Origin: Natronocalculus amylovorans
GTDB taxonomy: Archaea > Halobacteriota > Halobacteria > Halobacteriales > Haloferacaceae
Assembly (NCBI RefSeq): GCF_023638035.1
Contig: NZ_JAKRVX010000001.1
Span: 124,001-188,000 of the forward strand
Direction: 5' to 3'
DNA length: 64,000 bases
Shown piece by piece: positions 1 to 64,000 of this stretch; position 1 is the first letter of the stretch; every line of letters begins with the position of its first letter. Made by a program: the position numbers and the translations under genes. The notes under the pieces were generated by a model. That model saw only the letters and a list, made by a program, of their open reading frames with translations, did not search any database and was not told where the DNA came from.

Positions 1-1
1 G

Positions 2-709
2 TATGAGAAGGGTGGGAAAATTGTCATCCCTGCGTTTGCAGTCGGTCGGTCTCAAGAGATCATGCTTGTGCTCGAGGAGGCGATGCGATCGGGCAAGATT
101 CCATCCATGCCAGTTCACCTTGATGGGATGATCTGGGAGGCGACAGCAATTCATACGACCTACCCAGAGTATCTCCGCGATGATCTCCGAGATCGGATCT
201 TCCACGAGGACAAAAATCCATTCCTCGCCGACGAATTCAACCACATTGATGCCGGTGAAGAGGAGCGACAGGATGTTGCTGATGGTGATCAGTGTATTAT
301 CCTTTCGACGTCCGGGATGGTGACTGGCGGCCCAATTATGTCGTGGCTGAGACATATTGGCCCGGACCCAGATTCACGGCTTGTGTTTGTAGGGTATCAG
401 GCACAAGGAACGCTCGGTCGACGCATTCAAACTGGGTGGGATGAGATTCCGGTTCCAAATCCAAACGACGCCGGTCGAACAAGTACGCTCTCGCTCAATA
501 TGGATGTTTCAACCGTTGATGGGTTCTCTGGACACGCTGACAGAGAAGGGTTAATGAACTTTGTTGGGACCATGAACCCACGGCCGGAAAAAGTGTTGTG
601 TGTTCACGGTGACGAACGATCGGTGCAAGACCTTTCGTCTGCATTGTACCATGAATACAATATGCGAACGTTCGCACCAAAGAATCTCGAAACGTTTAGA
701 TTTAAATAA
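2..709 (+). CDS. aCPSF/beta-CASP ribonuclease, C-terminal part
   Basis: The gene is cut by the window edge; the frame is open from base 2, so only the last 235 residues are seen. Visible are the beta-CASP motifs: a STSGM stretch, GFSGHAD with a metal-binding histidine, and VHGDE near the end. This matches the C-terminal half of archaeal CPSF-like metallo-beta-lactamase nucleases (aCPSF1/2), which process or degrade mRNA 3' ends and act in transcription termination. The protein ends in FRFK immediately before TAA. Whether it is the KH-domain aCPSF1 or the shorter aCPSF2 cannot be decided without the N terminus. Confidence 0.85.
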   Translation, partial: YEKGGKIVIPAFAVGRSQEIMLVLEEAMRSGKIPSMPVHLDGMIWEATAIHTTYPEYLRDDLRDRIFHEDKNPFLADEFNHIDAGEEERQDVADGDQCIILSTSGMVTGGPIMSWLRHIGPDPDSRLVFVGYQAQGTLGRRIQTGWDEIPVPNPNDAGRTSTLSLNMDVSTVDGFSGHADREGLMNFVGTMNPRPEKVLCVHGDERSVQDLSSALYHEYNMRTFAPKNLETFRFK

Positions 710-712
710 GAA

Positions 713-883
713 TTAACGGAGCTCTTTCCACTCTGCACCGCAGTCTGGGCAGGTTCTAACCGAAAACACTTCTGCAGGGTCGTTCTTCTTTTTGAGCGTC
801 TGGTCACACGATTTGCATTTTATGCGCTCATAGTTATCTTTGAACAATTCCCCATCTCTGAGACCCTTCCGCGTTGATTTCAT
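713..883 (-). CDS. HVO_0758-type small zinc finger protein (56 aa)
   Basis: A 56-residue protein with two CxxC pairs (CKSCD and CPDCG), giving one zinc ribbon. The ATG at 883 is chosen because the protein then begins MKSTRKGLRDGE, the usual start of this haloarchaeal micro-protein family as I recall it; the open frame runs a little further upstream but without family resemblance. It ends 3 bases from the converging nuclease gene. Proteins of this family are soluble zinc micro-proteins; a role in swarming or biofilm has been proposed in Haloferax. Function here is inferred only from that family. Confidence 0.75.
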   Translation of the reverse strand: MKSTRKGLRDGELFKDNYERIKCKSCDQTLKKKNDPAEVFSVRTCPDCGAEWKELR

Positions 884-984
884 AATTGTCGCTTTGTAGT
901 GAAAGGTCAAAAAGGCCCCGTACTATTGGCTGACGCCTGTCTGACACCAACGGAAAGAATAGGTCCTACGCTTCCGGTTTCGGA

Positions 985-2181
985 ATGTTTGAACAGGCTC
1001 ACCAAGTGGATATCAGTGTGGCACGTGCTCGACTCTTTGCGTCTCTCTGTGGGTTGGTCTTTCTGGTTAACCTTGCTCGGATTGTGTTTGCCCCGCTTTT
1101 GAGCGTCTTTATTGACGAATTTGCAATCGGTGAAGCGACCGCAGGCCTCATTGTAACGCTTGCGTGGGTTGGAAGCGCATCGCTTCGGCTCCCAACAGGA
1201 TGGCTCCTAACAAAGGTCCCGCGCCATCACGTTGTCCTCGCATCGGGTCTCATTCTCGCAGTATCGTCTGCATTTGCGGCAACTGCAACAACAGTCCCAC
1301 ACCTGATGGCCGGTGCATTCTTAATGGGAATTGCTTCCGGCGTCTACTTTGTGTCCGCAAATCCGCTCCTCAGTGAGCTCTATCCAAAACGGGTTGGAAG
1401 AGCGATGGGCATACACGGTACGGCGAGTCAGATTGCAGCAGTCATCGCGGCACCATTTGTTGCGCTGACATTGTACGTTGATTGGCGGCTTTCTCTGTGG
1501 GCGATCGCCGTTGCTGCAGCAGGAGTCACACTCTATACCTGGGTTGCTGCGAAGCAGACAACGCTTCCAACCGCGGGGAAGAACGATCGTAATCTGCTCG
1601 CTGCTGCACGATCGCAATGGCGGATTATCGTCACAGCGCTCGCAATTATCGGTGCAGTATCGTTCGTCTGGCAGGGTGTCTTTAATTTCTATGAGCTGTA
1701 TATGCAGTCAAAAGGGCTCTCTCGAGGGATGTCCGCAACGATGTTGACAATCATCTTCGCAGCGGGTGTACCTGCATTCTACTTTGGTGGTGACCTCGCC
1801 GATCGGCTTCCACACGTTCCGTACATGCTCGGGATTGTCGTGTCGTTTGTCGTGAGCCTCCTCATATTAACGATCGTCGAACACCTCGCAGTGCTCATCA
1901 TCATGACTGCAGTTGTGGGGTTCATTATTCATATGTTGTTTCCAGCAGTGGACACGTATCTACTTGATACACTCCCTGATGATGCTCGTGGAAGCGCATA
2001 TGCGGTGTTTAGCTCGATCGCAATGTTGACACAGGCGCTTGGTTCATCTGTCGTTGGCTACTTCATCGAAGCCGGCTACACGTACGATGCGGTCTTTGGT
2101 GGTGCGGCGTTATTGCTCGGTGTAATCGTACTTGGGTTAGTCGTTGTTGAGCGATCGGGGCGATTGCCAGGGGAGCGGTAG
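985..2181 (+). CDS. MFS transporter
   Basis: A 398-residue polytopic protein with about twelve hydrophobic segments, the usual size of the major facilitator superfamily. The cytoplasmic loop after TM2 (RLPTGWLLTKVPRH, near residues 68-81) is a degenerate form of the MFS signature loop, and a second copy (GGDLADRLPHVP, near 268) lies at the equivalent place of the second half. The loop between TM6 and TM7 is basic and polar. Substrate cannot be told from sequence. It stands alone between genes of unrelated function. The ATG at 985 precedes TM1 by about 25 residues. Confidence 0.85.
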   Translation: MFEQAHQVDISVARARLFASLCGLVFLVNLARIVFAPLLSVFIDEFAIGEATAGLIVTLAWVGSASLRLPTGWLLTKVPRHHVVLASGLILAVSSAFAATATTVPHLMAGAFLMGIASGVYFVSANPLLSELYPKRVGRAMGIHGTASQIAAVIAAPFVALTLYVDWRLSLWAIAVAAAGVTLYTWVAAKQTTLPTAGKNDRNLLAAARSQWRIIVTALAIIGAVSFVWQGVFNFYELYMQSKGLSRGMSATMLTIIFAAGVPAFYFGGDLADRLPHVPYMLGIVVSFVVSLLILTIVEHLAVLIIMTAVVGFIIHMLFPAVDTYLLDTLPDDARGSAYAVFSSIAMLTQALGSSVVGYFIEAGYTYDAVFGGAALLLGVIVLGLVVVERSGRLPGER

Positions 2182-2245
2182 TCCCCCGATAACGCCACAG
2201 CCGCCACCGAGACATCTTTGAGCGTTTCGCCCCTATAGAGTCGTA

Positions 2246-3349
2246 ATGGAGTATGTCCAAGAGCAAATTACAACGCTCCACGGATTTTCTACGGACGTTC
2301 CCGCTGTTCGAACCGATAGCACTGCAGTGATCGTTCCAATGGCTGCTCGCGAATTTCGAAGTGCAGCAGCAACACATGTCCTGACAGAGCTATCGGCAGT
2401 CGACCCAGAGCGAGTAATCGTTCCGCTCCGTGCACCTGCAGACGAGGTGGATTCATTTGAAGCGTGGTTCGATGAGTTTGATCTCTCAATCGAGATGCTT
2501 TGGTGTAGTGGTCCAGCGATCGCAGAGCTGCTCTCTGAACATGGGCTACACGGAGAACGTGGAAAAGGACGCGACGTATGGCTTGCGTTGGGTACTGCAC
2601 TTGAGTCTGAGTACATTGTCCTCCACGATGCAGATACAATTACGTATGATCGGACCTACGTCCCTCGGCTCTTGTTCCCACTCCTGAACGGACACACATT
2701 TTCGAAGGGGTACTATGCACGGATCGAGGATAATCAGTTCTATGGGCGGCTATTTCGCCTGTTTTATGAACCGACAATTCGCGCGCTGTCCGATCGACAT
2801 ACGGGTTCGATCCTTGAGTACTTAGATTCGTTCAGATACGCACTTGCAGGTGAGTTTGCAGGGACATCTGACCTCATGAGGCGGCTTCGAATCCCACGAT
2901 CGTGGGGGCTTGAGGTCGGGACGCTCGGTGATGCCTTCTCGCTTGCAGGATTTTCTCAAACAGCACAGGTTGATCTTGGAGCCTATGAGCACGATCATCG
3001 ACCAGTCGCAGGTGAGACAGGGCTCTCTGACATGAGCACTGCTGTCGGTGCTGCGCTCTTTTTATCGGTCGAAGAACACGGTATCACGCCGGAGTATGAC
3101 GCACTTCGAGAGGAGTACCGAAAGTGTGCAACAGCACTTGTTCGCCAATACGGACTTGATGCTGCATACAATGGATTTACGTACGACCAAGAAGCCGAAA
3201 CAGCACAAGTGGCACAGTATGCAAGTGCGATCACACAGCCAACAATCGATACTCGACTCCCAGCATGGGCAAACGCCCCAATCAAGCCAAAAGCGGTTAC
3301 CGCTGCAGCCGAGGCGGATCGAAAAAAAGCGATCGTCGCCGAGCAGTAA
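2246..3349 (+). CDS. Glycosyltransferase, glucosyl-3-phosphoglycerate synthase-like
   Basis: A 367-residue GT-A fold enzyme without membrane segments. The nucleotide-sugar and metal site is the DAD of VLHDADTITYD (about residues 131-140). The segment DNQFYGRLFRLFYEP with RYALAGEFAGT that follows resembles GT81/GT78 enzymes, which make glucosyl- or mannosyl-3-phosphoglycerate, a compatible-solute precursor. Family placement is by overall resemblance, so the exact acceptor is uncertain. No phosphatase partner is adjacent. Haloarchaea rarely depend on glucosylglycerate, so another glycoconjugate product is possible. Confidence 0.6.
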   Translation: MEYVQEQITTLHGFSTDVPAVRTDSTAVIVPMAAREFRSAAATHVLTELSAVDPERVIVPLRAPADEVDSFEAWFDEFDLSIEMLWCSGPAIAELLSEHGLHGERGKGRDVWLALGTALESEYIVLHDADTITYDRTYVPRLLFPLLNGHTFSKGYYARIEDNQFYGRLFRLFYEPTIRALSDRHTGSILEYLDSFRYALAGEFAGTSDLMRRLRIPRSWGLEVGTLGDAFSLAGFSQTAQVDLGAYEHDHRPVAGETGLSDMSTAVGAALFLSVEEHGITPEYDALREEYRKCATALVRQYGLDAAYNGFTYDQEAETAQVAQYASAITQPTIDTRLPAWANAPIKPKAVTAAAEADRKKAIVAEQ

Positions 3350-3400
3350 CCGCCAATTCGATCGGATTTTTATAATCCAACGCATACGATGACATAACAC

Positions 3401-4009
3401 GTGTCCCAGATCGATCGTTCCCGGCTCCAGTCATATACGCCAACTGTGATTGAAAATCCGCGAAAACAGGCTGCAGTTATCGCGCCAATCATCGAACGAG
3501 AGAGTGACACATACCTGCTGTTTACAAAACGCGCGGCACATCTTGGAGAACACCCAGGGCAGATGAGTTTTCCAGGTGGAGGAACAGAGCCAAGCGACAC
3601 CGATCTAAAAGCGACTGCGCGGCGTGAAGCGCATGAAGAAATCAGCCTTGACCCGGACACGGTACAATTCGTCGGGCAGCTCGATGAGATAGAAACAACA
3701 TCAGGCTATGCCGTTCGCCCGTTTGTGGCAGACGTTCCGGATTCGACATACGTTCCAGATGAACGAGAAGTCGCGGAGATAGTGTTGCTTTCGGTGTCAG
3801 AACTCAAGGACCGCACAAACTACGAGTCAGAGCGTCGTGAACATCCACAGTATGGAAATATCCGAATTCATTTTTTCCACGTTGATGGGTATACCGTCTG
3901 GGGAGCAACAGGCCGGATGCTCGTACAGCTGTTAGAGCTTACAACCACATGGGAGATGCCAACGTCGGTCGATCGGGTTGTCGATCCGGATGCGGACTAC
4001 CCCGTTTGA
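3401..4009 (+). CDS. NUDIX hydrolase, CoA pyrophosphatase-like
   Basis: A 202-residue protein with a full Nudix box (G-x5-E-x7-REAHEE) at about residues 60-82. Just before it, LLFTKRAAHLGEHPGQMSFPGG-type sequence matches the UPF0035 signature of the NudL/YeaB subgroup that cleaves CoA and its derivatives. The start is GTG; a TATA-like TTTTTATAA at 3364-3372 lies about 30 bases upstream, consistent with a nearly leaderless transcript. CoA activity is inferred from the subgroup motif; other nucleotide diphosphates are possible. Confidence 0.82.
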   Translation: MSQIDRSRLQSYTPTVIENPRKQAAVIAPIIERESDTYLLFTKRAAHLGEHPGQMSFPGGGTEPSDTDLKATARREAHEEISLDPDTVQFVGQLDEIETTSGYAVRPFVADVPDSTYVPDEREVAEIVLLSVSELKDRTNYESERREHPQYGNIRIHFFHVDGYTVWGATGRMLVQLLELTTTWEMPTSVDRVVDPDADYPV

Positions 4010-4072
4010 AGACCCGCAACATTGTGTCGTGAGCGATACGCTTATACAGCGCACTGCGATATACGAGTGTAC

Positions 4073-4111
4073 ATGGTCGCACAGACGATGGATCGCGTTC
4101 CGCGATCGTAA
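4073..4111 (+). other. Possible 12-codon upstream ORF with hairpin
   Basis: A TATA-like CTTATAC at 4041-4047 is followed about 28 bases later by an ATG opening a 12-codon frame (MVAQTMDRVPRS) closed by TAA, 33 bases before the next gene. The end of this small frame carries a perfect 7-bp inverted repeat, GATCGCG-TTC-CGCGATC (4091-4107). It could be a leader peptide or simply 5' untranslated sequence. Confidence 0.3.
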
Positions 4112-4144
4112 TCGACCGATAGAAACTATGGAAGGTATTCTACA

Positions 4145-4927
4145 ATGTTAGCCGGTGAGCGAAGCGTCTCTAAAACAGGAATCTCCGTCGCTGCACTAAA
4201 ACCAAAAGAGTGCAGTCTCAAACGTGCGCTGGAGCTTCCGATGCCCGCAGTGGCCATTGATTATGAAGGTCAGGACTACCTTCCAGACCCGGATATACTC
4301 CGTGAAATAGCTGCAGAAAAGACTGTATACCTCACAACACCCGTAAGAGCGGATGGATTCGACCCGCTTGGCGATGACCACCTCGTGGAGACAATCCCAG
4401 AGACAGTCAACCGAATCCTCGTTGCCGGTCACGGTGCATACTTAACAGAGACAGAAGCAGAAAAGGCGATCGCCCCGCGGATCGGTGCAGCACGGAACAG
4501 TGCACCGGATGCATGGCTCGGGACAGAAGGCATTGAGCGTATCGCGCTTGCTGCAGGTGGGCCACAGTATGAGTTGCTCTCTCGATCAACGAGACGCGAC
4601 GTACGGGCGCTTCGTGCAGCCGGATTCACTGGCGAGGTTGCGGTATATGCACCAACTGTCTTGACTGATGACGAAGATGAAATTCTTGACGCAGTTGGTC
4701 CGTATACCGCGCGTCGGGGGCCGGTACGACGTGCCCTCCCCGAGGGTGCGGAAACCGATCGGAATGCAACGGGTCGTGCGCGTGAAGTGCTCTCGAAGGC
4801 AGTGCGTGATTATGCACTAATCGGCACACCAACCGACATTCACAAACAGATTGAAATGCTCTCTGACGTTGGTGTTGACACCGTTGTGGGGTACCCAGCA
4901 CGCGGAATTTTCGAATTCTGCGAGTGA
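4145..4927 (+). CDS. DUF7388 luciferase-like family protein
   Basis: A 260-residue soluble protein resembling the TIM-barrel luciferase/F420-dependent reductase superfamily. The last 45 residues, IGTPTDIHKQIEMLSDVGVDTVVGYP, are the typical C-terminal segment of luciferase-like monooxygenases. The N-terminal two thirds have diverged, and I believe haloarchaeal members form DUF7388. No catalytic residues can be assigned, and F420 or FMN use is only inferred. The gene is followed 55 bases later by an FAD oxidoreductase in the same direction. Confidence 0.6.
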   Translation: MLAGERSVSKTGISVAALKPKECSLKRALELPMPAVAIDYEGQDYLPDPDILREIAAEKTVYLTTPVRADGFDPLGDDHLVETIPETVNRILVAGHGAYLTETEAEKAIAPRIGAARNSAPDAWLGTEGIERIALAAGGPQYELLSRSTRRDVRALRAAGFTGEVAVYAPTVLTDDEDEILDAVGPYTARRGPVRRALPEGAETDRNATGRAREVLSKAVRDYALIGTPTDIHKQIEMLSDVGVDTVVGYPARGIFEFCE

Positions 4928-4982
4928 GCAAACCAATACTTCGAACTGCAACACTGAAGTCACCAGGTCGTGACGCCAGTGT

Positions 4983-6143
4983 ATGAGCCAACCACGAACT
5001 GGATGGGAACCGGAGATTGATGCAGACGGAGACGGACTCTCTATCGCAGTTATTGGTGCTGGTGCGGTTGGGATTACCGCAGCGCATGACCTTGCAACTA
5101 CCGGAGCGACTGTAACCGTTTATGAGAAGGGTACTGTTGGCTCCGGTAGCTCAGGGCGCGCTGCAGGGGTTCTCTACGATGCTTTTGCGACAGATATAGA
5201 CGCACAGATCGGTGCTCGGACCCAAGAGCGTGTTCGATCGCTCTCCGGCGTTGATCCATTCACCTTCACGGACTGTCCGTACGTCATGGTTGCACACAAA
5301 AATGATACAACACGCTGTGAAGCACTCGCTGAAGGCGTCGAACGAATGCGCGTCCATGGCCGAGATGTGTCATGTATCGAGCCTGCAACGCTTGGGTCGC
5401 AGTTCCCGCTCAAAACTGATGATATCGGAGTTGCTGCAGTGTCGCGAAATGCTGGCTGGACAACACCACAGACATACGTTGATGCCGTTGCGAAACGTGC
5501 AGTCAATCGCGGTGTGAAGCTAAAAACCGAAACCACTGCATCGATTGCTGACGCCGAAGACACGACAACAATCATCGCCAATGGAGAGCGGACGACCTAC
5601 GATCGAGTTATTATCGCAGCCGGAGCACACACAAAGCAATTGCTCGGAGCGGTCGGTATCACGATTGCAATGAAACCGTATCGGGTGCAAGCACTGACGA
5701 GCACCGTCCCGTATAATGGCCCGATGTGCTACGATGCCACAACTGGCGTCTACTTCCGGCCTCACCCAACTGGGATGCTCGCAGGCGATGGGACCGAACT
5801 GGTTGAAACAGATCCCGACCAGTGGGAGCGGGATGCAGATACTTGGTTTATTGACTCGGTAACAGATGCAGTAAAACAGCGAGCAGCGTATGATATCACA
5901 GTCGATCGGGCGTGGGCTGGCCTCTGTACCGCAACGCCGGACGAAAACCCGCTCTGTGGTGAGCTTCGGGATGGGCTGTATGTTGCAACGGGCTGGCAGG
6001 GGCATGGATTCATGCGAGCGGCTGGAATGGGTGAAGCGATCGCAAAAGATGTGTTGGGAGAACCATCCATTGAGCCGTTCGATCCTACTCGATTTACCGG
6101 AGAAGAGTCGTTTGAAATAACGGAAGGAATGGCAGTAGAGTAG
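4983..6143 (+). CDS. FAD-dependent oxidoreductase, DAO family
   Basis: A 386-residue flavoenzyme. The dinucleotide fold begins at about residue 19 with IAVIGAGAVGITAAHDLA (GxGxxG) and the ribose-binding acidic residue follows in VTVYEKG. The middle has the DAO substrate domain, and the C-terminal GWQGHGFMRAAGMGEAIA segment is the second FAD contact typical of glycine/sarcosine oxidase and D-amino acid dehydrogenase relatives. The expected reaction is oxidation of a secondary or D-amino acid; the substrate is unknown. It may share a transcript with the preceding DUF7388 gene, but the 55-bp gap leaves this open. Confidence 0.8.
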   Translation: MSQPRTGWEPEIDADGDGLSIAVIGAGAVGITAAHDLATTGATVTVYEKGTVGSGSSGRAAGVLYDAFATDIDAQIGARTQERVRSLSGVDPFTFTDCPYVMVAHKNDTTRCEALAEGVERMRVHGRDVSCIEPATLGSQFPLKTDDIGVAAVSRNAGWTTPQTYVDAVAKRAVNRGVKLKTETTASIADAEDTTTIIANGERTTYDRVIIAAGAHTKQLLGAVGITIAMKPYRVQALTSTVPYNGPMCYDATTGVYFRPHPTGMLAGDGTELVETDPDQWERDADTWFIDSVTDAVKQRAAYDITVDRAWAGLCTATPDENPLCGELRDGLYVATGWQGHGFMRAAGMGEAIAKDVLGEPSIEPFDPTRFTGEESFEITEGMAVE

Positions 6144-6185
6144 TCAGTTGGGAATCTACACCACGCGAATTACACGAAGTCGAGG

Positions 6186-6422
6186 AGAAAGCCCACGACT
6201 AAAGTCGTCCCCAGAACGCAGAGCGTTCTGGTGGGCTGCACAAGATCATAGCTCTTGTGAGCGTGGGATGAATCCGACGAATCCCGTTGAAACCGCAATG
6301 GTTAGCTTGAACGGGGTCGAATATCAGCGTAACTCGCTCGGGAAGTTGCCTTCGTTGGCGTCGGAACGCCCGACTCCAAGCGTGAGGAATCCCACGACTT
6401 CAATCGTGTGGAGGATGTCAAG
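6186..6422 (+). mobile_element. IS200/IS605 (TnpB-type) remnant or palindrome-associated MITE
   Basis: A non-coding block of about 240 bp between two genes. Its left part folds into nested hairpins: outer arms AGCCCAC (6190-6196) and GTGGGCT (6231-6237) enclose GAC/GTC and CAGAACGC/GCGTTCTG (6212-6230), followed by CACAAGA/TCTTGTG (6239-6259). The middle reads in frame like the tail of a haloarchaeal IS1341-type TnpB (NPVETA, LASERPTPSV). The right end, GAATCCCACGACTTCAATCG then TGTGGAGGATGTCA, is a slightly decayed version of the hairpin and TCA end of such elements. No TnpA, and only about 50 TnpB codons, remain. Exact ends are uncertain. Confidence 0.65.
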
Positions 6423-6423
6423 C

Positions 6424-6858
6424 TTACTCTTCGTCTTCGTCCGGCTCTTCTTCGACAGCAACCGTTTTTGTGTTCATCGTCTTCGGAATTTTGACCTGTA
6501 AGGTGCCCGATCGGGTGAGTGTTGCTGCAGCATTCGCGTCTGTCTTTGTGACGCTTGCATCCTCTGGGAGTTCGACCGAGCCGGTTAGACTGAGTCCTCG
6601 CCCTGGGAATCGCATCTCAAAACCATCATAAAAGTCTCGGAAGCGATCGATACGCACTTCTAGTGTCGTCTCAACAAATTTGACCTGAATATCCTCCGTT
6701 TTGACACCTGGTGCATCAAATACGATGAGATACTCTTCCTCACTCTCAAGTAGGTCGTATGGAAGTGGTTTCCGCTCCTGGACGTGACCCATACCACGAC
6801 CAACACGAGAGAGCACTGCATTCACGGCCGATCGGCCATATTCTGTGACACCAGTCAT
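6424..6858 (-). CDS. Hsp20/alpha-crystallin family small heat shock protein
   Basis: A 144-residue chaperone. The alpha-crystallin domain spans about residues 33-128 and opens with PYDLLESEEEYLIVFDAPGVKTEDIQVK, the usual first strands. It ends at LQVKIPK followed by an acidic tail (EEEPDEDEE). Small heat shock proteins bind unfolding proteins as oligomers without ATP. The canonical C-terminal IxI/V anchor is weak (VKIPK, TKTVAVEE). Its ATG overlaps the stop of the upstream small zinc protein in an ATGA, suggesting translational coupling. The gene ends right beside the transposon remnant. Confidence 0.85.
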   Translation of the reverse strand: MTGVTEYGRSAVNAVLSRVGRGMGHVQERKPLPYDLLESEEEYLIVFDAPGVKTEDIQVKFVETTLEVRIDRFRDFYDGFEMRFPGRGLSLTGSVELPEDASVTKTDANAAATLTRSGTLQVKIPKTMNTKTVAVEEEPDEDEE

Positions 6859-7013
6859 AGTTCGATTAGCTCAAGGGATTCAGTTTCATTGCAATACGGG
6901 CATGAGAGGTCGGAGACGCTGTGATCTTCGGGCACATCATATGTATAGTGATTTTCGAACATATCCAACTCACAGGCGTCATTGAGACACTTGATCTCCT
7001 TCGTCGCAGGCAT
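6855..7013 (-). CDS. DUF7559-type 52-aa zinc ribbon protein
   Basis: A small frame of 52 residues starting MPATKEIKCLNDACELDMFE and ending ETESLELIEL. One half-site is CLNDAC and the other CPYC, so it should bind one zinc. It matches a conserved haloarchaeal micro-protein family that I recall as DUF7559. Its TGA overlaps the ATG of the hsp20 gene (ATGA at 6858-6855), so both are probably made from one message. Function is unknown; the coupling hints at a stress-linked role. Confidence 0.75.
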   Translation of the reverse strand: MPATKEIKCLNDACELDMFENHYTYDVPEDHSVSDLSCPYCNETESLELIEL

Positions 7014-7105
7014 GAATCTATATTTGTGCGGAACGGGCTTAAGTCACATGGCAATTTTCAGATTCGTCAATGAATGATTATGTATGATGCGGCTGTAGTT
7101 ACAGT

Positions 7106-7537
7106 ATGATCATCCTTGCAGCGGTTGATAACTCGGAGCATGGAGCGGAGGTTGTCGCGGAGGCTGCAGCGCTCGCAACCGCATACGATCTCCCCGTACA
7201 TGCAATTCATGCACTGACGCGATCGGAGTTTGTTAACACCGGCCGCGAACGCGCACACGAACGAAAAGAGATGTCAATGCAAGAAATGCGCGACCGAGCA
7301 CAGAAACGAGCCCAGCGTGCACTTGATGCGGCCGGAGTCTCCGGGACCGCAGTTGGAAAGATCGGAAAGCCAGGCGATGAGATCAGTAAATACGCAACCG
7401 CAAATGACGCACGATATATTGTTGTTGGACCACGACGCAGAAGTAGAACCGGAAAAGCAGTATTTGGCAGTGTCACACAGAGCGTGATACTCCAGTCCGA
7501 ACAGCCAGTTGTCACTGTGATGATGGATGATGACTAA
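7106..7537 (+). CDS. Universal stress protein UspA family
   Basis: A 143-residue single-domain UspA protein. It starts with the beta-strand MIILAAVDNSEHG and ends with the nucleotide-binding signature GPRRRSRTGKAVFGSVTQSVI (G-x2-G-x9-G-S/T form), so an ATP-binding type is likely. It is shorter in its middle helix than the longest haloarchaeal members. A TATA-like ATTATGTA lies at about 7076-7083, some 26 bases before the ATG, supporting a leaderless start here. The hsp20 pair diverges from it. Confidence 0.88.
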   Translation: MIILAAVDNSEHGAEVVAEAAALATAYDLPVHAIHALTRSEFVNTGRERAHERKEMSMQEMRDRAQKRAQRALDAAGVSGTAVGKIGKPGDEISKYATANDARYIVVGPRRRSRTGKAVFGSVTQSVILQSEQPVVTVMMDDD

Positions 7538-7592
7538 GCGACGGGCGCACCGATTCGCACGACTTTACCGTCTTCACGGTTAACGGTCGGCT

Positions 7593-9320
7593 ATGACTGA
7601 CCCGTCTTCGCTTACCGTGACGATAGTTGACGGGTACGTGGACGAACCGGCACATTTCGGCGTGCCGCCGTACATTTCAACGTACCCGCGATTCACTGCG
7701 GGTGCGCTTGTTGATGCAGGTGTTCCAGCGCAACAGATCACGTATCATACGATCGACGAACTCCGTGAAGACCGACAAAAATGGGGTGACGTTGCGCGAG
7801 CAGACCTCTTCATCTACGTTGGCGGGATGACTGTCCCTGGAAAGTACGTTGGCGGAACACCTGCAGAGCCTGATGAAGTAAAAGAGCTAGCATGGACTGC
7901 CGATGGAGTCACGCTGTTAGGCGGTCCTGTGCGGTTCGGTGTTGGTGAGGAGAACGCAGGAGGAGTTGAAACCGAACGAAAAGATCTCGACTACCAGTTC
8001 GTTGCGAAAGGAGATATTGAGGCTGCAGCGTTTGATCTCGTTGAAAACGGGCTCGAAGGGTTTAATAACCGAATGCGAGACAATTCGGAGCTCGATCGAT
8101 GGGCCGAATACGGCGCGTTCATCGTCGAACAGCATCCGAATCATCCGGAACATCTGATCTGTGAGATGGAGACCTCTCGCGGCTGTGCATACCGCTGTTC
8201 ATTCTGTACGGAGCCATTATACGGCAATCCGGCATTCCGAACGGCAGACTCGGTTGTGCGAGAGGTCGAAGCGCTCTATTCTCGTGGGGCTCGCCACTAC
8301 CGTCTTGGTCGACAAGCAGATATTCTCGCATTTGGCGGTGACGGTGAAGCACCGAATCCAGACGCACTCCGACGACTCTACGGAGGGATTCGAGAGGTTG
8401 CACCCGATCTTGGGACGCTCCATCTCGATAATATGAACCCGATCACGATCGCTCGCTGGCCAGAGGAGAGCCGCGAATGTATTCGGATCATTGCAAAACA
8501 TAATACGCCCGGTGATACAGCCGCATTTGGACTTGAGTCTGCAGACCCGGTTGTCCAAGAAGAGAACAACCTCAACGTCTCTGCGGAGGAGTGTTTCCAA
8601 GCGGTAAAGATTGTCAACGAGGAAGCGGGCTGGCGTCCAGGCGAGGATCGATCGGATGCGCCGACACACGGCGAGCAGGCGGCTAACCGGCTGCCAAAGC
8701 TTCTGCCTGGAATTAACCTCTTGCATGGACTCAAAGGGGAAACCCGCGAAACCTATGAGCATAACAAGCAGTTCCTCAAGCGCGTGTACGATGAGGGTTT
8801 GATGGTACGACGGATCAATATCCGACAGGTGATGGCATTTGCCGGCACGGAGATGTCAACGACTGGTGCCCAGATTGCACAAGATCATAAAGAGCTGTTT
8901 CAGACATACAAACGGGAAGTGAGAGCGGAGATTGACCAGCCAATGCTTCGGCGGCTCGCGCCTGCAGGAACGATTCTCCCGGATGTCCACCTCGAATATC
9001 ATCAGGATGGGCGAACATTTGGTCGCCAGCTTGGAACGTATCCGCTCCTTGTTGGGATTCCGGGCGAGCGCGAACTCGGATCCATTATTGATGTTGCAAT
9101 CGTCGATCACGGCTACCGATCGGTCACCGGTGTTCCGTATCCGTTTGATTTCAACAACGCATCAATGAATGAGCTGTCGACGCTCCCACGCGTTGGGAAA
9201 CAGCGTGCTGGCGATCTTATTGTGGGCCGCCCATACAAAAACCTCGAAGAAATTAGTGCTGTTGTTGATCCCAGTGTTGACCTTTCGGCGTTTACGACAA
9301 CTGACGCCCTCAATAAATAA
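7593..9320 (+). CDS. Radical SAM protein with C-terminal helix-hairpin-helix
   Basis: A 575-residue protein. The [4Fe-4S]/SAM motif CAYRCSFC has cysteines at 198, 202 and 205. The N-terminal 190 residues resemble a cobalamin-binding-like Rossmann region, without the DxHxxG motif being clear. The last 45 residues (NASMNELSTLPRVGKQRAGDL) form a helix-hairpin-helix, a nucleic-acid-binding fold. This architecture is shared by a conserved archaeal family related to YgiQ. The combination suggests modification of a nucleic acid or a large substrate; the reaction is unknown. It is followed after 12 bases by a metallo-hydrolase. Confidence 0.8.
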   Translation: MTDPSSLTVTIVDGYVDEPAHFGVPPYISTYPRFTAGALVDAGVPAQQITYHTIDELREDRQKWGDVARADLFIYVGGMTVPGKYVGGTPAEPDEVKELAWTADGVTLLGGPVRFGVGEENAGGVETERKDLDYQFVAKGDIEAAAFDLVENGLEGFNNRMRDNSELDRWAEYGAFIVEQHPNHPEHLICEMETSRGCAYRCSFCTEPLYGNPAFRTADSVVREVEALYSRGARHYRLGRQADILAFGGDGEAPNPDALRRLYGGIREVAPDLGTLHLDNMNPITIARWPEESRECIRIIAKHNTPGDTAAFGLESADPVVQEENNLNVSAEECFQAVKIVNEEAGWRPGEDRSDAPTHGEQAANRLPKLLPGINLLHGLKGETRETYEHNKQFLKRVYDEGLMVRRINIRQVMAFAGTEMSTTGAQIAQDHKELFQTYKREVRAEIDQPMLRRLAPAGTILPDVHLEYHQDGRTFGRQLGTYPLLVGIPGERELGSIIDVAIVDHGYRSVTGVPYPFDFNNASMNELSTLPRVGKQRAGDLIVGRPYKNLEEISAVVDPSVDLSAFTTTDALNK

Positions 9321-9332
9321 CAACGAACCCTT

Positions 9333-10139
9333 ATGAGGCCTGTAGAAATCGATCGGTTCTCTGTTCCAGTTGAAACACGGGCACCAACTGGTCAGACAAA
9401 TGCATATCTCATTCAGGAGGTAGAGACAGACGAAACCGTACTGATTGACCCCGCAGGCCGGATCGACGCGTTGGATGCTGCAGTAGCTGAACAGTCAGTC
9501 GCCCATATTGCGGTGACACATTCTCATCCGGACCATGTTGGCGCGGTGCTCGCATATGGAATGCAAAGTACCGCAGATATCTGGAGCGTTCATACACACG
9601 AAACGCGGCTTGCCGAAGCGATCGGTGTCTATCCTGCCCAGACGTTCCGTGATGGAGACCAGATTGGCCCCGTTACTGCGATCGCAACGCCAGGTCATGC
9701 AGCGGACCATGTTGCATTTGAGATCAAGACACAGGATGGTGATCATGCACTCATCTGTGGTGATCTTGCGATCGAACCGGGCAGCATCTTTGTTGGTGGT
9801 GCGGATGGTGATATGAACGCGTACCTGAACTCCCTTCGACTACTCCGGAACCGAGAGCCAGATGTTCTCTATCCTGGCCATGGAGACCCCATTACGGAGC
9901 CTGTCAAGACGATCGATCGATTGATACAACATCGCCATGAGCGAGAGGCACGCGTACATGCCGCGATCAAGACTGGTTCAACATCACCGGATACAATCTT
10001 GGAGGCAGCATACGACAAAGATCTCACTGGCGTCCGTGACCTTGCACGGCTCACGGTTATTGCACATATCGAAAAATTGGCTGCCGAATCAAAGATAGAG
10101 TGGAACCCAGACACCGAGTATGTGACACGCACTGAGTGA
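9333..10139 (+). CDS. MBL-fold metallo-hydrolase, LACTB2/glyoxalase II-like
   Basis: A 268-residue metallo-beta-lactamase-fold enzyme. The metal motif HSHPDH has H63, H65, D67 and H68; later ligands are in TPGHAADHV, CGDL and YPGHGDP. The C-terminal 60 residues form the winged-helix-like extension found in LACTB2-type members (VIAHIEKLAAESKIEW). Relatives are thioester hydrolases or RNases. It lies 12 bases after the radical SAM gene in the same direction, so co-transcription is likely. Substrate is unknown. Confidence 0.82.
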   Translation: MRPVEIDRFSVPVETRAPTGQTNAYLIQEVETDETVLIDPAGRIDALDAAVAEQSVAHIAVTHSHPDHVGAVLAYGMQSTADIWSVHTHETRLAEAIGVYPAQTFRDGDQIGPVTAIATPGHAADHVAFEIKTQDGDHALICGDLAIEPGSIFVGGADGDMNAYLNSLRLLRNREPDVLYPGHGDPITEPVKTIDRLIQHRHEREARVHAAIKTGSTSPDTILEAAYDKDLTGVRDLARLTVIAHIEKLAAESKIEWNPDTEYVTRTE

Positions 10140-10175
10140 CGACGATGTTTTATTCATTGCACAGCCACAACTGGT

Positions 10176-10853
10176 ATGGAGTCGCTTGAGGCCGAGTTAG
10201 CGCGTGCCCGCGAACTTGATGAGACAGAACTTGCGGATGCAATCGAGTCGATCGGGTTTGAGTGTACCCGATGTGGGGCGTGTTGTAAAGGGTATGAGGC
10301 TGAAGAGAGCGACTGTCACACCACAACAGAGCCGCACACGGCGACCATTTTCCCTGACGAAGTACGAGCGGTTGCAGATGCAGCCAGCTACGATTGGCGA
10401 GATGTTGCCCGTCCGATGCCGTATGGCCTCACAACAAAAGACGACGGCACACAGACCGGCGAGACTTTTGAATGGGCACTGCAGACAACATCCTGTGGCG
10501 ATTGTACATTCTATCGGGAGGACGAGGGTGTTGGACGGTGTGCAGTACATACCGATCGCCCGCTAATCTGCCAAACATACCCGTTCAGTGTCGATCTTGG
10601 TGGAACCACCCAACCGATGGGTGAGCCAGTAGACCAGCATGGCGCTGTGCGAGCACACGAATGTGAGGGGCTTGGCCGAGATATTTCACGGACCGACGCT
10701 GAATCGCTCGCGGAGGCACTTAAAAAGCGTGCGATTCGAGAGCTTACGGAAGCGATCGGTGTTCGTGATACTTACCGCCCCATCTCTGGGGAATCTGTTG
10801 TTGTCTACGACTCAGAAGGGCCAAAACGACAGGATGGGCGCACGATCGAGTGA
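10176..10853 (+). CDS. YkgJ family cysteine cluster protein
   Basis: A 225-residue protein with the YkgJ/UPF0153 pattern: CTRCGACCKG near residue 28-37, CGDC near 109, then RCAVH and RPLICQTYPF. These cysteines probably bind an iron-sulfur cluster or zinc. Function of the family is not established. A TATA-like TTTTATTC at about 10149-10156 lies 26 bases before the ATG and supports this start, so the gene probably has its own promoter. Confidence 0.82.
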   Translation: MESLEAELARARELDETELADAIESIGFECTRCGACCKGYEAEESDCHTTTEPHTATIFPDEVRAVADAASYDWRDVARPMPYGLTTKDDGTQTGETFEWALQTTSCGDCTFYREDEGVGRCAVHTDRPLICQTYPFSVDLGGTTQPMGEPVDQHGAVRAHECEGLGRDISRTDAESLAEALKKRAIRELTEAIGVRDTYRPISGESVVVYDSEGPKRQDGRTIE

Positions 10854-10943
10854 GCACCAAGGCGCGAATCGGGAGACAGCAGAGACTGCGGGCGGTAGTT
10901 CTATAACTGTCGGAGAGTATGAATGGATAGAGGTCTTACGCCT

Positions 10944-11354
10944 ATGGAAATCTCGGATCGACTCCTTTGTCTGTTCAGTGCGGAAGTGACTGCTGATGAT
11001 GAAACGTATACGGTTGAGATTCCGCGTCGAGAGATCGAAACCGGCTCGATCGAACCCGGAGAAACCTATCGTGTTGCGCTGATTTCCCGCGAGCCAGTTG
11101 CTGAGGAATCACCGTCCCAAACCACGGATATCGCTGATGTCCACACCGATGGACCGCAACCACCTGTTGAAGCGGGTGAGCTTCGATACGTTGAAATCGA
11201 AGATATTGGAAAGCAAGGCGATGGTATTGCCCGTGTTGAGCGTGGCTATGTGATTATTGTTCCTGATGCAGAGATCGGAGAGCGCGTGAAAATCGAAGTC
11301 TCAGAAGTCAAATCGAACTTCGCAGTTGGCGAAGTGGTTGACGAAGAATTGTAA
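10944..11354 (+). CDS. TRAM domain protein
   Basis: A 136-residue protein with a TRAM domain in its last 60 residues (VEIEDIGKQGDGIARVERGYVIIVPDAEIGERVKIEV), an OB-like RNA-binding module. The N-terminal half is a short haloarchaeal region beginning MEISDRLLCLFSAEV, which sets the chosen ATG at 10944. An in-frame ATG at 10923 exists. A TATAAC at 10902-10907 predicts transcription starting near 10928, which would exclude the upstream ATG. Stand-alone TRAM proteins act as RNA chaperones in some archaea. Confidence 0.8.
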   Translation: MEISDRLLCLFSAEVTADDETYTVEIPRREIETGSIEPGETYRVALISREPVAEESPSQTTDIADVHTDGPQPPVEAGELRYVEIEDIGKQGDGIARVERGYVIIVPDAEIGERVKIEVSEVKSNFAVGEVVDEEL

Positions 11355-11364
11355 ACGCTGCGTC

Positions 11365-12090
11365 TCACTCTTTTTTTGCGTTCCAGTACGAAACAGAAGC
11401 GACTGCATCACCGAGTGGTGTTGACCCAAGTGCAGTATCAACCGTTCTAAACGGTCTCGCAACCGCACCAGGAAGCTCTCTGTAAAATCCGTATGGAAGC
11501 ATAAAGTCATGCGTCGCAGCAGCGAGCGAAAGCCCAGAATCTGCGAGCAGACTCTCGACGTCCCGCTTCGAATAGAGTCGTGATCCCATCGGAAGTAACC
11601 AGTTGTACAGTACACGTGTGCTTGGCCGAGTGAACGTGTCAAAGAATACCTGCTCTTTAGAGACTCGGCGAAGCTCACGAAGGAACGTCACTGGCGTGTC
11701 TGCAAGATGGAAAAATCGCATTGCAAAGACCGCATCGAAGTGATCGTCCGGGAACGGGAGCCGCGCAGCATCCCCACGCATAAATTCAACACTGCCAGAG
11801 ACACCAGCGCGTTGTGCCTTTTTTCGTCCCTTTGCCATCATTGCTGGGGAGATATCAAGTCCAATGATATCTGCGCCACGCTCAGCAAGCATGACAGTAA
11901 AACGGCCTGTTCCACAGGCAACTTCGAGGATTCGCTTGTCTTCGACAGGGCCTAGCGCATCCAATACCGCTTGTTTCTCACGGAGGTCGATCAATTCACC
12001 GCCCCCGGTGAACCGTTTGTCGTCATACTCATCGGCGACATCGTCCGCTTGGTACCATTCCTTTCCTTTCACACTACCTACTACTTTCAC
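11365..12090 (-). CDS. Class I SAM-dependent methyltransferase
   Basis: A 241-residue methyltransferase. SAM motif I is ILEVACGTGRFTVMLAERGA, followed by GLDIS, MRGDAARLPFPDDHFDAVFAM and RVSKEQVFF, the layout of UbiE/Methyltransf_11 enzymes. The substrate is unknown. The frame opens with GTG at 12090; a second in-frame GTG at 12072 would start the protein at VKGKEWYQADDVADEY, closer to where family similarity seems to begin. It converges on the TRAM gene with 10 bases between stops. Confidence 0.8.
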   Translation of the reverse strand: MKVVGSVKGKEWYQADDVADEYDDKRFTGGGELIDLREKQAVLDALGPVEDKRILEVACGTGRFTVMLAERGADIIGLDISPAMMAKGRKKAQRAGVSGSVEFMRGDAARLPFPDDHFDAVFAMRFFHLADTPVTFLRELRRVSKEQVFFDTFTRPSTRVLYNWLLPMGSRLYSKRDVESLLADSGLSLAAATHDFMLPYGFYRELPGAVARPFRTVDTALGSTPLGDAVASVSYWNAKKE

Positions 12091-12128
12091 CCAAGGAACA
12101 AAACCGTACTGATGACTGTTGAATACCG

Positions 12129-12521
12129 CTACCCACTCACGTGGGTCCGGTCAGTTGGGATTTTAATGATAACACGCTGACCGGATTCATCCCCATGGTG
12201 TGGATATGTTTCGACACCCATGTATTTGGTTGCAAGTTTGTCAATATGTGTAACTGCGCCATCATCAATCAGTTCTGCCTTTCCACGAACTGAAATATAT
12301 CGATAGGGATCATCCGGATCGAGAATTGAAACACCAACCTTCGGATTCGCTTTGATATTCTTTTCTTTTCTGCGGCCACGAGCGGTGTTGAGTAAGATGT
12401 ACTCACCATCGAGATGATCAACCCATACTGGAGTCACGTGTGGTGTGCCATCAGGATTGATTGTTGACAGATGCGCAAACGATTTCTTTTCAAGAATGTC
12501 GATGTGAGACGCTGGGATCAT
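12129..12521 (-). CDS. PPOX-class F420-dependent oxidoreductase
   Basis: A 130-residue split-barrel flavoprotein family member. It begins MIPASHIDILEKKSFAHLSTINPDGTPHVTPVW, the usual start of the PPOX-class F420 family, which fixes the ATG at 12521. RGRRKEKNIKANPKVGVSILDPD carries the cofactor-binding basic residues. Members reduce or oxidise small molecules with F420H2 or bind FMN or heme. The 141-bp gap to the divergent winged-helix gene probably holds both promoters. Confidence 0.8.
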   Translation of the reverse strand: MIPASHIDILEKKSFAHLSTINPDGTPHVTPVWVDHLDGEYILLNTARGRRKEKNIKANPKVGVSILDPDDPYRYISVRGKAELIDDGAVTHIDKLATKYMGVETYPHHGDESGQRVIIKIPTDRTHVSG

Positions 12522-12619
12522 GGTCGAACTACGGTTGGGTCTGTGAAAAGTGGTCGTAAAGAACTGTATCGATCGTGAACATACAATGTGATAATAGGAC
12601 ATTATACTATACGAACAAC

Positions 12620-12629
12620 ATTGCGCAAT
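12620..12629. promoter_or_regulatory. Small palindrome in divergent promoter region
   Basis: ATTGCGCAAT, a perfect 10-bp palindrome, lies 34 bases before the winged-helix regulator start and about 100 bases before the divergent flavoprotein gene. It is close to the position expected for a TATA element or operator, so autoregulation is possible. It is short and may be chance. Confidence 0.3.
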
Positions 12630-12662
12630 ATGTAGACAACCTTTACCATGTACCTCTGACTC

Positions 12663-12944
12663 ATGAGTGGTATGAGCACTAGTCCAGTTGAAACGAAACC
12701 ACAAGACCACCTGACCCAAGCCGAATTTCGTGATCGACTACGTGAGCTTCCACCAAGCGCAAAGCTTGTCGCTAAAGTACTAGAAGGTGACGAGCCACTA
12801 TCGCAGGGCCAACTTGCGGAAGAATCGCTCCTACCAGACCGTACTGTTCGATACGCGCTCAACCGTCTCGATGACTCCGGACTGATCGGATCACGGTATA
12901 GCTTCAAGGACGCTCGAAAACAGGTCTATTACCTGAACGCGTAG
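12663..12944 (+). CDS. Winged helix DNA-binding protein, MarR/TrmB-like
   Basis: A 93-residue protein. After a short acidic N terminus comes LRELPPSAKLVAKVLEGDEPLSQGQLAEESLLPDRTVRYALNRLDDSGLIGSRY, one winged helix with the recognition helix around TVRYALNRL, then KQVYYLNA as the wing end. Single-domain proteins like this are common haloarchaeal regulators. ATG at 12663 is used; an in-frame ATG three codons later (12672) is possible. Target genes are unknown; the divergent flavoprotein is a candidate. Confidence 0.8.
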   Translation: MSGMSTSPVETKPQDHLTQAEFRDRLRELPPSAKLVAKVLEGDEPLSQGQLAEESLLPDRTVRYALNRLDDSGLIGSRYSFKDARKQVYYLNA

Positions 12945-13034
12945 AACAGTCGTGTTTCGTTCGATCTCGTGACTGACCAATCGAACGAAGAACTACATCC
13001 CGTCTTTTATATTGCCGCTCGCTGAGTACTGTGT

Positions 13035-13940
13035 ATGGAGCTATCGGTCGTTGTGCCGACACTAAATGGCCGTGATCGGCTCGGTGGGTGCCTTGATGCG
13101 CTCTCACGCGCAGCACCAGATGCGGAGGTGATTGTTGTTAACGGCCCATCTGCAGATGGGACGACCGGTATGGTGCGTGACCGAGACGATGTTGATGTTC
13201 TTGTTGAGGTATCCGCACGAATGGTGACCGTTGCCCGTAATGCAGGGATTGAGGTTGCATCTGGTGATGTAATTGCGATCGTTGGCTACGATGTCCATGT
13301 GTCTCCAAATTGGATAGCGGGGATCACAGCTGGGTTTGAAAACGCATCGGTTGTAACCGGGCCAGTACAGAAAGCCGATTCTGAAGCGCGGTCGTCAGTT
13401 GAGCAGCGAACAATCGCTGGGCGAAGTGTCACATATGTTCAAACCGATAACGTTGCTTTTGAAGCGGATACACTCACCGGGCTTGATGGCTATGATGAGT
13501 ATCTTGCAACAGGGGGGTCACGTGACATCTCACATCGGCTTGCTGGGATGAGCGAATCAGTTGCATACGAGCCATCAATGTGTGTAACACGGATTAACTC
13601 AGACGGCAACGACCGAGATTGGGGCTGGAAGTATCGAGCACTTGCGTATCGGCTCGTTAAAAACTACGGCATCCGACCAACGGTTTGTCGGCGAACCCTG
13701 TCTCACGCAACGAGTGATAGCATTGCTGCAGCGAAAGATGTTGCCAGAGGAGAGGGTAAACCATCAGCATGGTTTGGGACTGGAAGAGACGTTGTGGTTG
13801 GTATGACAACAGGATTTTCAGATGGGCTTGTGGCACGGGCGCGCGATCGATCGCCGTCCCGAAACCCACATGGAATCTCGAAACGCGCAGACAGAGCCGT
13901 TGCACGATACGATTGGCGGAACATGACTAATCAAGAGTGA
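13035..13940 (+). CDS. Family 2 glycosyltransferase
   Basis: A 301-residue protein opening with MELSVVVPTLNGRDRLGGCLDAL, the GT2 start, followed by VIVVNGPSADGTTGM. The usual DxD is replaced by AIVGYDVHVSPNW, so the metal site is unusual. It has no clear membrane segments. Sugar donor and acceptor are unknown. A TATA-like TTTTATAT at about 13003-13010, 28 bases before the ATG, supports the start. It converges with the amidohydrolase gene, leaving a 7-bp gap. Confidence 0.75.
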   Translation: MELSVVVPTLNGRDRLGGCLDALSRAAPDAEVIVVNGPSADGTTGMVRDRDDVDVLVEVSARMVTVARNAGIEVASGDVIAIVGYDVHVSPNWIAGITAGFENASVVTGPVQKADSEARSSVEQRTIAGRSVTYVQTDNVAFEADTLTGLDGYDEYLATGGSRDISHRLAGMSESVAYEPSMCVTRINSDGNDRDWGWKYRALAYRLVKNYGIRPTVCRRTLSHATSDSIAAAKDVARGEGKPSAWFGTGRDVVVGMTTGFSDGLVARARDRSPSRNPHGISKRADRAVARYDWRNMTNQE

Positions 13941-13947
13941 ACGACAG

Positions 13948-14775
13948 CTATCCTCCACCGGGTGCAAGCCCAGGGATTACCCTCGACGGATTTTTATTAA
14001 ATACTCGATTCATTGCGTCTTCAGGAACATCCAACGTAAGAATCTCCATGACTGCAACGTTTTGGTGAGTTTCAGGGGCACCACTTGCAAAGAGAATCCG
14101 ATCGGGATGCTCAATCAGTCCACGTTTTAGAATATCTCGATACCGCACGAACCAGGTGTCGAGATGGAGTGAATCAAACTCACCAAGCAGATCAATTGAT
14201 TGTTCCATCCGGGAGCGATCAAGCGGAAACCCGCCAAATCCAGTTATAATCACAGGGTATGAGGTTGGTAAGAGTGCGTCTACGATCGCGCTTGGCGGGC
14301 ATCCTGGGCGTGCATATGCCAACACAGGTGCGCGAACAGTTGATAACGTTTCAAGCACCGCTTGAGTTGGAACACCATCATATACGGGATCAAGGACAAA
14401 GCCATGAAACCGGTCATCGTATGCGTACTGCTCAACATCAGCCGGTTTTGTGTGGTGGTCTTTTTTTGTTGTGATGGTGTTTCGGAGAATTGAGGCAGTC
14501 CCCGTACGAGGATAACGAGGCCCACTAAGGCGAGCAAATGCAAGAAACGGGCGATCGACACTCAAGCGAGCAACGGCATTGTTTGCACGAAGATAGCCTT
14601 TGTCTCGAGGCTGTGGACTGGGAGAGACTACCGATCGAACAACGCCCGCCTGATGGCACTCTCGTTCCAACCGTTCGGGCGTCACATCACGACCATGTAT
14701 CTCGACGGCGACTGCATCCGCATCAAGATGTGCATGCACATCGACAATACGGAAGCCGTGCTCCAGTTCTAACAT
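13948..14775 (-). CDS. Amidohydrolase-family TIM-barrel protein
   Basis: A 275-residue protein. VDVHAHLDADAV near the N terminus gives the HxH metal pair of the amidohydrolase/TatD-like superfamily; other barrel ends are FARLSGPR, VLAYARPGCPP, VIITGFGGFPLD and LFASGAPETH. Substrate is unknown. The start is placed at ATG 14775 because a TATA element (ATATAAAA at 14797-14804 on the plus strand) lies 25 bases upstream, as for leaderless genes; a GTG 21 bases further up would sit inside that promoter. The thermosome gene diverges from it. Confidence 0.75.
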   Translation of the reverse strand: MLELEHGFRIVDVHAHLDADAVAVEIHGRDVTPERLERECHQAGVVRSVVSPSPQPRDKGYLRANNAVARLSVDRPFLAFARLSGPRYPRTGTASILRNTITTKKDHHTKPADVEQYAYDDRFHGFVLDPVYDGVPTQAVLETLSTVRAPVLAYARPGCPPSAIVDALLPTSYPVIITGFGGFPLDRSRMEQSIDLLGEFDSLHLDTWFVRYRDILKRGLIEHPDRILFASGAPETHQNVAVMEILTLDVPEDAMNRVFNKNPSRVIPGLAPGGG

Positions 14776-14796
14776 TACTGATAGGTCGAGAGACAC

Positions 14797-14804
14797 ATAT
14801 AAAA
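14797..14804 (-). promoter_or_regulatory. TATA element of the amidohydrolase gene
   Basis: TTTTATAT on the minus strand, centred 25 bases before the ATG at 14775. This spacing fits a leaderless transcript and decides the start codon. Confidence 0.6.
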
Positions 14805-14886
14805 TAGTTTAATTAATGCAGTCGCAAGGCATGCGAACAGTTGTCTCACCGCCCTCTGGCGTTTTTTGCTATGAAATTTAGAAAGC

Positions 14887-14894
14887 TATATATA
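14887..14894 (+). promoter_or_regulatory. TATA element of the thermosome gene
   Basis: TATATATA preceded by a purine-rich GAAAGC that could serve as BRE. Transcription should start near 14915, leaving a leader of about 15 bases before the thermosome ATG. Confidence 0.65.
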
Positions 14895-14916
14895 GAACCG
14901 CAAACCATGATTGTGT

Positions 14917-14921
14917 GAGGT
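14917..14921 (+). promoter_or_regulatory. Shine-Dalgarno-like site of the thermosome gene
   Basis: GAGGT, 8 bases before the ATG at 14930. Leadered genes with such a site look rare in this window. It favours 14930 over the in-frame GTG at 14915, which lies almost at the predicted transcription start. Confidence 0.55.
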
Positions 14922-14929
14922 TATTCATT

Positions 14930-16495
14930 ATGGCATCACGAATGCAGCAACCACTGTTCATCCTCTCGGAGGGAAGCCAACGAACACGCGGGCAGGCCGC
15001 CCAAGACTCGAACATTCGGGCAGGGAAGGCCGTCGCGAATTCGGTTCGGACCACGCTTGGCCCGCGCGGGATGGACAAAATGCTCGTTGACTCTTCCGGC
15101 GATGTGGTGATCACAAACGACGGAGCAACCATCCTCAACAAGATGGATATCGAGCATCCGGCCGCACAGATGATCGTCGAAGTTTCGGAGACCCAAGAGA
15201 TCGAAGTTGGTGACGGGACAACAACCGCAGCAGTGCTCTCCGGTGAACTCCTCGCGAAAGCAGAGGATCTTCTTGAGCAAGATCTTCATCCGACAGTCAT
15301 TGTTGAAGGCTATCACGAGGCAGCACGTCTCGCACAAGAGGCAATTGAAAACGAAGTGCTTGATATCGATCTTGAAGATGATATTCTCGAACAGGTCGCA
15401 GAATCAAGCATGACCGGAAAAGGAACCGGTGATGTGACTGCAGATGTGCTTGCAAGACAGGTCGTCTCCGCAGTCCGTCAAGTCGCTGTCGACGATGTCA
15501 ACCGTGAAGACATCCACATCCACACCCGAACCGGTGCATCCTCAAGCGCGACGGAGCTTGTGGAGGGCGTTATTGTTGACAAAGCACCAGTCAACGACAA
15601 CATGCCACGATCGGTTCAGGATGCAACCGTTGCGATCCTCGATGCAAAGCTCGACGTTCGAAAAGGCGAAGTTGACACGGAGTACAACATCACCTCCGTT
15701 GACCAACTCAACGCAGCGATCGAGGCGGAAGAAGGTGAACTCCGTGGCTACGCAGAGTCACTGAAAGAAGCAGGCGTTGACGTACTCTTCTGCACGAAAA
15801 AGATCGAGGATCGCGTTGCAGGATACCTTGCAGATCACGGCATTCTGGCATTCAAGAGCGTCAAATCCAAGGACGCCAAATCGCTTGCAAAAGCAACCGG
15901 TGCAAAACGCCTCGGCACGCTCAAAGATCTCGATGAGTCAGATATCGGCAGCGCAGACTCGATCGATGTTCGAAAGTTCGGCGACGACGAGCTTACCTTC
16001 ATTGAAGGTGGCACTGACGCAAAGAATGTAACGCTGTTCGTTCGTGGTGGAACAGAGCACGTTGTTGATGAGCTCGAACGCGCACTGAACGATGCGATCG
16101 ATGTTGTCATCGCTGCACTCGATAAAGGCGGCGTTGTCCCTGGTGCAGGTGCAACAGAGATTGCGATCGCAGACCATGTCCGCGGCCACGCAGCAAGTGT
16201 CGAAGGACGAAAACAGCTCGCAATTGAAGCATTCGCTGATGCGGTTGATGCGCTTCCTCGGACTCTTGCAGAGAACACCGGCATGGATTCCATCGACGCA
16301 CTGGTCGATCTTCGCGCGATGCACGATGCAGAAGGTATTGCAGGAATCATCTCAAGCGGTCGAAGCGGAGAGATCGGTAACCCGATCGAGGCAGGCATTC
16401 TTGACCCTGCTGCAGTGAAACGTGAAGCCGTCGAATCAGCCACCGAGGCGTCCACGATGATTCTCCGAATCGACGACGTCATCGCGGCAGAATAA
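14930..16495 (+). CDS. Thermosome subunit (group II chaperonin)
   Basis: A 521-residue ATP-dependent chaperonin subunit. Early motifs are [25 protein letters not shown] and [11 protein letters not shown], where the GDGTT loop binds [18 protein letters not shown] lies in the last third. Thermosomes form double rings that refold cytoplasmic proteins. The start [15 protein letters not shown] matches the family. The C terminus ends at IDDVIAAE and lacks the glycine-methionine-rich tail that many haloarchaeal subunits carry, making it shorter than usual. Haloarchaea have several paralogues; this is probably the one that lies next to the SAM hydrolase/nadM/lonB block. Confidence 0.93.
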
Positions 16496-16510
16496 CCACC
16501 TCGTACAGAC

Positions 16511-16520
16511 ACTCTTTTTT
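16511..16520 (+). terminator. T-rich terminator after the thermosome gene
   Basis: ACTCTTTTTT beginning 16 bases after the thermosome stop. Archaeal termination depends on such oligo-T runs. The next gene converges from the other side, so the run also lies beyond the end of that gene. Confidence 0.5.
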
Positions 16521-16548
16521 GTACACCGTACCCTGAGCAACAGCACGC

Positions 16549-17196
16549 TCAAAACGTTGGCAGTCGCCAATCATACCGAACCGCAAGCATTCGAAGGCCA
16601 AAGACGAACAGTGCAGAGCCAATTGCGGCGCTCGTTGGTGTAAAGCCGGCAACAACAGCGACCCAGCAGAGACCACCACCGATGACTGCAGGTGTCGCAT
16701 AAAAATCTTCTCGAAGCACGACCGGAACCCGAGTCAAAAGCAGATCGCAGAGGCTGCCGCCACCAACGCCAGTGAGCGTTGCAAGAACAACAACACCAAA
16801 AACGGTGAGCTCTGCAGCAATCCCAACAAGCGCCCCTGTTGCAGCGAATGCTGCAAGACCGATTGCATCAGCAGTGAGCAACGCTGGATGATCAATAAGT
16901 GCACCCTCAACCGAGCGGCTCAACACAACCGCAATAAAAACGCCACAAAGCACGATTGAAACATCGGTCATAGACGTGAGTGCAGCAGGGATCTCACCAA
17001 CAAGTGTGTCTCTAATAATGCCACCACCAAGCGCAGTTAATACGCCAAGAACAACGATGCCAAACAGATCTAGGCCAGCATCCTTTCCTTTGAGTGCGCC
17101 GACGGCAGCGAATGCAAACAGGCCAATCCAGTTCATCAGAATAAATACGTCAAACATTGGTGTCACGTCGGTAACTGTAGACAGCACTGTACTCAC
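16549..17196 (-). CDS. UPF0126/TRIC cation channel family membrane protein
   Basis: A 215-residue protein with seven hydrophobic segments in two repeated halves; each half carries the family glycine motif (ALGGGIIRDTLVGEIP near residue 56 and GVGGGSLCDLLLTRVP near 142). These are the prokaryotic relatives of TRIC channels (YicG type). The frame starts with a GTG at 17196 whose bases overlap the stop of the SAM hydrolase gene; an ATG at 17157 (MFDVFILMNWIG) is the alternative. Overlap suggests one operon with the SAM hydrolase and nadM. Confidence 0.82.
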   Translation of the reverse strand: MSTVLSTVTDVTPMFDVFILMNWIGLFAFAAVGALKGKDAGLDLFGIVVLGVLTALGGGIIRDTLVGEIPAALTSMTDVSIVLCGVFIAVVLSRSVEGALIDHPALLTADAIGLAAFAATGALVGIAAELTVFGVVVLATLTGVGGGSLCDLLLTRVPVVLREDFYATPAVIGGGLCWVAVVAGFTPTSAAIGSALFVFGLRMLAVRYDWRLPTF

Positions 17197-17960
17197 CGAT
17201 CGAAGATTTCAAACGACACAGTCTCACCAACCGACACAGCAAAATACACATCTCCACGACCGTGATTAACATCACACTCGACATAGCCGTGGCTTCCAAC
17301 CGTCACAAGCGGCTCACCGGTCGGAACTGAGGCAAACGTATCTACGATCGGCACACGGTGTCCATTTACGAGACAGTCAGTGTAGTTGGCGAGTTTCTCA
17401 CCCGGTACGTTCGTAATCACGTTTCCAAAATCATCAACGACGAGAACCGTCGCATCGATTTCTGTTCCATCGCCGGAGAGCGTCGGCGTTGGAAAGGTGA
17501 TGCCGATCGGATCATCGATCGGCTTCAGACACTCAATCTCCGCAAGGTCACCAACACCGTATTCGTGAACGAGCGCAGCCATGGGGGCGAAGACATCGCG
17601 CCCATGGAATGTCATTGAATCAGCCGTGACATCCGTGATCTCAAACGCCTCGATCGGCTTCTCGTTCACGACACGGGCTGGTGGAAGCAGGACGCCGTTA
17701 TCTGGGCCAACAAATGCATGCTCACCCGATCGGACAACAATCGCACGTCGGTCAGTACCAACGCCAGGATCAACAACAATGAGATGCACTGCAGGTGGGA
17801 ACTCAGAGAGCGCAAACTGAAGCCAAAATGCGGCCGCACGCGGGTCTTGTCGTGGGAGGTCATGCGCAATATCAACGAGATCTGCATCTGTATGTGACAA
17901 GAGCACACCTTTCATTGCTGCAGGATATACCGCGCCAAAGTCCGAAGCAAGCGTAATCAT
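17193..17960 (-). CDS. SAM hydroxide adenosyltransferase (DUF62)
   Basis: A 255-residue enzyme that hydrolyses S-adenosylmethionine to adenosine and methionine. It starts MITLASDFG and shows the DUF62 landmarks: VDIAHDLPRQD, VVDPGVGTDRRAIVV, FVGPDNGVL, and TFHGRDVFAPMAA. The C-terminal domain contains VLVVDDFGNVITNV, including the D-x-F-G-N motif typical of hydroxide-using members rather than halogenases. It is 3 bases downstream of nadM and overlaps the next membrane gene by 4 bases, so the three form an operon. Confidence 0.9.
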   Translation of the reverse strand: MITLASDFGAVYPAAMKGVLLSHTDADLVDIAHDLPRQDPRAAAFWLQFALSEFPPAVHLIVVDPGVGTDRRAIVVRSGEHAFVGPDNGVLLPPARVVNEKPIEAFEITDVTADSMTFHGRDVFAPMAALVHEYGVGDLAEIECLKPIDDPIGITFPTPTLSGDGTEIDATVLVVDDFGNVITNVPGEKLANYTDCLVNGHRVPIVDTFASVPTGEPLVTVGSHGYVECDVNHGRGDVYFAVSVGETVSFEIFDR

Positions 17961-17963
17961 CTA

Positions 17964-18479
17964 TCAAAATTCGTTGCTGTCAGTGTCGCTCACGTGTTGA
18001 ATCCGTTCAACACCCCCAATTTCGGCAATAACGTCAATAACAGGGTCTGGAACGAGCGATCGCCAGTCTTTGTCCGCGATCATCCGATCGCGGAGCTCGG
18101 TTCCCTCAAGCACTTCTCGACGGAACATGGGTGATTGACGGACTTCCACGCCAGCCTCTTTAAAGAGTTGAATGACAAGCGGATTGTTTGAAAATGCAAC
18201 GTCGAATGCAGGAGACATGCTTTGGACATGACTTACCCACACAGAGTTTCGATCAAGGTCTTCGATCGGGACAACGTACGTCGGAATGTCGAACTCTGCC
18301 ACCGATTTTGTAACCATCATCACCCGCTCACCAGCAGTAAATGGATTTCGAGGTGAGTGGGAGTCACCGGCACTTCCAATTCCCAACACCAGTTCGTCTA
18401 CTTGACCGGCAATCTCTTCAACCATATGGTGGTGACCATTGTGATACGGCTGAAATCGGCCGATATAGAAGCCCCGCAT
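17964..18479 (-). CDS. nadM: Nicotinamide-nucleotide adenylyltransferase
   Basis: A 171-residue archaeal NMNAT that makes NAD from NMN and ATP. It begins MRGFYIGRFQPYHNGHHHMVEEI, with the HxGH nucleotidyltransferase motif; the second motif is GTELRDRM near residue 130. A TATA element on the minus strand (TTTATAAATA, plus positions 18502-18511) centred 27 bases upstream fixes this ATG and rejects the longer open frame. It is the first gene of the nadM-SAM hydrolase-UPF0126 operon. Confidence 0.93.
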   Translation of the reverse strand: MRGFYIGRFQPYHNGHHHMVEEIAGQVDELVLGIGSAGDSHSPRNPFTAGERVMMVTKSVAEFDIPTYVVPIEDLDRNSVWVSHVQSMSPAFDVAFSNNPLVIQLFKEAGVEVRQSPMFRREVLEGTELRDRMIADKDWRSLVPDPVIDVIAEIGGVERIQHVSDTDSNEF

Positions 18480-18501
18480 TACATGTACGGTTCCACAGGC
18501 G

Positions 18502-18511
18502 TATTTATAAA
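18502..18511 (-). promoter_or_regulatory. TATA element of the nadM operon
   Basis: TTTATAAATA on the minus strand, about 27 bases before the nadM ATG, implying a leaderless message. Confidence 0.6.
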
Positions 18512-18603
18512 CACGACGGCTTGCGTTGGAATTGTAAAACCGGCAGTATATGACGTATAACACGGGAATAGTGCGGAGTTTCCTCATCAGCCAAGGGGAG
18601 AAA

Positions 18604-18610
18604 GTATATC
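18604..18610 (+). promoter_or_regulatory. TATA-like element of lonB
   Basis: GTATATC centred about 42 bases before the lonB ATG. A start of transcription near 18633 would give a leader of about 16 bases. Confidence 0.45.
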
Positions 18611-18648
18611 AGTCGACAGACCTTCACTTTAGGTAGCGAAAAGATTCT

Positions 18649-20880
18649 ATGAGTAACCACATGGACAACGACGATAGTCCTTCTTCCGAGGAAGGAACCC
18701 CTGAGTCGTCGGACGTCACCGACGATTCACCCTCTGAGGGTCGCCCAGCGGAGCTCTCACCTACTAACCAGGCACGCAATGGCGATCAGACGGAGTCATC
18801 TGAATCTGGATCTGAATCAACAGAGTACACTGAGACTGATGACGAGCTGTTCGATGTGAATGGCTCGAAATCGTCTACAGACCCATCTGCAGAGTCCACC
18901 GACGATGCCAGTACAGAAGACGAGCCACCATCGATTGAAGAGCTTGGCAGCGAAGTAAAAGTCGATGCTGAGATCGCAGATGAGATCGATGAAGATGATC
19001 TTCTTGGTGGGTTGTTGATTGACTCAACTGCAGAGATAGAGATTCCTGAACGGCTTGTTGATCAAGTGATTGGACAAGAGCATGCCCGCGATGTCATCAT
19101 CAAAGCGGCAAAACAGCGCCGCCACGTGATGATGATCGGTTCACCGGGGACCGGAAAGTCGATGCTCTCGAAGGCAATGACAGAGCTGCTCCCAAAAGAG
19201 GAGCTGCAAGATGTACTTGTCTACCACAATCCAGATGATGGAAACAAGCCAAAGATCAGAACCGTTCCTGCAGGGAAGGGTGAACAGATTGTTGATGCCC
19301 ACAAAGAGGAAGCCCGAAAACGCAACCAGATGCGTACCTTCCTTATGTGGATCATCATTGCAGTGGTGCTTGGATATGCACTCATCATTGCAGGACAGAT
19401 CCTCCTTGGGATCCTTGCAGCAGGTATTGTGTACCTTGCGTTCCGCTATGCCTCCCGTGGCAGCGATGCAATGGTGCCAAACCTCCTCGTGAACAACGCG
19501 GACACCAAATCTGCACCGTTCCGTGATGCAACCGGTGCTCACGCTGGTGCACTCCTTGGTGATGTTCGTCACGACCCATTCCAGTCGGGTGGAATGGAGA
19601 CACCAAGCCACGATCGTGTCGAGCCTGGTGCAATCCACAAAGCGAACAAAGGTGTGTTGTTCATTGACGAGATCAACACGCTCGATATTCGCAGCCAGCA
19701 GCATCTCATGACTGCCATTCAGGAGGGTGAATTCGCAATTACCGGACAAAGCGAGCGCTCCTCCGGTGCAATGGTGCAGACGGAGCCAGTCCCAACTGAC
19801 TTCATCATGATCGCAGCAGGAAACCTCGATGCGATGGAGAACATGCACCCTGCGCTTCGAAGCCGTATCAAAGGATACGGGTATGAGGTCTACATGGATG
19901 ACACAATCGAAGATACACCTGAGATGCGTCGTAAGTACGCACGCTTCGTTGCGCAAGAGGTTGGAAACGATGGCCGGTTGCCGGAGTTTGAGGCAACAGC
20001 GATCGAAGAGGTCATTTTGGAGGCAAAACGTCGTGCAGGCCGGAAGGGTCATCTGACGCTTCACTTCCGTAACCTTGGTGGGCTGGTGCGTGTCGCAGGT
20101 GACATCGCCCGCGGAGAGGGTGCAGAACACACGACAAGAGAGCACGTCCTGAAAGCAAAACGTCGTTCGCGATCGATCGAACAACAGCTTGCAGACGAGT
20201 TCATCGAGCGCCGGAAAGATTACGAGCTCCAAGTCTCGGATGGCTACGAAGTCGGCCGTGTCAACGGACTTGCCGTCATGGGCGAAGACTCAGGTATCAT
20301 GCTGCCAGTTATGGCAGAGGTGACGCCGTCTCAAGGACCAGGGAAAGTAATTGCAACGGGACAGCTCAAGGAGATGGCCGAAGAGTCCGTCCAGAACGTC
20401 TCCGCAATTATCAAGAAGTTCTCCGATCAGAACTTAGCCGAAAAAGACGTTCACATCCAGTTTGTCCAAGCAGGTCAACAGGGTGTCGACGGTGACTCCG
20501 CATCGATCACCGTCGCAACAGCAGTGATCTCTGCACTTGAAGACGTGGGCGTTCGTCAGTCGCTCGCAATGACAGGGTCGCTCTCGGTTCGAGGTGATGT
20601 CCTCCCGGTCGGTGGCGTCACCCACAAGATCGAGGCTGCAGCGAAAGCAGGCTGTGATACGGTAATTATTCCGAAAGCGAATGAGCAAGATGTGATGATC
20701 GAAGACGAGTACGAGGAGATGGTTGACATCATTCCAGTCAGTCACATCAGCGAAGTGCTCGATATCGCACTTGAGAGTGAGGGTGACAAGGATTCGCTTG
20801 TTGCTCGCCTCAAGAGTATCACCGGATCGGCACTGGATAAACAGACGGTTGCTGGGCCACAGAGCCCAAGCCCACAGTAA
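18649..20880 (+). CDS. lonB: Membrane-anchored ATP-dependent protease LonB
   Basis: A 743-residue archaeal LonB. The first 115 residues are an acidic, Ser/Asp/Glu-rich extension typical of haloarchaea. Walker A is GSPGTGKS at about 164-171. Two membrane helices lie at about 225-265 (MRTFLMWIIIAVVLGYALIIAG and GILAAGIVYLAFRYA), inserted between Walker A and Walker B. Walker B is VLFIDEIN. The protease domain has the Ser-Lys dyad S617 (GDSAS) and K660 (GGVTHKIEAA), 43 residues apart. LonB is essential in Haloferax and controls lipid and carotenoid enzymes. A CPBP protease gene follows 6 bases after. Confidence 0.95.
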   Translation: MSNHMDNDDSPSSEEGTPESSDVTDDSPSEGRPAELSPTNQARNGDQTESSESGSESTEYTETDDELFDVNGSKSSTDPSAESTDDASTEDEPPSIEELGSEVKVDAEIADEIDEDDLLGGLLIDSTAEIEIPERLVDQVIGQEHARDVIIKAAKQRRHVMMIGSPGTGKSMLSKAMTELLPKEELQDVLVYHNPDDGNKPKIRTVPAGKGEQIVDAHKEEARKRNQMRTFLMWIIIAVVLGYALIIAGQILLGILAAGIVYLAFRYASRGSDAMVPNLLVNNADTKSAPFRDATGAHAGALLGDVRHDPFQSGGMETPSHDRVEPGAIHKANKGVLFIDEINTLDIRSQQHLMTAIQEGEFAITGQSERSSGAMVQTEPVPTDFIMIAAGNLDAMENMHPALRSRIKGYGYEVYMDDTIEDTPEMRRKYARFVAQEVGNDGRLPEFEATAIEEVILEAKRRAGRKGHLTLHFRNLGGLVRVAGDIARGEGAEHTTREHVLKAKRRSRSIEQQLADEFIERRKDYELQVSDGYEVGRVNGLAVMGEDSGIMLPVMAEVTPSQGPGKVIATGQLKEMAEESVQNVSAIIKKFSDQNLAEKDVHIQFVQAGQQGVDGDSASITVATAVISALEDVGVRQSLAMTGSLSVRGDVLPVGGVTHKIEAAAKAGCDTVIIPKANEQDVMIEDEYEEMVDIIPVSHISEVLDIALESEGDKDSLVARLKSITGSALDKQTVAGPQSPSPQ

Positions 20881-20886
20881 CGTCGT

Positions 20887-21750
20887 ATGCCAGCGTGGAC
20901 GGCTTTTGCTGCCGTCTCGCTGTCAGTGTTACTCGTATTATTGCTATTGGCGCGTGCATCAGAATCTGCAGTCACAACCAAACAGTCATCAGCGGAGCAT
21001 CCAACGGTTGCAGCCCATGAACATGATCAGCCACCGTATTCAACCACTGATGTAGAATCAGACTCGGATATGAACCAGCCACACGCTGATGGTGGCGAGT
21101 CAGCTGTAGCAACGGACAACGGACGACTCGGACAGCAGACTGAACAGGGTGTTTCCACCGGGTTACTGTTGGCTAACGTCGCATTCTCACAAGGGCTCTT
21201 TGCAGGAATACTCATCATTGCACTCTGGCTCACAAATGTGCCGGTATCGGCGATCGGCGCAGATCTGACAGTAACCACCGCGGATGCGGTTGGGCTCGGT
21301 GTTGTGACTGGTCTTGTACTTTATATTCTCAATGAACTTGGAGCAAGCCATGCAAAACAGTGGGGGCTAACTGGATCGGAGGCGCTACGTGGAGCACTCA
21401 CACCTGATGGTGTTGCAGGATGGCTTGTCCTCCTGTTCGTTGTGCTCCCGATTATAGCAGGGTTTGAAGAGCTCTTGTTCCGGGGCATTCTTATTGGCGC
21501 GTTACACGTTGGATTCGATGTTCCGTTATGGCTGCTTGCGATCGGTTCATCGGTTGCTTTCGGCGTTGGTCATGGCGCGCAGGGTCGAGTTGGAATGGTC
21601 GTCACAGGAACCCTGGGACTCGTGCTTGCATGGCTATTTATTGTCACAAACAGCCTGTTTGCCGTGATTATCGCACACTACATTGTGAACGCCCTTGAGT
21701 TCGTTATTCACGAAGGTATTGGCTGGGAGCCATTTGAAACAGAGCCGTAA
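20887..21750 (+). CDS. CPBP family intramembrane metalloprotease
   Basis: A 287-residue membrane protein. After one N-terminal helix comes an 80-residue acidic loop, then about six further helices. The Rce1/CPBP motifs are FEELLFRG (E194, E195 and R199), FGVGHG, and HYIVNA near the end, all inside membrane segments. Members cleave CAAX-type or other membrane substrates, or act in immunity to bacteriocins. It lies only 6 bases after lonB, so the two membrane proteases are very likely one transcript. Substrate is unknown. Confidence 0.85.
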   Translation: MPAWTAFAAVSLSVLLVLLLLARASESAVTTKQSSAEHPTVAAHEHDQPPYSTTDVESDSDMNQPHADGGESAVATDNGRLGQQTEQGVSTGLLLANVAFSQGLFAGILIIALWLTNVPVSAIGADLTVTTADAVGLGVVTGLVLYILNELGASHAKQWGLTGSEALRGALTPDGVAGWLVLLFVVLPIIAGFEELLFRGILIGALHVGFDVPLWLLAIGSSVAFGVGHGAQGRVGMVVTGTLGLVLAWLFIVTNSLFAVIIAHYIVNALEFVIHEGIGWEPFETEP

Positions 21751-21761
21751 ACGAAATGGCG

Positions 21762-22211
21762 CTACTCACGGCGACGAAGTGCAGCAGCCACCGCAGGTGG
21801 TGTTGCGCCCTGTCCATCACGAACGCGATGATCTGGAATGACGTACGGAACAGGATTTGCCCGGAGTGCATCCTGTACCGTCCGATGAACACCGTCTGCG
21901 GACGGATCAAGTCCTGCAAACTGCGCAAGCCGATCGGTCGTGATAGTGCGCCCTGCTGGAACGTCTCGAAGCGTTTCAAGCACGCCTCGCTGTTCAGTCG
22001 GGATTGTAAGTGCAACCGGAATCGTGCCCAATTGTTCACTCTCACCGGAGAGTGCAGTTTCAATGATATCAAGAAATTCATGCGTCGACCCCGCATCAGC
22101 AGGAACCGTCGTCGGAAACGAGACGCTGATTAGCTGACTGCCTGCAACGCCGATCTGAAGTACTCGATCGAGATCTTCGATCGGTCGTGCGTAAATGCCC
22201 GCATCGTCCAT
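21762..22211 (-). CDS. MGMT-like (alkyltransferase-like) protein without the reactive Cys
   Basis: A 149-residue protein related to O6-alkylguanine-DNA alkyltransferase. The DNA-binding helix region and active-site region are present (NPVPYVIPDHRVRDGQGATP), but the reactive PCHR cysteine is replaced by aspartate (PDHR). It therefore cannot accept alkyl groups and may act like ATL proteins, which bind alkylated bases and recruit excision repair; those usually have Trp, Ala or similar at this place. The ATG at 22211 (MDDAGIYARP) is chosen because the upstream part of the frame lacks family resemblance. It diverges from trpC. Confidence 0.75.
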   Translation of the reverse strand: MDDAGIYARPIEDLDRVLQIGVAGSQLISVSFPTTVPADAGSTHEFLDIIETALSGESEQLGTIPVALTIPTEQRGVLETLRDVPAGRTITTDRLAQFAGLDPSADGVHRTVQDALRANPVPYVIPDHRVRDGQGATPPAVAAALRRRE

Positions 22212-22264
22212 ACACCACCTTGACCACTCACGGGGCTTGAACCTTCCACCTCGGACGTAAGTGT

Positions 22265-22274
22265 TTTGTACAAA
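22265..22274. promoter_or_regulatory. TGTACA box 1 at the trpC TATA position
   Basis: TTTGTACAAA, a 10-bp palindrome with core TGTACA at 22267-22272. It lies about 26 bases before the trpC ATG, where the TATA element must be, so a bound repressor would block TBP. TGTACA is the published TRP-box core for TrpY in Methanothermobacter. Confidence 0.5.
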
Positions 22275-22277
22275 TGA

Positions 22278-22301
22278 GTTCATTAGTGTACACTAATGAA
22301 C
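22278..22301. promoter_or_regulatory. 24-bp perfect palindrome over the trpC start
   Basis: Two 12-base arms (GTTCATTAGTGT and its exact complement) meet between 22289 and 22290 and centre on a second TGTACA core (22287-22292). The trpC ATG (22296-22298) lies inside the right arm. The two TGTACA cores are 20 bp apart, close to two helical turns, fitting a cooperative dimeric regulator of trpCBA. Confidence 0.65.
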
Positions 22302-23078
22302 GATACTGTAGCGTCGCTTGCACCTGCGGTGCAAGATATACTCACATCTGCGGAGCAGCGGCCTGGCGGGGCCGAACCGCTCTCTGTTAGGGCTCGCTCG
22401 CTGGATGACGCGTTCGAGGCTGTCCGATCGGATGGTCGGATCCCAGTTATTGCAGAAGTAAAGCCGACTAGCCCGACGACAGAGGGAACAAATGAAGATG
22501 ATCCGGTCACACTTGCGAAGTCGATGGTTGCGGGTGGTGCGGCAGCGCTCTCTGTGCTCACTGAGCCGGATCATTTTGGCGGATCGATAGAAAATCTCGA
22601 ACGGATCCGCGCGGCAGTCGATGTTCCGGTGCTTCGAAAAGACTTCATCCTCCGCGAGGATCAGCTCGATCTGGTGGAATCGGATGTTATCCTGTTGATT
22701 GCCCGATTCCTCGGTGATGACCTCGAATCGCTTGTGGCGGAAGCAGAGTCTCGCGGCTTCCAGCCGCTTGTTGAAGTGCATACCGCAGCTGAGCTTGAAG
22801 CAGCACTCACCGCAGGAGCAACGCTGATCGGCGTTAATAACCGTGATCTCGGCCAACTCGTTGTTGATCTAGAAACATTCGAATCGATCGCACCAGACGT
22901 ACCGGATACGGTAACACTGATTGCCGAAAGCGGGATTACAACGCCGAAGGATGCAACCCGAATGGTTTCTGCCGGTGCTGATGGATTATTGATTGGAACT
23001 GCGATTATGGACGGCGATCCCGAAACAAATACGCGAGCGTTTACGACTGCACCACAAACACTAGATAATGAGCACTGA
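22296..23078 (+). CDS. trpC: Indole-3-glycerol phosphate synthase
   Basis: A 260-residue TIM-barrel enzyme closing the indole ring of indole-3-glycerol phosphate in tryptophan synthesis. Catalytic landmarks are [29 protein letters not shown] and IAESGI, in the expected order. The coding end overlaps trpB by 11 bases, so trpC, trpB and trpA form one operon. Two TGTACA boxes cover its promoter and start. The message is probably leaderless, since the only TATA-like stretch lies 26 bases upstream. Confidence 0.95.
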
Positions 23079-24315
23079 TAACACAGGAAAGTTTGGCGAC
23101 TACGGAGGACAGTACGTTCCAGAGGCACTGATGCCAGCGATCCAAGAGCTGGAAGATGCCTACGAGCGATATGTACTGCAGAATGAAGACGGGTTTATGG
23201 ATGAGTTCCGCTCCCGATTAGCTGACTTCGGTGGTCGGCCGACACCGTTGCAGCGGGCCGATCGGCTTTCGGAACGCTACGATCTTGAACTGTATCTCAA
23301 ACGCGAGGATCTCCTACACGGGGGTGCACACAAGCTTAATAATGCGCTCGGACAGGTGCTGCTTGCCAAATATATGGGAAAAGAGCGCATTATTGCAGAA
23401 ACCGGCGCTGGACAGCATGGAACCGCGACTGCGATGGCTGCAGCGCATTTGGACATGCCATGTACGATCTACATGGGAGAGCGCGACATCAACCGACAGC
23501 GGCCGAACGTATTTCGGATGAAGCTTAACGGGTCCGACGTAAAGCCGGTGACCACCGGCCGTGGTACCCTCAAAGAAGCAATTTCAGAGACGATGCGTGA
23601 CTGGGCGACAACCGTAGAGACAACCCATTATGTGATCGGTTCTGTCGTTGGCCCACACCCATTCCCAGTGATGGTCCGTGATTTCCAAGCCGTAATCTCT
23701 GAGGAAGCACGACAACAGACGATCGACAAGACAGGAGGCCTTCCCGATGTGGTGGTTGCCTGTGCTGGCGGTGGCTCGAACACCATGGGTTCGTTTGCGG
23801 AATTCGTTGGGGATGAATCAGTCGAACTCCACGCTGTTGAGGCAGGTGGGTCGTCATTAACCGTCGATGAGGCCGCAGGGGTTGCACCAAACTCTGCATC
23901 GCTCTCAACCGGAAACGAGGGTGTGCTTCACGGTGCCCGAACGAAACTGCTACAAGACACCTCCGGGCAAATTATGGAATCTCACAGCATCTCATCCGGA
24001 CTTGATTACGCTGGTGTTGGTCCCGAACTCGCATATTTGGTCGATACCGAACGGGTGAAACCGGTTACTGTGGGCGATGAGCCTGCGTTAGAAGGATTCC
24101 ACCGTCTGTCACAAACGGAAGGAATTATCCCCGCCCTCGAAACTGCACACGCATTTGGGTATCTCGAGGAACACCACGAATCATTGGACGGGACCGTTGT
24201 TGTCAACGTTTCAGGGCGCGGTGACAAAGATCTTGAGACCGTTATTGAAGAAACCGCAGCACGAGAGATACGTAATGCACCAGATATGTCGATGTTTGCA
24301 GGAGGTGGGATGTAA
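23068..24315 (+). CDS. trpB: Tryptophan synthase beta subunit
   Basis: A 415-residue PLP enzyme joining indole and serine. The PLP lysine is in [11 protein letters not shown] at about residue 92 and the phosphate-binding loop is [21 protein letters not shown] and GRPTPL are typical of the TrpB1 form that pairs with TrpA. It overlaps trpC by 11 bases and shares the A of TAATG with trpA, so the alpha and beta subunits are probably made in balance by coupled translation. Confidence 0.96.
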
Positions 24316-25184
24316 TGGCTGCCAACCGATCACAAAATAGCGACCTTGCATCCGCATTCGAAGATGGAGCTGCATACATTCCGTATCTTGCGGTTGGTGA
24401 CCCAACCTTCGAAAAGTCGAAAGCATATGTTGAGGCGCTTGCCCGTGGCGGTGCAGATGTCATCGAACTTGGCCTCCCGTTCTCCGAACCGATCGCAGAG
24501 GGTTCAACAATCCAGAACGCAATTGTACGGGCACTAGACGGAGGAATGACCCCCGATCGGTTCTTCGAGTTTGTTGAATCGATCGACGTAGATGTGCCAG
24601 TGGTCTGTATGACGTACTACAATCTCATCTATCAGTATGGCCGAAACCACGGTGGAGAGCCAGGACCAGAGGGCTTTGTAAAGAAGGCTGCCGACGTTGG
24701 TATCTCCGGATTTGTTGTGCCCGATCTCCCTGCAGAGGAGGCGGATCCGCTACGTGATGCCTGTGATAAATACGGGTTGGATCTCATTTTTATTGTCGCA
24801 CCAACTACTGAAGGCGATCGACTCAGCGAAATGATGGAGCGTGTCTCCGGATACGTCTACGTTCAGGCCCGGCTCGGGACGACTGGTGCAAAAACAGACG
24901 TCTCTGATCAGACGACAACAAGCCTCGGTCGGCTCAACAGCTATAGTATCCCGAAAGCAGTTGGATTCGGCATCTCGACTGGTGAACACGCAGAACGGAT
25001 TATTGCTAACGGTGCAGATGGGATCATCGTTGGTTCTGCACTGGTCGATATCATTGCATCCGGCGTCGAAAACGAAGAGACAACTGCGGCTGTCGCCGAT
25101 CGCCTCCAGTCGCTTTCGGAGGAGCTCAAAGCAGGTGCAGCGCGCGGATATGAGAAACGGCAACTGAAGTCGAAACAGCACTGA
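24315..25184 (+). CDS. trpA: Tryptophan synthase alpha subunit
   Basis: A 289-residue TIM barrel that splits indole-3-glycerol phosphate to indole for TrpB. The catalytic glutamate is in [11 protein letters not shown] and the catalytic aspartate in [28 protein letters not shown] and FGISTGEH follow the family order. Its ATG overlaps the trpB stop in TAATG. It has a haloarchaeal extension at the C terminus rich in lysine and glutamine. No trpD, trpE, trpF or trpG is in the window. Confidence 0.95.
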
Positions 25185-25240
25185 CCGAGCCACATTCGCA
25201 AGGTACATAAAAACAACTGACAGAGATTCACATACTACAA

Positions 25241-26035
25241 ATGACCGCAGGACACCTCGCACGACTCACACGGATTTCCACAAACGACCGATACCTCATT
25301 GTCCCGATGGATCACGGGATTACAATGGGTGCAGTAACCGGCCTGAAAGATATCGAATCAACGATTGATGCCGTTACGCGTGGGGGCGCAGATGCAGTCC
25401 TCACACAAAAAGGGATCGCGCCACGCGTACATCCGAATAAAAATGATGCAGGCTACATTGTCCATGTTAATGCATCGACGACAATCGGCCCGGACGAAAA
25501 TGATAAGCGGATGACAAGCACTGTGAAAGAAGCGATCAAAGCCGGCGCAGACGCCGTATCGCTTCATATTAACGTGGGTTCAAACTACGAGCCGAAACAG
25601 ATCGAGGATCTTGCAACACTCACCGCAGAAGCCGGGGACTATGGTATTCCAGTGCTTGCAATGGCATATGCCCGTGGGCCGGGAATTGACGGTGATGAGC
25701 CCGAAAAGCTCGGGCATGCAGTTCGTCTCGCTGAAGAGCTTGGTTCAGACGTCGTGAAAACAGGGTACAGCGGCGATGGTGAGAGCTTCACACACGTCTG
25801 TGAGTCGACTCGGCTTCCAGTCGTGATCGCAGGCGGCTCAAAAGGGACTGACGAAGAGACGGTTCGAATGGTTCGGGGCGCAATGGATGGTGGTGCAGCA
25901 GGTGTCTCGATGGGCCGATCGATCTTCCAACACGATGATCCGGAAGCGATCACTCGTGCAGTGTCTGCGGTTGTCCATGACGACCAAACTGTTGAAGACG
26001 CGCTCCGCGCTGCTGGATTGACGATCGAAGCCTGA
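25241..26035 (+). CDS. 2-amino-3,7-dideoxy-D-threo-hept-6-ulosonate synthase (archaeal AroA')
   Basis: A 264-residue aldolase-fold enzyme of the DhnA/class I FBP aldolase family. In archaea it condenses aspartate semialdehyde with a deoxyhexulose phosphate, the first step of the alternative shikimate route. MDHGITMG at about residue 23, LHINVGSN, VKTGYSGDGESF with the Schiff-base lysine, and VIAGGSKG support this. Its position between trpA and dehydroquinate synthase II fits the aromatic pathway rather than glycolysis. TATA-like TACATAAAA at about 25203 gives it its own promoter. Confidence 0.88.
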   Translation: MTAGHLARLTRISTNDRYLIVPMDHGITMGAVTGLKDIESTIDAVTRGGADAVLTQKGIAPRVHPNKNDAGYIVHVNASTTIGPDENDKRMTSTVKEAIKAGADAVSLHINVGSNYEPKQIEDLATLTAEAGDYGIPVLAMAYARGPGIDGDEPEKLGHAVRLAEELGSDVVKTGYSGDGESFTHVCESTRLPVVIAGGSKGTDEETVRMVRGAMDGGAAGVSMGRSIFQHDDPEAITRAVSAVVHDDQTVEDALRAAGLTIEA

Positions 26036-26139
26036 ACCGCACGCTCGTTTTGCGTTCCTGCACTGAGACGCGTCTTGTTCTCATCGGAAGCGTTGTCGAA
26101 GTCAACACGTTCAAGCCGACGGACTCTGACCACTGTGTA

Positions 26140-27315
26140 ATGACACGAACTGTTTGGCTCAAAGCCGACAACAGCGTTGGTGAGTGGGAAACGCGGAAAC
26201 GACGGATTACAACCGCGATCGAAGCGGGTGTTGATTGGGTACTTGTTGACGAGGCGGATGTCGGCCGCGTTCGAGAGCTTGGCGATATCAACGTTGCTGC
26301 ATTCCGATCGGATGCCGACCTCGTCGATACGATTGAGGCTGAGGAGGCTGTTGCAGACGCCTACTTTGTCGGCAAAGATGGCGAAGGCGACGGGACGGTT
26401 GATCTTCCTGCTGATTTCTCCGGCTCTGCTGATCTCTCAACGCTTCGGAGAACGGATAATCGTGCACAGGGTGCATACATCCGAATCTTCAATCAAGACT
26501 ACGAGTCATTCGCTGAGGAAGCTGCATACGACGCGGAGTATACAATGGTGATTGGAGAAGATTGGACGATCATCCCGCTTGAAAACCTCATTGCCCGCAT
26601 CGGAGATGAGACGCATCTTATTGCTGGAGTCACAACTGCGGAAGAGGCCAAGACTGCGTTTGAAACGCTTGAGCTTGGGGCCGATGGTGTATTACTCGAC
26701 TCTGACAACCCTGATGAGATTCGATCGACAGTCGAAGTTCGTGACGCAAGCGAGCGTGAGACCCTTGACCTCCAGTACGCAACGGTAACGAAAGTCGAGC
26801 GAACTGGGATGGCCGATCGCGTCTGTGTCGATACGGCAAGCCTCATGGACCACAGTGAGGGGATGCTTGTTGGTTCAATGGGACGCGGGCTGTTCTTTGT
26901 TCACGCTGAAACCGCAGAGTCGCCGTACGTTGCCTCACGACCGTTCCGTGTCAACGCAGGTGCTGTGCATGCATACGCCCGTACGCCAGATGGTGGTACG
27001 ACCTATCTCTCGGAACTCCAGAGCGGAGATGAAGTACAACTTATCAATACGGATGGCAAGACACGAGAGGCAGTCGTTGGACGGGTGAAGATCGAAAAGC
27101 GGCCGATGTTCCGTATTCAAGCGGAGGTAGAGACCGCCGATGGAGTTGATCGAATCGAAACGCTACTACAGAACGCAGAGACGATCAAGGTACCAACAAA
27201 AGCAGGACGGAAAGCGGTTACCGATCTTGAAGAAGGTGATGAAATTCTCGTCTACTACGAAGCAGTTGCTCGTCACTTCGGTGAAGCAGTCGAAGAGAGT
27301 ATTATCGAAAAATAA
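26140..27315 (+). CDS. 3-Dehydroquinate synthase II (archaeal AroB')
   Basis: A 391-residue enzyme converting the product of AroA' to 3-dehydroquinate by NAD-dependent oxidative deamination and cyclisation. It starts MTRTVWLKADNSVGEWETRK, which fixes ATG 26140 against a longer open frame. TVTKVERTGMADRVCVDTA, EGMLVGSMGRGLFFVHAET and RPFRVNAGAVHAY are typical of this family. It follows AroA' after 104 bases, without an obvious TATA element, so read-through from the upstream gene is plausible. Confidence 0.92.
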   Translation: MTRTVWLKADNSVGEWETRKRRITTAIEAGVDWVLVDEADVGRVRELGDINVAAFRSDADLVDTIEAEEAVADAYFVGKDGEGDGTVDLPADFSGSADLSTLRRTDNRAQGAYIRIFNQDYESFAEEAAYDAEYTMVIGEDWTIIPLENLIARIGDETHLIAGVTTAEEAKTAFETLELGADGVLLDSDNPDEIRSTVEVRDASERETLDLQYATVTKVERTGMADRVCVDTASLMDHSEGMLVGSMGRGLFFVHAETAESPYVASRPFRVNAGAVHAYARTPDGGTTYLSELQSGDEVQLINTDGKTREAVVGRVKIEKRPMFRIQAEVETADGVDRIETLLQNAETIKVPTKAGRKAVTDLEEGDEILVYYEAVARHFGEAVEESIIEK

Positions 27316-27332
27316 CAGTCCGATCGGGTTGA

Positions 27333-27806
27333 TTACTTTTCGAGTTCGTTTTGCGATGTTGGTTTTTCCTCTTCCGGTGGTTGTTCAAATTCGATCGTAC
27401 ACCATGGACAGAAGTCAAGTTCCGGATCGACTTCTTTGCGACAGTTCGGACAGTTTGGTGCAGCCTGTACGTCCTCACCCGCTTCTTCTCGTGCAAGTTC
27501 TTCTTTCTGTTCACGCCCAAGCGAAATTGCGAGGAAAAACGCATCCAACACGCTAAGGGTGATAATAACGAGCAGTGGAATTGTAACCTCAATTGGGACC
27601 GCAGCAGGATCAGTAACCTCGATCGCCGCGGGATCCTCAACATAGTAGAAGATGAGTGCTACTGCAGAGCCAATGCCAAGCAAAAACCATACGATCGATC
27701 GTCGCCACTGACGGAGATACGCATGACCCACACCTGCAAGTCCAAGATAGCCCGGGATTGCAGCAACGATGAGCGTGATGAGTGCTTTACGTCGTGTATC
27801 GTCCAT
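27333..27806 (-). CDS. Membrane protein with TM2-like domain and zinc ribbon
   Basis: A 157-residue protein with three hydrophobic segments (about 9-30, 36-57 and 74-98). The first two with GVGHAYLRQWRRSIVWFLLGI resemble a TM2 domain. The cytoplasmic C terminus carries CPNCRKEVDPELDFCPWC, a zinc ribbon, between acidic stretches. Function is unknown. It converges on the dehydroquinate synthase gene and is the last gene downstream of aroD in the same direction, 54 bases apart. Confidence 0.75.
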   Translation of the reverse strand: MDDTRRKALITLIVAAIPGYLGLAGVGHAYLRQWRRSIVWFLLGIGSAVALIFYYVEDPAAIEVTDPAAVPIEVTIPLLVIITLSVLDAFFLAISLGREQKEELAREEAGEDVQAAPNCPNCRKEVDPELDFCPWCTIEFEQPPEEEKPTSQNELEK

Positions 27807-27860
27807 TAGTGGTTAGTTAGTGGAGGCCTATGTTAAAGCCCTGTTTGTCCAGTCAGTATC

Positions 27861-28571
27861 TCATGCTGTCCGAGTAAGCTCAGTAACAATCTCTCTGAGC
27901 GTTCGGAGATCGTACTGTCCTGGTGCTGTCGCGTTCTCTGGATCGACTGGTGCATAGCCAATTCGAGACCCATACAACGGCGCAACGGCTCGTGTGTGCC
28001 GTCCTGGTTCTCCCATGCCCATCGTTGCGACGGTCAGCCCATTCTGGGTCGCGGTGTGCGTTGCAGTCAACAGTGCAAGCGCATCCGATCGATCGTGTGC
28101 AACGGTCGCAAGCTTTCCAACATCACCTTCTGTCGCGGCAACTTCCAACAGCTCGTTCAATTGTGCTATCGGTGGTGTCGTTTCAAAATCGTGTACTGAT
28201 GCGACAACCGTGACATCTTGGTTACGAGCGGCTTCTCTGAGTGACACTGCCCGATCGTGTGCTGCTGCATCAACCGTTCCGGTAAGCGCACCCAGCTCAA
28301 TATCAACTGCCGCAACACTGTCGTAGTCGATCGCAGACGCAAGCTCATCAAACCGATCGGCTTCCGATGTCGCATCACCACCCTCCCATGTTGGCCGATT
28401 TGTCACGAGAATCGGGAGCGACCCATCATAGACATCGAGAGCAGCAAGCGGGTCGTCTGCAAGATCCAACCGGAACTCGATCGCGTCCGCATCCGATCGA
28501 GCCGCGGGCTCTTCGGAGAGATCTGCAGTGCTTGCAGTAAGCACAAAGCTCTCAAATGAAAGTTCAGCCAT
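27861..28571 (-). CDS. aroD: Type I 3-dehydroquinate dehydratase
   Basis: A 236-residue class I dehydroquinase converting 3-dehydroquinate to 3-dehydroshikimate. The general-base histidine is in ASVHDFE and the Schiff-base lysine in GDVGKLATVAH, spaced as in the family. IEFRLDLADDP near residue 30 carries the substrate-binding E and R. It completes, with the two plus-strand archaeal enzymes, the early shikimate steps. A TATA element (minus strand CTTATATT, plus 28591-28598) lies about 24 bases before the ATG and fixes the start. Confidence 0.92.
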   Translation of the reverse strand: MAELSFESFVLTASTADLSEEPAARSDADAIEFRLDLADDPLAALDVYDGSLPILVTNRPTWEGGDATSEADRFDELASAIDYDSVAAVDIELGALTGTVDAAAHDRAVSLREAARNQDVTVVASVHDFETTPPIAQLNELLEVAATEGDVGKLATVAHDRSDALALLTATHTATQNGLTVATMGMGEPGRHTRAVAPLYGSRIGYAPVDPENATAPGQYDLRTLREIVTELTRTA

Positions 28572-28595
28572 ACCAAATCTGTCTTTCGAAAATAT

Positions 28596-28611
28596 AAGAG
28601 CGTTCGCTCTT
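28596..28611 (-). terminator. Hairpin between tfb and aroD
   Basis: AAGAGCG and CGCTCTT, 7-bp perfect arms around two bases, about 20 bases after the tfb stop. On the minus strand it is followed by ATATTTT, so it may end tfb transcription. It also touches the aroD TATA element and could be an operator. Confidence 0.4.
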
Positions 28612-28629
28612 TTACAACCGACCCCCGGA

Positions 28630-29613
28630 TTACGCGAGGATTTCTTCTTCAGCTTCGAGCAGTTCGTGGTATCGGTTGCGGATCGTCACTTCCGAAATGT
28701 CTGCAACCTCGGACACTGCTGCCTGTGTGGTTTTTTCGTTCGTCAAAAGTGCTGCTGCGTACACTGCGGCTGCCGCGAGACCGACTGGTGACTTCCCGCT
28801 GTGAACGCCTTGTTCTTTTGCATTCTTCAAAAGCTGTTTTGCTCGCATCTCGGACTCCTCGCTGAGGTCGAGTGAGGATGCAAATCGAGGAACGTACTGT
28901 TCTGGGTCGGCCGGACGAACCTCAAGGGAGAGCTCACGAACCACATAGCGGTAGGTTCGTGCAATTTCGCTTTTTTCGACACGGGACACATCTGCAATCT
29001 CGTCGAGCGATCGTGGCACACCAGCCATTCGGGCTGCTGCGTACACACACGAGGTTGAAACACCCTCGATCGATCGGCCAGGAAGAAGATCTTCCTCGAG
29101 CGCACGGCGGTAGATTACGGATGCAGTCTCTCGAACGTTATCCGGGAGGCCGAGTGCGGAAGACATCCGATCGATCTCACCGAGCGCCTGTTTGAGATTC
29201 CGCTCTTTTGAGTCACGGGTACGGAAGCGTTCGTTCCATTTGCGGAGGCGCTGCATTTTCTGGCGCTGACGTGCACCGAGCGATCGCCCGTATGCATCTT
29301 TGTTCCGCCAGTCGATATTCGTTGAGAGCCCTTTGTCGTGCATTGTGTTCGTGGTTGGTGCACCAACACGGCTCTTTTGATCCTTTTCGCGGGCGTCGAA
29401 TGCTCGCCACTCCGGACCACGGTCAACGGAGTCCTCAGTGATGACAAGACCACAGTCGGAACAGACCGTCTCACCGTGTCCTTCGTCGGTGATAACATGG
29501 CCGCTACATTCTGGGCACTGGAGCCCTTCTGACTCTTTTTCGGTTTCCTGTTCGTTCTCTTGCGTGCGCGTCGTCCGTCGCTGTCTGGTGGTTGTAAACG
29601 TGTTATCGCTCAT
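28630..29613 (-). CDS. tfb: Transcription initiation factor TFB
   Basis: A 327-residue TFIIB homologue. The zinc ribbon is CPECSGH...CSDCG near residues 31-53, followed by the B-finger region (VDRGPEWRAFDAREKDQKSRVGAPTT) and two cyclin repeats (about 130-220 and 225-320) that grip TBP and BRE. The start is ATG 29613 (MSDNTFTTTRQRRT); a GTG 18 bases upstream is less likely. Haloarchaea carry several TFB paralogues used in alternative programmes; which one this is cannot be told here. Confidence 0.94.
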   Translation of the reverse strand: MSDNTFTTTRQRRTTRTQENEQETEKESEGLQCPECSGHVITDEGHGETVCSDCGLVITEDSVDRGPEWRAFDAREKDQKSRVGAPTTNTMHDKGLSTNIDWRNKDAYGRSLGARQRQKMQRLRKWNERFRTRDSKERNLKQALGEIDRMSSALGLPDNVRETASVIYRRALEEDLLPGRSIEGVSTSCVYAAARMAGVPRSLDEIADVSRVEKSEIARTYRYVVRELSLEVRPADPEQYVPRFASSLDLSEESEMRAKQLLKNAKEQGVHSGKSPVGLAAAAVYAAALLTNEKTTQAAVSEVADISEVTIRNRYHELLEAEEEILA

Positions 29614-29822
29614 GTGTAAGTTGGTGCTCACGGGGAGCGCGGTAAAACCCGAGAGGCAATCCTTGGACAGAAGACGGAAGGGTACTATTTAATTCCGTTG
29701 GTGTTACTTCGTCAGATGCCCGAATTCTGCATAATTAACAGGATATTATCCAACCCAAATGGCGGTATTATATACCACACGGCATACTGAACTATTTACT
29801 TTTGTCTCACTGAATACGTACA

Positions 29823-30551
29823 ATGACCCCGGATTCGATCGTCTCACTCGCTCCGAGCACCACTGCAACGATCGACGCGCTTGGGTGTGCAGATCGACTT
29901 GTTGGTGTGACAGCCCACTGTTCGGTGGATGCACCGGTTGTTGGCGGATGGCTAAATCCGGAGTACGACCGGATTGAAGCGCTGAATCCGGACTACATCT
30001 GCACGAGCGATAGCCTGCAACAAGAGATTCGAGATGAGTTCTGTGACCAAGGATACACGGTGATCCACACCGAACCTGCTCGGCTTGAGGATGTTCTTGA
30101 GAGTTTTGCGACGGTAGGGGAAACGATCGGTGAGCCGGAGGCGGGGAGAAAGTTAGAACGCAGCGCACGGGAGCGGCTTGCCGTAATTGACTCTGAAACC
30201 GACGATACTGATCGGCCAGTCGTGTACTGTGAGGAATGGTCCGACCCACCAATGGCTGCTGGCAACTGGGTTCCAGATGCAGTTGTTGCCGCAGGTGGTA
30301 CGTACCCATTTGTTGACCCTGGTGACCGATCAACTGAGGTAACCCAAACGGAGGTAGAAAGCGCAGCCCCTGAACACGCGGTGTTGCACATCTGTGGATT
30401 TGGAGAGCGCGTAACCGCAGATCGGATTACCGATCGACCGTGGAACATTGATCCAACGGTGCACATTTTCGATGATTCACTGTTGAACCAACCAAGTCCA
30501 CGGCTCATTGACGGGATCGAAACGCTTGCAACGATCTTGCGGTCGGCGTAG
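29823..30551 (+). CDS. Cobalamin-binding (BtuF-like) substrate-binding-fold protein
   Basis: A 242-residue protein of the BtuF/FepB helical-backbone binding fold. IVSLAPSTTATIDALGCADRLVGVTAHC, IEALNPDYICTS and the final YPFVDPGD region follow BtuF order. Unlike transported binding proteins it has no signal peptide, lipobox or Tat motif, so it should stay in the cytoplasm. No ABC permease lies near. A TATA-like CTATTTAC about 26-33 bases before the ATG supports the start. Corrinoid binding is inferred from the family only. Confidence 0.75.
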   Translation: MTPDSIVSLAPSTTATIDALGCADRLVGVTAHCSVDAPVVGGWLNPEYDRIEALNPDYICTSDSLQQEIRDEFCDQGYTVIHTEPARLEDVLESFATVGETIGEPEAGRKLERSARERLAVIDSETDDTDRPVVYCEEWSDPPMAAGNWVPDAVVAAGGTYPFVDPGDRSTEVTQTEVESAAPEHAVLHICGFGERVTADRITDRPWNIDPTVHIFDDSLLNQPSPRLIDGIETLATILRSA

Positions 30552-30597
30552 CGCAGTTCCGGCAGAGATATGGGTATAAAACCATCTTGATAGAGTA

Positions 30598-31131
30598 ATG
30601 CACGTTGCGGTTGGAAGCCTCAACCCAGTCAAAAAGGCCGCGGTTGAACAGGCGTTTTCAAGCGAGTATGACGAGTTGGGAAGCGAACTGATAGTTGAGC
30701 CAGTCGATGTCGATTCTGGTGTCTCAGAGCAGCCGATCGGCCATACAGTAACAAAAACGGGTGCGATAACACGAGCAAAGCAAGCACATGTGGAAACGAC
30801 CGCAGGGCTCGGCGTTGGTCTTGAAGGCGGCGTTGCACGGTATGGAGATGATGAACAGCTCTATCTGATCATGTGGGCCGCAGTCACTGATGGTGAGCAG
30901 GTTGGAACCGCAACTGGTCCAAGTATGGAGCTCCCGAAATCAATCGCACAGCAGGTTACACAAGGTCAAGAACTGGGACCAGTTATGGATGCAACCCTCG
31001 GCACAACAGATATTGCGACCGCACAAGGGGCAGCAGGCGTATTTACGAACGGACGTGTCGACCGAACTGATGCACTCGCAACGGCGGTTGCCGGTGCACT
31101 CGGCCCGTTTGTGTGTTCACTCTATGAGTAG
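30598..31131 (+). CDS. Inosine/xanthosine triphosphatase (YjjX/DUF84)
   Basis: A 177-residue nucleotide-pool sanitising enzyme removing ITP and XTP. It begins MHVAVGSLNPVKKAAVEQAF, the DUF84 start with the phosphate-binding SxNPxK motif. GLGVGLEGGV (about 73-82) and QGAAGVFTNGRVDRTDAL near the end are also typical. It follows the BtuF-like gene by 46 bases. Confidence is high for the family, moderate for the substrate. Confidence 0.9.
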   Translation: MHVAVGSLNPVKKAAVEQAFSSEYDELGSELIVEPVDVDSGVSEQPIGHTVTKTGAITRAKQAHVETTAGLGVGLEGGVARYGDDEQLYLIMWAAVTDGEQVGTATGPSMELPKSIAQQVTQGQELGPVMDATLGTTDIATAQGAAGVFTNGRVDRTDALATAVAGALGPFVCSLYE

Positions 31132-31142
31132 GCAACCGGGAG

Positions 31143-32978
31143 CTATTCCGCCGTTGCATCTGCATCGATCTCCGCCGCAGCCATCTCCTGTGATTCTTCA
31201 ACAGCAGTCGTTAACGAAACGTTAAGCGAAATCATCGAAATAACGCCGCCGACGAGTGTCACGATATTTTTCACCGCGTGGTCGACGATTGCAGCACCTA
31301 ATGCAGTTGCAGCGCCGATCGGTGTGAGCCCAACAACAAGGAGCGTAAATGCCCCTTCATAGAGGCCAATACCACCCGGAGAGAGCGGAAGCACTTTTGC
31401 AAGATTGCCAACGCTTACTGCAAAGAAACAGACCGAAAGGAGTTGGATCGTTGAGAGTCCAACCCCAAACGCTGCGAGCACGATCGCAGCCACAAGCACG
31501 TCAATCACCCAAATCAAAACACTTGTTGCCCCGATCAAGCTAAATGCTCGCCGTGTCCCGGCTGCTCGTTGGAGATCACCAATAAATCGTTCAAGAATGC
31601 TCGCAACGTACTCTCCATAAGAATCGTTTGAAACGCGGGTTATAAATGTGCGAACACGGTTGGTATCTGATCGTGCTGAGAGCACAATTGCGGTAACTGC
31701 TGCAATTGCCGCCATGCCAACACCGGATGCGACAATCACCGCAGTTCGGCCGCTCTGTGCACCGGTTTCGGGATCTGCACCGAACGCGGATGCAACCTCG
31801 CCACCTTGTCCAGTTGCTGCATAGCCAATCAATACAATGCCAGCTAATCCGGTGATCGTCAATAGATCAAAGACGCGTTCCGCTGCAAGTGACGCAAATC
31901 CGGATGGATATGGGATCCCACGGCGCATTTTGACGATGTATGCACGCACTGCATCGCCTGCCCGTGCCGGGAAGACAAGGTTTCCAGTTTGACTGATGAA
32001 GACCGCACCAGTGAGAAACCCAACGCGCTCGTTGAAGCCAAGCTGTGAGAGAATATCACGATATCTGAGACCACGGATCGGCCACGAAAACAGGTACAAC
32101 AGCGCCGCAATTCCGACAAGCGTGAGATCGGCTCGTCCCATCTCCGCGATAACGTCACTCGGATCAAGGTAGAGCGTCATGAGTCCGACCGCAATAAGCG
32201 TAAGCAGTAGCCCTGCAGCGATCGTTACACGCTGGGTGATTCGTGGCTGGATCGACAGCTGCCAAAACAACCGAATGATCTGGCTGCCCATCCCAAAGAT
32301 ATCACGAACTAAATCAACTTTTGTGTCCCCTTTCGGTGTCCACTGAACAGGGAACTCAGAAACACGGTATCCGCGCCGCTGTGCCCGGACAAGGAGTTCA
32401 GTATCCCAAAACCAGTGTCGATCTTCGATCTCTTCATGGAGGTCGTTGAACGCCTCGCGGGAGATGGCTTTAAAACCGCACTGATGATCTTTGATCGACG
32501 ATCGAAGCAGGGTTCGAACAAGGAGGTTGAATCCACGGCTTGGAACACCTCGCTTTGCCGGACGATCGGCCCTGTGTCCACGCATCCACCGGGACCCAGT
32601 CGCAACATCGTACTTGCCGGATTGAATGCGCGTAACAAGTTCCTCAAGGTGGGACATATCCGTCGCCAAATCCGTATCAAAATAGACGAGTACATCGCCT
32701 GTTGCGGCTTCAAACGCTCGTTCTAATGCACCGCCTCGTCCAAGCCGCTCATCGCTATGAAAATGATGGACTCGACCGTCCTCAGTAGCCATCCGAGTCG
32801 CAATTTCGGGGGTCCGGTCGTCACACCCATCTTCGGCAATAATCACTTCAAATGCGCCGGGAGATAAAAACGACTGCAAGGTTTCAAGCGTTGTTGTGAC
32901 GGTGTGTTCGATCGTTTGTTCCTCATTGTACGCAGGGAGAACAACGCTAACCGACCGACTCACCACCCCTTTGTCCAT
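31143..32978 (-). CDS. aglD: AglD-like glycosyltransferase fused to flippase-like membrane domain
   Basis: A 611-residue two-part protein. The first 240 residues are a GT2 domain (SVVLPAYNEEQTIEHTV, EDGCDDRT, and DxD in VYFDTDLATDM). The rest holds about eight membrane helices of the UPF0104/LPG-synthase type (NLVFPARAGDAVRAYIV, LPLSPGGIGLYEGAF). Haloferax AglD, about 625 residues with the same layout, adds the last hexose of the S-layer N-glycan via dolichol phosphate. ATG 32978 (MDKGVVSRSV) is preferred to a GTG 45 bases upstream. The aglD name is by architecture, not proven orthology. Confidence 0.8.
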   Translation of the reverse strand: MDKGVVSRSVSVVLPAYNEEQTIEHTVTTTLETLQSFLSPGAFEVIIAEDGCDDRTPEIATRMATEDGRVHHFHSDERLGRGGALERAFEAATGDVLVYFDTDLATDMSHLEELVTRIQSGKYDVATGSRWMRGHRADRPAKRGVPSRGFNLLVRTLLRSSIKDHQCGFKAISREAFNDLHEEIEDRHWFWDTELLVRAQRRGYRVSEFPVQWTPKGDTKVDLVRDIFGMGSQIIRLFWQLSIQPRITQRVTIAAGLLLTLIAVGLMTLYLDPSDVIAEMGRADLTLVGIAALLYLFSWPIRGLRYRDILSQLGFNERVGFLTGAVFISQTGNLVFPARAGDAVRAYIVKMRRGIPYPSGFASLAAERVFDLLTITGLAGIVLIGYAATGQGGEVASAFGADPETGAQSGRTAVIVASGVGMAAIAAVTAIVLSARSDTNRVRTFITRVSNDSYGEYVASILERFIGDLQRAAGTRRAFSLIGATSVLIWVIDVLVAAIVLAAFGVGLSTIQLLSVCFFAVSVGNLAKVLPLSPGGIGLYEGAFTLLVVGLTPIGAATALGAAIVDHAVKNIVTLVGGVISMISLNVSLTTAVEESQEMAAAEIDADATAE

Positions 32979-33175
32979 ACAGGAGATTTCACCACGGGAG
33001 CGATAAGTACCTTCTGGAGTCACTGTCTGTGAAGGGCAGATCTGTTAGACAACTGTACCCGATTCAAGAACTTCACCCCATACAGAATCATTGCTAGCGC
33101 CTAAAAACGATAGACTGCGGCGTGTTAGCCCGCTCTACCAAATAGGGTATTTATGTAGGCCCCCTTTACAGAGAT

Positions 33176-33427
33176 ATGAGCACCACAACCACCCCTCAAT
33201 CCGATATGACCGCAGGCCTTTCAGAGAAACAGCGTCAGATCTACCACTACCTGCGTGAAAATGTTGATACCCAAACATATTTTAAATCCCGTCTCATTGC
33301 TCAAGAGCTTGGACTGAGTGCAAAAGAGGTTGGTGCAAACATTCGTGCTGTATGTGATGCTGAAACTGAACTCTCGATTGAAAAGTGGGGCTACTCGTCC
33401 GGAACAACGTGGATGGTAACTGCCTAA
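33176..33427 (+). CDS. DUF7123 small winged-helix-like protein
   Basis: An 83-residue protein. LSEKQRQIYHYLRENVDTQTYFKSRLIAQELGLSAKEVGANIRAV reads as a winged helix, with recognition helix near AKEVGANIRAV, then a short strand pair ending GTTWMVTA. I recall this haloarchaeal family as DUF7123. DNA binding is inferred from fold appearance only. TATA-like GTATTTATG at about 33148 lies 27 bases before the ATG. About 220 bases of AT-rich regulatory sequence follow before the transporter genes. Confidence 0.75.
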   Translation: MSTTTTPQSDMTAGLSEKQRQIYHYLRENVDTQTYFKSRLIAQELGLSAKEVGANIRAVCDAETELSIEKWGYSSGTTWMVTA

Positions 33428-33470
33428 AACGCAGCTCGGACGACTGTCAAAGATACCAACTCCGCGGATC

Positions 33471-33525
33471 TATATGGAACAATGTTTAATTGAATCGGTT
33501 TATAGAACTATATAGAACATAGAAT
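33471..33525. promoter_or_regulatory. Phased TATAGAAC repeats before the phn operon
   Basis: TATAGAAC occurs at 33501-33508 and 33511-33518, with degenerate copies TATATGGAAC (33471-33480) and ATAGAA (33520-33525). Spacings of about 10 and 30 bp put the copies on one helix face. They lie 120-175 bases before phnD in otherwise empty sequence. Confidence 0.45.
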
Positions 33526-33546
33526 AAAAGATTTTGCGGCTGTAGG

Positions 33547-33561
33547 TATGTATAATACATA
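33547..33561. promoter_or_regulatory. 15-bp inverted repeat before phnD
   Basis: TATGTAT-A-ATACATA, 7-bp arms around one base, 86 bases before the phnD ATG, followed by a GTATAC palindrome. AT-rich composition makes chance repeats more likely, but it stands in the promoter-proximal region of the transporter operon. Confidence 0.4.
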
Positions 33562-33646
33562 GTATACAGAGCGCAACCCAGTATCTCATACAGGGCTATA
33601 TACCTCATAGCAGCGTATTTTACTGATATTCTCGGACGTATAGGTG

Positions 33647-34837
33647 ATGGTAAACCCAGATCGATCGCGACGGAAGTTTATTCTCGCCGGTGGTGCTCTT
33701 GGAACTGCAGCGTTCGCAGGCTGTCTTGGAGATGATGATAGCGACGGGAACGGTCAAGCAGGTGCTGGTCTTGGTGGTAATGGTGGTAATGGGGGCAGTG
33801 ATACTGGAAACGGTGGCTCAACTGATTCGATGCTTACCGATCAGTTTGATCCGGACAACCCTGACTGGATGAACAACAACTACTATGGCAGTGCAGTTAT
33901 CGAGCAGGACTACGTTCGCGGGCGTCTCGCCGATCTTGAAGCGATGGGTGACCGTGGCCAAACCGAGGCCGCACACGGAATTGAGCCACAAGAGCTTCCA
34001 GACGATGAAGATGAGTGGATCGACCCAGATACGCTCGTCTACGCTGAACTCCCACGAGAGGACAGTGAAGCAGCATACGCAGAGCAGTTGGAGCCGATGA
34101 TTGAGAAGTTGGAAGCAGAGACCGGTAAAGAGGTCCAATTTCAAACGATCGACAGCTATGCAGCAGTCGTCGAAGCAATGCGGTCGGAGCGAATCCATAT
34201 CGCAAACTTTGCGACTGGGAATACGCCGTTTGGTGTTAACCTCGCTGGAATGGTTCCGCTTGCGATGGGTGTTGATGGTGGAGAATTCGGCTACAGGCTG
34301 TTTGCAATCACACGTGCGGATCATGAGATCTCAAGCGTCGAAGAATTCAAAGACGATGATGGGTACCGGATTGCGCACACTGAAGCAAGCTCAAACTCAG
34401 GGCATCAGGCACCGTCAGCGCTCTTTGACGAATTTTTCGATATAACCTACGAAGAAAACTACAATCCGGAATTCTCGGGGGGTCACGAACAGAGCGGCCG
34501 TGGTGTTGCGTTCGGCGACTTTGACGGTGGGCCAATTTGTAGTACCTGTTTGGATAATACTGTCGAGGCTGTGGACGATATTGAGTGGGATGATTATAAG
34601 ATCCTCTGGGCATCTGACCCATTCCCACCAGGACCGATCGGTTACCGATACAACCTCCACCCTGACATCGTCGAAGGTGCACGAGAAACGTGGCTAAACA
34701 CAAATTGGGAAGGAACATCGTACGGCGACGAGGCTGGATATCCGGAGTATGTTGAAGTGGACTACGTGAATCATTGGCATGAGATCATGATCATCCAGCG
34801 ATTCAACGATGTCCAGTACGACCAGGAGAATCTCTAG
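33647..34837 (+). CDS. phnD: Phosphonate/phosphite-type ABC transporter substrate-binding lipoprotein
   Basis: A 396-residue secreted lipoprotein. The N terminus RSRRKFILAGGALGTAAFAGCLG has a Tat twin-arginine motif and a lipobox ending in cysteine 24, then a Gly/Asn-rich linker. The body matches PhnD-type binding proteins (LEPMIEKLEAETGKEVQFQTIDSYAAVVEAM, then SNSGHQAPSALF, the anion-binding segment). It imports phosphonate, phosphite or phosphate esters with the three genes after it. ATG 33647 is preferred to the GTG just before. A TATA-like TATTTTACT lies about 28 bases upstream. Confidence 0.88.
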   Translation: MVNPDRSRRKFILAGGALGTAAFAGCLGDDDSDGNGQAGAGLGGNGGNGGSDTGNGGSTDSMLTDQFDPDNPDWMNNNYYGSAVIEQDYVRGRLADLEAMGDRGQTEAAHGIEPQELPDDEDEWIDPDTLVYAELPREDSEAAYAEQLEPMIEKLEAETGKEVQFQTIDSYAAVVEAMRSERIHIANFATGNTPFGVNLAGMVPLAMGVDGGEFGYRLFAITRADHEISSVEEFKDDDGYRIAHTEASSNSGHQAPSALFDEFFDITYEENYNPEFSGGHEQSGRGVAFGDFDGGPICSTCLDNTVEAVDDIEWDDYKILWASDPFPPGPIGYRYNLHPDIVEGARETWLNTNWEGTSYGDEAGYPEYVEVDYVNHWHEIMIIQRFNDVQYDQENL

Positions 34838-34864
34838 ACCACTGTACCCTAATTTTATAAACAG

Positions 34865-35719
34865 ATGCTGGAAGTTACCAACTTACGAAAGGTGTACCCG
34901 ACTGGTGATGAAGCGCTGAAAGGCATTACCACGACGGTTGACGGCAACGAAATTGTCTCAATGATTGGCCCCAGTGGGGCTGGAAAATCGACATTCATCC
35001 GGTGTATCAATCGACTTACCGAACCAACCGAAGGGGAAGTCACACTTGACGGACAGGAGTTGACACGGCTTTCAAAAACGGACCTACGGAAGGTTCGGCG
35101 CGATATTGGCATGGTATTTCAGGAGTATAATTTGGTTGAGCGTCTCTCAGTGATGGAGAATGTGCTCTCTGGCCGATTAGGATACGTCTCAAACTGGGCT
35201 GCGTTTAGACGAAACTTCCCACAGGAAGATGTAGAGAGAGCATTTGAAATTTTAGAGACCGTCGGTTTGGGAGGTATGGAGAATAAACGGGCCGATGAAC
35301 TCTCTGGCGGACAGCGTCAGCGAGTTGGTATTGCTCGAGCAGTTATTCAAGAGCCAAAGATCTTGTTGGCCGACGAACCGACGAGCAGTCTTGATCCGGA
35401 TACATCCCACGCGGTAATGGATCTCCTTACCGATATTGCTGAAACCGAAAATATCCCGGTGCTAATTAATATTCATGAAGTGCCACTGGCCGTTGAGTAT
35501 GCCGATCGGATACTTGGCCTTCATAACGGCGAGTTGGTCTTCGATGGAAAAACGACCGCCCTCGATGACCATGCAAAAGATGTGATCTATCGTGGTGCCG
35601 TGCCGGAGACCGCAACGCAAGTCGGTGCGACAACACGGTCCGAGACTAGAGCAACCGACTCAACCACGGCCACAGCCACCCCAAGTACGCCACACCGTGC
35701 AGCGACAGGTGAAGACTAA
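34865..35719 (+). CDS. phnC: Phosphonate-type ABC transporter ATP-binding protein
   Basis: A 284-residue ABC ATPase. Walker A is GPSGAGKST, the Q-loop is VFQEYN, the signature is LSGGQRQRV and Walker B is [12 protein letters not shown] with a switch histidine in [25 protein letters not shown] is typical of PhnC. The last 40 residues are a Thr/Ala-rich tail of low complexity, unlike bacterial PhnC, running to the start of the first permease one base later. Confidence 0.93.
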
Positions 35720-35720
35720 G

Positions 35721-36536
35721 ATGGCAACAGAACAGACTCCAGTAACAACGTGGCAACGTCCAACGGTATTCTATAATCATACCGTCAAATGGGTTGTCTA
35801 TGTTCTCACAACGCTTTTTGTCCTCTGGTCGCTCGTAAGCCTCCTTGGAGGTGTCTCTCCACAACGAATTGTTGATGGAATGGGGTTTGGTGCCTCGTTA
35901 GTAAGTTCGATGGTCCCACCGGAGACTGAAGCAACTGCGGTCAATCGGGTGATTGGTTTAGTTCTCGAAAGCATCGCCATGGCGATGATTGCAACCGTAA
36001 CTGGAATTCTCATTTCGATACCGGTTGCGTTTGGAGCAGCAGGCAATCTCATGCCACGCTCTGTGTATGCACTTAATCGAGGGATTATCAGCGTCTCACG
36101 TGCTGTTGATGGGCTTATTGTTGCAATTATCGCAGTCAAAGCAGTTGGAATTGGACCCCTTGCCGGCATCATCGCAATTTCGTTCAAAACGGTCGGCTTC
36201 TTTTCAAAACTGCTTGCAGAGGATATCGAGGATGTTGACATGGGTGCAATGGAGGCGATCGAAGCAACCGGCGCATCCAAACTCCAAAGCGTGCTGTACG
36301 GCATTGTCCCACAAGTTGTCCCTCGGTTTATCGGCTTAACCGTCTACCGTTGGGATATTAACCTCCGTGCTTCTGCAATCGTTGGAATTGTCGGTGCAGG
36401 TGGTATTGGTACACTGCTTTTACAAGCGTTCTCTCGGTACGAATACAACTACGTTGCCACAATTTTGCTGGCAATCATTCTTGTTGTCTTAGCCGGTGAG
36501 CTGTTCAGCGCATACGTTCGAAAACGGGTGCAATAA
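35721..36536 (+). CDS. phnE: Phosphonate-type ABC transporter permease 1
   Basis: A 271-residue permease with about six membrane segments. The EAA loop, contacting PhnC, is MEAIEATGASKLQSVLYGIVPQVVPRFIG. The start MATEQTPVTTW at 35721 follows the phnC stop by one base. It is a paralogue of the next gene (both have VYRWDIN and GAGGIG near the end), so the transporter probably uses a permease heterodimer. Confidence 0.92.
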   Translation: MATEQTPVTTWQRPTVFYNHTVKWVVYVLTTLFVLWSLVSLLGGVSPQRIVDGMGFGASLVSSMVPPETEATAVNRVIGLVLESIAMAMIATVTGILISIPVAFGAAGNLMPRSVYALNRGIISVSRAVDGLIVAIIAVKAVGIGPLAGIIAISFKTVGFFSKLLAEDIEDVDMGAMEAIEATGASKLQSVLYGIVPQVVPRFIGLTVYRWDINLRASAIVGIVGAGGIGTLLLQAFSRYEYNYVATILLAIILVVLAGELFSAYVRKRVQ

Positions 36537-37333
36537 TGTCGATAGAAACACAAAAATCATGGAAACGGTTCGATCGAAGAGCAACACTCACCCGATATCT
36601 CATCGGACTCATTTCATTGGCTGTTGTCGTCGCCTCGTGGCGGTATCTCGCAATGGATCTGCAGTATTTCGCATCTGCACCAGCAGAGATTGCGGATCTG
36701 TTCGAGCGAAGCTATCCGCCTGCATGGTCAACAGCCCCTGGTATCGTTGCGCCGATGATCGAAACCATACACATCGCAGTTGTTGGGACAATTGTGGCAG
36801 TTATTCTCTCGATACCAGTGGCGTTTATTACAGCTGAAAATACCACACCAAACAATTACACGTACGCACTCGGGAAGCTCATCGTTACAGTAACTCGATC
36901 GGTTCACATCATCATTTGGGCGCTTATTTTTGTGGTTATGTTTGGCCCCGGCGCATTCGCAGGGACGGTTGCGATTGCGGTCCGATCGATCGGATTCTGT
37001 GGCAAACTCCTTGGGGAAGAGATTGAGGAGATCGATTTCAATCAGGTCGAAGCTGTAAGCGCAGCAGGTGCAACCAAAATTCAACAGATGATCTATGGAA
37101 TATTCCCACAGATCATGCCGGCAGTTGTTGGATTAAGCGTCTATCGATGGGATATCAACGTCCGTGGTGCGACTATTCTCGGCTTCGTTGGTGCAGGCGG
37201 TATCGGTGTACAACTATTTAATGCAATCAATGCGTTCCAGTGGCGAGCGGTTTCGTTGATCATTCTTGCAATCTTGCTGGTAGTATTTGCCAGCGAGGGT
37301 ATCTCTGCGTATGCACGAGCAAAGGTTCGCTAA
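36536..37333 (+). CDS. phnE: Phosphonate-type ABC transporter permease 2
   Basis: A 265-residue permease paralogous to the previous gene, with about six membrane helices and the EAA loop VEAVSAAGATKIQQMIYGIFPQIMPAVVG. Its ATG overlaps the upstream stop (TAATG), so translation is coupled. Tandem phnE genes are a known arrangement. No C-P lyase or phosphonatase gene lies in the window, so the fate of the substrate is not shown. Confidence 0.92.
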   Translation: MSIETQKSWKRFDRRATLTRYLIGLISLAVVVASWRYLAMDLQYFASAPAEIADLFERSYPPAWSTAPGIVAPMIETIHIAVVGTIVAVILSIPVAFITAENTTPNNYTYALGKLIVTVTRSVHIIIWALIFVVMFGPGAFAGTVAIAVRSIGFCGKLLGEEIEEIDFNQVEAVSAAGATKIQQMIYGIFPQIMPAVVGLSVYRWDINVRGATILGFVGAGGIGVQLFNAINAFQWRAVSLIILAILLVVFASEGISAYARAKVR

Positions 37334-37351
37334 TGGTTCGATAATCTCACA

Positions 37352-37963
37352 ATGAACAATCAACAGCGACGATCGATATTGGCAACGATCGCAGGTGTGT
37401 GTACGCTTGCAGGCTGTGTAGGGATACAGAGTGCAGTGCAGTCACACAGCCAGCGCACTGAAGATGATCGCTCTCGGTCCAGTGACAAACAGCTGAACGA
37501 CGCACCATCACAATCAATTACGACCGTCATTGATGAGCCGCTCGAAGAGGCAACAGTAAACATTGTTGCTGAAGACGAAATGAGATTTGATCCACAGTTG
37601 GTGTGGATCAAATCCGGTGGATCAGTAACGTGGACAAATTGGGATGATCACGATCGGCATGATATTGTATCGTTCCCAGATCGAATACCCGATGGTGCGA
37701 CCAAATTCCAAAGCGATCGACTCACATACAGAGAGCGCTTCACGCACACATTTGAACAGGAAGGCATCTACGACTACGTCTGTACGCCACACGCGTCGTG
37801 GATGGTTGGTCGCGTTATTGTTGGTACTCCTGAGATTGGCAAAGAGCCAGCAATGACCGCTGACAATACGGCCCTCGAATCCGGTGCTGCTGCTATTTTT
37901 ACCGAATTGAACACGAGAACACAAACAATCGGAACGGAGCCAGACTGTGGCTGCCCAGAATAA
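37352..37963 (+). CDS. Halocyanin-like blue copper lipoprotein
   Basis: A 203-residue secreted protein. The N terminus QQRRSILATIAGVCTLAGCVG has twin arginines and a lipobox with cysteine 22. The cupredoxin domain (about 68-155) shows the type I copper ligands: His in DDHDRHDIVSF, Cys in YDYVC, His in TPHAS and Met in WMVG. After it comes a 45-residue tail ending DCGCPE. Halocyanins carry electrons at the outer membrane face. Lying 18 bases after the second permease, it may belong to the transporter operon, which is unusual. Confidence 0.8.
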   Translation: MNNQQRRSILATIAGVCTLAGCVGIQSAVQSHSQRTEDDRSRSSDKQLNDAPSQSITTVIDEPLEEATVNIVAEDEMRFDPQLVWIKSGGSVTWTNWDDHDRHDIVSFPDRIPDGATKFQSDRLTYRERFTHTFEQEGIYDYVCTPHASWMVGRVIVGTPEIGKEPAMTADNTALESGAAAIFTELNTRTQTIGTEPDCGCPE

Positions 37964-37984
37964 TCACTACTGGTAGTAAGATCA

Positions 37985-38683
37985 ATGACAACAACAACGA
38001 CAACAAACGACCAGAACCGACATACAGACGTCCTGCTGTTTGATATGGATGGTGTAATCCTCAAAGGGTGGGGAACGGATGCAAGCGTCCATACAGAAGC
38101 GCTCTCCGAGACGCTTGAAATGTACGATATCACACCGGAACCGAGCGTATGGAGCGCCCTTGATACCTACGAGTACACCGAGACATTCATTTCAGCGTGT
38201 GAGACGATCGGGGTGGATCCAGCGAAATTTTATGCTGATCGGGAAGTACAGAGTGCCACGCGTGCCATCAATCGGCTCAAAGCGGGTGAAAGAGGCTTAT
38301 ATACAGATGCAAAAGCCCTTGAGGCGCTCGCAGACGAGTACACACTTGGATTGGTAAGCAACAACTACGATCCAACAGTCACATTTGTTGTAGATCATTT
38401 CGGAATTGACGTGTTTTCGTTTGTTCGTGGTCGCGACACCGGTGTTGAAGGCTTTACTCGACGAAAACCCGAGCCGGATTATTTGCTTGAAGGACTCTCT
38501 GCGCTCGATGCAGAGAGTGGATTCTACATTGGCGATCGTGAAACAGACATCATTGCCGGTAAGCGGGCTGGATTAGAGCCGATATTTATCCGCCGATCGC
38601 ACAATCGTTCACTGTCGCTCAGCGTCGAGCCTGCATATGAAATAACCTCGCTTTCAGAACTCCTGTCGATCATTTCGCCCTGA
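37985..38683 (+). CDS. HAD-superfamily hydrolase
   Basis: A 232-residue phosphatase-type HAD enzyme. Motif I is LLFDMDGVIL (nucleophile and general-acid Asp), motif II is LGLVSNN, motif III lysine is in FTRRKPEP and motif IV is YIGDRETDIIAG. The alpha-helical cap is small, of the phosphoglycolate/phosphonatase type, but the lysine that phosphonoacetaldehyde hydrolase needs cannot be assigned. It follows the halocyanin gene by 21 bases and may process the phosphorus compound brought in by the transporter. Confidence 0.8.
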   Translation: MTTTTTTNDQNRHTDVLLFDMDGVILKGWGTDASVHTEALSETLEMYDITPEPSVWSALDTYEYTETFISACETIGVDPAKFYADREVQSATRAINRLKAGERGLYTDAKALEALADEYTLGLVSNNYDPTVTFVVDHFGIDVFSFVRGRDTGVEGFTRRKPEPDYLLEGLSALDAESGFYIGDRETDIIAGKRAGLEPIFIRRSHNRSLSLSVEPAYEITSLSELLSIISP

Positions 38684-38688
38684 CTGAT

Positions 38689-39321
38689 TCAGCTTTCGTC
38701 GGTTGTGTGTGGTGTGTACTGCATGTACACTGCGGCATCATCTGCAAACGAGACCGCATCTGAGCCAAACGAGTCCGCATATCGGACAATAAGCGTAATC
38801 AGAATCTCTGGTTCGGTTAACCGGTAGCCGTCCGATCGATCGAGCAGTCCTGCATCCACCAAATCGCTTGCGGCAGCACTAATTGTTGGCCGAGAAACGT
38901 CTAACGCAGCAGCGATGGCTGCACCGGTGGTGTCCGGATCGCGAAGCAGTTCGATAATCATCCGGCGAGGAGTCGTCCGGCGAAGATAGCCGATCGCTTG
39001 TTTCTCAAAGTCAGTAAACCGATCAGCGCTAACATAGCGCCTGTATTCACCATCTTTGAACGATTCAACTCGACCTGCGTCTTCGAGCTGCCGAAGATGG
39101 TACTGTGTTTCACCAGTCCCTAAGCGGAGGTCATCACGGAGCTTCGAAAAATGGGCCCCCGGAGTCGTCCGAACGTAGCCACAGATTGCATCTCGAGTTT
39201 CGTTATCGTCTGTGTCCGATGATGCCGTTGCGCTTGCAGTGCCGACGAACGGGGCTGCAGCTCCAATCGCAGCAAAACGTCGAAGCGTTGCCCGTTTCCG
39301 TTCGTCGACTCTATCTGTCAT
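38689..39321 (-). CDS. Two-winged-helix regulator with export-like N terminus
   Basis: A 210-residue protein. Residues 45-105 form a winged helix (ICGYVRTTPGAHFSKLRDDLRLGTGETQYHLRQLEDAGRV) and 110-175 a second one (GAAIAAALDVSRPTISAAASDLVDAGLL). The first 35 residues, with LRRFAAIGAAAPFVGTASATA, look like a Tat signal with an AxA cleavage site, odd for a DNA-binding protein. A TATA element (minus strand TTTTATC, 26 bases upstream) supports ATG 39321, so this N terminus is real. It converges on the HAD gene and may control the phn cluster. Confidence 0.7.
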   Translation of the reverse strand: MTDRVDERKRATLRRFAAIGAAAPFVGTASATASSDTDDNETRDAICGYVRTTPGAHFSKLRDDLRLGTGETQYHLRQLEDAGRVESFKDGEYRRYVSADRFTDFEKQAIGYLRRTTPRRMIIELLRDPDTTGAAIAAALDVSRPTISAAASDLVDAGLLDRSDGYRLTEPEILITLIVRYADSFGSDAVSFADDAAVYMQYTPHTTDES

Positions 39322-39360
39322 TCAATCAAGTGTAGGTATGGGTTCTGATAAAAGTACTTC

Positions 39361-39406
39361 GTCCCTACGGACGGTGCTGGCAATCCGATACGTATCCGGT
39401 AGGGAC
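39361..39406. promoter_or_regulatory. Large inverted repeat between the SPFH and regulator genes
   Basis: GTCCCTAC (39361-39368) pairs with GTAGGGAC (39399-39406), extended by GGA/TCC past a one-base bulge. The loop contains the 10-bp palindrome GATACGTATC (39387-39396). It lies just after the SPFH stop and directly upstream of the regulator's TATA element, so it may be a terminator, an operator or both. Confidence 0.5.
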
Positions 39407-39422
39407 TGGATACTCTCGCGTT

Positions 39423-40604
39423 TTATTGCTCTTTCTCAACTTCTTTTTCGCCACCATCAGTTGACGGTTCAGTTTCCAACTCTTTTTCAACCGAGCCGCC
39501 ATCCTCATCGACCTCCTCAATCACTTCGTTGGCCGATCGGATGTCGGAACCGCTATCGCCTGCTTTGATCTTCTCTGCTTCCTGTTCAAGCTGTTCGATA
39601 TCGAGTTCGGCAGCATCGTCAATCTGACCGAGGATCTGTTCGATGTTATCCAATCCAAGCAGTTCGCGTGTTTCGGAATCAAAGTCAAGTCCCTGCAGAG
39701 CTTGGCTTTCTTGGATATCGCTTCCGGAGAGCTGTTTGCCGTAGCGGCCAACAAGCGAGGTGAGCTCTTGTGGGAGGACGAACGTCGTCGATTCGCCTTG
39801 CCCGATCGCTTCGAGCGTCTCCATCCCACGCTCAATAATTGCACGCTCACCCATCGATTCTGCGGATTTTGCACGCAGAACTGTCGAAATCGCGTCACCC
39901 TGGGCTTCGAGAATCTGGCTCTGTTTCTCACCTTGTGCACGGATAATGTTCGACTGTTTATCACCCTCTGCTTTCTCAACCGCACTTCGGCGTTCACCCT
40001 GTGCTTCGAGAATCATTGCACGGCGGCGGCGCTCTGCGGAGGTTTGTTGCTCCATCGCTTGCTGGACATCTTTAGATGGGTTGACTTCCCGAACCTCAAC
40101 GCTCTCAACGCGAATCCCCCACTCGTCGGTTGGTTCATCCAACTCAGTGCGGATCTTTGCATTAATTTCTTGTCGTTTGTTGAGCGTATCGTCAAGTTCC
40201 ATATCCCCAAGCACTGCACGGAGCGTCGTCTGTGCAAGGTTTGAGACCGCTTTTTTGTAGTCATCAACTTCGAGGAACGCCTTCTTCGCATCCATCACTT
40301 TGATATACACGACGGCATCAGCAGTCACTGGAGAATTATCTCGAGTGATTGCTTCCTGTCGTGGAACATCCAGTGTTTGTGTACGCATATCGAACGGATA
40401 CGTCCGAGAGACAAACGGTGGGATGAAATTGATACCGGGCTCAAGCAGTTTTCGGTACTCTCCGAAGACGGTGAGTGCCTTCTTTTCATATGCATCGACA
40501 ATCTCAATCGCCTGCCAGATTGTGACAACAATTAAGAAAATGAAAAGGAGGCCGATCACCGTAGCTCCGAACTCAACCTGTAAGAGTGTCGCTACGGGGT
40601 CCAT
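39423..40604 (-). CDS. SPFH/band 7 (stomatin-like) membrane protein
   Basis: A 393-residue protein. One membrane helix at about 12-33 is followed by the SPFH domain (VFGEYRKLLEPGINFIPPFVSRTYPFDMRTQTLDVP) and a long Ala/Glu/Gln/Arg coiled-coil (about 190-265, with repeated EAQGERRSAVEKAEGDKQS). The C-terminal 70 residues are acidic and disordered. Such proteins assemble into membrane scaffolds. It lies 69 bases after an NfeD gene in the same direction, the classic STOPP pair. Confidence 0.9.
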   Translation of the reverse strand: MDPVATLLQVEFGATVIGLLFIFLIVVTIWQAIEIVDAYEKKALTVFGEYRKLLEPGINFIPPFVSRTYPFDMRTQTLDVPRQEAITRDNSPVTADAVVYIKVMDAKKAFLEVDDYKKAVSNLAQTTLRAVLGDMELDDTLNKRQEINAKIRTELDEPTDEWGIRVESVEVREVNPSKDVQQAMEQQTSAERRRRAMILEAQGERRSAVEKAEGDKQSNIIRAQGEKQSQILEAQGDAISTVLRAKSAESMGERAIIERGMETLEAIGQGESTTFVLPQELTSLVGRYGKQLSGSDIQESQALQGLDFDSETRELLGLDNIEQILGQIDDAAELDIEQLEQEAEKIKAGDSGSDIRSANEVIEEVDEDGGSVEKELETEPSTDGGEKEVEKEQ

Positions 40605-40673
40605 ATAGTCAGTAAGTGTGACAGACCCATAAGGATTGGCCTCATGTCGCGTGGACGCTACACGCTCGGGTAG

Positions 40674-41276
40674 TTATGTTTCGAACTCCGGTTCTCGCTC
40701 ACGAGTTGCAGTCGATTCTGTAGTGTCAGACGAATCGCTACCATTCGATCGTTCCCGTCCTGCTTTGAGCTCACGATCGATCTCATCCGCTTCGATGATC
40801 TCCAGTGATTCAACGGTGACGACATTCCCACCACCGGGGTCAACAATCATCACTTCTGCCCCTTCCGGTATTGGCTCATCAAGCGATCGGGCCGAGTAGT
40901 ATGGATTAAATCCACCACCGCGAATTTTTATTTGTCCCTCCGACCCAGTAACGCGTTCAGTTACGACTCCGGTTTTTCCGCGAAGGGAGCGAGAATCTTT
41001 CGTTTGCTGTTGGCCCTTGCCACCGTAGAAATCAAACTCGTTGTAGCCGTAGAAGGCGATCGCACCGAACAAGAGTACAAAAATACCGAGAATGAATGGA
41101 CTCGCAAGGGGGCCTAGTGCTAACCCGACAAGGCCAGCCCCAAGCAGTGCAATTCCAACCACAATGAAGTTTGCACCCGGAGCGATCGCTTCGGCGAGCG
41201 AAATCAATAGTCCGGCTGTAATGAGGAGGAGCGGAATCGAGTCCGTGAGGAATTCCAACTGGAGCAACACGCTCAT
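40674..41276 (-). CDS. NfeD-like membrane protein
   Basis: A 200-residue protein. Four hydrophobic segments fill the first 90 residues, and the OB-fold NfeD domain follows (SLRGKTGVVTERVTGSEGQIKIRGGGFNPYYSAR, about 98-150) with an acidic tail. It lacks the serine protease domain of long NfeD forms. NfeD proteins partner with the SPFH protein encoded next; together they may organise membrane proteins. Confidence 0.87.
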   Translation of the reverse strand: MSVLLQLEFLTDSIPLLLITAGLLISLAEAIAPGANFIVVGIALLGAGLVGLALGPLASPFILGIFVLLFGAIAFYGYNEFDFYGGKGQQQTKDSRSLRGKTGVVTERVTGSEGQIKIRGGGFNPYYSARSLDEPIPEGAEVMIVDPGGGNVVTVESLEIIEADEIDRELKAGRERSNGSDSSDTTESTATREREPEFET

Positions 41277-41330
41277 ACAGTCCGTACGTGACCAACGTGA
41301 TTAAGGTTTGCACATACCAAACACGCCCTG

Positions 41331-41630
41331 CTAAATTGCAGTGAGAATGAGAACGACGGTCAGAGCAACCCCAATCACAACGAAGATGGCATTCTCTAGT
41401 TTGACAGATTCGGGTTCGATCGGCCGTGTGAGCACGGATTCTTGGCGCTCTTTTTCTCGCTTTGCCTCTGCTTCCGGGCCAACATCATCGATTGCGAACT
41501 TCCACTCGGATTCGGTGTCATCGACAACAGGCTCCGCTGGCTGGGCGTCCCCATCAGCATCCGGGAGAGAACGCTCCGGTTTTTCGGTCTCTGTCGAAGA
41601 CTGAGAAGGCTCATCGGAGGAATTACTCAT
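41331..41630 (-). CDS. DUF7312-type small membrane protein
   Basis: A 99-residue protein: 45 acidic, low-complexity residues, a short conserved patch (SEWKFAIDDVGPEAE), then one C-terminal membrane helix (AIFVVIGVALTVVLILTAI). I recall the conserved patch from haloarchaeal DUF7312 proteins. The topology is that of a tail-anchored protein with a cytoplasmic acidic head. Function is unknown. It lies between pyruvate kinase (30 bases upstream) and nfeD, all in one direction. Confidence 0.65.
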   Translation of the reverse strand: MSNSSDEPSQSSTETEKPERSLPDADGDAQPAEPVVDDTESEWKFAIDDVGPEAEAKREKERQESVLTRPIEPESVKLENAIFVVIGVALTVVLILTAI

Positions 41631-41660
41631 ACTGATATTCTGTGCTTGACGGTGAAATGA

Positions 41661-43418
41661 TTACCGCTGGCGAGCGGTTGCAGTGATGTCGCCTTCGTAG
41701 ACAACGCCCCGTTCTGCATCGAGCGTTACAGTGTCACCAGTGTTGACCGTCTCAGGGAGCGGTGCACCACTGACCATCGGAATACCCAGCTCGCGGGCAA
41801 CAACTGCGGGATAGCCGGTCATTCCGGCTCTCGCGTCAATGATGCCTGCAAGTTTTTTCACGTCACCAGTGAACTCGCCATCAAATCCTGCTGGAAGGAA
41901 CAGAATTGAACCATCTGCAACAGTGGAAAGATCCCCATCCTCGCTTCGAGCGATCGGTCCCGAAACGCGACCACCGGCAATCCGTTTCCCGGTCGCAATT
42001 GTTTCTGCAGCCACGTGGACTTTGAGCATATTCGTTGTGTTTGCACCTTCCATCTCGGTCATCATTCCGGAGAGCACAACGATCGTATCACCGCTTTTTG
42101 CGGCACCTGAATCGAGTGCTGCTTGCACACCATCAGTCAGCACGTCGTCAATTCCGTTGCTGTACTCAATGTAGTGTGGCTGAACGCCCCACGAAAGCGC
42201 CAGTTGGCGGCGGATGCGATCGTTCGGAGAGGTTGCAACGATCGGGACACCTGGGCGGAACTTTGCCGTTTTTCGAGCCGTGTAGCCGGACTCGGATGCA
42301 GCGACAACAGCTGCGGCACCGATATCTCGTGCAAGATAGCGAGCCGATCGGGCCAACGCCTCTGTCCGAGAGGCATCCGTTGCGGTTGGAACCCGCTGTT
42401 CGATATTTTCTGCATACTCTTCGCTTGATTCAACCTGTTTAACGATGTTTGCCATCGTCTCAACAACACGAACAGGATGCCTGCCAATCGCTGTTTCGCC
42501 GGAGAGCATCACCGCATCGGTCCCATCAAGAACCGCATTTGCAACATCTGAAGCTTCTGCACGAGTTGGTCGTCGTGACTGGACCATCGAGTCGAGCATC
42601 TCAGTGGCGGTGATGACAGGGACGCCAGCAGCGACACATTTGTTGATAATCCGTTTCTGTATAATTGGGACGTCTTCAAGCGGGCACTCCACACCGAGAT
42701 CGCCACGAGCAACCATCACACCAGCTGCAGCAGCAACAATCTCATCGAGATTCTCCACTGCGCCTGCACGCTCGATTTTTGCAATCACTGGAATGTCTCC
42801 ACCGCCAAACTCATCGAGCTGATCAATAATCTCATACACGTCCTCTCCATCCCGGACGAAACTTGCAGCAACGAAGTCAGCCCCCTTGTTTGCTGCGAGT
42901 TGCAGTTCATTGAGATCACCAGGTGTAATCAATTCAATATCGAGATCGACACCGGGAACATTGACACCTTTTCGGCTGGTCAGCCCACCACCCGAGATAA
43001 TCTCTGCATACACAGTTTCACCGTCGACCCGTTCAACGATCGCCTCAATTCGGCCATCATCGAGAAGAATTGTGTCACCAGCTTCTGCAGCACCGATCGA
43101 CACTGAGAGCCCAACCTCGCTCGGTGTAGCGTCGTCACCTTCAACGAACGCGACGGTTGAGCCAGTTTCAAGTTCGATCTCGCCGTCGATTGCAGCGGTT
43201 CTGACTTCTGGACCCTTCAGGTCGACCATTACTGCGAGTGGGTCTTCCGAGATTGCGTCAACTGCCCGGACACGGTCGATTACATCTGCCCGATGTTCTG
43301 TCGTTCCATGGCTTGCGTTCAACCGTGCAACAGACATCCCAGCGTCCGCCAATGCTTCGATCGTTGCCCGGTCATCAGACGCAGGACCGAGTGTACAAAC
43401 GATTTTTGCGTTTCTCAT
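41661..43418 (-). CDS. pyk: Pyruvate kinase with C-terminal PEP-utiliser mobile domain
   Basis: A 585-residue enzyme making pyruvate and ATP from PEP. It starts MRNAKIVCTLGPASDD (ATG 43418), followed by VARLNASHG, VMVDLKGPEVRT and VIAKIERAGAVEN with the catalytic lysine. After the allosteric C domain, about 80 extra residues (DGSILFLPAGFDGE...DARAGMTGYPAVVARELGIPMVSG) form a domain homologous to the phosphohistidine domain of PEP synthase; the catalytic His is not present (the motif reads AGMTGYPAVV). Such tails occur in Bacillus and haloarchaeal enzymes. A TrmB-like site lies 41 bases upstream. Confidence 0.93.
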   Translation of the reverse strand: MRNAKIVCTLGPASDDRATIEALADAGMSVARLNASHGTTEHRADVIDRVRAVDAISEDPLAVMVDLKGPEVRTAAIDGEIELETGSTVAFVEGDDATPSEVGLSVSIGAAEAGDTILLDDGRIEAIVERVDGETVYAEIISGGGLTSRKGVNVPGVDLDIELITPGDLNELQLAANKGADFVAASFVRDGEDVYEIIDQLDEFGGGDIPVIAKIERAGAVENLDEIVAAAAGVMVARGDLGVECPLEDVPIIQKRIINKCVAAGVPVITATEMLDSMVQSRRPTRAEASDVANAVLDGTDAVMLSGETAIGRHPVRVVETMANIVKQVESSEEYAENIEQRVPTATDASRTEALARSARYLARDIGAAAVVAASESGYTARKTAKFRPGVPIVATSPNDRIRRQLALSWGVQPHYIEYSNGIDDVLTDGVQAALDSGAAKSGDTIVVLSGMMTEMEGANTTNMLKVHVAAETIATGKRIAGGRVSGPIARSEDGDLSTVADGSILFLPAGFDGEFTGDVKKLAGIIDARAGMTGYPAVVARELGIPMVSGAPLPETVNTGDTVTLDAERGVVYEGDITATARQR

Positions 43419-43458
43419 AATTGCGCTTGGACGGACTGGCTGAAAAAGCCCTATGAAA

Positions 43459-43474
43459 CACTCGAAACCGAGTG
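43459..43474. promoter_or_regulatory. TrmB-like inverted repeat upstream of pyruvate kinase
   Basis: CACTCG and CGAGTG, 6-bp perfect arms around AAAC, equivalent to CACT-N7-GAGTG. It differs from the published Halobacterium TrmB motif TACT-N7/8-GAGTA only in the two outermost bases. It lies 41-56 bases before the ATG, immediately upstream of a weak TATA-like TTCATAG (plus 43451-43457). Confidence 0.5.
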
Positions 43475-43517
43475 AATATTCATCCAGAACGAAACCGACG
43501 AACAAACCTGCCAATAG

Positions 43518-43526
43518 TATTATATG
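43518..43526 (+). promoter_or_regulatory. TATA element for the 43549 membrane protein
   Basis: TATTATATG centred 27 bases before the GTG at 43549. This spacing selects that GTG as a leaderless start, over the TTG at 43528 which would overlap the promoter. Confidence 0.55.
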
Positions 43527-43548
43527 ATTGTACAGGGACAGCTACTGT

Positions 43549-44073
43549 GTGAGCACACACGGTGTGTGGAGCTTTCGAACCGAAACCGGATACGCCCGCC
43601 TCGCAAACGGAGCCCTCCACTTCAGCAGCGACATCCAGTCGTACAGCCGCGGACAGCTAGCAAAGCTAAAACATGCGTCGCGATGGGAGCAGTTACTATT
43701 GATTTTCACACCAGTCGCATTTGTACGTCTACTATATGACTCCGTAGGGATACTTATCACAAGCTCTGCGGCCTCAACAGTACGCTCAGGTGAGTTCTTT
43801 GGAGTGCTGTTGATGGTTGCAGGAGTTGTTGGTGTTCTCTCACTGATTCTGTACCGATCGATCCGAAGCAGCGCAAAAATTCCGCTTGCAGATATTACAT
43901 TGGTCCAGATCACCCACGAAGATAGAGAGCTGACAATCAGATACGAGCGTGATATGGAAACCGAAGAGAACACAACGGTCGCCCGGACGGATGCGGATCT
44001 TCAGGATGCGATCGAGATGTTGGAACTCAAAGGGGTGAACGTTGCTCGGAATCCGTCGTACGAACGGAATTAA
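43549..44073 (+). CDS. Hypothetical two-helix membrane protein
   Basis: A 174-residue protein I do not recognise. About 50 residues of mixed strand-like sequence come first (WSFRTETGYARLANGALHFSS), then two membrane helices (LLLIFTPVAFVRLLYDSVGIL and FFGVLLMVAGVVGVLSLILY), then a soluble end with ITLVQITHEDRELTIRYERD and an Asp/Glu-rich helix. The layout resembles small PH-like membrane proteins, but this is only an impression. GTG 43549 is chosen from the promoter. It converges on metS, whose stop follows directly. Confidence 0.6.
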   Translation: MSTHGVWSFRTETGYARLANGALHFSSDIQSYSRGQLAKLKHASRWEQLLLIFTPVAFVRLLYDSVGILITSSAASTVRSGEFFGVLLMVAGVVGVLSLILYRSIRSSAKIPLADITLVQITHEDRELTIRYERDMETEENTTVARTDADLQDAIEMLELKGVNVARNPSYERN

Positions 44074-46167
44074 TTACCGTACACGAGTGCCTGGAACCGA
44101 ATCGCCGTGTGTCGTCAAGATGTCCGCTTGTTCGCCGGCTGCAAGCAACATTCCGTTGGACTCAACGCCAAACAGCTCTGCTTTTTCAAGATTTGCAACG
44201 ATCACAACACGGGTACCTTCGAGTTCGTCAAGGTCGTGTAGCTGTTTGATCCCGGCGACGATCTGGCGCGTTTCTGCACCGATGTCAACCGTCACCTTCG
44301 CGAGTTTGTCTGCACCCTCAATACCGTCTGCAGAGATAATCTCACCAATTCGGAGATCAAGTGCTTGGAACTCATCAAAGCTAATTCGATTATCTTCGAG
44401 CGGTTCAATGTCAATGTCGGTTTCGGTGTCGGTGTCGGTTTCAGTCATCTCTGTCTCGTCGTCTGTTTCCTCTGGTGGCTCATCGGAGGTTGCTTCTTTT
44501 ACACGAGCATCGAGCTTCTCGTTCAGCTCTTCAACACGTTCGTCAGGAATCTTCTCAAACAGTTCGCTCGGCTCATCGAACGATGCTTGCGGTGGTTCAA
44601 GTGCTGCGTCAACGGTTACATCATGGACGGATCCAGTTTCGCCGATCTGACTCCACAGTTCGTCACACCGATCGGGTGCGATTGGGGAGAAGAGGACAGC
44701 GATCGCTTTGGCGATCTGGACACAGTCGAAAATAACCTGTGCCGCCTTATTTGGGTCTTCGTCGGTGAGTTTCCACGGCTCATTGCGCTGGATGTACTCG
44801 TTTCCGAACCGTGCAAGGTCTACTGCTGCGTTGCCTGCATGACGGATCGAATAGTCGTTCACACCGGCCGTGAAATCGTCGATCGCCTGCTCAATCCGCT
44901 CTTCAACTGCTTGTGAGACGGATGCGTCCGGTGTTCCCTCGTAGTTGCGGTACGCGAACAACAGCGATCGGTAGAGGAAGTTTCCAACCGTTCCAACTAG
45001 TTCGTTGTTCACACGATCGCGGAACTTCTCCCACGAGAAGTCAACGTCCTGCTGGAACCCGCCGTTGGTGGCGATATAGTACCGAAGGAGGTCCGGGTGG
45101 AAGCCTTCATCAATGTATTCGTTCGCCCACACTGCACGGTTTCGGCTCGTCGAGAAGCCTTTGCCGCCAAGCGTGACAAACCCGGATGCCATGACCGCTC
45201 GTGGTGTGTTGTAGCCTGCACCTTCGAGCATTGCCGGCCAGAAGATCGTGTGATGCTGAATGATATCGCGGCCGATGATATGGACGATCTCACCGTCGTC
45301 CTTCCATGTGCGCTCCCAATCGTAGACATCCTCACCGACTCGATCGGTGTATTGTTGTGTGGACGCGATGTATTCGATCGGCGCATCAACCCAGACATAG
45401 AGCACCAGTTCGTCTTCGTTCTCGCCCGGATAGTCGATTCCCCAATCCATGTCACGAGTGATACACCAATCTTGGAGTCCGGATTCGATCCACTCGCGTG
45501 GTTGATTTCGGGCATTTGAGGTTCCTTCAAGATTGTCAAGGAACGAGGAGAGATAGTCGGAAAACGCCGACACACGGAAGAACTTGTGTGTTCGGTTGCG
45601 ATACTCAGCAGGGTTTCCTGAAAGCGTAGAGACTGGCTCTTTGATCTCTCCGGGTTCAAGATGGCGTTGGCATCCCTCATCACACTCATCACCGCGAGCA
45701 TGCTCGCCACAGTATGGACAGGTCCCCTCAACGTATCGATCGGGGAGATACTGATCGTCAACTGGGTCGTAGGCTACCATGATCTCTTTTTCGTAGATGT
45801 GGCCTGCCTCATCCAGCGCGTTGACAATCGATTTGGTTAGGTCGGTGTTTGTCTCGTCGTGGGTATGTCCGTAGTTGTCAAAATCGATGTTAAATTTCGG
45901 GAAGATTTCGGTGTACTTCTCGTGCCAACTCAGTGCAAACTCCTCCGGGGAGACACCTTCTTTGTCGGCGTTGACCGCAACCGGTGTACCGTGCATATCG
46001 GAACCAGAAACAAACGCGGTTTGTTGGCCCAACTGGCGAAGTGCACGTGAGTAGACATCACCACCAACATACGTCCGAAGGTGGCCAACGTGGATATCAC
46101 CGTTCGCGTACGGGAGTCCACAGGTCACCACCGCTGGTGTATCCGTTGGAAAATCATCGTGGCTCAT
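44074..46167 (-). CDS. metG: Methionyl-tRNA synthetase
   Basis: A 697-residue class I synthetase. The HIGH motif is HVGH near residue 22, the zinc knuckle CPYCGEHARGDECDEGC lies near 145, and KMSKS appears as GFSTSRN near 335. A C-terminal tRNA-binding OB domain (FQALDLRIGEIISADGIEGADKLAKV) is joined by a very acidic linker with alternating Thr-Asp (TETDTDTETDIDIE), encoded by a simple GTCGGT-type repeat at about 44413-44445. The appended domain helps hold tRNA. Divergent from the histidine kinase gene. Confidence 0.95.
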   Translation of the reverse strand: MSHDDFPTDTPAVVTCGLPYANGDIHVGHLRTYVGGDVYSRALRQLGQQTAFVSGSDMHGTPVAVNADKEGVSPEEFALSWHEKYTEIFPKFNIDFDNYGHTHDETNTDLTKSIVNALDEAGHIYEKEIMVAYDPVDDQYLPDRYVEGTCPYCGEHARGDECDEGCQRHLEPGEIKEPVSTLSGNPAEYRNRTHKFFRVSAFSDYLSSFLDNLEGTSNARNQPREWIESGLQDWCITRDMDWGIDYPGENEDELVLYVWVDAPIEYIASTQQYTDRVGEDVYDWERTWKDDGEIVHIIGRDIIQHHTIFWPAMLEGAGYNTPRAVMASGFVTLGGKGFSTSRNRAVWANEYIDEGFHPDLLRYYIATNGGFQQDVDFSWEKFRDRVNNELVGTVGNFLYRSLLFAYRNYEGTPDASVSQAVEERIEQAIDDFTAGVNDYSIRHAGNAAVDLARFGNEYIQRNEPWKLTDEDPNKAAQVIFDCVQIAKAIAVLFSPIAPDRCDELWSQIGETGSVHDVTVDAALEPPQASFDEPSELFEKIPDERVEELNEKLDARVKEATSDEPPEETDDETEMTETDTDTETDIDIEPLEDNRISFDEFQALDLRIGEIISADGIEGADKLAKVTVDIGAETRQIVAGIKQLHDLDELEGTRVVIVANLEKAELFGVESNGMLLAAGEQADILTTHGDSVPGTRVR

Positions 46168-46347
46168 TGGTTTGTATGCATACGTACGCTACGTGACGCA
46201 TCTAAAACCCGCGGATTCGTTCTGCAATGATCAGACATAATCGTAACAGGCAGACACAGATGGGCCATGGGATTTATTATCTGGTACTTGTTACCGTGTA
46301 GTAATGTTTGCCGGTAGCGATTGGAACAGTGACATAACGAGAGTACA

Positions 46348-48225
46348 ATGAGCAGTACCGATTTTGCCTCCGAAACGAGTATTTTATTCCAAGAGGCTCC
46401 CGACCCAATCGTTAGATACACTTTTGTTGATTCTGAGCCAATAATTTTAGCCGTTAACCCCGCATTTGAGTCGCTCTTTGGCTACGGTGCAGATGATGTC
46501 GTTGGACAGTCATTTGATGAGACCCTGGTCCCGAAAACAGCCCGGTCTAATATTACAACGCTTAACGATCGTATTCGTTCAAACGAACAGGTTGAGGACG
46601 TTGTCACACGAAAAACTGCAGACGGCGTCCGCTACTTTCGACTCAGAAACGTTCGGATCCCCAATGCAGATCCTCCTGAGTGGTTTGCAATCTACACCGA
46701 TTTAACACCCGAAAAAGAGCGCGAAAAGCGACTTGAACAGTATGAGATGCTTGTCGAAGCGATTGGGGATCCGATGTACGTCTTGGACGCTGATGGTAAA
46801 ATTCAGACTGTCAACCGGGCAATGACCGCTGCGATCGGCTGGAGTGAGTCCGAACTTATCGGTGCATTTCCGGAGCGGTTCATGCCCGAGGAGAGTATTA
46901 AAACTGCAGCGGCTGCGATTACAGAGATTCTCAAGAGCGATGAAAAGGAGTGGAAAACGGTCGAGCTATCTGTTACTCACGCAGATGGTCACACGCTCAT
47001 CTGTGAAGACAACCTCGCAGTAATCACCGATACTGGTGGTAACTTTGCAGGCTCTGTAGGTGTTATCCGTGACATTTCGGATCGGAAAGCATACGAAAAA
47101 ACGCTTACAGCGTTACAGCAGACGACGCGTGAGTTGCTTACCGCATCGTCAATCGACGAAACCCTCGATATTGCGACCACTGCAGCATGGGATGTTCTCG
47201 ATGCTCCGTTTTCGACGATTCTCATCCACGATGACGAGGCGGACGTTCTCCGGCCAACTCTACTCACTGATGAATTGAATGAATTATATGAGACGACCGC
47301 CGAGCGACTCACATTTGCGGTTGGAGAAGGGTTAACGGGGTCTGCATTTGAGTCACAGACACCAGAAAGATATTCAGATATTCAGACGGAGCCGGAAATG
47401 GCTCGAGAGGATCCAGAGGTACGAACCCTGCTCTTGTATCCGCTTGGAGAACACGGAGTGTTTTTATTTGGTTCACCGGTCGTTGATGGTTTCGACCCGG
47501 TTGACGAGCACTTTGCAGAGATTTTATCAACGACAACAAAAGCAGCCCTTGACACGGCGGTCAATCACGAAGAGTTGCTCTCAAGAGAGAATGCGCTTGA
47601 GCGGCAAAACGAGCGGCTGGAAGCATTTGCGAGCGTCGTCTCACACGATTTGCGGAACCCGCTAAACATTGCACAAGGCTACCTTGATTTAGTTGAGATG
47701 GAAACGGACCCCCAAAAACAACAGCAGTTTGTAACACAAACACAAGAGGCGCTCGATCGGATCGAAAGGCTCGTTGAGAACCTCTTGACAATCGCACGAG
47801 AAGGCAAACAGATCGAAGATCCGGTGCCGCTCGCCTTAGAGTCGATCGCACAGGCCGCGAAAGAAACAGTTGGCGTACCATCAGAGCGGTTTACTACTGA
47901 GACGCTTCCAGCGATCGAGGGTGATCCGAGTCGGGTTCAACAGCTCTTTGAGAATCTCTTGTCGAATGCAGTAACACACGGAGGAGAAACAGTCACCGTA
48001 ACCGTCGGAACACTACGAGAAACAGACCGTTCGGGGTTCTATGTTGCCGATGATGGACCCGGTATTGACGAGTCACTCATAGATTCTGTGTTCGAGTGGG
48101 GAGTGACAAGCGAGCGTTCCGGAACCGGATTAGGCCTTGCAATCGTCTCCGACATTGCCGAAGCACATGGTTGGAACGTTGTTGTAACGAATGACGATGG
48201 CGCACGGTTCGAATTTTGGTTCTAA
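46348..48225 (+). CDS. PAS-PAS-GAF sensor histidine kinase
   Basis: A 625-residue cytoplasmic kinase without membrane helices. PAS domains lie at about 10-120 and 130-245 (ending DITDRK-like [13 protein letters not shown]), a GAF domain at 255-400, the HisKA dimerisation helix with H433 ([13 protein letters not shown]) and the ATPase domain at about 515-625 ([28 protein letters not shown]). It probably senses a redox or small-molecule signal in the cytoplasm. No response regulator is adjacent. Its C-terminal half is close to that of the kinase at 57290. Confidence 0.9.
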
Positions 48226-49307
48226 GCCGAATTGCCAGCTCTACGGAGTCGGTCGAGATCAGAAAGAAACGACTCACACAGTGACTGGGTCACGTGTGGC
48301 ATACAGACAATTCGAAGTGTGCCATCAGCGGTTGTTGCTATTCGCCAGCCCTCCGATCGAAGTGCCGTAAACAACTCACGCGGGATGTCTGCAGCAACGA
48401 GCGGAAGGTGTGGTGTGACGGTCTCAAATCCACGAGTAGAGAGTTCGGTTTCCAATCGTTCTGCGAGATACATGGTTCGCTCATATGTCTCTTTGTAGCC
48501 GTGTGGCCACAATGCCTCCATTGCTGCGAGGGCACCAGCAACGCCAGCGCCGCTTCGTGTACCTGTGAGGGTTGCCTGCGTTGGTGATTCAAGATACGGT
48601 GTCTCAATCGCGAGTTCGTCGAGTAGCGATGGATCACGGACCAATAGCCCACCAGCAGGGATTGTTGCCTGCCCAAATTTGTGTGGATCGATCGTCAATG
48701 AATCAATACCAGCAGCAAAGCTCCATGCGTGGTCGGTAAACGGGAGCACAAACCCACCCCATGCAGCGTCAACGTGCATTACTGCATCAACACGGTGAGC
48801 AATATCGGTTAGTTCTGGAATTGGATCAACACGGCCGTACGCTGTTGAACCAGCAACGCCAACAACCAACACCGTATCTTCGTCGACCGCATTCTCGACG
48901 GCTGTGAGGTCTGCCCGATGGTCTTCGTCTGTTGGAACGGTACGAAGTTCAACATTGAGGACGGTGGCTGCTTTGTTGAAACTAAAATGAAGACTTTCTG
49001 GAGCGACAATATTTGGTGTTTTGGTAGCCGATCGGTTTCTGGCTGCATGCACCGCCTGAATGTTCGACTCAGTACCACCGCTAGTGATGTACCCCGTTGC
49101 GGTTGGTTCACCAACAATATCGGCGAGTAGGTTGACAGCCTTTGACTCAATCTTTGCGATTGACTGATATGTCATTGGGTCGCCAGGGTTCGTTGTCAAA
49201 AACTCGGTTGCCGCAGCGACTGCGTCCGGATGTGGTCGCGTACACATTGAGGACAACACGCGATCGAAAGATTGCGGCTGTGGATGATCCCTACAAAGCG
49301 GTTGCAT
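48222..49307 (-). CDS. mfnA: L-aspartate/L-tyrosine decarboxylase MfnA
   Basis: A PLP enzyme of about 361 residues. The PLP lysine is K210 in DPHKFGQ; the substrate/PLP loop is [17 protein letters not shown], and [13 protein letters not shown] carries the ring-binding Asp. In archaea MfnA decarboxylates tyrosine (methanofuran) or aspartate to beta-alanine for CoA; haloarchaea lack methanofuran, so the aspartate role is likelier. ATG 49307 ([20 protein letters not shown]) is preferred over an ATG one codon and a GTG two codons earlier. It overlaps the converging kinase gene by 4 bases. Confidence 0.88.
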
Positions 49308-49361
49308 CATCACACGATATCAGAAACAACAAATTAGCTGTTCCGTTCTCTTTTGGCTGTG

Positions 49362-51737
49362 TTAGCGAACGGAATCTAAGAGGAGTTTCTGTTCAACACG
49401 CTTGACTTCGTGTTGAACATCCCGAACTGCATCGATATTAGGCGATAGTGAGCTAATACCCTGCTCGACGAGGTAGCGAACCATCGCTGGTTTTGAGGCA
49501 GCTTGCCCACAAATACTCGTATTAACATCGAGTTCCCTGCACGTTTCGATCGTATTTGCAATCAGTTCAAGAACCGCAGGGTGGAGTTCGTCAAATCGGT
49601 CTGCGACGTTCTCGTTGTTACGATCGACAGCAAGCGTGTACTGTGTTAGATCGTTCGTCCCGAACGATGCAAAATCAATGCCGGTCTGTGCAATCTCCTC
49701 AATACAGAGTGCGCTTGCTGGTGTCTCGATCATCACACCCCAACGACGTTTTGAGAGATCAATACCCGCAGACTCAATGTGCTGCTTTGCACGGAGTACG
49801 TCTTCGGCATCGTTGACCAGCGGAAGCATGAGTTCAACATTATCATAGCCCATATCATAGAGCCGTTTAAATGCAGCAAGCTCTTGGCCAAAGATATCAG
49901 GCTTATCAAGACTTCTTCGGATACCACGATAGCCAAGCATTGGGTTATGTTCGGTTGGCTCACTCTCCCCACCCGCTAGTTCACGGAACTCATCTGTCGG
50001 TGCATCCATCGTCCGGACGCGAACCGGCCGTGGGTAGAATGCATCCGCAACGGTCCGAATGCCTTTGATTAGTTCATCTTGATAGCCTCGTTCCCCATGG
50101 TCTTTGATGTAGGTTTCAGGCGTTTTCCCGAGCGAAAGAACCATGTGCTCGATGCGAAGCAGGCCGACGCCGTCAGCACCGGTTGCTGCGGCCCGCTCTG
50201 CGGCTTCCGGGATTGAGACGTTGACTTTGACTTCCGTTGCGGTCATCGGTTTCACAGGCGTCTGTGGTCGGACTGAATCAATCGACTCCTGTGAAACAGC
50301 ATCCGAGGATTCAGCATCGCTCTTGCTGTCTGATCCGTCTGTCAGGTCTCCTGAGAGAACAGTCCCTTTCGAGCCATCGATTGTTACTATTTGGCCGTTT
50401 TGAAGCTCTCTTGTCGCACTTCCAGTCCCAACGACTGCTGGAACGCCGAGTTCGCGTGAGACGATCGCTGCGTGAGATGTCATTCCGCCCTCATCAGTGA
50501 CGATTGCAACGGCACGCTTCATCGCAGGAACCATATCTGGCATCGTCATCTCGGTAACAATTACATCACCGTCTGCAACCTGATCGAGGTGGTCGAGTTT
50601 GGTAACAACACGAACTGTTCCAGAAACGAGGCCTGGGCTTGACCCGAGCCCGCGAACGAGTACTGATCCATCCTCATCTTCCCCCTCGATATCCGAGTCG
50701 CCGAGTGAGCCACCATTTGCAACGAGTTCGGAGCCAGCTTTGGCAGCAGATTCACGATCGTCGGCAGTTGCATCTTCAATCTGTTTCGTTCCGGAGATCG
50801 TCGTTATCGGCCGGGATTGGAGCATGAACACGTCACCATCAACGATTGCCCACTCAACATCTTGTGGTGTCCCATAATGCGCTTCGACGATTTCTCCAAG
50901 TTCAACGAGTTTCTCGATCTCGCCATCAGAGAGCACCTGTTTGTCTCTGTGCTCCTCGTCAACTTCGAGTTCGGTTGTTTCGCCCGTTTGTGGGTCTTTA
51001 ACAAGCTTGACTTTCTTGGTAGCAATTGTCGCGGTCTCAATTGTCGCTGTCTCGCGATCGACAACATAGTTATCTGGAGAGACCGTTCCAGAGACAACAG
51101 CCTCACCAAGACCCCATGCGGCCTCAATAATAATTCGTGGCTCACCGGTGGATGGGTGACTGGTAAACATGACTCCGGATTTTTCGGCGTCAACCATCTG
51201 CTGGACAACAACCGCAATATCTACCTCATGGTGTGGGAATCCCTGTCGGTTTCGGTAGTAGATTGCGCGCTGAGAGAACAGCGATGCCCAACACTCCTTC
51301 ACACGATGGAGGAGTTTCTGTTCGGTTACGTTCAAAAACGTCTCCTGCTGTCCTGCAAAAGAGGCGTCCGGAAGATCCTCTGCAGTTGCAGACGATCGGA
51401 CTGCAACAAACGCCTCTTCATCATCGCCAATCGATCGATACGCCTCAAGGATTTCAGTACGTACCTCCTCGGGAAGCGGAGTTCCCATAATTAGATCGTA
51501 GGCAGTCTCCTCCGCTGTCGCGAGTGCGGCTGAGTCCTCCGTATCAATATCCATTGCTTCGAAGAGTTCCTCGTCGATCTCCGCTTTCTCAATGAAGTGG
51601 CGATACGTTCCCGCAGTCACCACGAATCCCGGCGGGACTGGAAGCTCAGCACCAAGAAGTTCACCAAGGGACGCCGCCTTGCCGCCGACTGTCTCAATGT
51701 CGTCAGCACGCACGTCGTCAAGCCAAAGTACAGCCAT
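49362..51737 (-). CDS. ppsA: Phosphoenolpyruvate synthase
   Basis: A 791-residue three-domain enzyme making PEP from pyruvate and ATP, the committing step of gluconeogenesis from pyruvate. The N-terminal ATP-binding domain starts WLDDVRADDIETVGGKAASLGEL. The swivelling phosphohistidine is H422 (DEGGMTSHAAIVSRELG). The C-terminal PEP/pyruvate barrel has GVMIETPAS, FGTNDLTQYTLAVDR and NTSICGQAAS. An acidic haloarchaeal spacer lies between the last two domains. A TrmB-like inverted repeat stands about 65-90 bases upstream. Confidence 0.96.
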   Translation of the reverse strand: MAVLWLDDVRADDIETVGGKAASLGELLGAELPVPPGFVVTAGTYRHFIEKAEIDEELFEAMDIDTEDSAALATAEETAYDLIMGTPLPEEVRTEILEAYRSIGDDEEAFVAVRSSATAEDLPDASFAGQQETFLNVTEQKLLHRVKECWASLFSQRAIYYRNRQGFPHHEVDIAVVVQQMVDAEKSGVMFTSHPSTGEPRIIIEAAWGLGEAVVSGTVSPDNYVVDRETATIETATIATKKVKLVKDPQTGETTELEVDEEHRDKQVLSDGEIEKLVELGEIVEAHYGTPQDVEWAIVDGDVFMLQSRPITTISGTKQIEDATADDRESAAKAGSELVANGGSLGDSDIEGEDEDGSVLVRGLGSSPGLVSGTVRVVTKLDHLDQVADGDVIVTEMTMPDMVPAMKRAVAIVTDEGGMTSHAAIVSRELGVPAVVGTGSATRELQNGQIVTIDGSKGTVLSGDLTDGSDSKSDAESSDAVSQESIDSVRPQTPVKPMTATEVKVNVSIPEAAERAAATGADGVGLLRIEHMVLSLGKTPETYIKDHGERGYQDELIKGIRTVADAFYPRPVRVRTMDAPTDEFRELAGGESEPTEHNPMLGYRGIRRSLDKPDIFGQELAAFKRLYDMGYDNVELMLPLVNDAEDVLRAKQHIESAGIDLSKRRWGVMIETPASALCIEEIAQTGIDFASFGTNDLTQYTLAVDRNNENVADRFDELHPAVLELIANTIETCRELDVNTSICGQAASKPAMVRYLVEQGISSLSPNIDAVRDVQHEVKRVEQKLLLDSVR

Positions 51738-51803
51738 TTCGTATTCGATTGATCCACCAGACAGGTAAAGAAGTTTCCGGACCGCGCAAGCGTGTAAAAA
51801 AGT

Positions 51804-51825
51804 ATACTCAAGTGTGAGTGAGTAT
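51804..51825. promoter_or_regulatory. TrmB-like inverted repeat upstream of ppsA
   Basis: ATACTCA and TGAGTAT, 7-bp perfect arms separated by 8 bases. It contains TACT-N7-GAGTG (51805-51820) and TACT-N11-GAGTA, close to the published Halobacterium TrmB motif TACT-N7/8-GAGTA. On the minus strand the AT-rich TATACTTTTTT that probably serves as TATA follows directly, so the site is in an activator position. Confidence 0.55.
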
Positions 51826-51849
51826 TCAGAAAATCACCTCTGCTACTGA

Positions 51850-52770
51850 TTACGCCTCGATTATCTCATCTTCCGACATATCTGGTATTGTAAGCGTTCC
51901 ATCTGCAGCAGTAACTGCATGTCCACCAACGCGGACAGTTGTTAGCCCCGTTGTCTCATCCGTTTGGACGTCAACGTGTGCATGACCACCACGGTTTATG
52001 AAATGACCTTGTTCAAACTGGAGCGGGTCAACGAACGAATCAAGTGCGCCGTACCATTCGAGATATGCGCCACATGCACCGCTTGCAGTTCCAGTAACTG
52101 GGTCTTCAGGAACGCCGGACGCTGGCGCAAACATTCGTGCGTGGAGTGTCGATGCTGCATCGAGCGTGTCGAAGGTAAACGCGTAGACACCTGCAACATC
52201 ATGTTCCGTCGAAAGCGACGCGATGGCATCCATATCCGGGGCGGCATTTCCAAGCGGTTGGAGAAACGAAACCGGGACCATCAGAAACGGGAGACCGGTA
52301 GATGCACGCGCAATCGGAAGTTCTTCACCAACGTCGGTGAGCGCCGCTTGCTCAATCCCAAGCGCAGCCGCAAGCGCCTCATAGTCGATCGAAACAGCAG
52401 TAACAGAGGGCTCAGCTTGTGTCATCCAGACCATTCCGGACGCGGTAATCTCAACTGAGAGCACGCCGACGTTCGTCTCAAGCGACTGTGTGCCGGTTTC
52501 GATCGTGTCATCTGTTGCAAGCAGTGCGTGAGTTGCAACCGTTGCGTGTCCACAGAGGTCAACTTCTTGTGTCGGTGTGAAGTATCGGATTTTTCGATCT
52601 GCATCCTCACTGGGGAAGAAAAATGCAGTCTCGCTAACCGAAAGTTCGCGTGCAATCGCTTGCATCTGCTCGTCGGACAATCCAGATCCATCTGGGACAA
52701 CGCCTGCAGCATTGCCAGAGAGTGGTGTCTCAGTGAATGCGTCAACAAGTGCAAAGCGACGTGTGTTCAT
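51850..52770 (-). CDS. PhzF family isomerase/epimerase
   Basis: A 306-residue two-lobed protein. It starts MNTRRFALVDAFTETPLSGNAAGVV and has SVSETAFFF with the catalytic glutamate, VDLCGHATVATHAL, and DPVTGTASGACGAYL in the second lobe, all PhzF/DapF-like hallmarks. Family members isomerise amino-acid-like or aromatic acids; the substrate here is unknown. ATG 52770 is chosen over a TTG upstream. It lies 112 bases upstream of ppsA in the same direction. Confidence 0.87.
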   Translation of the reverse strand: MNTRRFALVDAFTETPLSGNAAGVVPDGSGLSDEQMQAIARELSVSETAFFFPSEDADRKIRYFTPTQEVDLCGHATVATHALLATDDTIETGTQSLETNVGVLSVEITASGMVWMTQAEPSVTAVSIDYEALAAALGIEQAALTDVGEELPIARASTGLPFLMVPVSFLQPLGNAAPDMDAIASLSTEHDVAGVYAFTFDTLDAASTLHARMFAPASGVPEDPVTGTASGACGAYLEWYGALDSFVDPLQFEQGHFINRGGHAHVDVQTDETTGLTTVRVGGHAVTAADGTLTIPDMSEDEIIEA

Positions 52771-52818
52771 AGTTTGGTACTTGTTTGACAATTCATAAAG
52801 ACACGTGTCTTTTGACGG

Positions 52819-53286
52819 TCAATCCGAGCCGTAAAATGAGTCGTGAACCGCTCTTCCTTCTTCATTAAGCACTGGCCCAATAACATCTGTAATTCCAGAG
52901 AGAATCGCAGCCGATCGGACCGTAATCGGCGAGCTGCCGGTGAATTCCGTTATTTCATCGCTCCCGACGCTGTAGTAGATACGGTTCAACCCGGCATACC
53001 GAATCCCTCCTGCACACATTGGGCATGGTTCGGTGCTAGTGTACATGACTGTCTCTGCGCGCACAGACTCATCCAGCTCGTTGCATGCGCGCATGGCAAG
53101 ATGCAGTTCCGGATGTCTGCGAATATCGTTTTCAGTGATGACCCTGTTTTCTTCCTCCATAATGATCTCATTATTGTGGACAAGCACCGTACCAAACGGT
53201 CGGTTCCCGTGTTCGACAGCCTGTTCTGCCAGTTCGATCGCTCGCCGCATATGCACCTCATGTGAAAACTCATCGACAGAAACCAT
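52819..53286 (-). CDS. Nucleoside/guanine deaminase family protein
   Basis: A 155-residue zinc deaminase. The zinc site is HPELHLAM (HPE instead of the more usual HAE) and EPCPMCAGGI, giving His, Cys and Cys ligands and the proton-shuttle Glu. MRRAIELAEQAVEHGNRPFGTVLV is typical of the guanine deaminase/TadA-like subgroup. A free nucleobase or nucleoside is the likely substrate; tRNA A34 editing is absent from archaea. It diverges from a purine-type phosphoribosyltransferase gene, which supports base salvage. Confidence 0.82.
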   Translation of the reverse strand: MVSVDEFSHEVHMRRAIELAEQAVEHGNRPFGTVLVHNNEIIMEEENRVITENDIRRHPELHLAMRACNELDESVRAETVMYTSTEPCPMCAGGIRYAGLNRIYYSVGSDEITEFTGSSPITVRSAAILSGITDVIGPVLNEEGRAVHDSFYGSD

Positions 53287-53400
53287 ACTGTTACTTGATG
53301 GTCTCTACTATCCTGTACGTTTCGATTGTGGTAGTGGCTCACACATTCACGAATTGAACTGTAAACTCTTATAGTCCGAAAGCAACCATCCTGAGATGTT

Positions 53401-54105
53401 ATGAGCGATCTCCCGGACAATTTCAACTGTACCATCACCAACTGGGAGTACATCTATGGCCTCTGCCGCGATGTGAGCGTCCAAGTCAAAGACGATGATT
53501 TCGAACCGGACGTCATCGTTGCACTTGCACGTGGCGGCTGGTTTGCCGGTCGATGTATTTGCGATTTCCTCGGGTTGGATGACCTTACTAGCCTGAAAAT
53601 GGAACACTACGTTGGGACCGCCCAGAAGTCCGACGAACCACAGATTCGCTATCCAATGCCCGAAGGTTCTGTCGAAGGTAAGAACGTCCTCATCATCGAT
53701 GATATTGCCGACACTGGCGGCTCGATCAAGCGAGCACAGGAGTACGTTGAGCAGCGAAATGCTGGCGACGTGCGAACGGCGACACTCCAACTGCTACAGA
53801 CAAGCGAGTTTGAACCGGATTTCGTCGGCGAGCAGCTTGAGGAGTGGGCATGGGTCGTTTACCCGTGGAACTTCATCGAGGATATGATCGATCTTATCGC
53901 AGGAGTTATGGAAAAAGCCGACGCTGAGACGTTCACCAAAGACGGCATTCGACACCATCTCGCTGAGTTCCACGATGTCGATCGGATCGAAATGGAGATT
54001 GCACAGCCGGACCGATTAGATGAGGTGCTCTCGGAGATGGTTCGTCGTGGCGTAACCGTTCCAGTCTCGGAGACTGAGTGGGCGCTCGTGGAAGCCACTG
54101 AATAA
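53401..54105 (+). CDS. Phosphoribosyltransferase, purine type
   Basis: A 234-residue type I phosphoribosyltransferase. The PRPP motif is VLIIDDIADTGGSIKRA near residue 100. Near the N terminus VIVALARGGWFAGR supplies the pyrophosphate loop. The layout matches haloarchaeal xanthine/hypoxanthine phosphoribosyltransferases, and the C-terminal 70 residues are a helical extension. A TATA element near 53370 (CTTATAG) lies about 30 bases before the ATG. An HD phosphohydrolase gene follows after 6 bases, suggesting a nucleotide salvage operon. Confidence 0.85.
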   Translation: MSDLPDNFNCTITNWEYIYGLCRDVSVQVKDDDFEPDVIVALARGGWFAGRCICDFLGLDDLTSLKMEHYVGTAQKSDEPQIRYPMPEGSVEGKNVLIIDDIADTGGSIKRAQEYVEQRNAGDVRTATLQLLQTSEFEPDFVGEQLEEWAWVVYPWNFIEDMIDLIAGVMEKADAETFTKDGIRHHLAEFHDVDRIEMEIAQPDRLDEVLSEMVRRGVTVPVSETEWALVEATE

Positions 54106-54111
54106 TCGATC

Positions 54112-54741
54112 GTGTCCGATGAGATAGCAACACTCCACGAAATTCTATCGTTGAAAGACGAAATACGAACCGGCTGGCAGCTCAGAGGCGTCTCACAGCC
54201 AGAATCTGTCGCTGCACACACATGGGGCGTGTCGTTTCTCTGCCTCGTGTATGGCGATCGGATGGCGGCGGAGTTCGAAACACGTGGCCAGACGCTTTCT
54301 GTTGGTCGAGCGCTCCAGCTTGCGGTCGTCCATGATCTTGCAGAAGCAGAGACCGGTGATTTCCCAACACGGGCGGACTCAACTGCGGAGACCGTCTCTG
54401 AAGCAACAAAAGAGCGACTTGAGCGGGCTGCTGTGGGTTCGCTTACAGCGCCGCTCGGAACGGACCAGATCCGGTCACTGTGGGAGGAGTATGAGGCTCG
54501 TGAGACGCCAGAATCAGTCTTTGTTAAAGAGATGGATCTGGTCGACATGTGCCTGCAAGCGCTTGTGTATGAGTCGGAGCGTCGGTATGATCCGGATTCG
54601 GACACAAGAAATGCCTTTGTCGAGTTTACACACCTCGATGAGTTCTTCGTAACCGCAGAGCCGCGATTACAAACTGAGTTGGGCCGATCGCTTTATGAAG
54701 AGGTTCACGACCAATATACGGAGATTCGAGACAGCAGATGA
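54112..54741 (+). CDS. HD domain phosphohydrolase, YfbR-like
   Basis: A 209-residue HD protein. Metal ligands are H in ESVAAHTWG, HD in VVHDLAEAETGD and D in KEMDLVDMC, matching the 5'-deoxynucleotidase (YfbR/HDDC2) group that dephosphorylates nucleoside monophosphates. It starts with GTG six bases after the phosphoribosyltransferase stop and overlaps the start of the next transporter gene (ATGA), so the three genes are one operon. Confidence 0.83.
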   Translation: MSDEIATLHEILSLKDEIRTGWQLRGVSQPESVAAHTWGVSFLCLVYGDRMAAEFETRGQTLSVGRALQLAVVHDLAEAETGDFPTRADSTAETVSEATKERLERAAVGSLTAPLGTDQIRSLWEEYEARETPESVFVKEMDLVDMCLQALVYESERRYDPDSDTRNAFVEFTHLDEFFVTAEPRLQTELGRSLYEEVHDQYTEIRDSR

Positions 54742-55703
54742 CGGATCTGGATCTGCTTGGAATCTTTGGAGAGGCAATCCTGCCGATTATTGCGATCGCT
54801 GCGGCAGGGTTTGTGCTCGGTCGAACAAAATCGATCGATCCAGGGCCACTGAACACCGCTGTTGTCTACGTCCTTGCACCGGCGCTTGTATTTCATAGCC
54901 TCGCGGTAACGCAACTCGCTGGTGGAACGTTACTTCGGATTGCCGCAGGCGTGTTATTATTCACCGTGATTATGGTTGCAATCGGTGAGGCGATCGGCCG
55001 ACTCACGGGTGAGACGGAGCCGGTGATAAGTGCGCTGATTCTAGTGATTGCATTCACAAACTCCGGAAACTACGGCATCCCGGTCTCTGATTTTGCGTTT
55101 GGACCGGTTGGCCGACAGACTGCGGTTGTCTTTCTCACTGCGCAAGCAGTCTTAGTGTACACTGTTGGAGTGTATATCGCATCACGAAGCGGCGGCGGAA
55201 GCGGGCTTGAAGGGATCAAACGGGTGTTGAAAATTCCACTTGTGTATGCTGTGATTGTTGCACTGCTCTTACGAGCAGGTGGGCTTGTCCCGCCCGCAGA
55301 TGCAGCAGCAATGGAAGCAGTGCAACTTGTTGGTGACTCCTCAATACCGGTAATGCTGCTTATTTTAGGAATACAGTTGGCAAATACAGATTATGGCTCC
55401 GCACTCTCGCGTGCAACGAAACCGACCCTGCTGAAGATGGGGCTTGCGCCGATCGTTGGCGTTGGGATTGCGGTCGTACTTGGATTCGAAGACCCAACGG
55501 TTGCACGAGTGTTTGTGCTTGAGACGGCAATGCCTGCAGCAGTCACACCGCTTGTGCTTATTGTCGAGTTTGCTGGTGATGAGACGATCGGAGAGCTAAC
55601 CGTTGCAGAGTATGTGAGCACGGTGATACTGGTGACAACGCTTGTGAGTGTACCATTGCTTACAGTGTTAATTGCACTGTTGCAGTCCGGCGTTATTGTC
55701 TGA
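54738..55703 (+). CDS. AEC (auxin efflux carrier) family transporter
   Basis: A 321-residue membrane protein with ten hydrophobic segments in two inverted halves. Landmarks are IIAIAAAGFVLGR at the start, FTNSGNYGIPVS in helix 4 and ETAMPAAVTPLVLI in the second half, typical of AEC/PIN-like carriers. They move organic anions or nucleotide-like compounds. Its overlap with the HD phosphohydrolase may point to nucleoside or base transport, but this is inference from position only. Confidence 0.85.
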   Translation: MTDLDLLGIFGEAILPIIAIAAAGFVLGRTKSIDPGPLNTAVVYVLAPALVFHSLAVTQLAGGTLLRIAAGVLLFTVIMVAIGEAIGRLTGETEPVISALILVIAFTNSGNYGIPVSDFAFGPVGRQTAVVFLTAQAVLVYTVGVYIASRSGGGSGLEGIKRVLKIPLVYAVIVALLLRAGGLVPPADAAAMEAVQLVGDSSIPVMLLILGIQLANTDYGSALSRATKPTLLKMGLAPIVGVGIAVVLGFEDPTVARVFVLETAMPAAVTPLVLIVEFAGDETIGELTVAEYVSTVILVTTLVSVPLLTVLIALLQSGVIV

Positions 55704-55706
55704 TCG

Positions 55707-57146
55707 CTAGTCGGAGCCAACAGTGTCCACGCTTCGATCAGGGGTTGGTTCTTCCTCGATGATTTTTGTTGCCCACGTCCCACGCAGGTACCACACCAAC
55801 GCTGCAACAAAGCCAATCACGTCGCCCAACAGGACCGCATACCAGATCCCGGTCTCAGCCCATCCAAGCACGAACACAAAGTAGTATGTCAGTGGTACAC
55901 GGGCAACCCACAACGTGATCATTGAGAAAACCATCGCTGTTTTTGTGTTTCCGGCGCCCCGGAATGTGCCGAGCATAATCTGTAGTGCACCCATGAACAC
56001 GAACATGAACGCTGCGATCTGCATATACTCAACCGCGTAGGCGATCGTTTGTGGCGCCCCCTCCGTATCTGCTGACAGGAACACTCGGACGATCGGCTCT
56101 GGGAACGTGAACATGATGATCGTAATCACCGACATGACAATCGCAGCAAGCCCCATCGCGAGCCATGACGCCTTCTTTGCGCGGTCCGGGCGATTTGCAC
56201 CTAAATTCTGACCAACAACCGTATCAACAGCCTGTGAGAGGCCCATTGCCGGAAGAAATACGAGCGAAATCAGCCGATTTCCGAGTCCGTACGCTGCGAC
56301 AATAGCAGGCGAGAATGTGACGACCATCGCCGTCAAAATAATAAACGCAAGCGATGAGGTTGATTGTTCGATCGCACTTGGGACACCAAGGCTGACAATC
56401 TCTTTAATCTGCGTGAGGTCGGGGATCAAGTATTCGAGTTCAATATTTGGGCCTGCATCTGTCCAAAAGAGGATATACAGTCCAAAGCCGGTTGCAACCG
56501 CACGTGCAGTGATCGTTGCGATCGCAGCACCCTCAATCTCCAATCGTGGAAACGGCCCGAGTCCGAAAATCAAAATCGCATCTAAGATGACGTTCAGAAC
56601 GACGCTAATCACCATAATTCGCATCGGTGTGCGGGTGTCACCGTACCCCCGCATGATCGACACAAACACAAAAAATCCAAATAAAAACGGCATGCCGAGG
56701 AAGTAGATCCGCATATAGTCGGCTGCAAGCGGAATAATACGGGCTTCCGTCTCCGGGTCTGCAGGGAGCAACCCAAGCATCCAATTGGTTGTGAAGTAGC
56801 CAACAATACCAATTCCAATTGCAAGGATCGTCACAAACGAGAGCGTCTGTCCCGCGATTTTATCCGCGGAGTTGCCGCTTTGTGCCCCAGTATACTGTGC
56901 CACAAGAATGGCACCTGCCGCGGTGAACCCTCCGCCAACGGAAATAAGAAAGAAAATCAGTGGGAACGAGAGGCTCAATGCACCAACAGCATCCTCAGAA
57001 ACCGCTCCAAGAAAGGCAGTGTCGGCAACGTTGTACGTCACCTGCAAGAGCTGTATCACAACCATCGGCCACGCAAGCGCGATCATCGGGCCGACCAAGT
57101 CCCCCTCTGTGAGTTCATTTGTTCGTGCTGACGATTCGGATGACAC
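55707..57146 (-). CDS. MATE family efflux transporter
   Basis: A protein of about 479 residues with twelve hydrophobic helices, in two MatE halves starting MIALAWPMVVIQLLQVTYNVADTAFLG and IVSLGVPSAIEQSTSSLAFIILTAMV. It exports cationic drugs or metabolites using an ion gradient. GTG 57146 is chosen because a TATA-like TGAAATACA (minus strand, near plus 57168-57176) lies 25 bases upstream; an earlier GTG at 57161 would be too close to it. It converges on the AEC gene with three bases between. Confidence 0.85.
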   Translation of the reverse strand: MSSESSARTNELTEGDLVGPMIALAWPMVVIQLLQVTYNVADTAFLGAVSEDAVGALSLSFPLIFFLISVGGGFTAAGAILVAQYTGAQSGNSADKIAGQTLSFVTILAIGIGIVGYFTTNWMLGLLPADPETEARIIPLAADYMRIYFLGMPFLFGFFVFVSIMRGYGDTRTPMRIMVISVVLNVILDAILIFGLGPFPRLEIEGAAIATITARAVATGFGLYILFWTDAGPNIELEYLIPDLTQIKEIVSLGVPSAIEQSTSSLAFIILTAMVVTFSPAIVAAYGLGNRLISLVFLPAMGLSQAVDTVVGQNLGANRPDRAKKASWLAMGLAAIVMSVITIIMFTFPEPIVRVFLSADTEGAPQTIAYAVEYMQIAAFMFVFMGALQIMLGTFRGAGNTKTAMVFSMITLWVARVPLTYYFVFVLGWAETGIWYAVLLGDVIGFVAALVWYLRGTWATKIIEEEPTPDRSVDTVGSD

Positions 57147-57289
57147 TACGATTCGAAACACGGCGCATGTATTTCAACGCTCGCGAACTACGCTATCAAA
57201 TCACAATCTTGCTTATGTTGCCTGTATCAGCAACGGGTGCTTCAACCTTTATTACCGAGTGCAGTCATATTCTGACAGCGACCCCTGTT

Positions 57290-59701
57290 ATGACCACCAC
57301 AATCGACGTCCTCCATATTGATGACGATCCTGCCTTTACTGAGTTGGTGGCTACATACCTCCACCGGAAAGAATCGCAGATATCAGTCACAAGCGCAACC
57401 TCTGCTACTGAAGCGCTTTCGAAGCTTGATTCGAACACGTTTGACTGTATTGTAAGTGATTACGACATGCCAGAAATGGATGGGTTAGCGCTGCTAGAGA
57501 CGGTTCGAAGCCAGGGGACTGACCTTCCATATATTCTATTTACCGGCAAAGGATCCGAAGAGATTGCAAGCGATGCAATCACTGCGGGCGTGACCGATTA
57601 TCTTCAAAAAGGGGGCCCAGAGACTTACACTGTCCTGGCAAACCGGATTACAAATGTGGTCGCACAGTATCGTGCAAGTCAAACTGCAGAGCAGACCGAA
57701 AAGCGGCTTCGCGAGATTGCAGAACAGACAACAGACCTATTATGGATGGTCTCTGCGGATTGGACTGAGGTACTCTTTATTAATTCCGTTTACCAGGAAC
57801 TCACTGGAGCCACAGTCAGCGACGTTATTGAAAACCCGCTGACGTTTTTTGCGCCGGTTCACCCTGAAGATAGAGCACGTATCTCCGCCCAGTTGCGATC
57901 GGTGTCAGAAGGTGACGTTGTAGATGTAGAGTGTCGAATAAACGAAAAGGAAGGTTATACTCGATGGGTTTGGGCACAAGCGGAACCGATTCTGGATGAT
58001 ACCGGTGAGGTCGATCGAATCGTCGGCTTTGCGCGAGAAATCACCGAAAAGAAAGAGCAGGAACGAAAGCTCGAACAGCTCAGGGACACATCTCAGAAGC
58101 TCATGCATACGCAATCGATCGAGGAAACAGCGGAGGTTGCAGTAACGGCTGCGCATGAAATCATTGGGGCCCCATTAAGCGGAGTTCACTTGCTCAACGA
58201 TGCAGGTGATCAGATTGTGCCTTGTTTTGTTTTTGACTCCGTACGTGATGCGTTCGGAACGGTCCCCGTGTTTAATCGGGAACATGCCCAACAGAGCCGT
58301 GCCGCGGTTATTTGGGATGTGTTTGAGAACGGAACCCCGTGTCGGATTGACAACGTCTCAGCGTATGATGGAATCACTGAGACAACACCAACAGAGAGTG
58401 TTATTGTCCATCCAATCGGCTCATACGGCGTATTTATTGTTTCTGCAAATACAACAGATGCGTTTGATGACCGCGATGAAGCACTGGTTGAAATCTTAGC
58501 ACGTTCACTCACCGCTGCGATGGACCGGGTAACACGTGAGCAACGTATCCGACATCGAGAGCAACGGCTCAAAGAGCTACATGATGCAACAAGACAGCTC
58601 ATACAAGCCGAAAGTAAGACAGAGATTGCAGAAGAGATTGTGTCATCTGCAGCCGAGATACTTGGATTTTCAATCATGGTTGTGCGCTTTTACAATCCGG
58701 AAACTGAGCAGCTTGAGCCCGCCGTCTGTAGTGACCCAGTTGCGAACCTGCTTCCAGACCGTGATGGATTCGGTGCGGACGGAGACAGTCTTAATTGGGA
58801 CGCGTATGCTTCCGGAGCGGTCAGGACATACGCCGATATTGAAACAACGAGCGCACTTGACACTGGAACGGGACTTCGGAGTCTAGCGATTTTCCCACTT
58901 GGCGGATATGGAACCGTCTCGGTTGGTGAAACAACCCCGGGGGCATTCGATGAGACAGATATATTTTTAGGGCAGATTCTCATTACAGCCGCAGAAACAG
59001 CGATCGATTCGATCGAACGAACAGCCGTTGTAGAGCAGCAACGAAACGAGCTGAAGGTACAGAATAGGCGACTCAATGATTTTACAAGCATTGTTACGCA
59101 TGATCTTCGAAACCCGCTCAACGTCGCACAAGGATGGCTCGCACAACTCGAATCGGAGTACGATAACAATGATACTCGAATCGATCGTATCAAGCAAGCA
59201 CATAGCCGGATCGACACGCTCATTGATAGTTTGCTCATGGTTGCACAGACTGGTGAGCAAGCTCTCGAACATGAGACCAGATCACTCCGTGAGCTGGCAA
59301 CCCAGTGTTGGAAAACCGTTGAACAGCAGGATGCAGCGTTAGAGATCCACTCTGACTGTACACTGTATGGTGATACAAACCAACTGAGCCAGCTCTTTGA
59401 AAACCTCTTTCGAAATGCGATCGAACACAACGATGGAGTGGTCACGATTACAGTTGGACAGACGAATGATCAGGCTGGATTTTATGTGGAAGATTCAGGC
59501 CGTGGCATTCCGGTTTCGGACCAAAATGATGTATTCACATTTGGCTACTCAAGCGCTGCTGATGGGACCGGGCTCGGACTCGCAATTGTGTTACGCATCG
59601 TTGAGGCGCATGGATGGATGATCTCAATTAGCGAGAGTGAATCGGGTGGTGCTCGTTTTGAGATACGTTTCGATTCTGCTGCGGATGTCAGCACGGTTTA
59701 G
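57290..59701 (+). CDS. Hybrid sensor kinase: receiver-PAS-GAF-GAF-HisKA-HATPase
   Basis: An 803-residue cytoplasmic protein. It starts with a receiver domain (VLHIDDDPAF, phospho-acceptor D57 in VSDYDMPEMDG, K in YLQKGG), then a PAS domain (about 135-255), two GAF-like domains (about 270-410 and 430-570), HisKA with H604 ([13 protein letters not shown]) and the ATPase ([26 protein letters not shown]). ATG 57290 is chosen because MTTTIDVLHIDDDP starts the receiver. Input through a receiver suggests it is a second-tier kinase. It diverges from the MATE gene. Confidence 0.9.
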   Translation: MTTTIDVLHIDDDPAFTELVATYLHRKESQISVTSATSATEALSKLDSNTFDCIVSDYDMPEMDGLALLETVRSQGTDLPYILFTGKGSEEIASDAITAGVTDYLQKGGPETYTVLANRITNVVAQYRASQTAEQTEKRLREIAEQTTDLLWMVSADWTEVLFINSVYQELTGATVSDVIENPLTFFAPVHPEDRARISAQLRSVSEGDVVDVECRINEKEGYTRWVWAQAEPILDDTGEVDRIVGFAREITEKKEQERKLEQLRDTSQKLMHTQSIEETAEVAVTAAHEIIGAPLSGVHLLNDAGDQIVPCFVFDSVRDAFGTVPVFNREHAQQSRAAVIWDVFENGTPCRIDNVSAYDGITETTPTESVIVHPIGSYGVFIVSANTTDAFDDRDEALVEILARSLTAAMDRVTREQRIRHREQRLKELHDATRQLIQAESKTEIAEEIVSSAAEILGFSIMVVRFYNPETEQLEPAVCSDPVANLLPDRDGFGADGDSLNWDAYASGAVRTYADIETTSALDTGTGLRSLAIFPLGGYGTVSVGETTPGAFDETDIFLGQILITAAETAIDSIERTAVVEQQRNELKVQNRRLNDFTSIVTHDLRNPLNVAQGWLAQLESEYDNNDTRIDRIKQAHSRIDTLIDSLLMVAQTGEQALEHETRSLRELATQCWKTVEQQDAALEIHSDCTLYGDTNQLSQLFENLFRNAIEHNDGVVTITVGQTNDQAGFYVEDSGRGIPVSDQNDVFTFGYSSAADGTGLGLAIVLRIVEAHGWMISISESESGGARFEIRFDSAADVSTV

Positions 59702-59725
59702 TAGCACGATAGCACAAATGAGTGT

Positions 59726-60586
59726 ATGAGTATGATCGGATTTATCGGTGGCAGTGGAATCTACGAATCGCTCCCGTTAAACAATGTTCGGGAGGAATCG
59801 ATCGACACACCGTATGGCGAGCCAAGCTCGCCCGTAACAATCGGCGAGTTTGGAGACACCGGAAAAGAGATTGCATTCTTACCGCGGCATGGTGCAGATC
59901 ACGGTCGATCACCAACCAATCTCCCATACCGAGCAAATATCTATGCGTTCAAACAAGTTGGCGTCACCCATATTTTTGCATCGAATGCGGTTGGGTCGCT
60001 GAAAGAAGAGCTTGAGCCAGGAACGCTTGTGATTCCGGACCAGATTTTCGATCGAACACGCAACCGCGAGATGACATTCTATGGTGACGGAATCGTTGTT
60101 CACCAACCGTTCACAGAGCCATACAGTCCAGAACTGGTTGACCATCTCACGGATGCAGCTAAAACTGCAACGGACACAAAAGTCGTCAAAGGCGGGACGT
60201 ACGTCTGCATCGAGGGCCCACAGTACTCAACACGAGCGGAAAGCGAGTTCTTCCGATCGCAGGGGTGGGACCTTGTCGGCATGACTGCAATTCCAGAAGC
60301 GAAACTCGCTCGCGAAGCCGAAATTGCATATGCAACGATCGCAGGCGTCACGGACTACGACGTCTGGAAAAAAGACAGTGAGGTAACGCTTGAAGAGGTT
60401 CTTGAGAATGCAGCGAAGAACCAAGATGCGATCAAAACAGCAATTAAAGCGGCGATCGAGTCACTACCAGAAGACCATACCTGTGAGGCACATACCTCAC
60501 TTGCAGGGACCGTGAATACACCAACGGAGGCAATTCCACAAGAAACTCGTGATCGTGTTGAACCGCTTGTTGGAAACTACCTATAA
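59726..60586 (+). CDS. mtnP: S-methyl-5'-thioadenosine phosphorylase
   Basis: A 286-residue purine nucleoside phosphorylase family enzyme. GFIGGSGIYESLPL opens the protein with the phosphate-binding GGSG; LPRHGADHGRSPTNLPYRAN and CIEGPQYSTRAESEFFR are MTAP signatures, and GMTAIPEAKLARE is the base/ribose site. It splits methylthioadenosine (from SAM-using reactions) into adenine and methylthioribose phosphate. An ATG two codons later (59732) is an alternative start. It is the last gene of its run; 160 bases without a gene follow. Confidence 0.93.
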   Translation: MSMIGFIGGSGIYESLPLNNVREESIDTPYGEPSSPVTIGEFGDTGKEIAFLPRHGADHGRSPTNLPYRANIYAFKQVGVTHIFASNAVGSLKEELEPGTLVIPDQIFDRTRNREMTFYGDGIVVHQPFTEPYSPELVDHLTDAAKTATDTKVVKGGTYVCIEGPQYSTRAESEFFRSQGWDLVGMTAIPEAKLAREAEIAYATIAGVTDYDVWKKDSEVTLEEVLENAAKNQDAIKTAIKAAIESLPEDHTCEAHTSLAGTVNTPTEAIPQETRDRVEPLVGNYL

Positions 60587-60661
60587 CAGTTGAAGCCACT
60601 CCGTTTCAAGAGCCGGTGCGTACCGATTCAAACGAACTCGGTTCTGCGTGTTACAATTTGT

Positions 60662-60677
60662 GAACGCGGCCGCGTTC
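60662..60677. repeat. 16-bp GC-rich perfect palindrome downstream of mtnP
   Basis: GAACGCGGCCGCGTTC, 76 bases after the mtnP stop and 70 bases before the converging VOC stop. It stands out from the AT-richer background. It lacks an oligo-T tail, so it is not a typical archaeal terminator. The remaining 160-bp gap shows no supported gene. Confidence 0.5.
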
Positions 60678-60746
60678 GAGAGCGGATGACTATTCGGTGA
60701 GTGTCGAATGCACCTCGTCGATGCAGATACGTGGATCTGAAGAGTT

Positions 60747-61127
60747 TCACACCTCGTTCGCTAGTTCAACAAGGTTGCCATCCGGATCTCGGAGATAGAT
60801 AGATCGAAGTTTATTCCGCGTGCCAGTTCGAGGAACTGGTCCTCGCTCAATGGTGACCCCAGCCGAAGCGAGCTCTGTTTTGAGTATCGATACTGGTTTG
60901 CTTGTAATAAGACAGAAGTCCCCACCACCAACGGTTGGGTTACTCGCGCGTGGCTCAATCTCAGCATCCGCTTCGTGAAGGTTGATTTTTTGTGTTCCAA
61001 CTTTGAGCGCGGTCCGATCGGGGCCAAAGGTGAGCACCTCGACACCATCAATCTGGCTGTAGAACGCACACGTTTGTTCGATATCTGAAACGGTCAGGAC
61101 AAAATGATCAATCCGCGAAACAGTCAT
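60747..61127 (-). CDS. VOC family (glyoxalase-like) protein
   Basis: A 126-residue single-module VOC protein. It begins MTVSRIDHFVLTVSDIEQTCAFYS, which sets ATG 61127, with metal-ligand candidates His8, Glu and the C-terminal SIYLRDPDGNLVELANEV, whose Glu is conserved. LGLHEADAEIEPR-like central sequence matches virulence-protein/glyoxalase members. Function may be ring cleavage or detoxification; the substrate is unknown. It diverges from a CDF metal exporter. Confidence 0.82.
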   Translation of the reverse strand: MTVSRIDHFVLTVSDIEQTCAFYSQIDGVEVLTFGPDRTALKVGTQKINLHEADAEIEPRASNPTVGGGDFCLITSKPVSILKTELASAGVTIERGPVPRTGTRNKLRSIYLRDPDGNLVELANEV

Positions 61128-61190
61128 ACATGCACACTGGAGACAGGTGGCCAAGAAGATATGTGATATCAAACGCTTCGTCAATGGATT

Positions 61191-61230
61191 CTAATTCTGT
61201 ATTTTCACATCACTAATTCTGTATTTTCAC
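61191..61230. promoter_or_regulatory. Two exact 18-bp direct repeats upstream of the CDF gene
   Basis: CTAATTCTGTATTTTCAC occurs at 61191-61208 and again at 61213-61230, 22 bp apart, and ends directly at a TATA-like GTTATAATG (61232-61240). Two identical copies about two helical turns apart in the divergent VOC/CDF promoter region suggest a tandem operator. Confidence 0.6.
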
Positions 61231-61275
61231 CGTTATAATGACAATCGCTATACTGCGCTATGATCGAAACAGTAC

Positions 61276-62184
61276 ATGGCAGAGCGTGAGGATCGCAATC
61301 GGTTCATCCGTGCAACGTGGGTGAACGTACTCGGAAATGCGATCAAAATCATTGTTGTCGGGGGTGCAGGCATTGCCTTCAACAGCGTTGCGCTCATCGC
61401 CGATGCGGCTCATTCTATTGCCGATCTTATTGCAAGCTTTGTCGTCCTCATCTGGGGAGACAGCAGCTACGTCGAAGCAGACGATAATCATCCACACGGA
61501 CACGAACGAATCGAGCCGCTCACGGCACTGTTCGTCGGTGCCGTGATCACACTGCTTGGATTGAATTTATTATATGAGTCTGCCCGTGGATTGGTGTTTG
61601 GTGCAGATGTGACGTTTAGTTGGATTCTGTTAGCTGCACTTGGCTTTGCTATTGCAGATATGTATGTTGTGTATCGCTACACTGACCATGTGAATGAGAC
61701 GATCGACTCAACAGCTCTAGCTGCACTTGCGAAAGATTGTCTAAACGACATCTATACCTCATTTGCGGCGGCGATCGGAGTGATTGGCGTGCTCCTTGGA
61801 TTTCCACTGTTGGATCCGATTGCCGGTGGATTGGTCAGTATTCTTGTGATCTACCAAGGGATCGAGATTGGCCGCGAAAATATTGATTATCTTGTCGGTG
61901 CTGCACCAACAGAGACAGAGCGAACCGCAATCGCGACACTCCTTCGGGAGCATCCCGCAGTACGAGGAATCCATGACCTAACCGTATTCTATGATGGACC
62001 GGTGTTAGAGGTGGAGGTTCATGTAGAGGTTGATGGTGCGCTCACACTGAGAGAAGCCCATGAAATCGAAACCGAACTTGTCCAACAGTTACGATCTGAA
62101 GAAAACGTTGGTGACGTGCATGTCCACCTTGATCCATCCGGAATTGGAGAGTGGAAAGATGCAGCCGATCTTGAGCTTAGTTAA
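61276..62184 (+). CDS. Cation diffusion facilitator (divalent metal exporter)
   Basis: A 302-residue CDF transporter with six membrane helices and a cytoplasmic C-terminal domain. Metal site residues are in DAAHSIADL (helix 2, HxxxD) and LAKDCLNDIYTS (helix 5, D-x3-D). A cytoplasmic loop ADDNHPHGHERIEPL between helices 2 and 3 is the usual conserved CDF loop. The C-terminal ferredoxin-like domain ends about residue 290. It exports Zn, Mn or Fe in exchange for protons; the ion is not certain. It converges on scpA with a 4-base overlap. Confidence 0.9.
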   Translation: MAEREDRNRFIRATWVNVLGNAIKIIVVGGAGIAFNSVALIADAAHSIADLIASFVVLIWGDSSYVEADDNHPHGHERIEPLTALFVGAVITLLGLNLLYESARGLVFGADVTFSWILLAALGFAIADMYVVYRYTDHVNETIDSTALAALAKDCLNDIYTSFAAAIGVIGVLLGFPLLDPIAGGLVSILVIYQGIEIGRENIDYLVGAAPTETERTAIATLLREHPAVRGIHDLTVFYDGPVLEVEVHVEVDGALTLREAHEIETELVQQLRSEENVGDVHVHLDPSGIGEWKDAADLELS

Positions 62185-63071
62185 TCCGACGGCGTGCGTG
62201 GTGATGCAGGTTCTGAGTTGTCGTCTTCTGACACCGCACCTGCAGTTGCTGACTCAATCCATAGGTCACCAAAAAAATCATCCTGACGAAGCTGAAGCCG
62301 CCCACGATGAGCCAAAAACAGCAGCGAGAGATATGTCATAAAAGTCCGTCCACCTGCAGTACGGATCTCAGCAAACAGCACGGCATCGCGCCCACGCTCA
62401 AACTGTTTTTCGATTACCTCAATCACATCAGCGATCACGGTCTCAATATCTTCCGTGTGTGTTGTCCCCGTGACATCGCCTTCTGTGGGTTCTCCATCAT
62501 GACGAAGATCATCGGCAGATCGGTAATCGAGTGTCTGGCGGCCACGAGAAAATCCACGCGGTGACTCTGTTGTATCGTACTCGCGGCGACGTTTCCACCA
62601 GTTTTCACGCTCTGCTTCTCGGAGCTCTCGAACCAGTTCATCGAGGGTTTCAGGCGATCCTCGGGTACTTTTTCGATCCAACCGACGGTCCATCTCTGCT
62701 TCGAGGGCATCGATCGGGTCGAAGCTACTGCTCACATCATCATTGAACGCTTGTTCCCATGGGTCCGGTTCCGGTTCCGGCTCCGGCTCTGGGTCGCGTA
62801 AGAGCTCATCACCTTTCATCCGAAGTAGAACACTCGCGTAAAAAAGTGCCCGCCCAGTCGTTCGCAAATCAGTCTCATCAAGTTTCGAGAGAAACGCATC
62901 AGTCACCGCAACAATATCGATGTCCCACGGCTCAATTTCTCCTTCTTCTGCAAGTTGAACAAGCAGCTCGACTGGCTCAACCTCGTCATCATCTGTCTCT
63001 GCAGGCGTCTGGGATGTGTCATCGGGTGAGACAATTTCTAGGGATTCACCTGAGTCCGGCAACTTAGTCAT
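62181..63071 (-). CDS. scpA: Segregation and condensation protein A (kleisin)
   Basis: A 296-residue ScpA-like kleisin. The N-terminal part VELLVQLAEEGEIEPWDIDIVAVTDAFLSKLDETDLRTTGRALFYASVLLRMKGDELL is the SMC-binding region, and the C-terminal winged helix (VLFAEIRTAGGRTFMTYLSLLFLAHRGRLQLRQDDFFGDLWIE) binds the SMC head. Its middle contains an E-P dipeptide run (DPEPEPEPEPDPW). The ATG overlaps the smc stop by 8 bases, so both subunits of the chromosome-organising complex are co-translated. Confidence 0.92.
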   Translation of the reverse strand: MTKLPDSGESLEIVSPDDTSQTPAETDDDEVEPVELLVQLAEEGEIEPWDIDIVAVTDAFLSKLDETDLRTTGRALFYASVLLRMKGDELLRDPEPEPEPEPDPWEQAFNDDVSSSFDPIDALEAEMDRRLDRKSTRGSPETLDELVRELREAERENWWKRRREYDTTESPRGFSRGRQTLDYRSADDLRHDGEPTEGDVTGTTHTEDIETVIADVIEVIEKQFERGRDAVLFAEIRTAGGRTFMTYLSLLFLAHRGRLQLRQDDFFGDLWIESATAGAVSEDDNSEPASPRTPSD

Positions 63072-64000
63072 CCGATGTCACCTCTGGGGCGTCTGACTCT
63101 GGATCCGTCTCGCCACCGAACTGAATACCGGTTACAGCACTAACGTTATCCGATTGCATCGTGACACCGATCGCCCGCTCTGAGCGCTCAAGTAGTGCCG
63201 ATCGATGTGAGACGACGACGAACTGTGCATCGCCTGCAAGGTCATCAACCATCTCTCCAACACGCTCTGCATTAACGGCATCCAAGAACGCATCAACTTC
63301 ATCAAGCGCGTAGAATGGCGCTGGATTGTGTCGCTGGATGGCAAAAATAAATGCGAGTGCAGTCAGCGATTTCTCGCCACCGGACATTGCATTGAGCCGC
63401 TGAACCGGCTTGTCACCAGGCTGTGCTTTCATTGTGAGCCCATCCTCGAACGGATCCTCTGGGTTCTCAAGGACAAGCTCGCCAGTCCCAGCAGATAGTC
63501 GTGAGAAAATCTCTGTAAAGTGTTCGTTGATCGCGTTAAACGACTCCATGAACGTTGCCTTCTTTTGGGATTCATACTGGTTGATGCGCTCTTCGATACC
63601 ATCTCGTTCAGTGGCAAGCGTCTCACGACCATCTGTGAGCCGACTAAGTTCAGTTTGAACCTCATCATACTCATCGATCGCCAACATATTCACCGGCTCT
63701 AACGCCTCCATCTTCGTCTCAAGCCGCGTGATTGACGCTTCAACTTCGTCATGGTCTGGGATCTCATCCGGATCATACTCACCAACCTGTGATTCAAGTT
63801 CGTCAATCTCCCAGGCCAGCCGCTCGGCAGCGTCTTTATGTCCCTCCAACCGTGACTCGATCGAGTTGACCCGATCGCGGGCCTGATCGCGCTCGTTGCG
63901 AGCGGACTCAACGGTTTCCTGGAGCTCGCTTCGATCGGCTTTTAGATCGACGAGTTCCGTTTCAAGATCCGCAATTGCCGCATGCTTCTCGGATAACGTC
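63064..64000 (-). CDS. smc: Chromosome segregation protein SMC, C-terminal part
   Basis: The gene runs off the window; the last 311 residues are seen and the frame is open to base 64000. They hold the end of the coiled coil (heptad-like, Glu/Arg/Leu rich), then the C-terminal ATPase head: NAMSGGEKSLTALAFIFAIQ is the ABC signature and PFYALDEVDAFLDAVN the Walker B with D-loop, followed by VVVSHRS. SMC condenses and segregates DNA together with ScpA, whose gene overlaps the stop here. The acidic tail (ETDPESDAPEVTSDD) is haloarchaeal. Confidence 0.95.
   Translation of the reverse strand, partial: TLSEKHAAIADLETELVDLKADRSELQETVESARNERDQARDRVNSIESRLEGHKDAAERLAWEIDELESQVGEYDPDEIPDHDEVEASITRLETKMEALEPVNMLAIDEYDEVQTELSRLTDGRETLATERDGIEERINQYESQKKATFMESFNAINEHFTEIFSRLSAGTGELVLENPEDPFEDGLTMKAQPGDKPVQRLNAMSGGEKSLTALAFIFAIQRHNPAPFYALDEVDAFLDAVNAERVGEMVDDLAGDAQFVVVSHRSALLERSERAIGVTMQSDNVSAVTGIQFGGETDPESDAPEVTSDD

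Follow-up and report, generated by a model that had tools for sequence, protein, structure and literature searches.

Probable TrmB boxes at the ppsA and pyk promoters accompany the TrmB gene across haloarchaea

We analysed a 64,000-nucleotide stretch of the Natronocalculus amylovorans genome (the window) in which an inverted repeat upstream of ppsA very probably holds a well-conserved operator of the regulator TrmB. The putative TrmB box of ppsA is a 16-bp element, CACTCACACTTGAGTA, on the minus strand at 51805..51820, and a second box, CACTCGGTTTCGAGTG, lies at pyk (43459..43474, minus strand). Because both boxes go with the TrmB gene across genomes, and the host encodes that gene, the comparison supports both the TrmB reading and the pairing of ppsA with pyk. 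We therefore hold it highly probable that the repeat contains a TrmB operator activating ppsA when glucose is scarce and that the pyk box serves the opposing enzyme, with binding and the direction of effect taken by analogy from studied systems.

The gene for phosphoenolpyruvate synthase, ppsA (49362..51737, minus strand, 791 aa), matches NF005057 (944 bits) and TIGR01418 (932 bits) above their cut-offs, and its box spans -83..-68 relative to the ATG. On the plus strand the box reads TACTCAAGTGTGAGTG at 51805-51820, with the core, ACTC-N6-GAGT, at 51806-51819. In gene orientation it carries all eight core letters and, in the N7 register, eight of the nine letters of the published string, the first being C and not T; this letter varies across 88 ppsA boxes (A 42%, C 31%, T 25%). 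We collected ppsA orthologues from haloarchaeal genomes (the best 80 of 313 relatives), read their upstream regions and added the window, giving 81 regions. At least seven of the eight core letters are present in 69/81 of these, and the core is perfect in 56/81; the next-best half-site spacing, N10, reaches at least seven letters in 19/81 and is perfect in 8/81. In most upstream regions of the best 80 relatives the box sits about 75 to 85 bp ahead of the start codon, so that the comparison of ppsA upstream positions proposed in the initial annotation shows both position and spacing to be conserved. Across these 80 loci, perfect cores occur 55 times in the 4,880 bp of -110..-50 and 10 times in the 574,103 bp elsewhere (11.27 vs 0.017 per kb), and shuffling ppsA upstream regions produces a perfect core in about 0.1% of cases.

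Scanning the host genome for the motif, also proposed earlier, gave no such signal: ACTCRN4YGAGT has 42 matches against 45 for a reversed control, and TACT-N7..11-GAGTA is likewise not over-represented genome-wide relative to its reversed control, so that genome-wide counts are uninformative alone. When a script assigned the 42 strict sites, 33 fell within predicted genes and 9 in intergenic DNA; the pyk box counted among the 33 because the script chose a longer upstream start. Near the intergenic sites L112, L123, L129, L125 and L146 lie genes that resemble, by eye, those for a ROK glucokinase, a fumarase, a levansucrase-like protein, a siroheme-decarboxylase-like protein and a peptidase/dipeptide-transporter pair.

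The host TrmB gene was located by profile search at G000 C12:81399-82439 (NF047392, 606.5 bits, cut-off 500). Its product has the N-terminal TrmB winged helix and the C-terminal sugar-binding domain, with PF01978 at 15-80 (78.5 bits) and PF11495 at 110-343 (235.9 bits), both above cut-off. The NF047392 cut-off is passed in 247 of 292 haloarchaeal genomes; 44 were classed as TrmB-less, and G073, whose score is intermediate, was excluded from all comparisons. Weaker matches to the TrmB model occur in every one of the 292 genomes, at least one in each, and represent relatives either of TrmB or of its DNA-binding domain. Haloquadratum, the host assumed in the initial annotation, is rejected on the evidence of two genes: the two Hqr. 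walsbyi ppsA proteins compared are 69% identical, against 82% for halophilic archaeon SHRA6 and 81% for Halalkalirubrum salinum, and TrmB gives the same order (75-76% vs 89-90%), in a window of 52% GC. Both Haloquadratum ppsA genes compared carry the box, that of L103 being a perfect TACTCA-N4-TGAGTA.

The ppsA box (at least 7/8 letters, within -110..-50) is found in 19/33 TrmB-encoding and 0/37 TrmB-less genomes (Fisher p=1.3e-8), which supports the earlier reading that a TrmB-type site stands ahead of the ppsA promoter. Counted by genus, the figures are 18/28 and 0/18 (p=4.7e-6); these Fisher values treat related genomes as independent, and when TrmB labels are shuffled within families the association has p=3e-4 (stratified permutation). 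At a looser threshold of 6.5 the counts become 20/33 and 6/37, with shuffled sequence reaching 7%, and at 6 they become 21/33 and 9/37, with shuffled sequence reaching 21%. Since 14 of the 33 TrmB-encoding genomes have no recognisable box, presence of TrmB does not imply a ppsA site. In both classes, some genomes were picked to serve as controls from the same genus or family. Of 80 genomes searched, 70 were used, with the host outside the 33; the search for ppsA gave nothing at E<=1e-100 in eight (G050 and seven members of genus g44), G129 and G188 had no N-terminal match, and second ppsA copies (G193, G217, G278, G314, G056) were left out of the counts. The eight genomes without a match (G109, G148, G168, G216, G219, G292 and G334 of g44, and G050) are all near-complete, and the seven from g44 are also without a TrmB orthologue. 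This set and the best-80 orthologue set are not independent, because genomes overlap (e.g. G032/G060, with identical TrmB coordinates).

Eight genera include both TrmB states among the genomes examined, and only g34 offers an informative contrast: perfect cores stand at both ppsA and pyk in the two TrmB-encoding members examined and at neither gene in the two TrmB-less members examined, and none of the four has a perfect gapII core. In the others (g8, g13, g21, g31, g37, g61 and g62) the ppsA box is also absent from the TrmB-encoding members examined. Comparing lists for the 49 named genomes searched for TrmB, 46 have it, the exceptions being Halolamina salifodinae, Halopenitus malekzadehii and Halovivax asiaticus, and the ppsA box is present in 41/46 with the gene and 0/3 without.

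Whether TrmB would activate or repress ppsA depends in part on which element is the TATA. An AT-rich element adjoining the box, TTTTTTA (51795..51801, minus strand), had been taken for it; we consider it more likely that the main TATA lies some 30 bp closer to the ATG, in a likely core promoter at 51766..51779 (minus strand) formed by a BRE-like CGGAAAC and a TATA-like TTCTTTA, the TATA part at -35..-29. In ppsA upstream regions, TTTWWWW at -72..-52 occurs in 36/88 with a box and 0/63 without, whereas TTC[TA]T[TA] at -50..-24 occurs in 69/88 and 44/63, often preceded, by eye, by CGGAA or CGCAA. Because the element near -35 occurs whether or not a box is present, whereas TTTWWWW is confined to regions with one, we assign the main TATA to the former and regard the AT-rich element as a candidate box-linked accessory or second promoter. 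This assignment would be likely to give a nearly leaderless transcript; leaderless transcripts are reported to make up 72% of the protein-coding ones in Haloferax volcanii, and for haloarchaea a BRE of CGAAA and a TATA of TTWT have been proposed (PMC4983044).

With the -35 TATA, the ppsA box lies upstream of BRE/TATA, its centre mostly 43 bp from the TATA and 37 bp in another group of genomes; with the adjacent AT-rich element as TATA, it does so less clearly. TrmB sites upstream of BRE/TATA are reported to accompany activation (PMC4158304, PMC10817205), while repressor sites lie downstream of the promoter according to one review (PMC4158304) and overlap the BRE in the Har. hispanica study, which names one exception (PMC10817205). 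If the -35 element is the TATA, activation at ppsA is supported, since the distance between box and TATA then resembles that at gapII (~37 bp), unlike that at pyk (20-24 bp). That TrmB is instead bound and represses ppsA, with the AT-rich element touching the box as the real TATA, we judge improbable. Such a reading could draw on the 36 regions in which TTTWWWW stands a few bp off the box and on the repression that goes with BRE-overlapping sites in Har. hispanica; against it stand the restriction of that element to regions with a box, the occurrence of the -35 element with or without one, the likeness in spacing to gapII, which TrmB activates in Har. hispanica (PMC10817205), and the activation of ppsA reported for Hbt. 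salinarum (PMC3794607).

The second box lies at -56..-41 from the ATG of pyk (41661..43418, minus strand), which encodes a pyruvate kinase of 585 aa (TIGR01064, 504 bits, cut-off 306) and has a likely TATA, CTTTTT, at 43443..43448 (minus strand; -30..-25). A pattern search finds a C-T-rich TATA-like element at -38..-30 in 34/70 pyk upstream regions. The related site that had been suggested at pyk is upheld by the genome contrast, with a box in 20/40 TrmB-encoding and 0/30 TrmB-less genomes; restricting positions to -70..-48 leaves 19/40 and 0/30, one of the 20 matches being off position (G094, -25), and a threshold of 6.5 gives 21/40 and 5/30. A pyk match was obtained in 70 of 80 genomes, all of which were used, with the host within the 40; the region of G120 is shortened by a contig end, and second pyk copies (G052, G193, G289) stand outside the counts. 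In genus g8, the four genomes searched (G159, G202, G231, G335) have ppsA and no pyk match at E<=1e-80. Where box and TATA are both recognised (14 genomes), 20-24 bp separate the box centre from the TATA centre downstream of it, placing the box beside, not over, the expected BRE and upstream of the TATA, neither overlapping nor downstream of it. By analogy, repression of pyk through crowding of TFB/TBP is likely, although this geometry is no proof of it. Among 31 TrmB-encoding genomes examined for both genes, 13 from five families, the host included, carry both boxes, 7 carry the ppsA box only, 1 the pyk box only and 10 neither; none of 30 TrmB-less genomes carries either. By analogy with the published systems, reciprocal control of ppsA and pyk by TrmB would be likely, the sign at pyk being the less clear of the two.

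The published target gapII behaves similarly. Perfect cores occur in 21/42 TrmB-encoding and 0/29 TrmB-less genomes, 18 of the 21 at -72..-76 and the rest at -110, -81 and -22; at 7/8 the counts are 30/42 and 3/29, the three TrmB-less matches lying at -103, -22 and -108, and at a threshold of 6.5 they are 32/42 and 7/29. The gene was matched in 78 of 79 genomes, of which 70 plus the host were used; the TrmB-less genomes G160, G078, G319, G310, G075, G240, G056 and G057 fall outside these counts, as do second gapII-like copies in G193, G217, G278, G314, G056 and G057. Host gapII (G000 C2:381721 region) has a box, TACTCGTCGGAGAGTT, at -72..-57 (locus L280:1420-1435), upstream of a CTCGAAAAG/ATTAT core promoter and, measured by hand, about 37 bp from the TATA. 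At host fbp, which may be an operon member, a 7/8 core was not found near the start of the gene. As a separate observation, in several genera a second ppsA-like gene adjoins a second gapII-like gene (53-56% identity). The second ppsA-like loci are G217 C2:378101-380431, G278 C1:1477696-1480011, G314 C1:174967-177285, G056 C1:2026818-2029172 and G193 C1:1168485-1172004; the frames in G217, G278 and G314 are about 450 aa long and match only the C-terminal half.

These distributions also bear on the idea that a different regulator reads the box, for instance a TrmB-family paralogue, which we consider decidedly improbable. The host does have two further full PF11495 proteins (its genome yields three full matches and one weak one), and a box-like TACTCATACCTGAGTA lies near the paralogue L002; yet TrmB relatives are present in all 292 genomes while the ppsA box is missing from every one of the 37 genomes examined at ppsA that are without TrmB itself, and gapII follows the identical pattern. 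The near-consensus TACTCATACCTGAGTA is at L111 (G000 C2:275467-275482), by eye upstream of an amylase-like gene with a divergent glucoamylase-like gene opposite, and may belong to L002. Membership of the TrmBL1/TGM system was rejected: the site does not, by eye, match TATCAC-N5-GTGATA, and the host regulator scores 70 bits against a TrmBL1 cut-off of 650.

The feature first noted was a larger palindrome, ATACTCA-AGTGTGAG-TGAGTAT, which we confirm at 51804..51825 (no strand assigned) by reading the sequence and counting the pattern. It has perfect 7-bp arms and an 8-bp spacer and includes both TACT-N7-GAGTG and TACT-N11-GAGTA, as claimed. Its near edge is at -67 relative to the ppsA ATG (minus strand, A at 51737), in a 112-bp gap between a PhzF-like gene (51850-52791) and ppsA, both on the minus strand. 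The exact ATACTCA-N8-TGAGTAT pattern has one match in the window, and four with at most three mismatches against 1.76 expected. The window contains 147 perfect 7-bp inverted repeats whose spacers measure 0-20, eight of them with a spacer of exactly 8, so such symmetry is commonplace and by itself not significant. The N8 palindrome exists because a third half-site, GAGT on the plus strand (51820..51823), overlaps the box and abuts its core, shifted by 4 bp (ACTCACTC or GAGTGAGT). L028 and L029, the two that stand closest in ppsA among the best 80 of 313 relatives, carry CACTCGCAGCCGAGTA at the equivalent position without the outer arm.

The conserved unit is thus the inner 16-bp box with its 4-bp spacer, and the exact palindrome of the initial annotation is probably wrong as a functional unit. 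A 22-bp unit with an N8 spacer could appeal to the eight regions with a perfect ACTC-N10-GAGT, which include the window, Haloferax, Halobiforma and Natrinema; we give it a very small probability and reject it because spacing 6 dominates across ppsA regions and the outer arm is missing from the closest relatives, and its half-sites, 14 bp apart, would fall on different helix faces. Much of the spacing-10 signal arises because of abutting third half-sites. Exact abutting copies accompany 10 of the 88 ppsA boxes against about 0.7 expected (our own estimate, 2 x 88 / 256, which disregards kinship, several of the ten genomes being relatives). The carriers are the window genome, four Haloferax, two Halobiforma, one Natrinema and two further genomes, and the extra half-site is promoter-distal in the window genome, Halobiforma and Natrinema and proximal in Haloferax. 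The usual case is reversed in the ppsA promoters of L098, L101, L106 and G136, where the N10 pair is perfect and a single mismatch falls in the inner N6 pair. One might speculate, with little confidence, that selection has kept the third half-site because it lets TrmB bind in two registers or accommodates a second dimer, which would make the ppsA response graded or more sensitive. A functionless chance palindrome has next to no probability, for all the 147 inverted repeats in the window, given the conserved position and spacing of the box and its absence where TrmB is absent.

We thus return to the inner box as a TrmB operator, for which published systems supply the model. TrmB of Halobacterium salinarum is reported to bind TACT-N(7-8)-GAGTA in the absence of sugar; within 5 min of glucose addition ppsA falls 3.6-fold and pykA rises 12.7-fold, responses that are greatly attenuated without TrmB (PMC3794607). 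The host shares with that regulon (regulator VNG1451C) the TACT-N7-GAGTA half-site layout, the targets ppsA and pykA and an orthologous regulator by the NF047392 equivalog model; it differs in its box variant, which has an overlapping third half-site. With the regulon of Haloarcula hispanica TrmB (HAH_1548) it shares the TrmB motif at the ppsA and gapII promoters, where Table 2 of PMC10817205 lists peaks with the motif. For that species the paper describes binding at ppsA with no measurable expression change, and it reports the ppsA/pyk control point as absent, interpreted as rewiring of the TrmB regulon; no pyk peak appears in its Table 2, whereas the host has a box at pyk (PMC10817205). In the Thermococcales, TrmBL1/Tgr is described as a TrmB-family sugar sensor that likewise activates or represses according to site position relative to the promoter, through a glycolytic motif, TATCAC-N5-GTGATA, unrelated to the host box (PMC4158304, PMC4706686).

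On this model, a TrmB dimer would contact the two ACTC/GAGT half-sites, whose centres are separated by 10 bp, or roughly one turn of the helix (51805-51820), a contact suggested by the symmetry of the box. When glucose is scarce, TrmB bound some 43 bp ahead of the ppsA TATA would stimulate ppsA transcription, and sugar would release it from the ppsA box. At pyk, the box near the promoter would bring the opposing enzyme under TrmB as well, most likely by repression, and together the two boxes would switch the PEP/pyruvate step one way. TrmB binding, release by sugar and the direction of effect at each gene are carried over here from the Halobacterium and Haloarcula work.

The ppsA box is, from these comparisons, very probably an ordinary, well-supported member of the known TrmB control circuit. 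What is new is the cross-species evidence that the ppsA and pyk boxes both accompany TrmB; we found no such survey of TrmB boxes at these genes in the literature searched, which was largely without subscription papers. The survey yields a defined 16-bp site and a list of genomes for direct testing. Since 13 of 31 TrmB-encoding genomes carry both boxes, the 13 spanning five families, and none of the 30 TrmB-less ones carries either, it suggests that paired control of ppsA and pyk is widespread and probably old in haloarchaea, absent from some lineages, and would be no speciality of Halobacterium.
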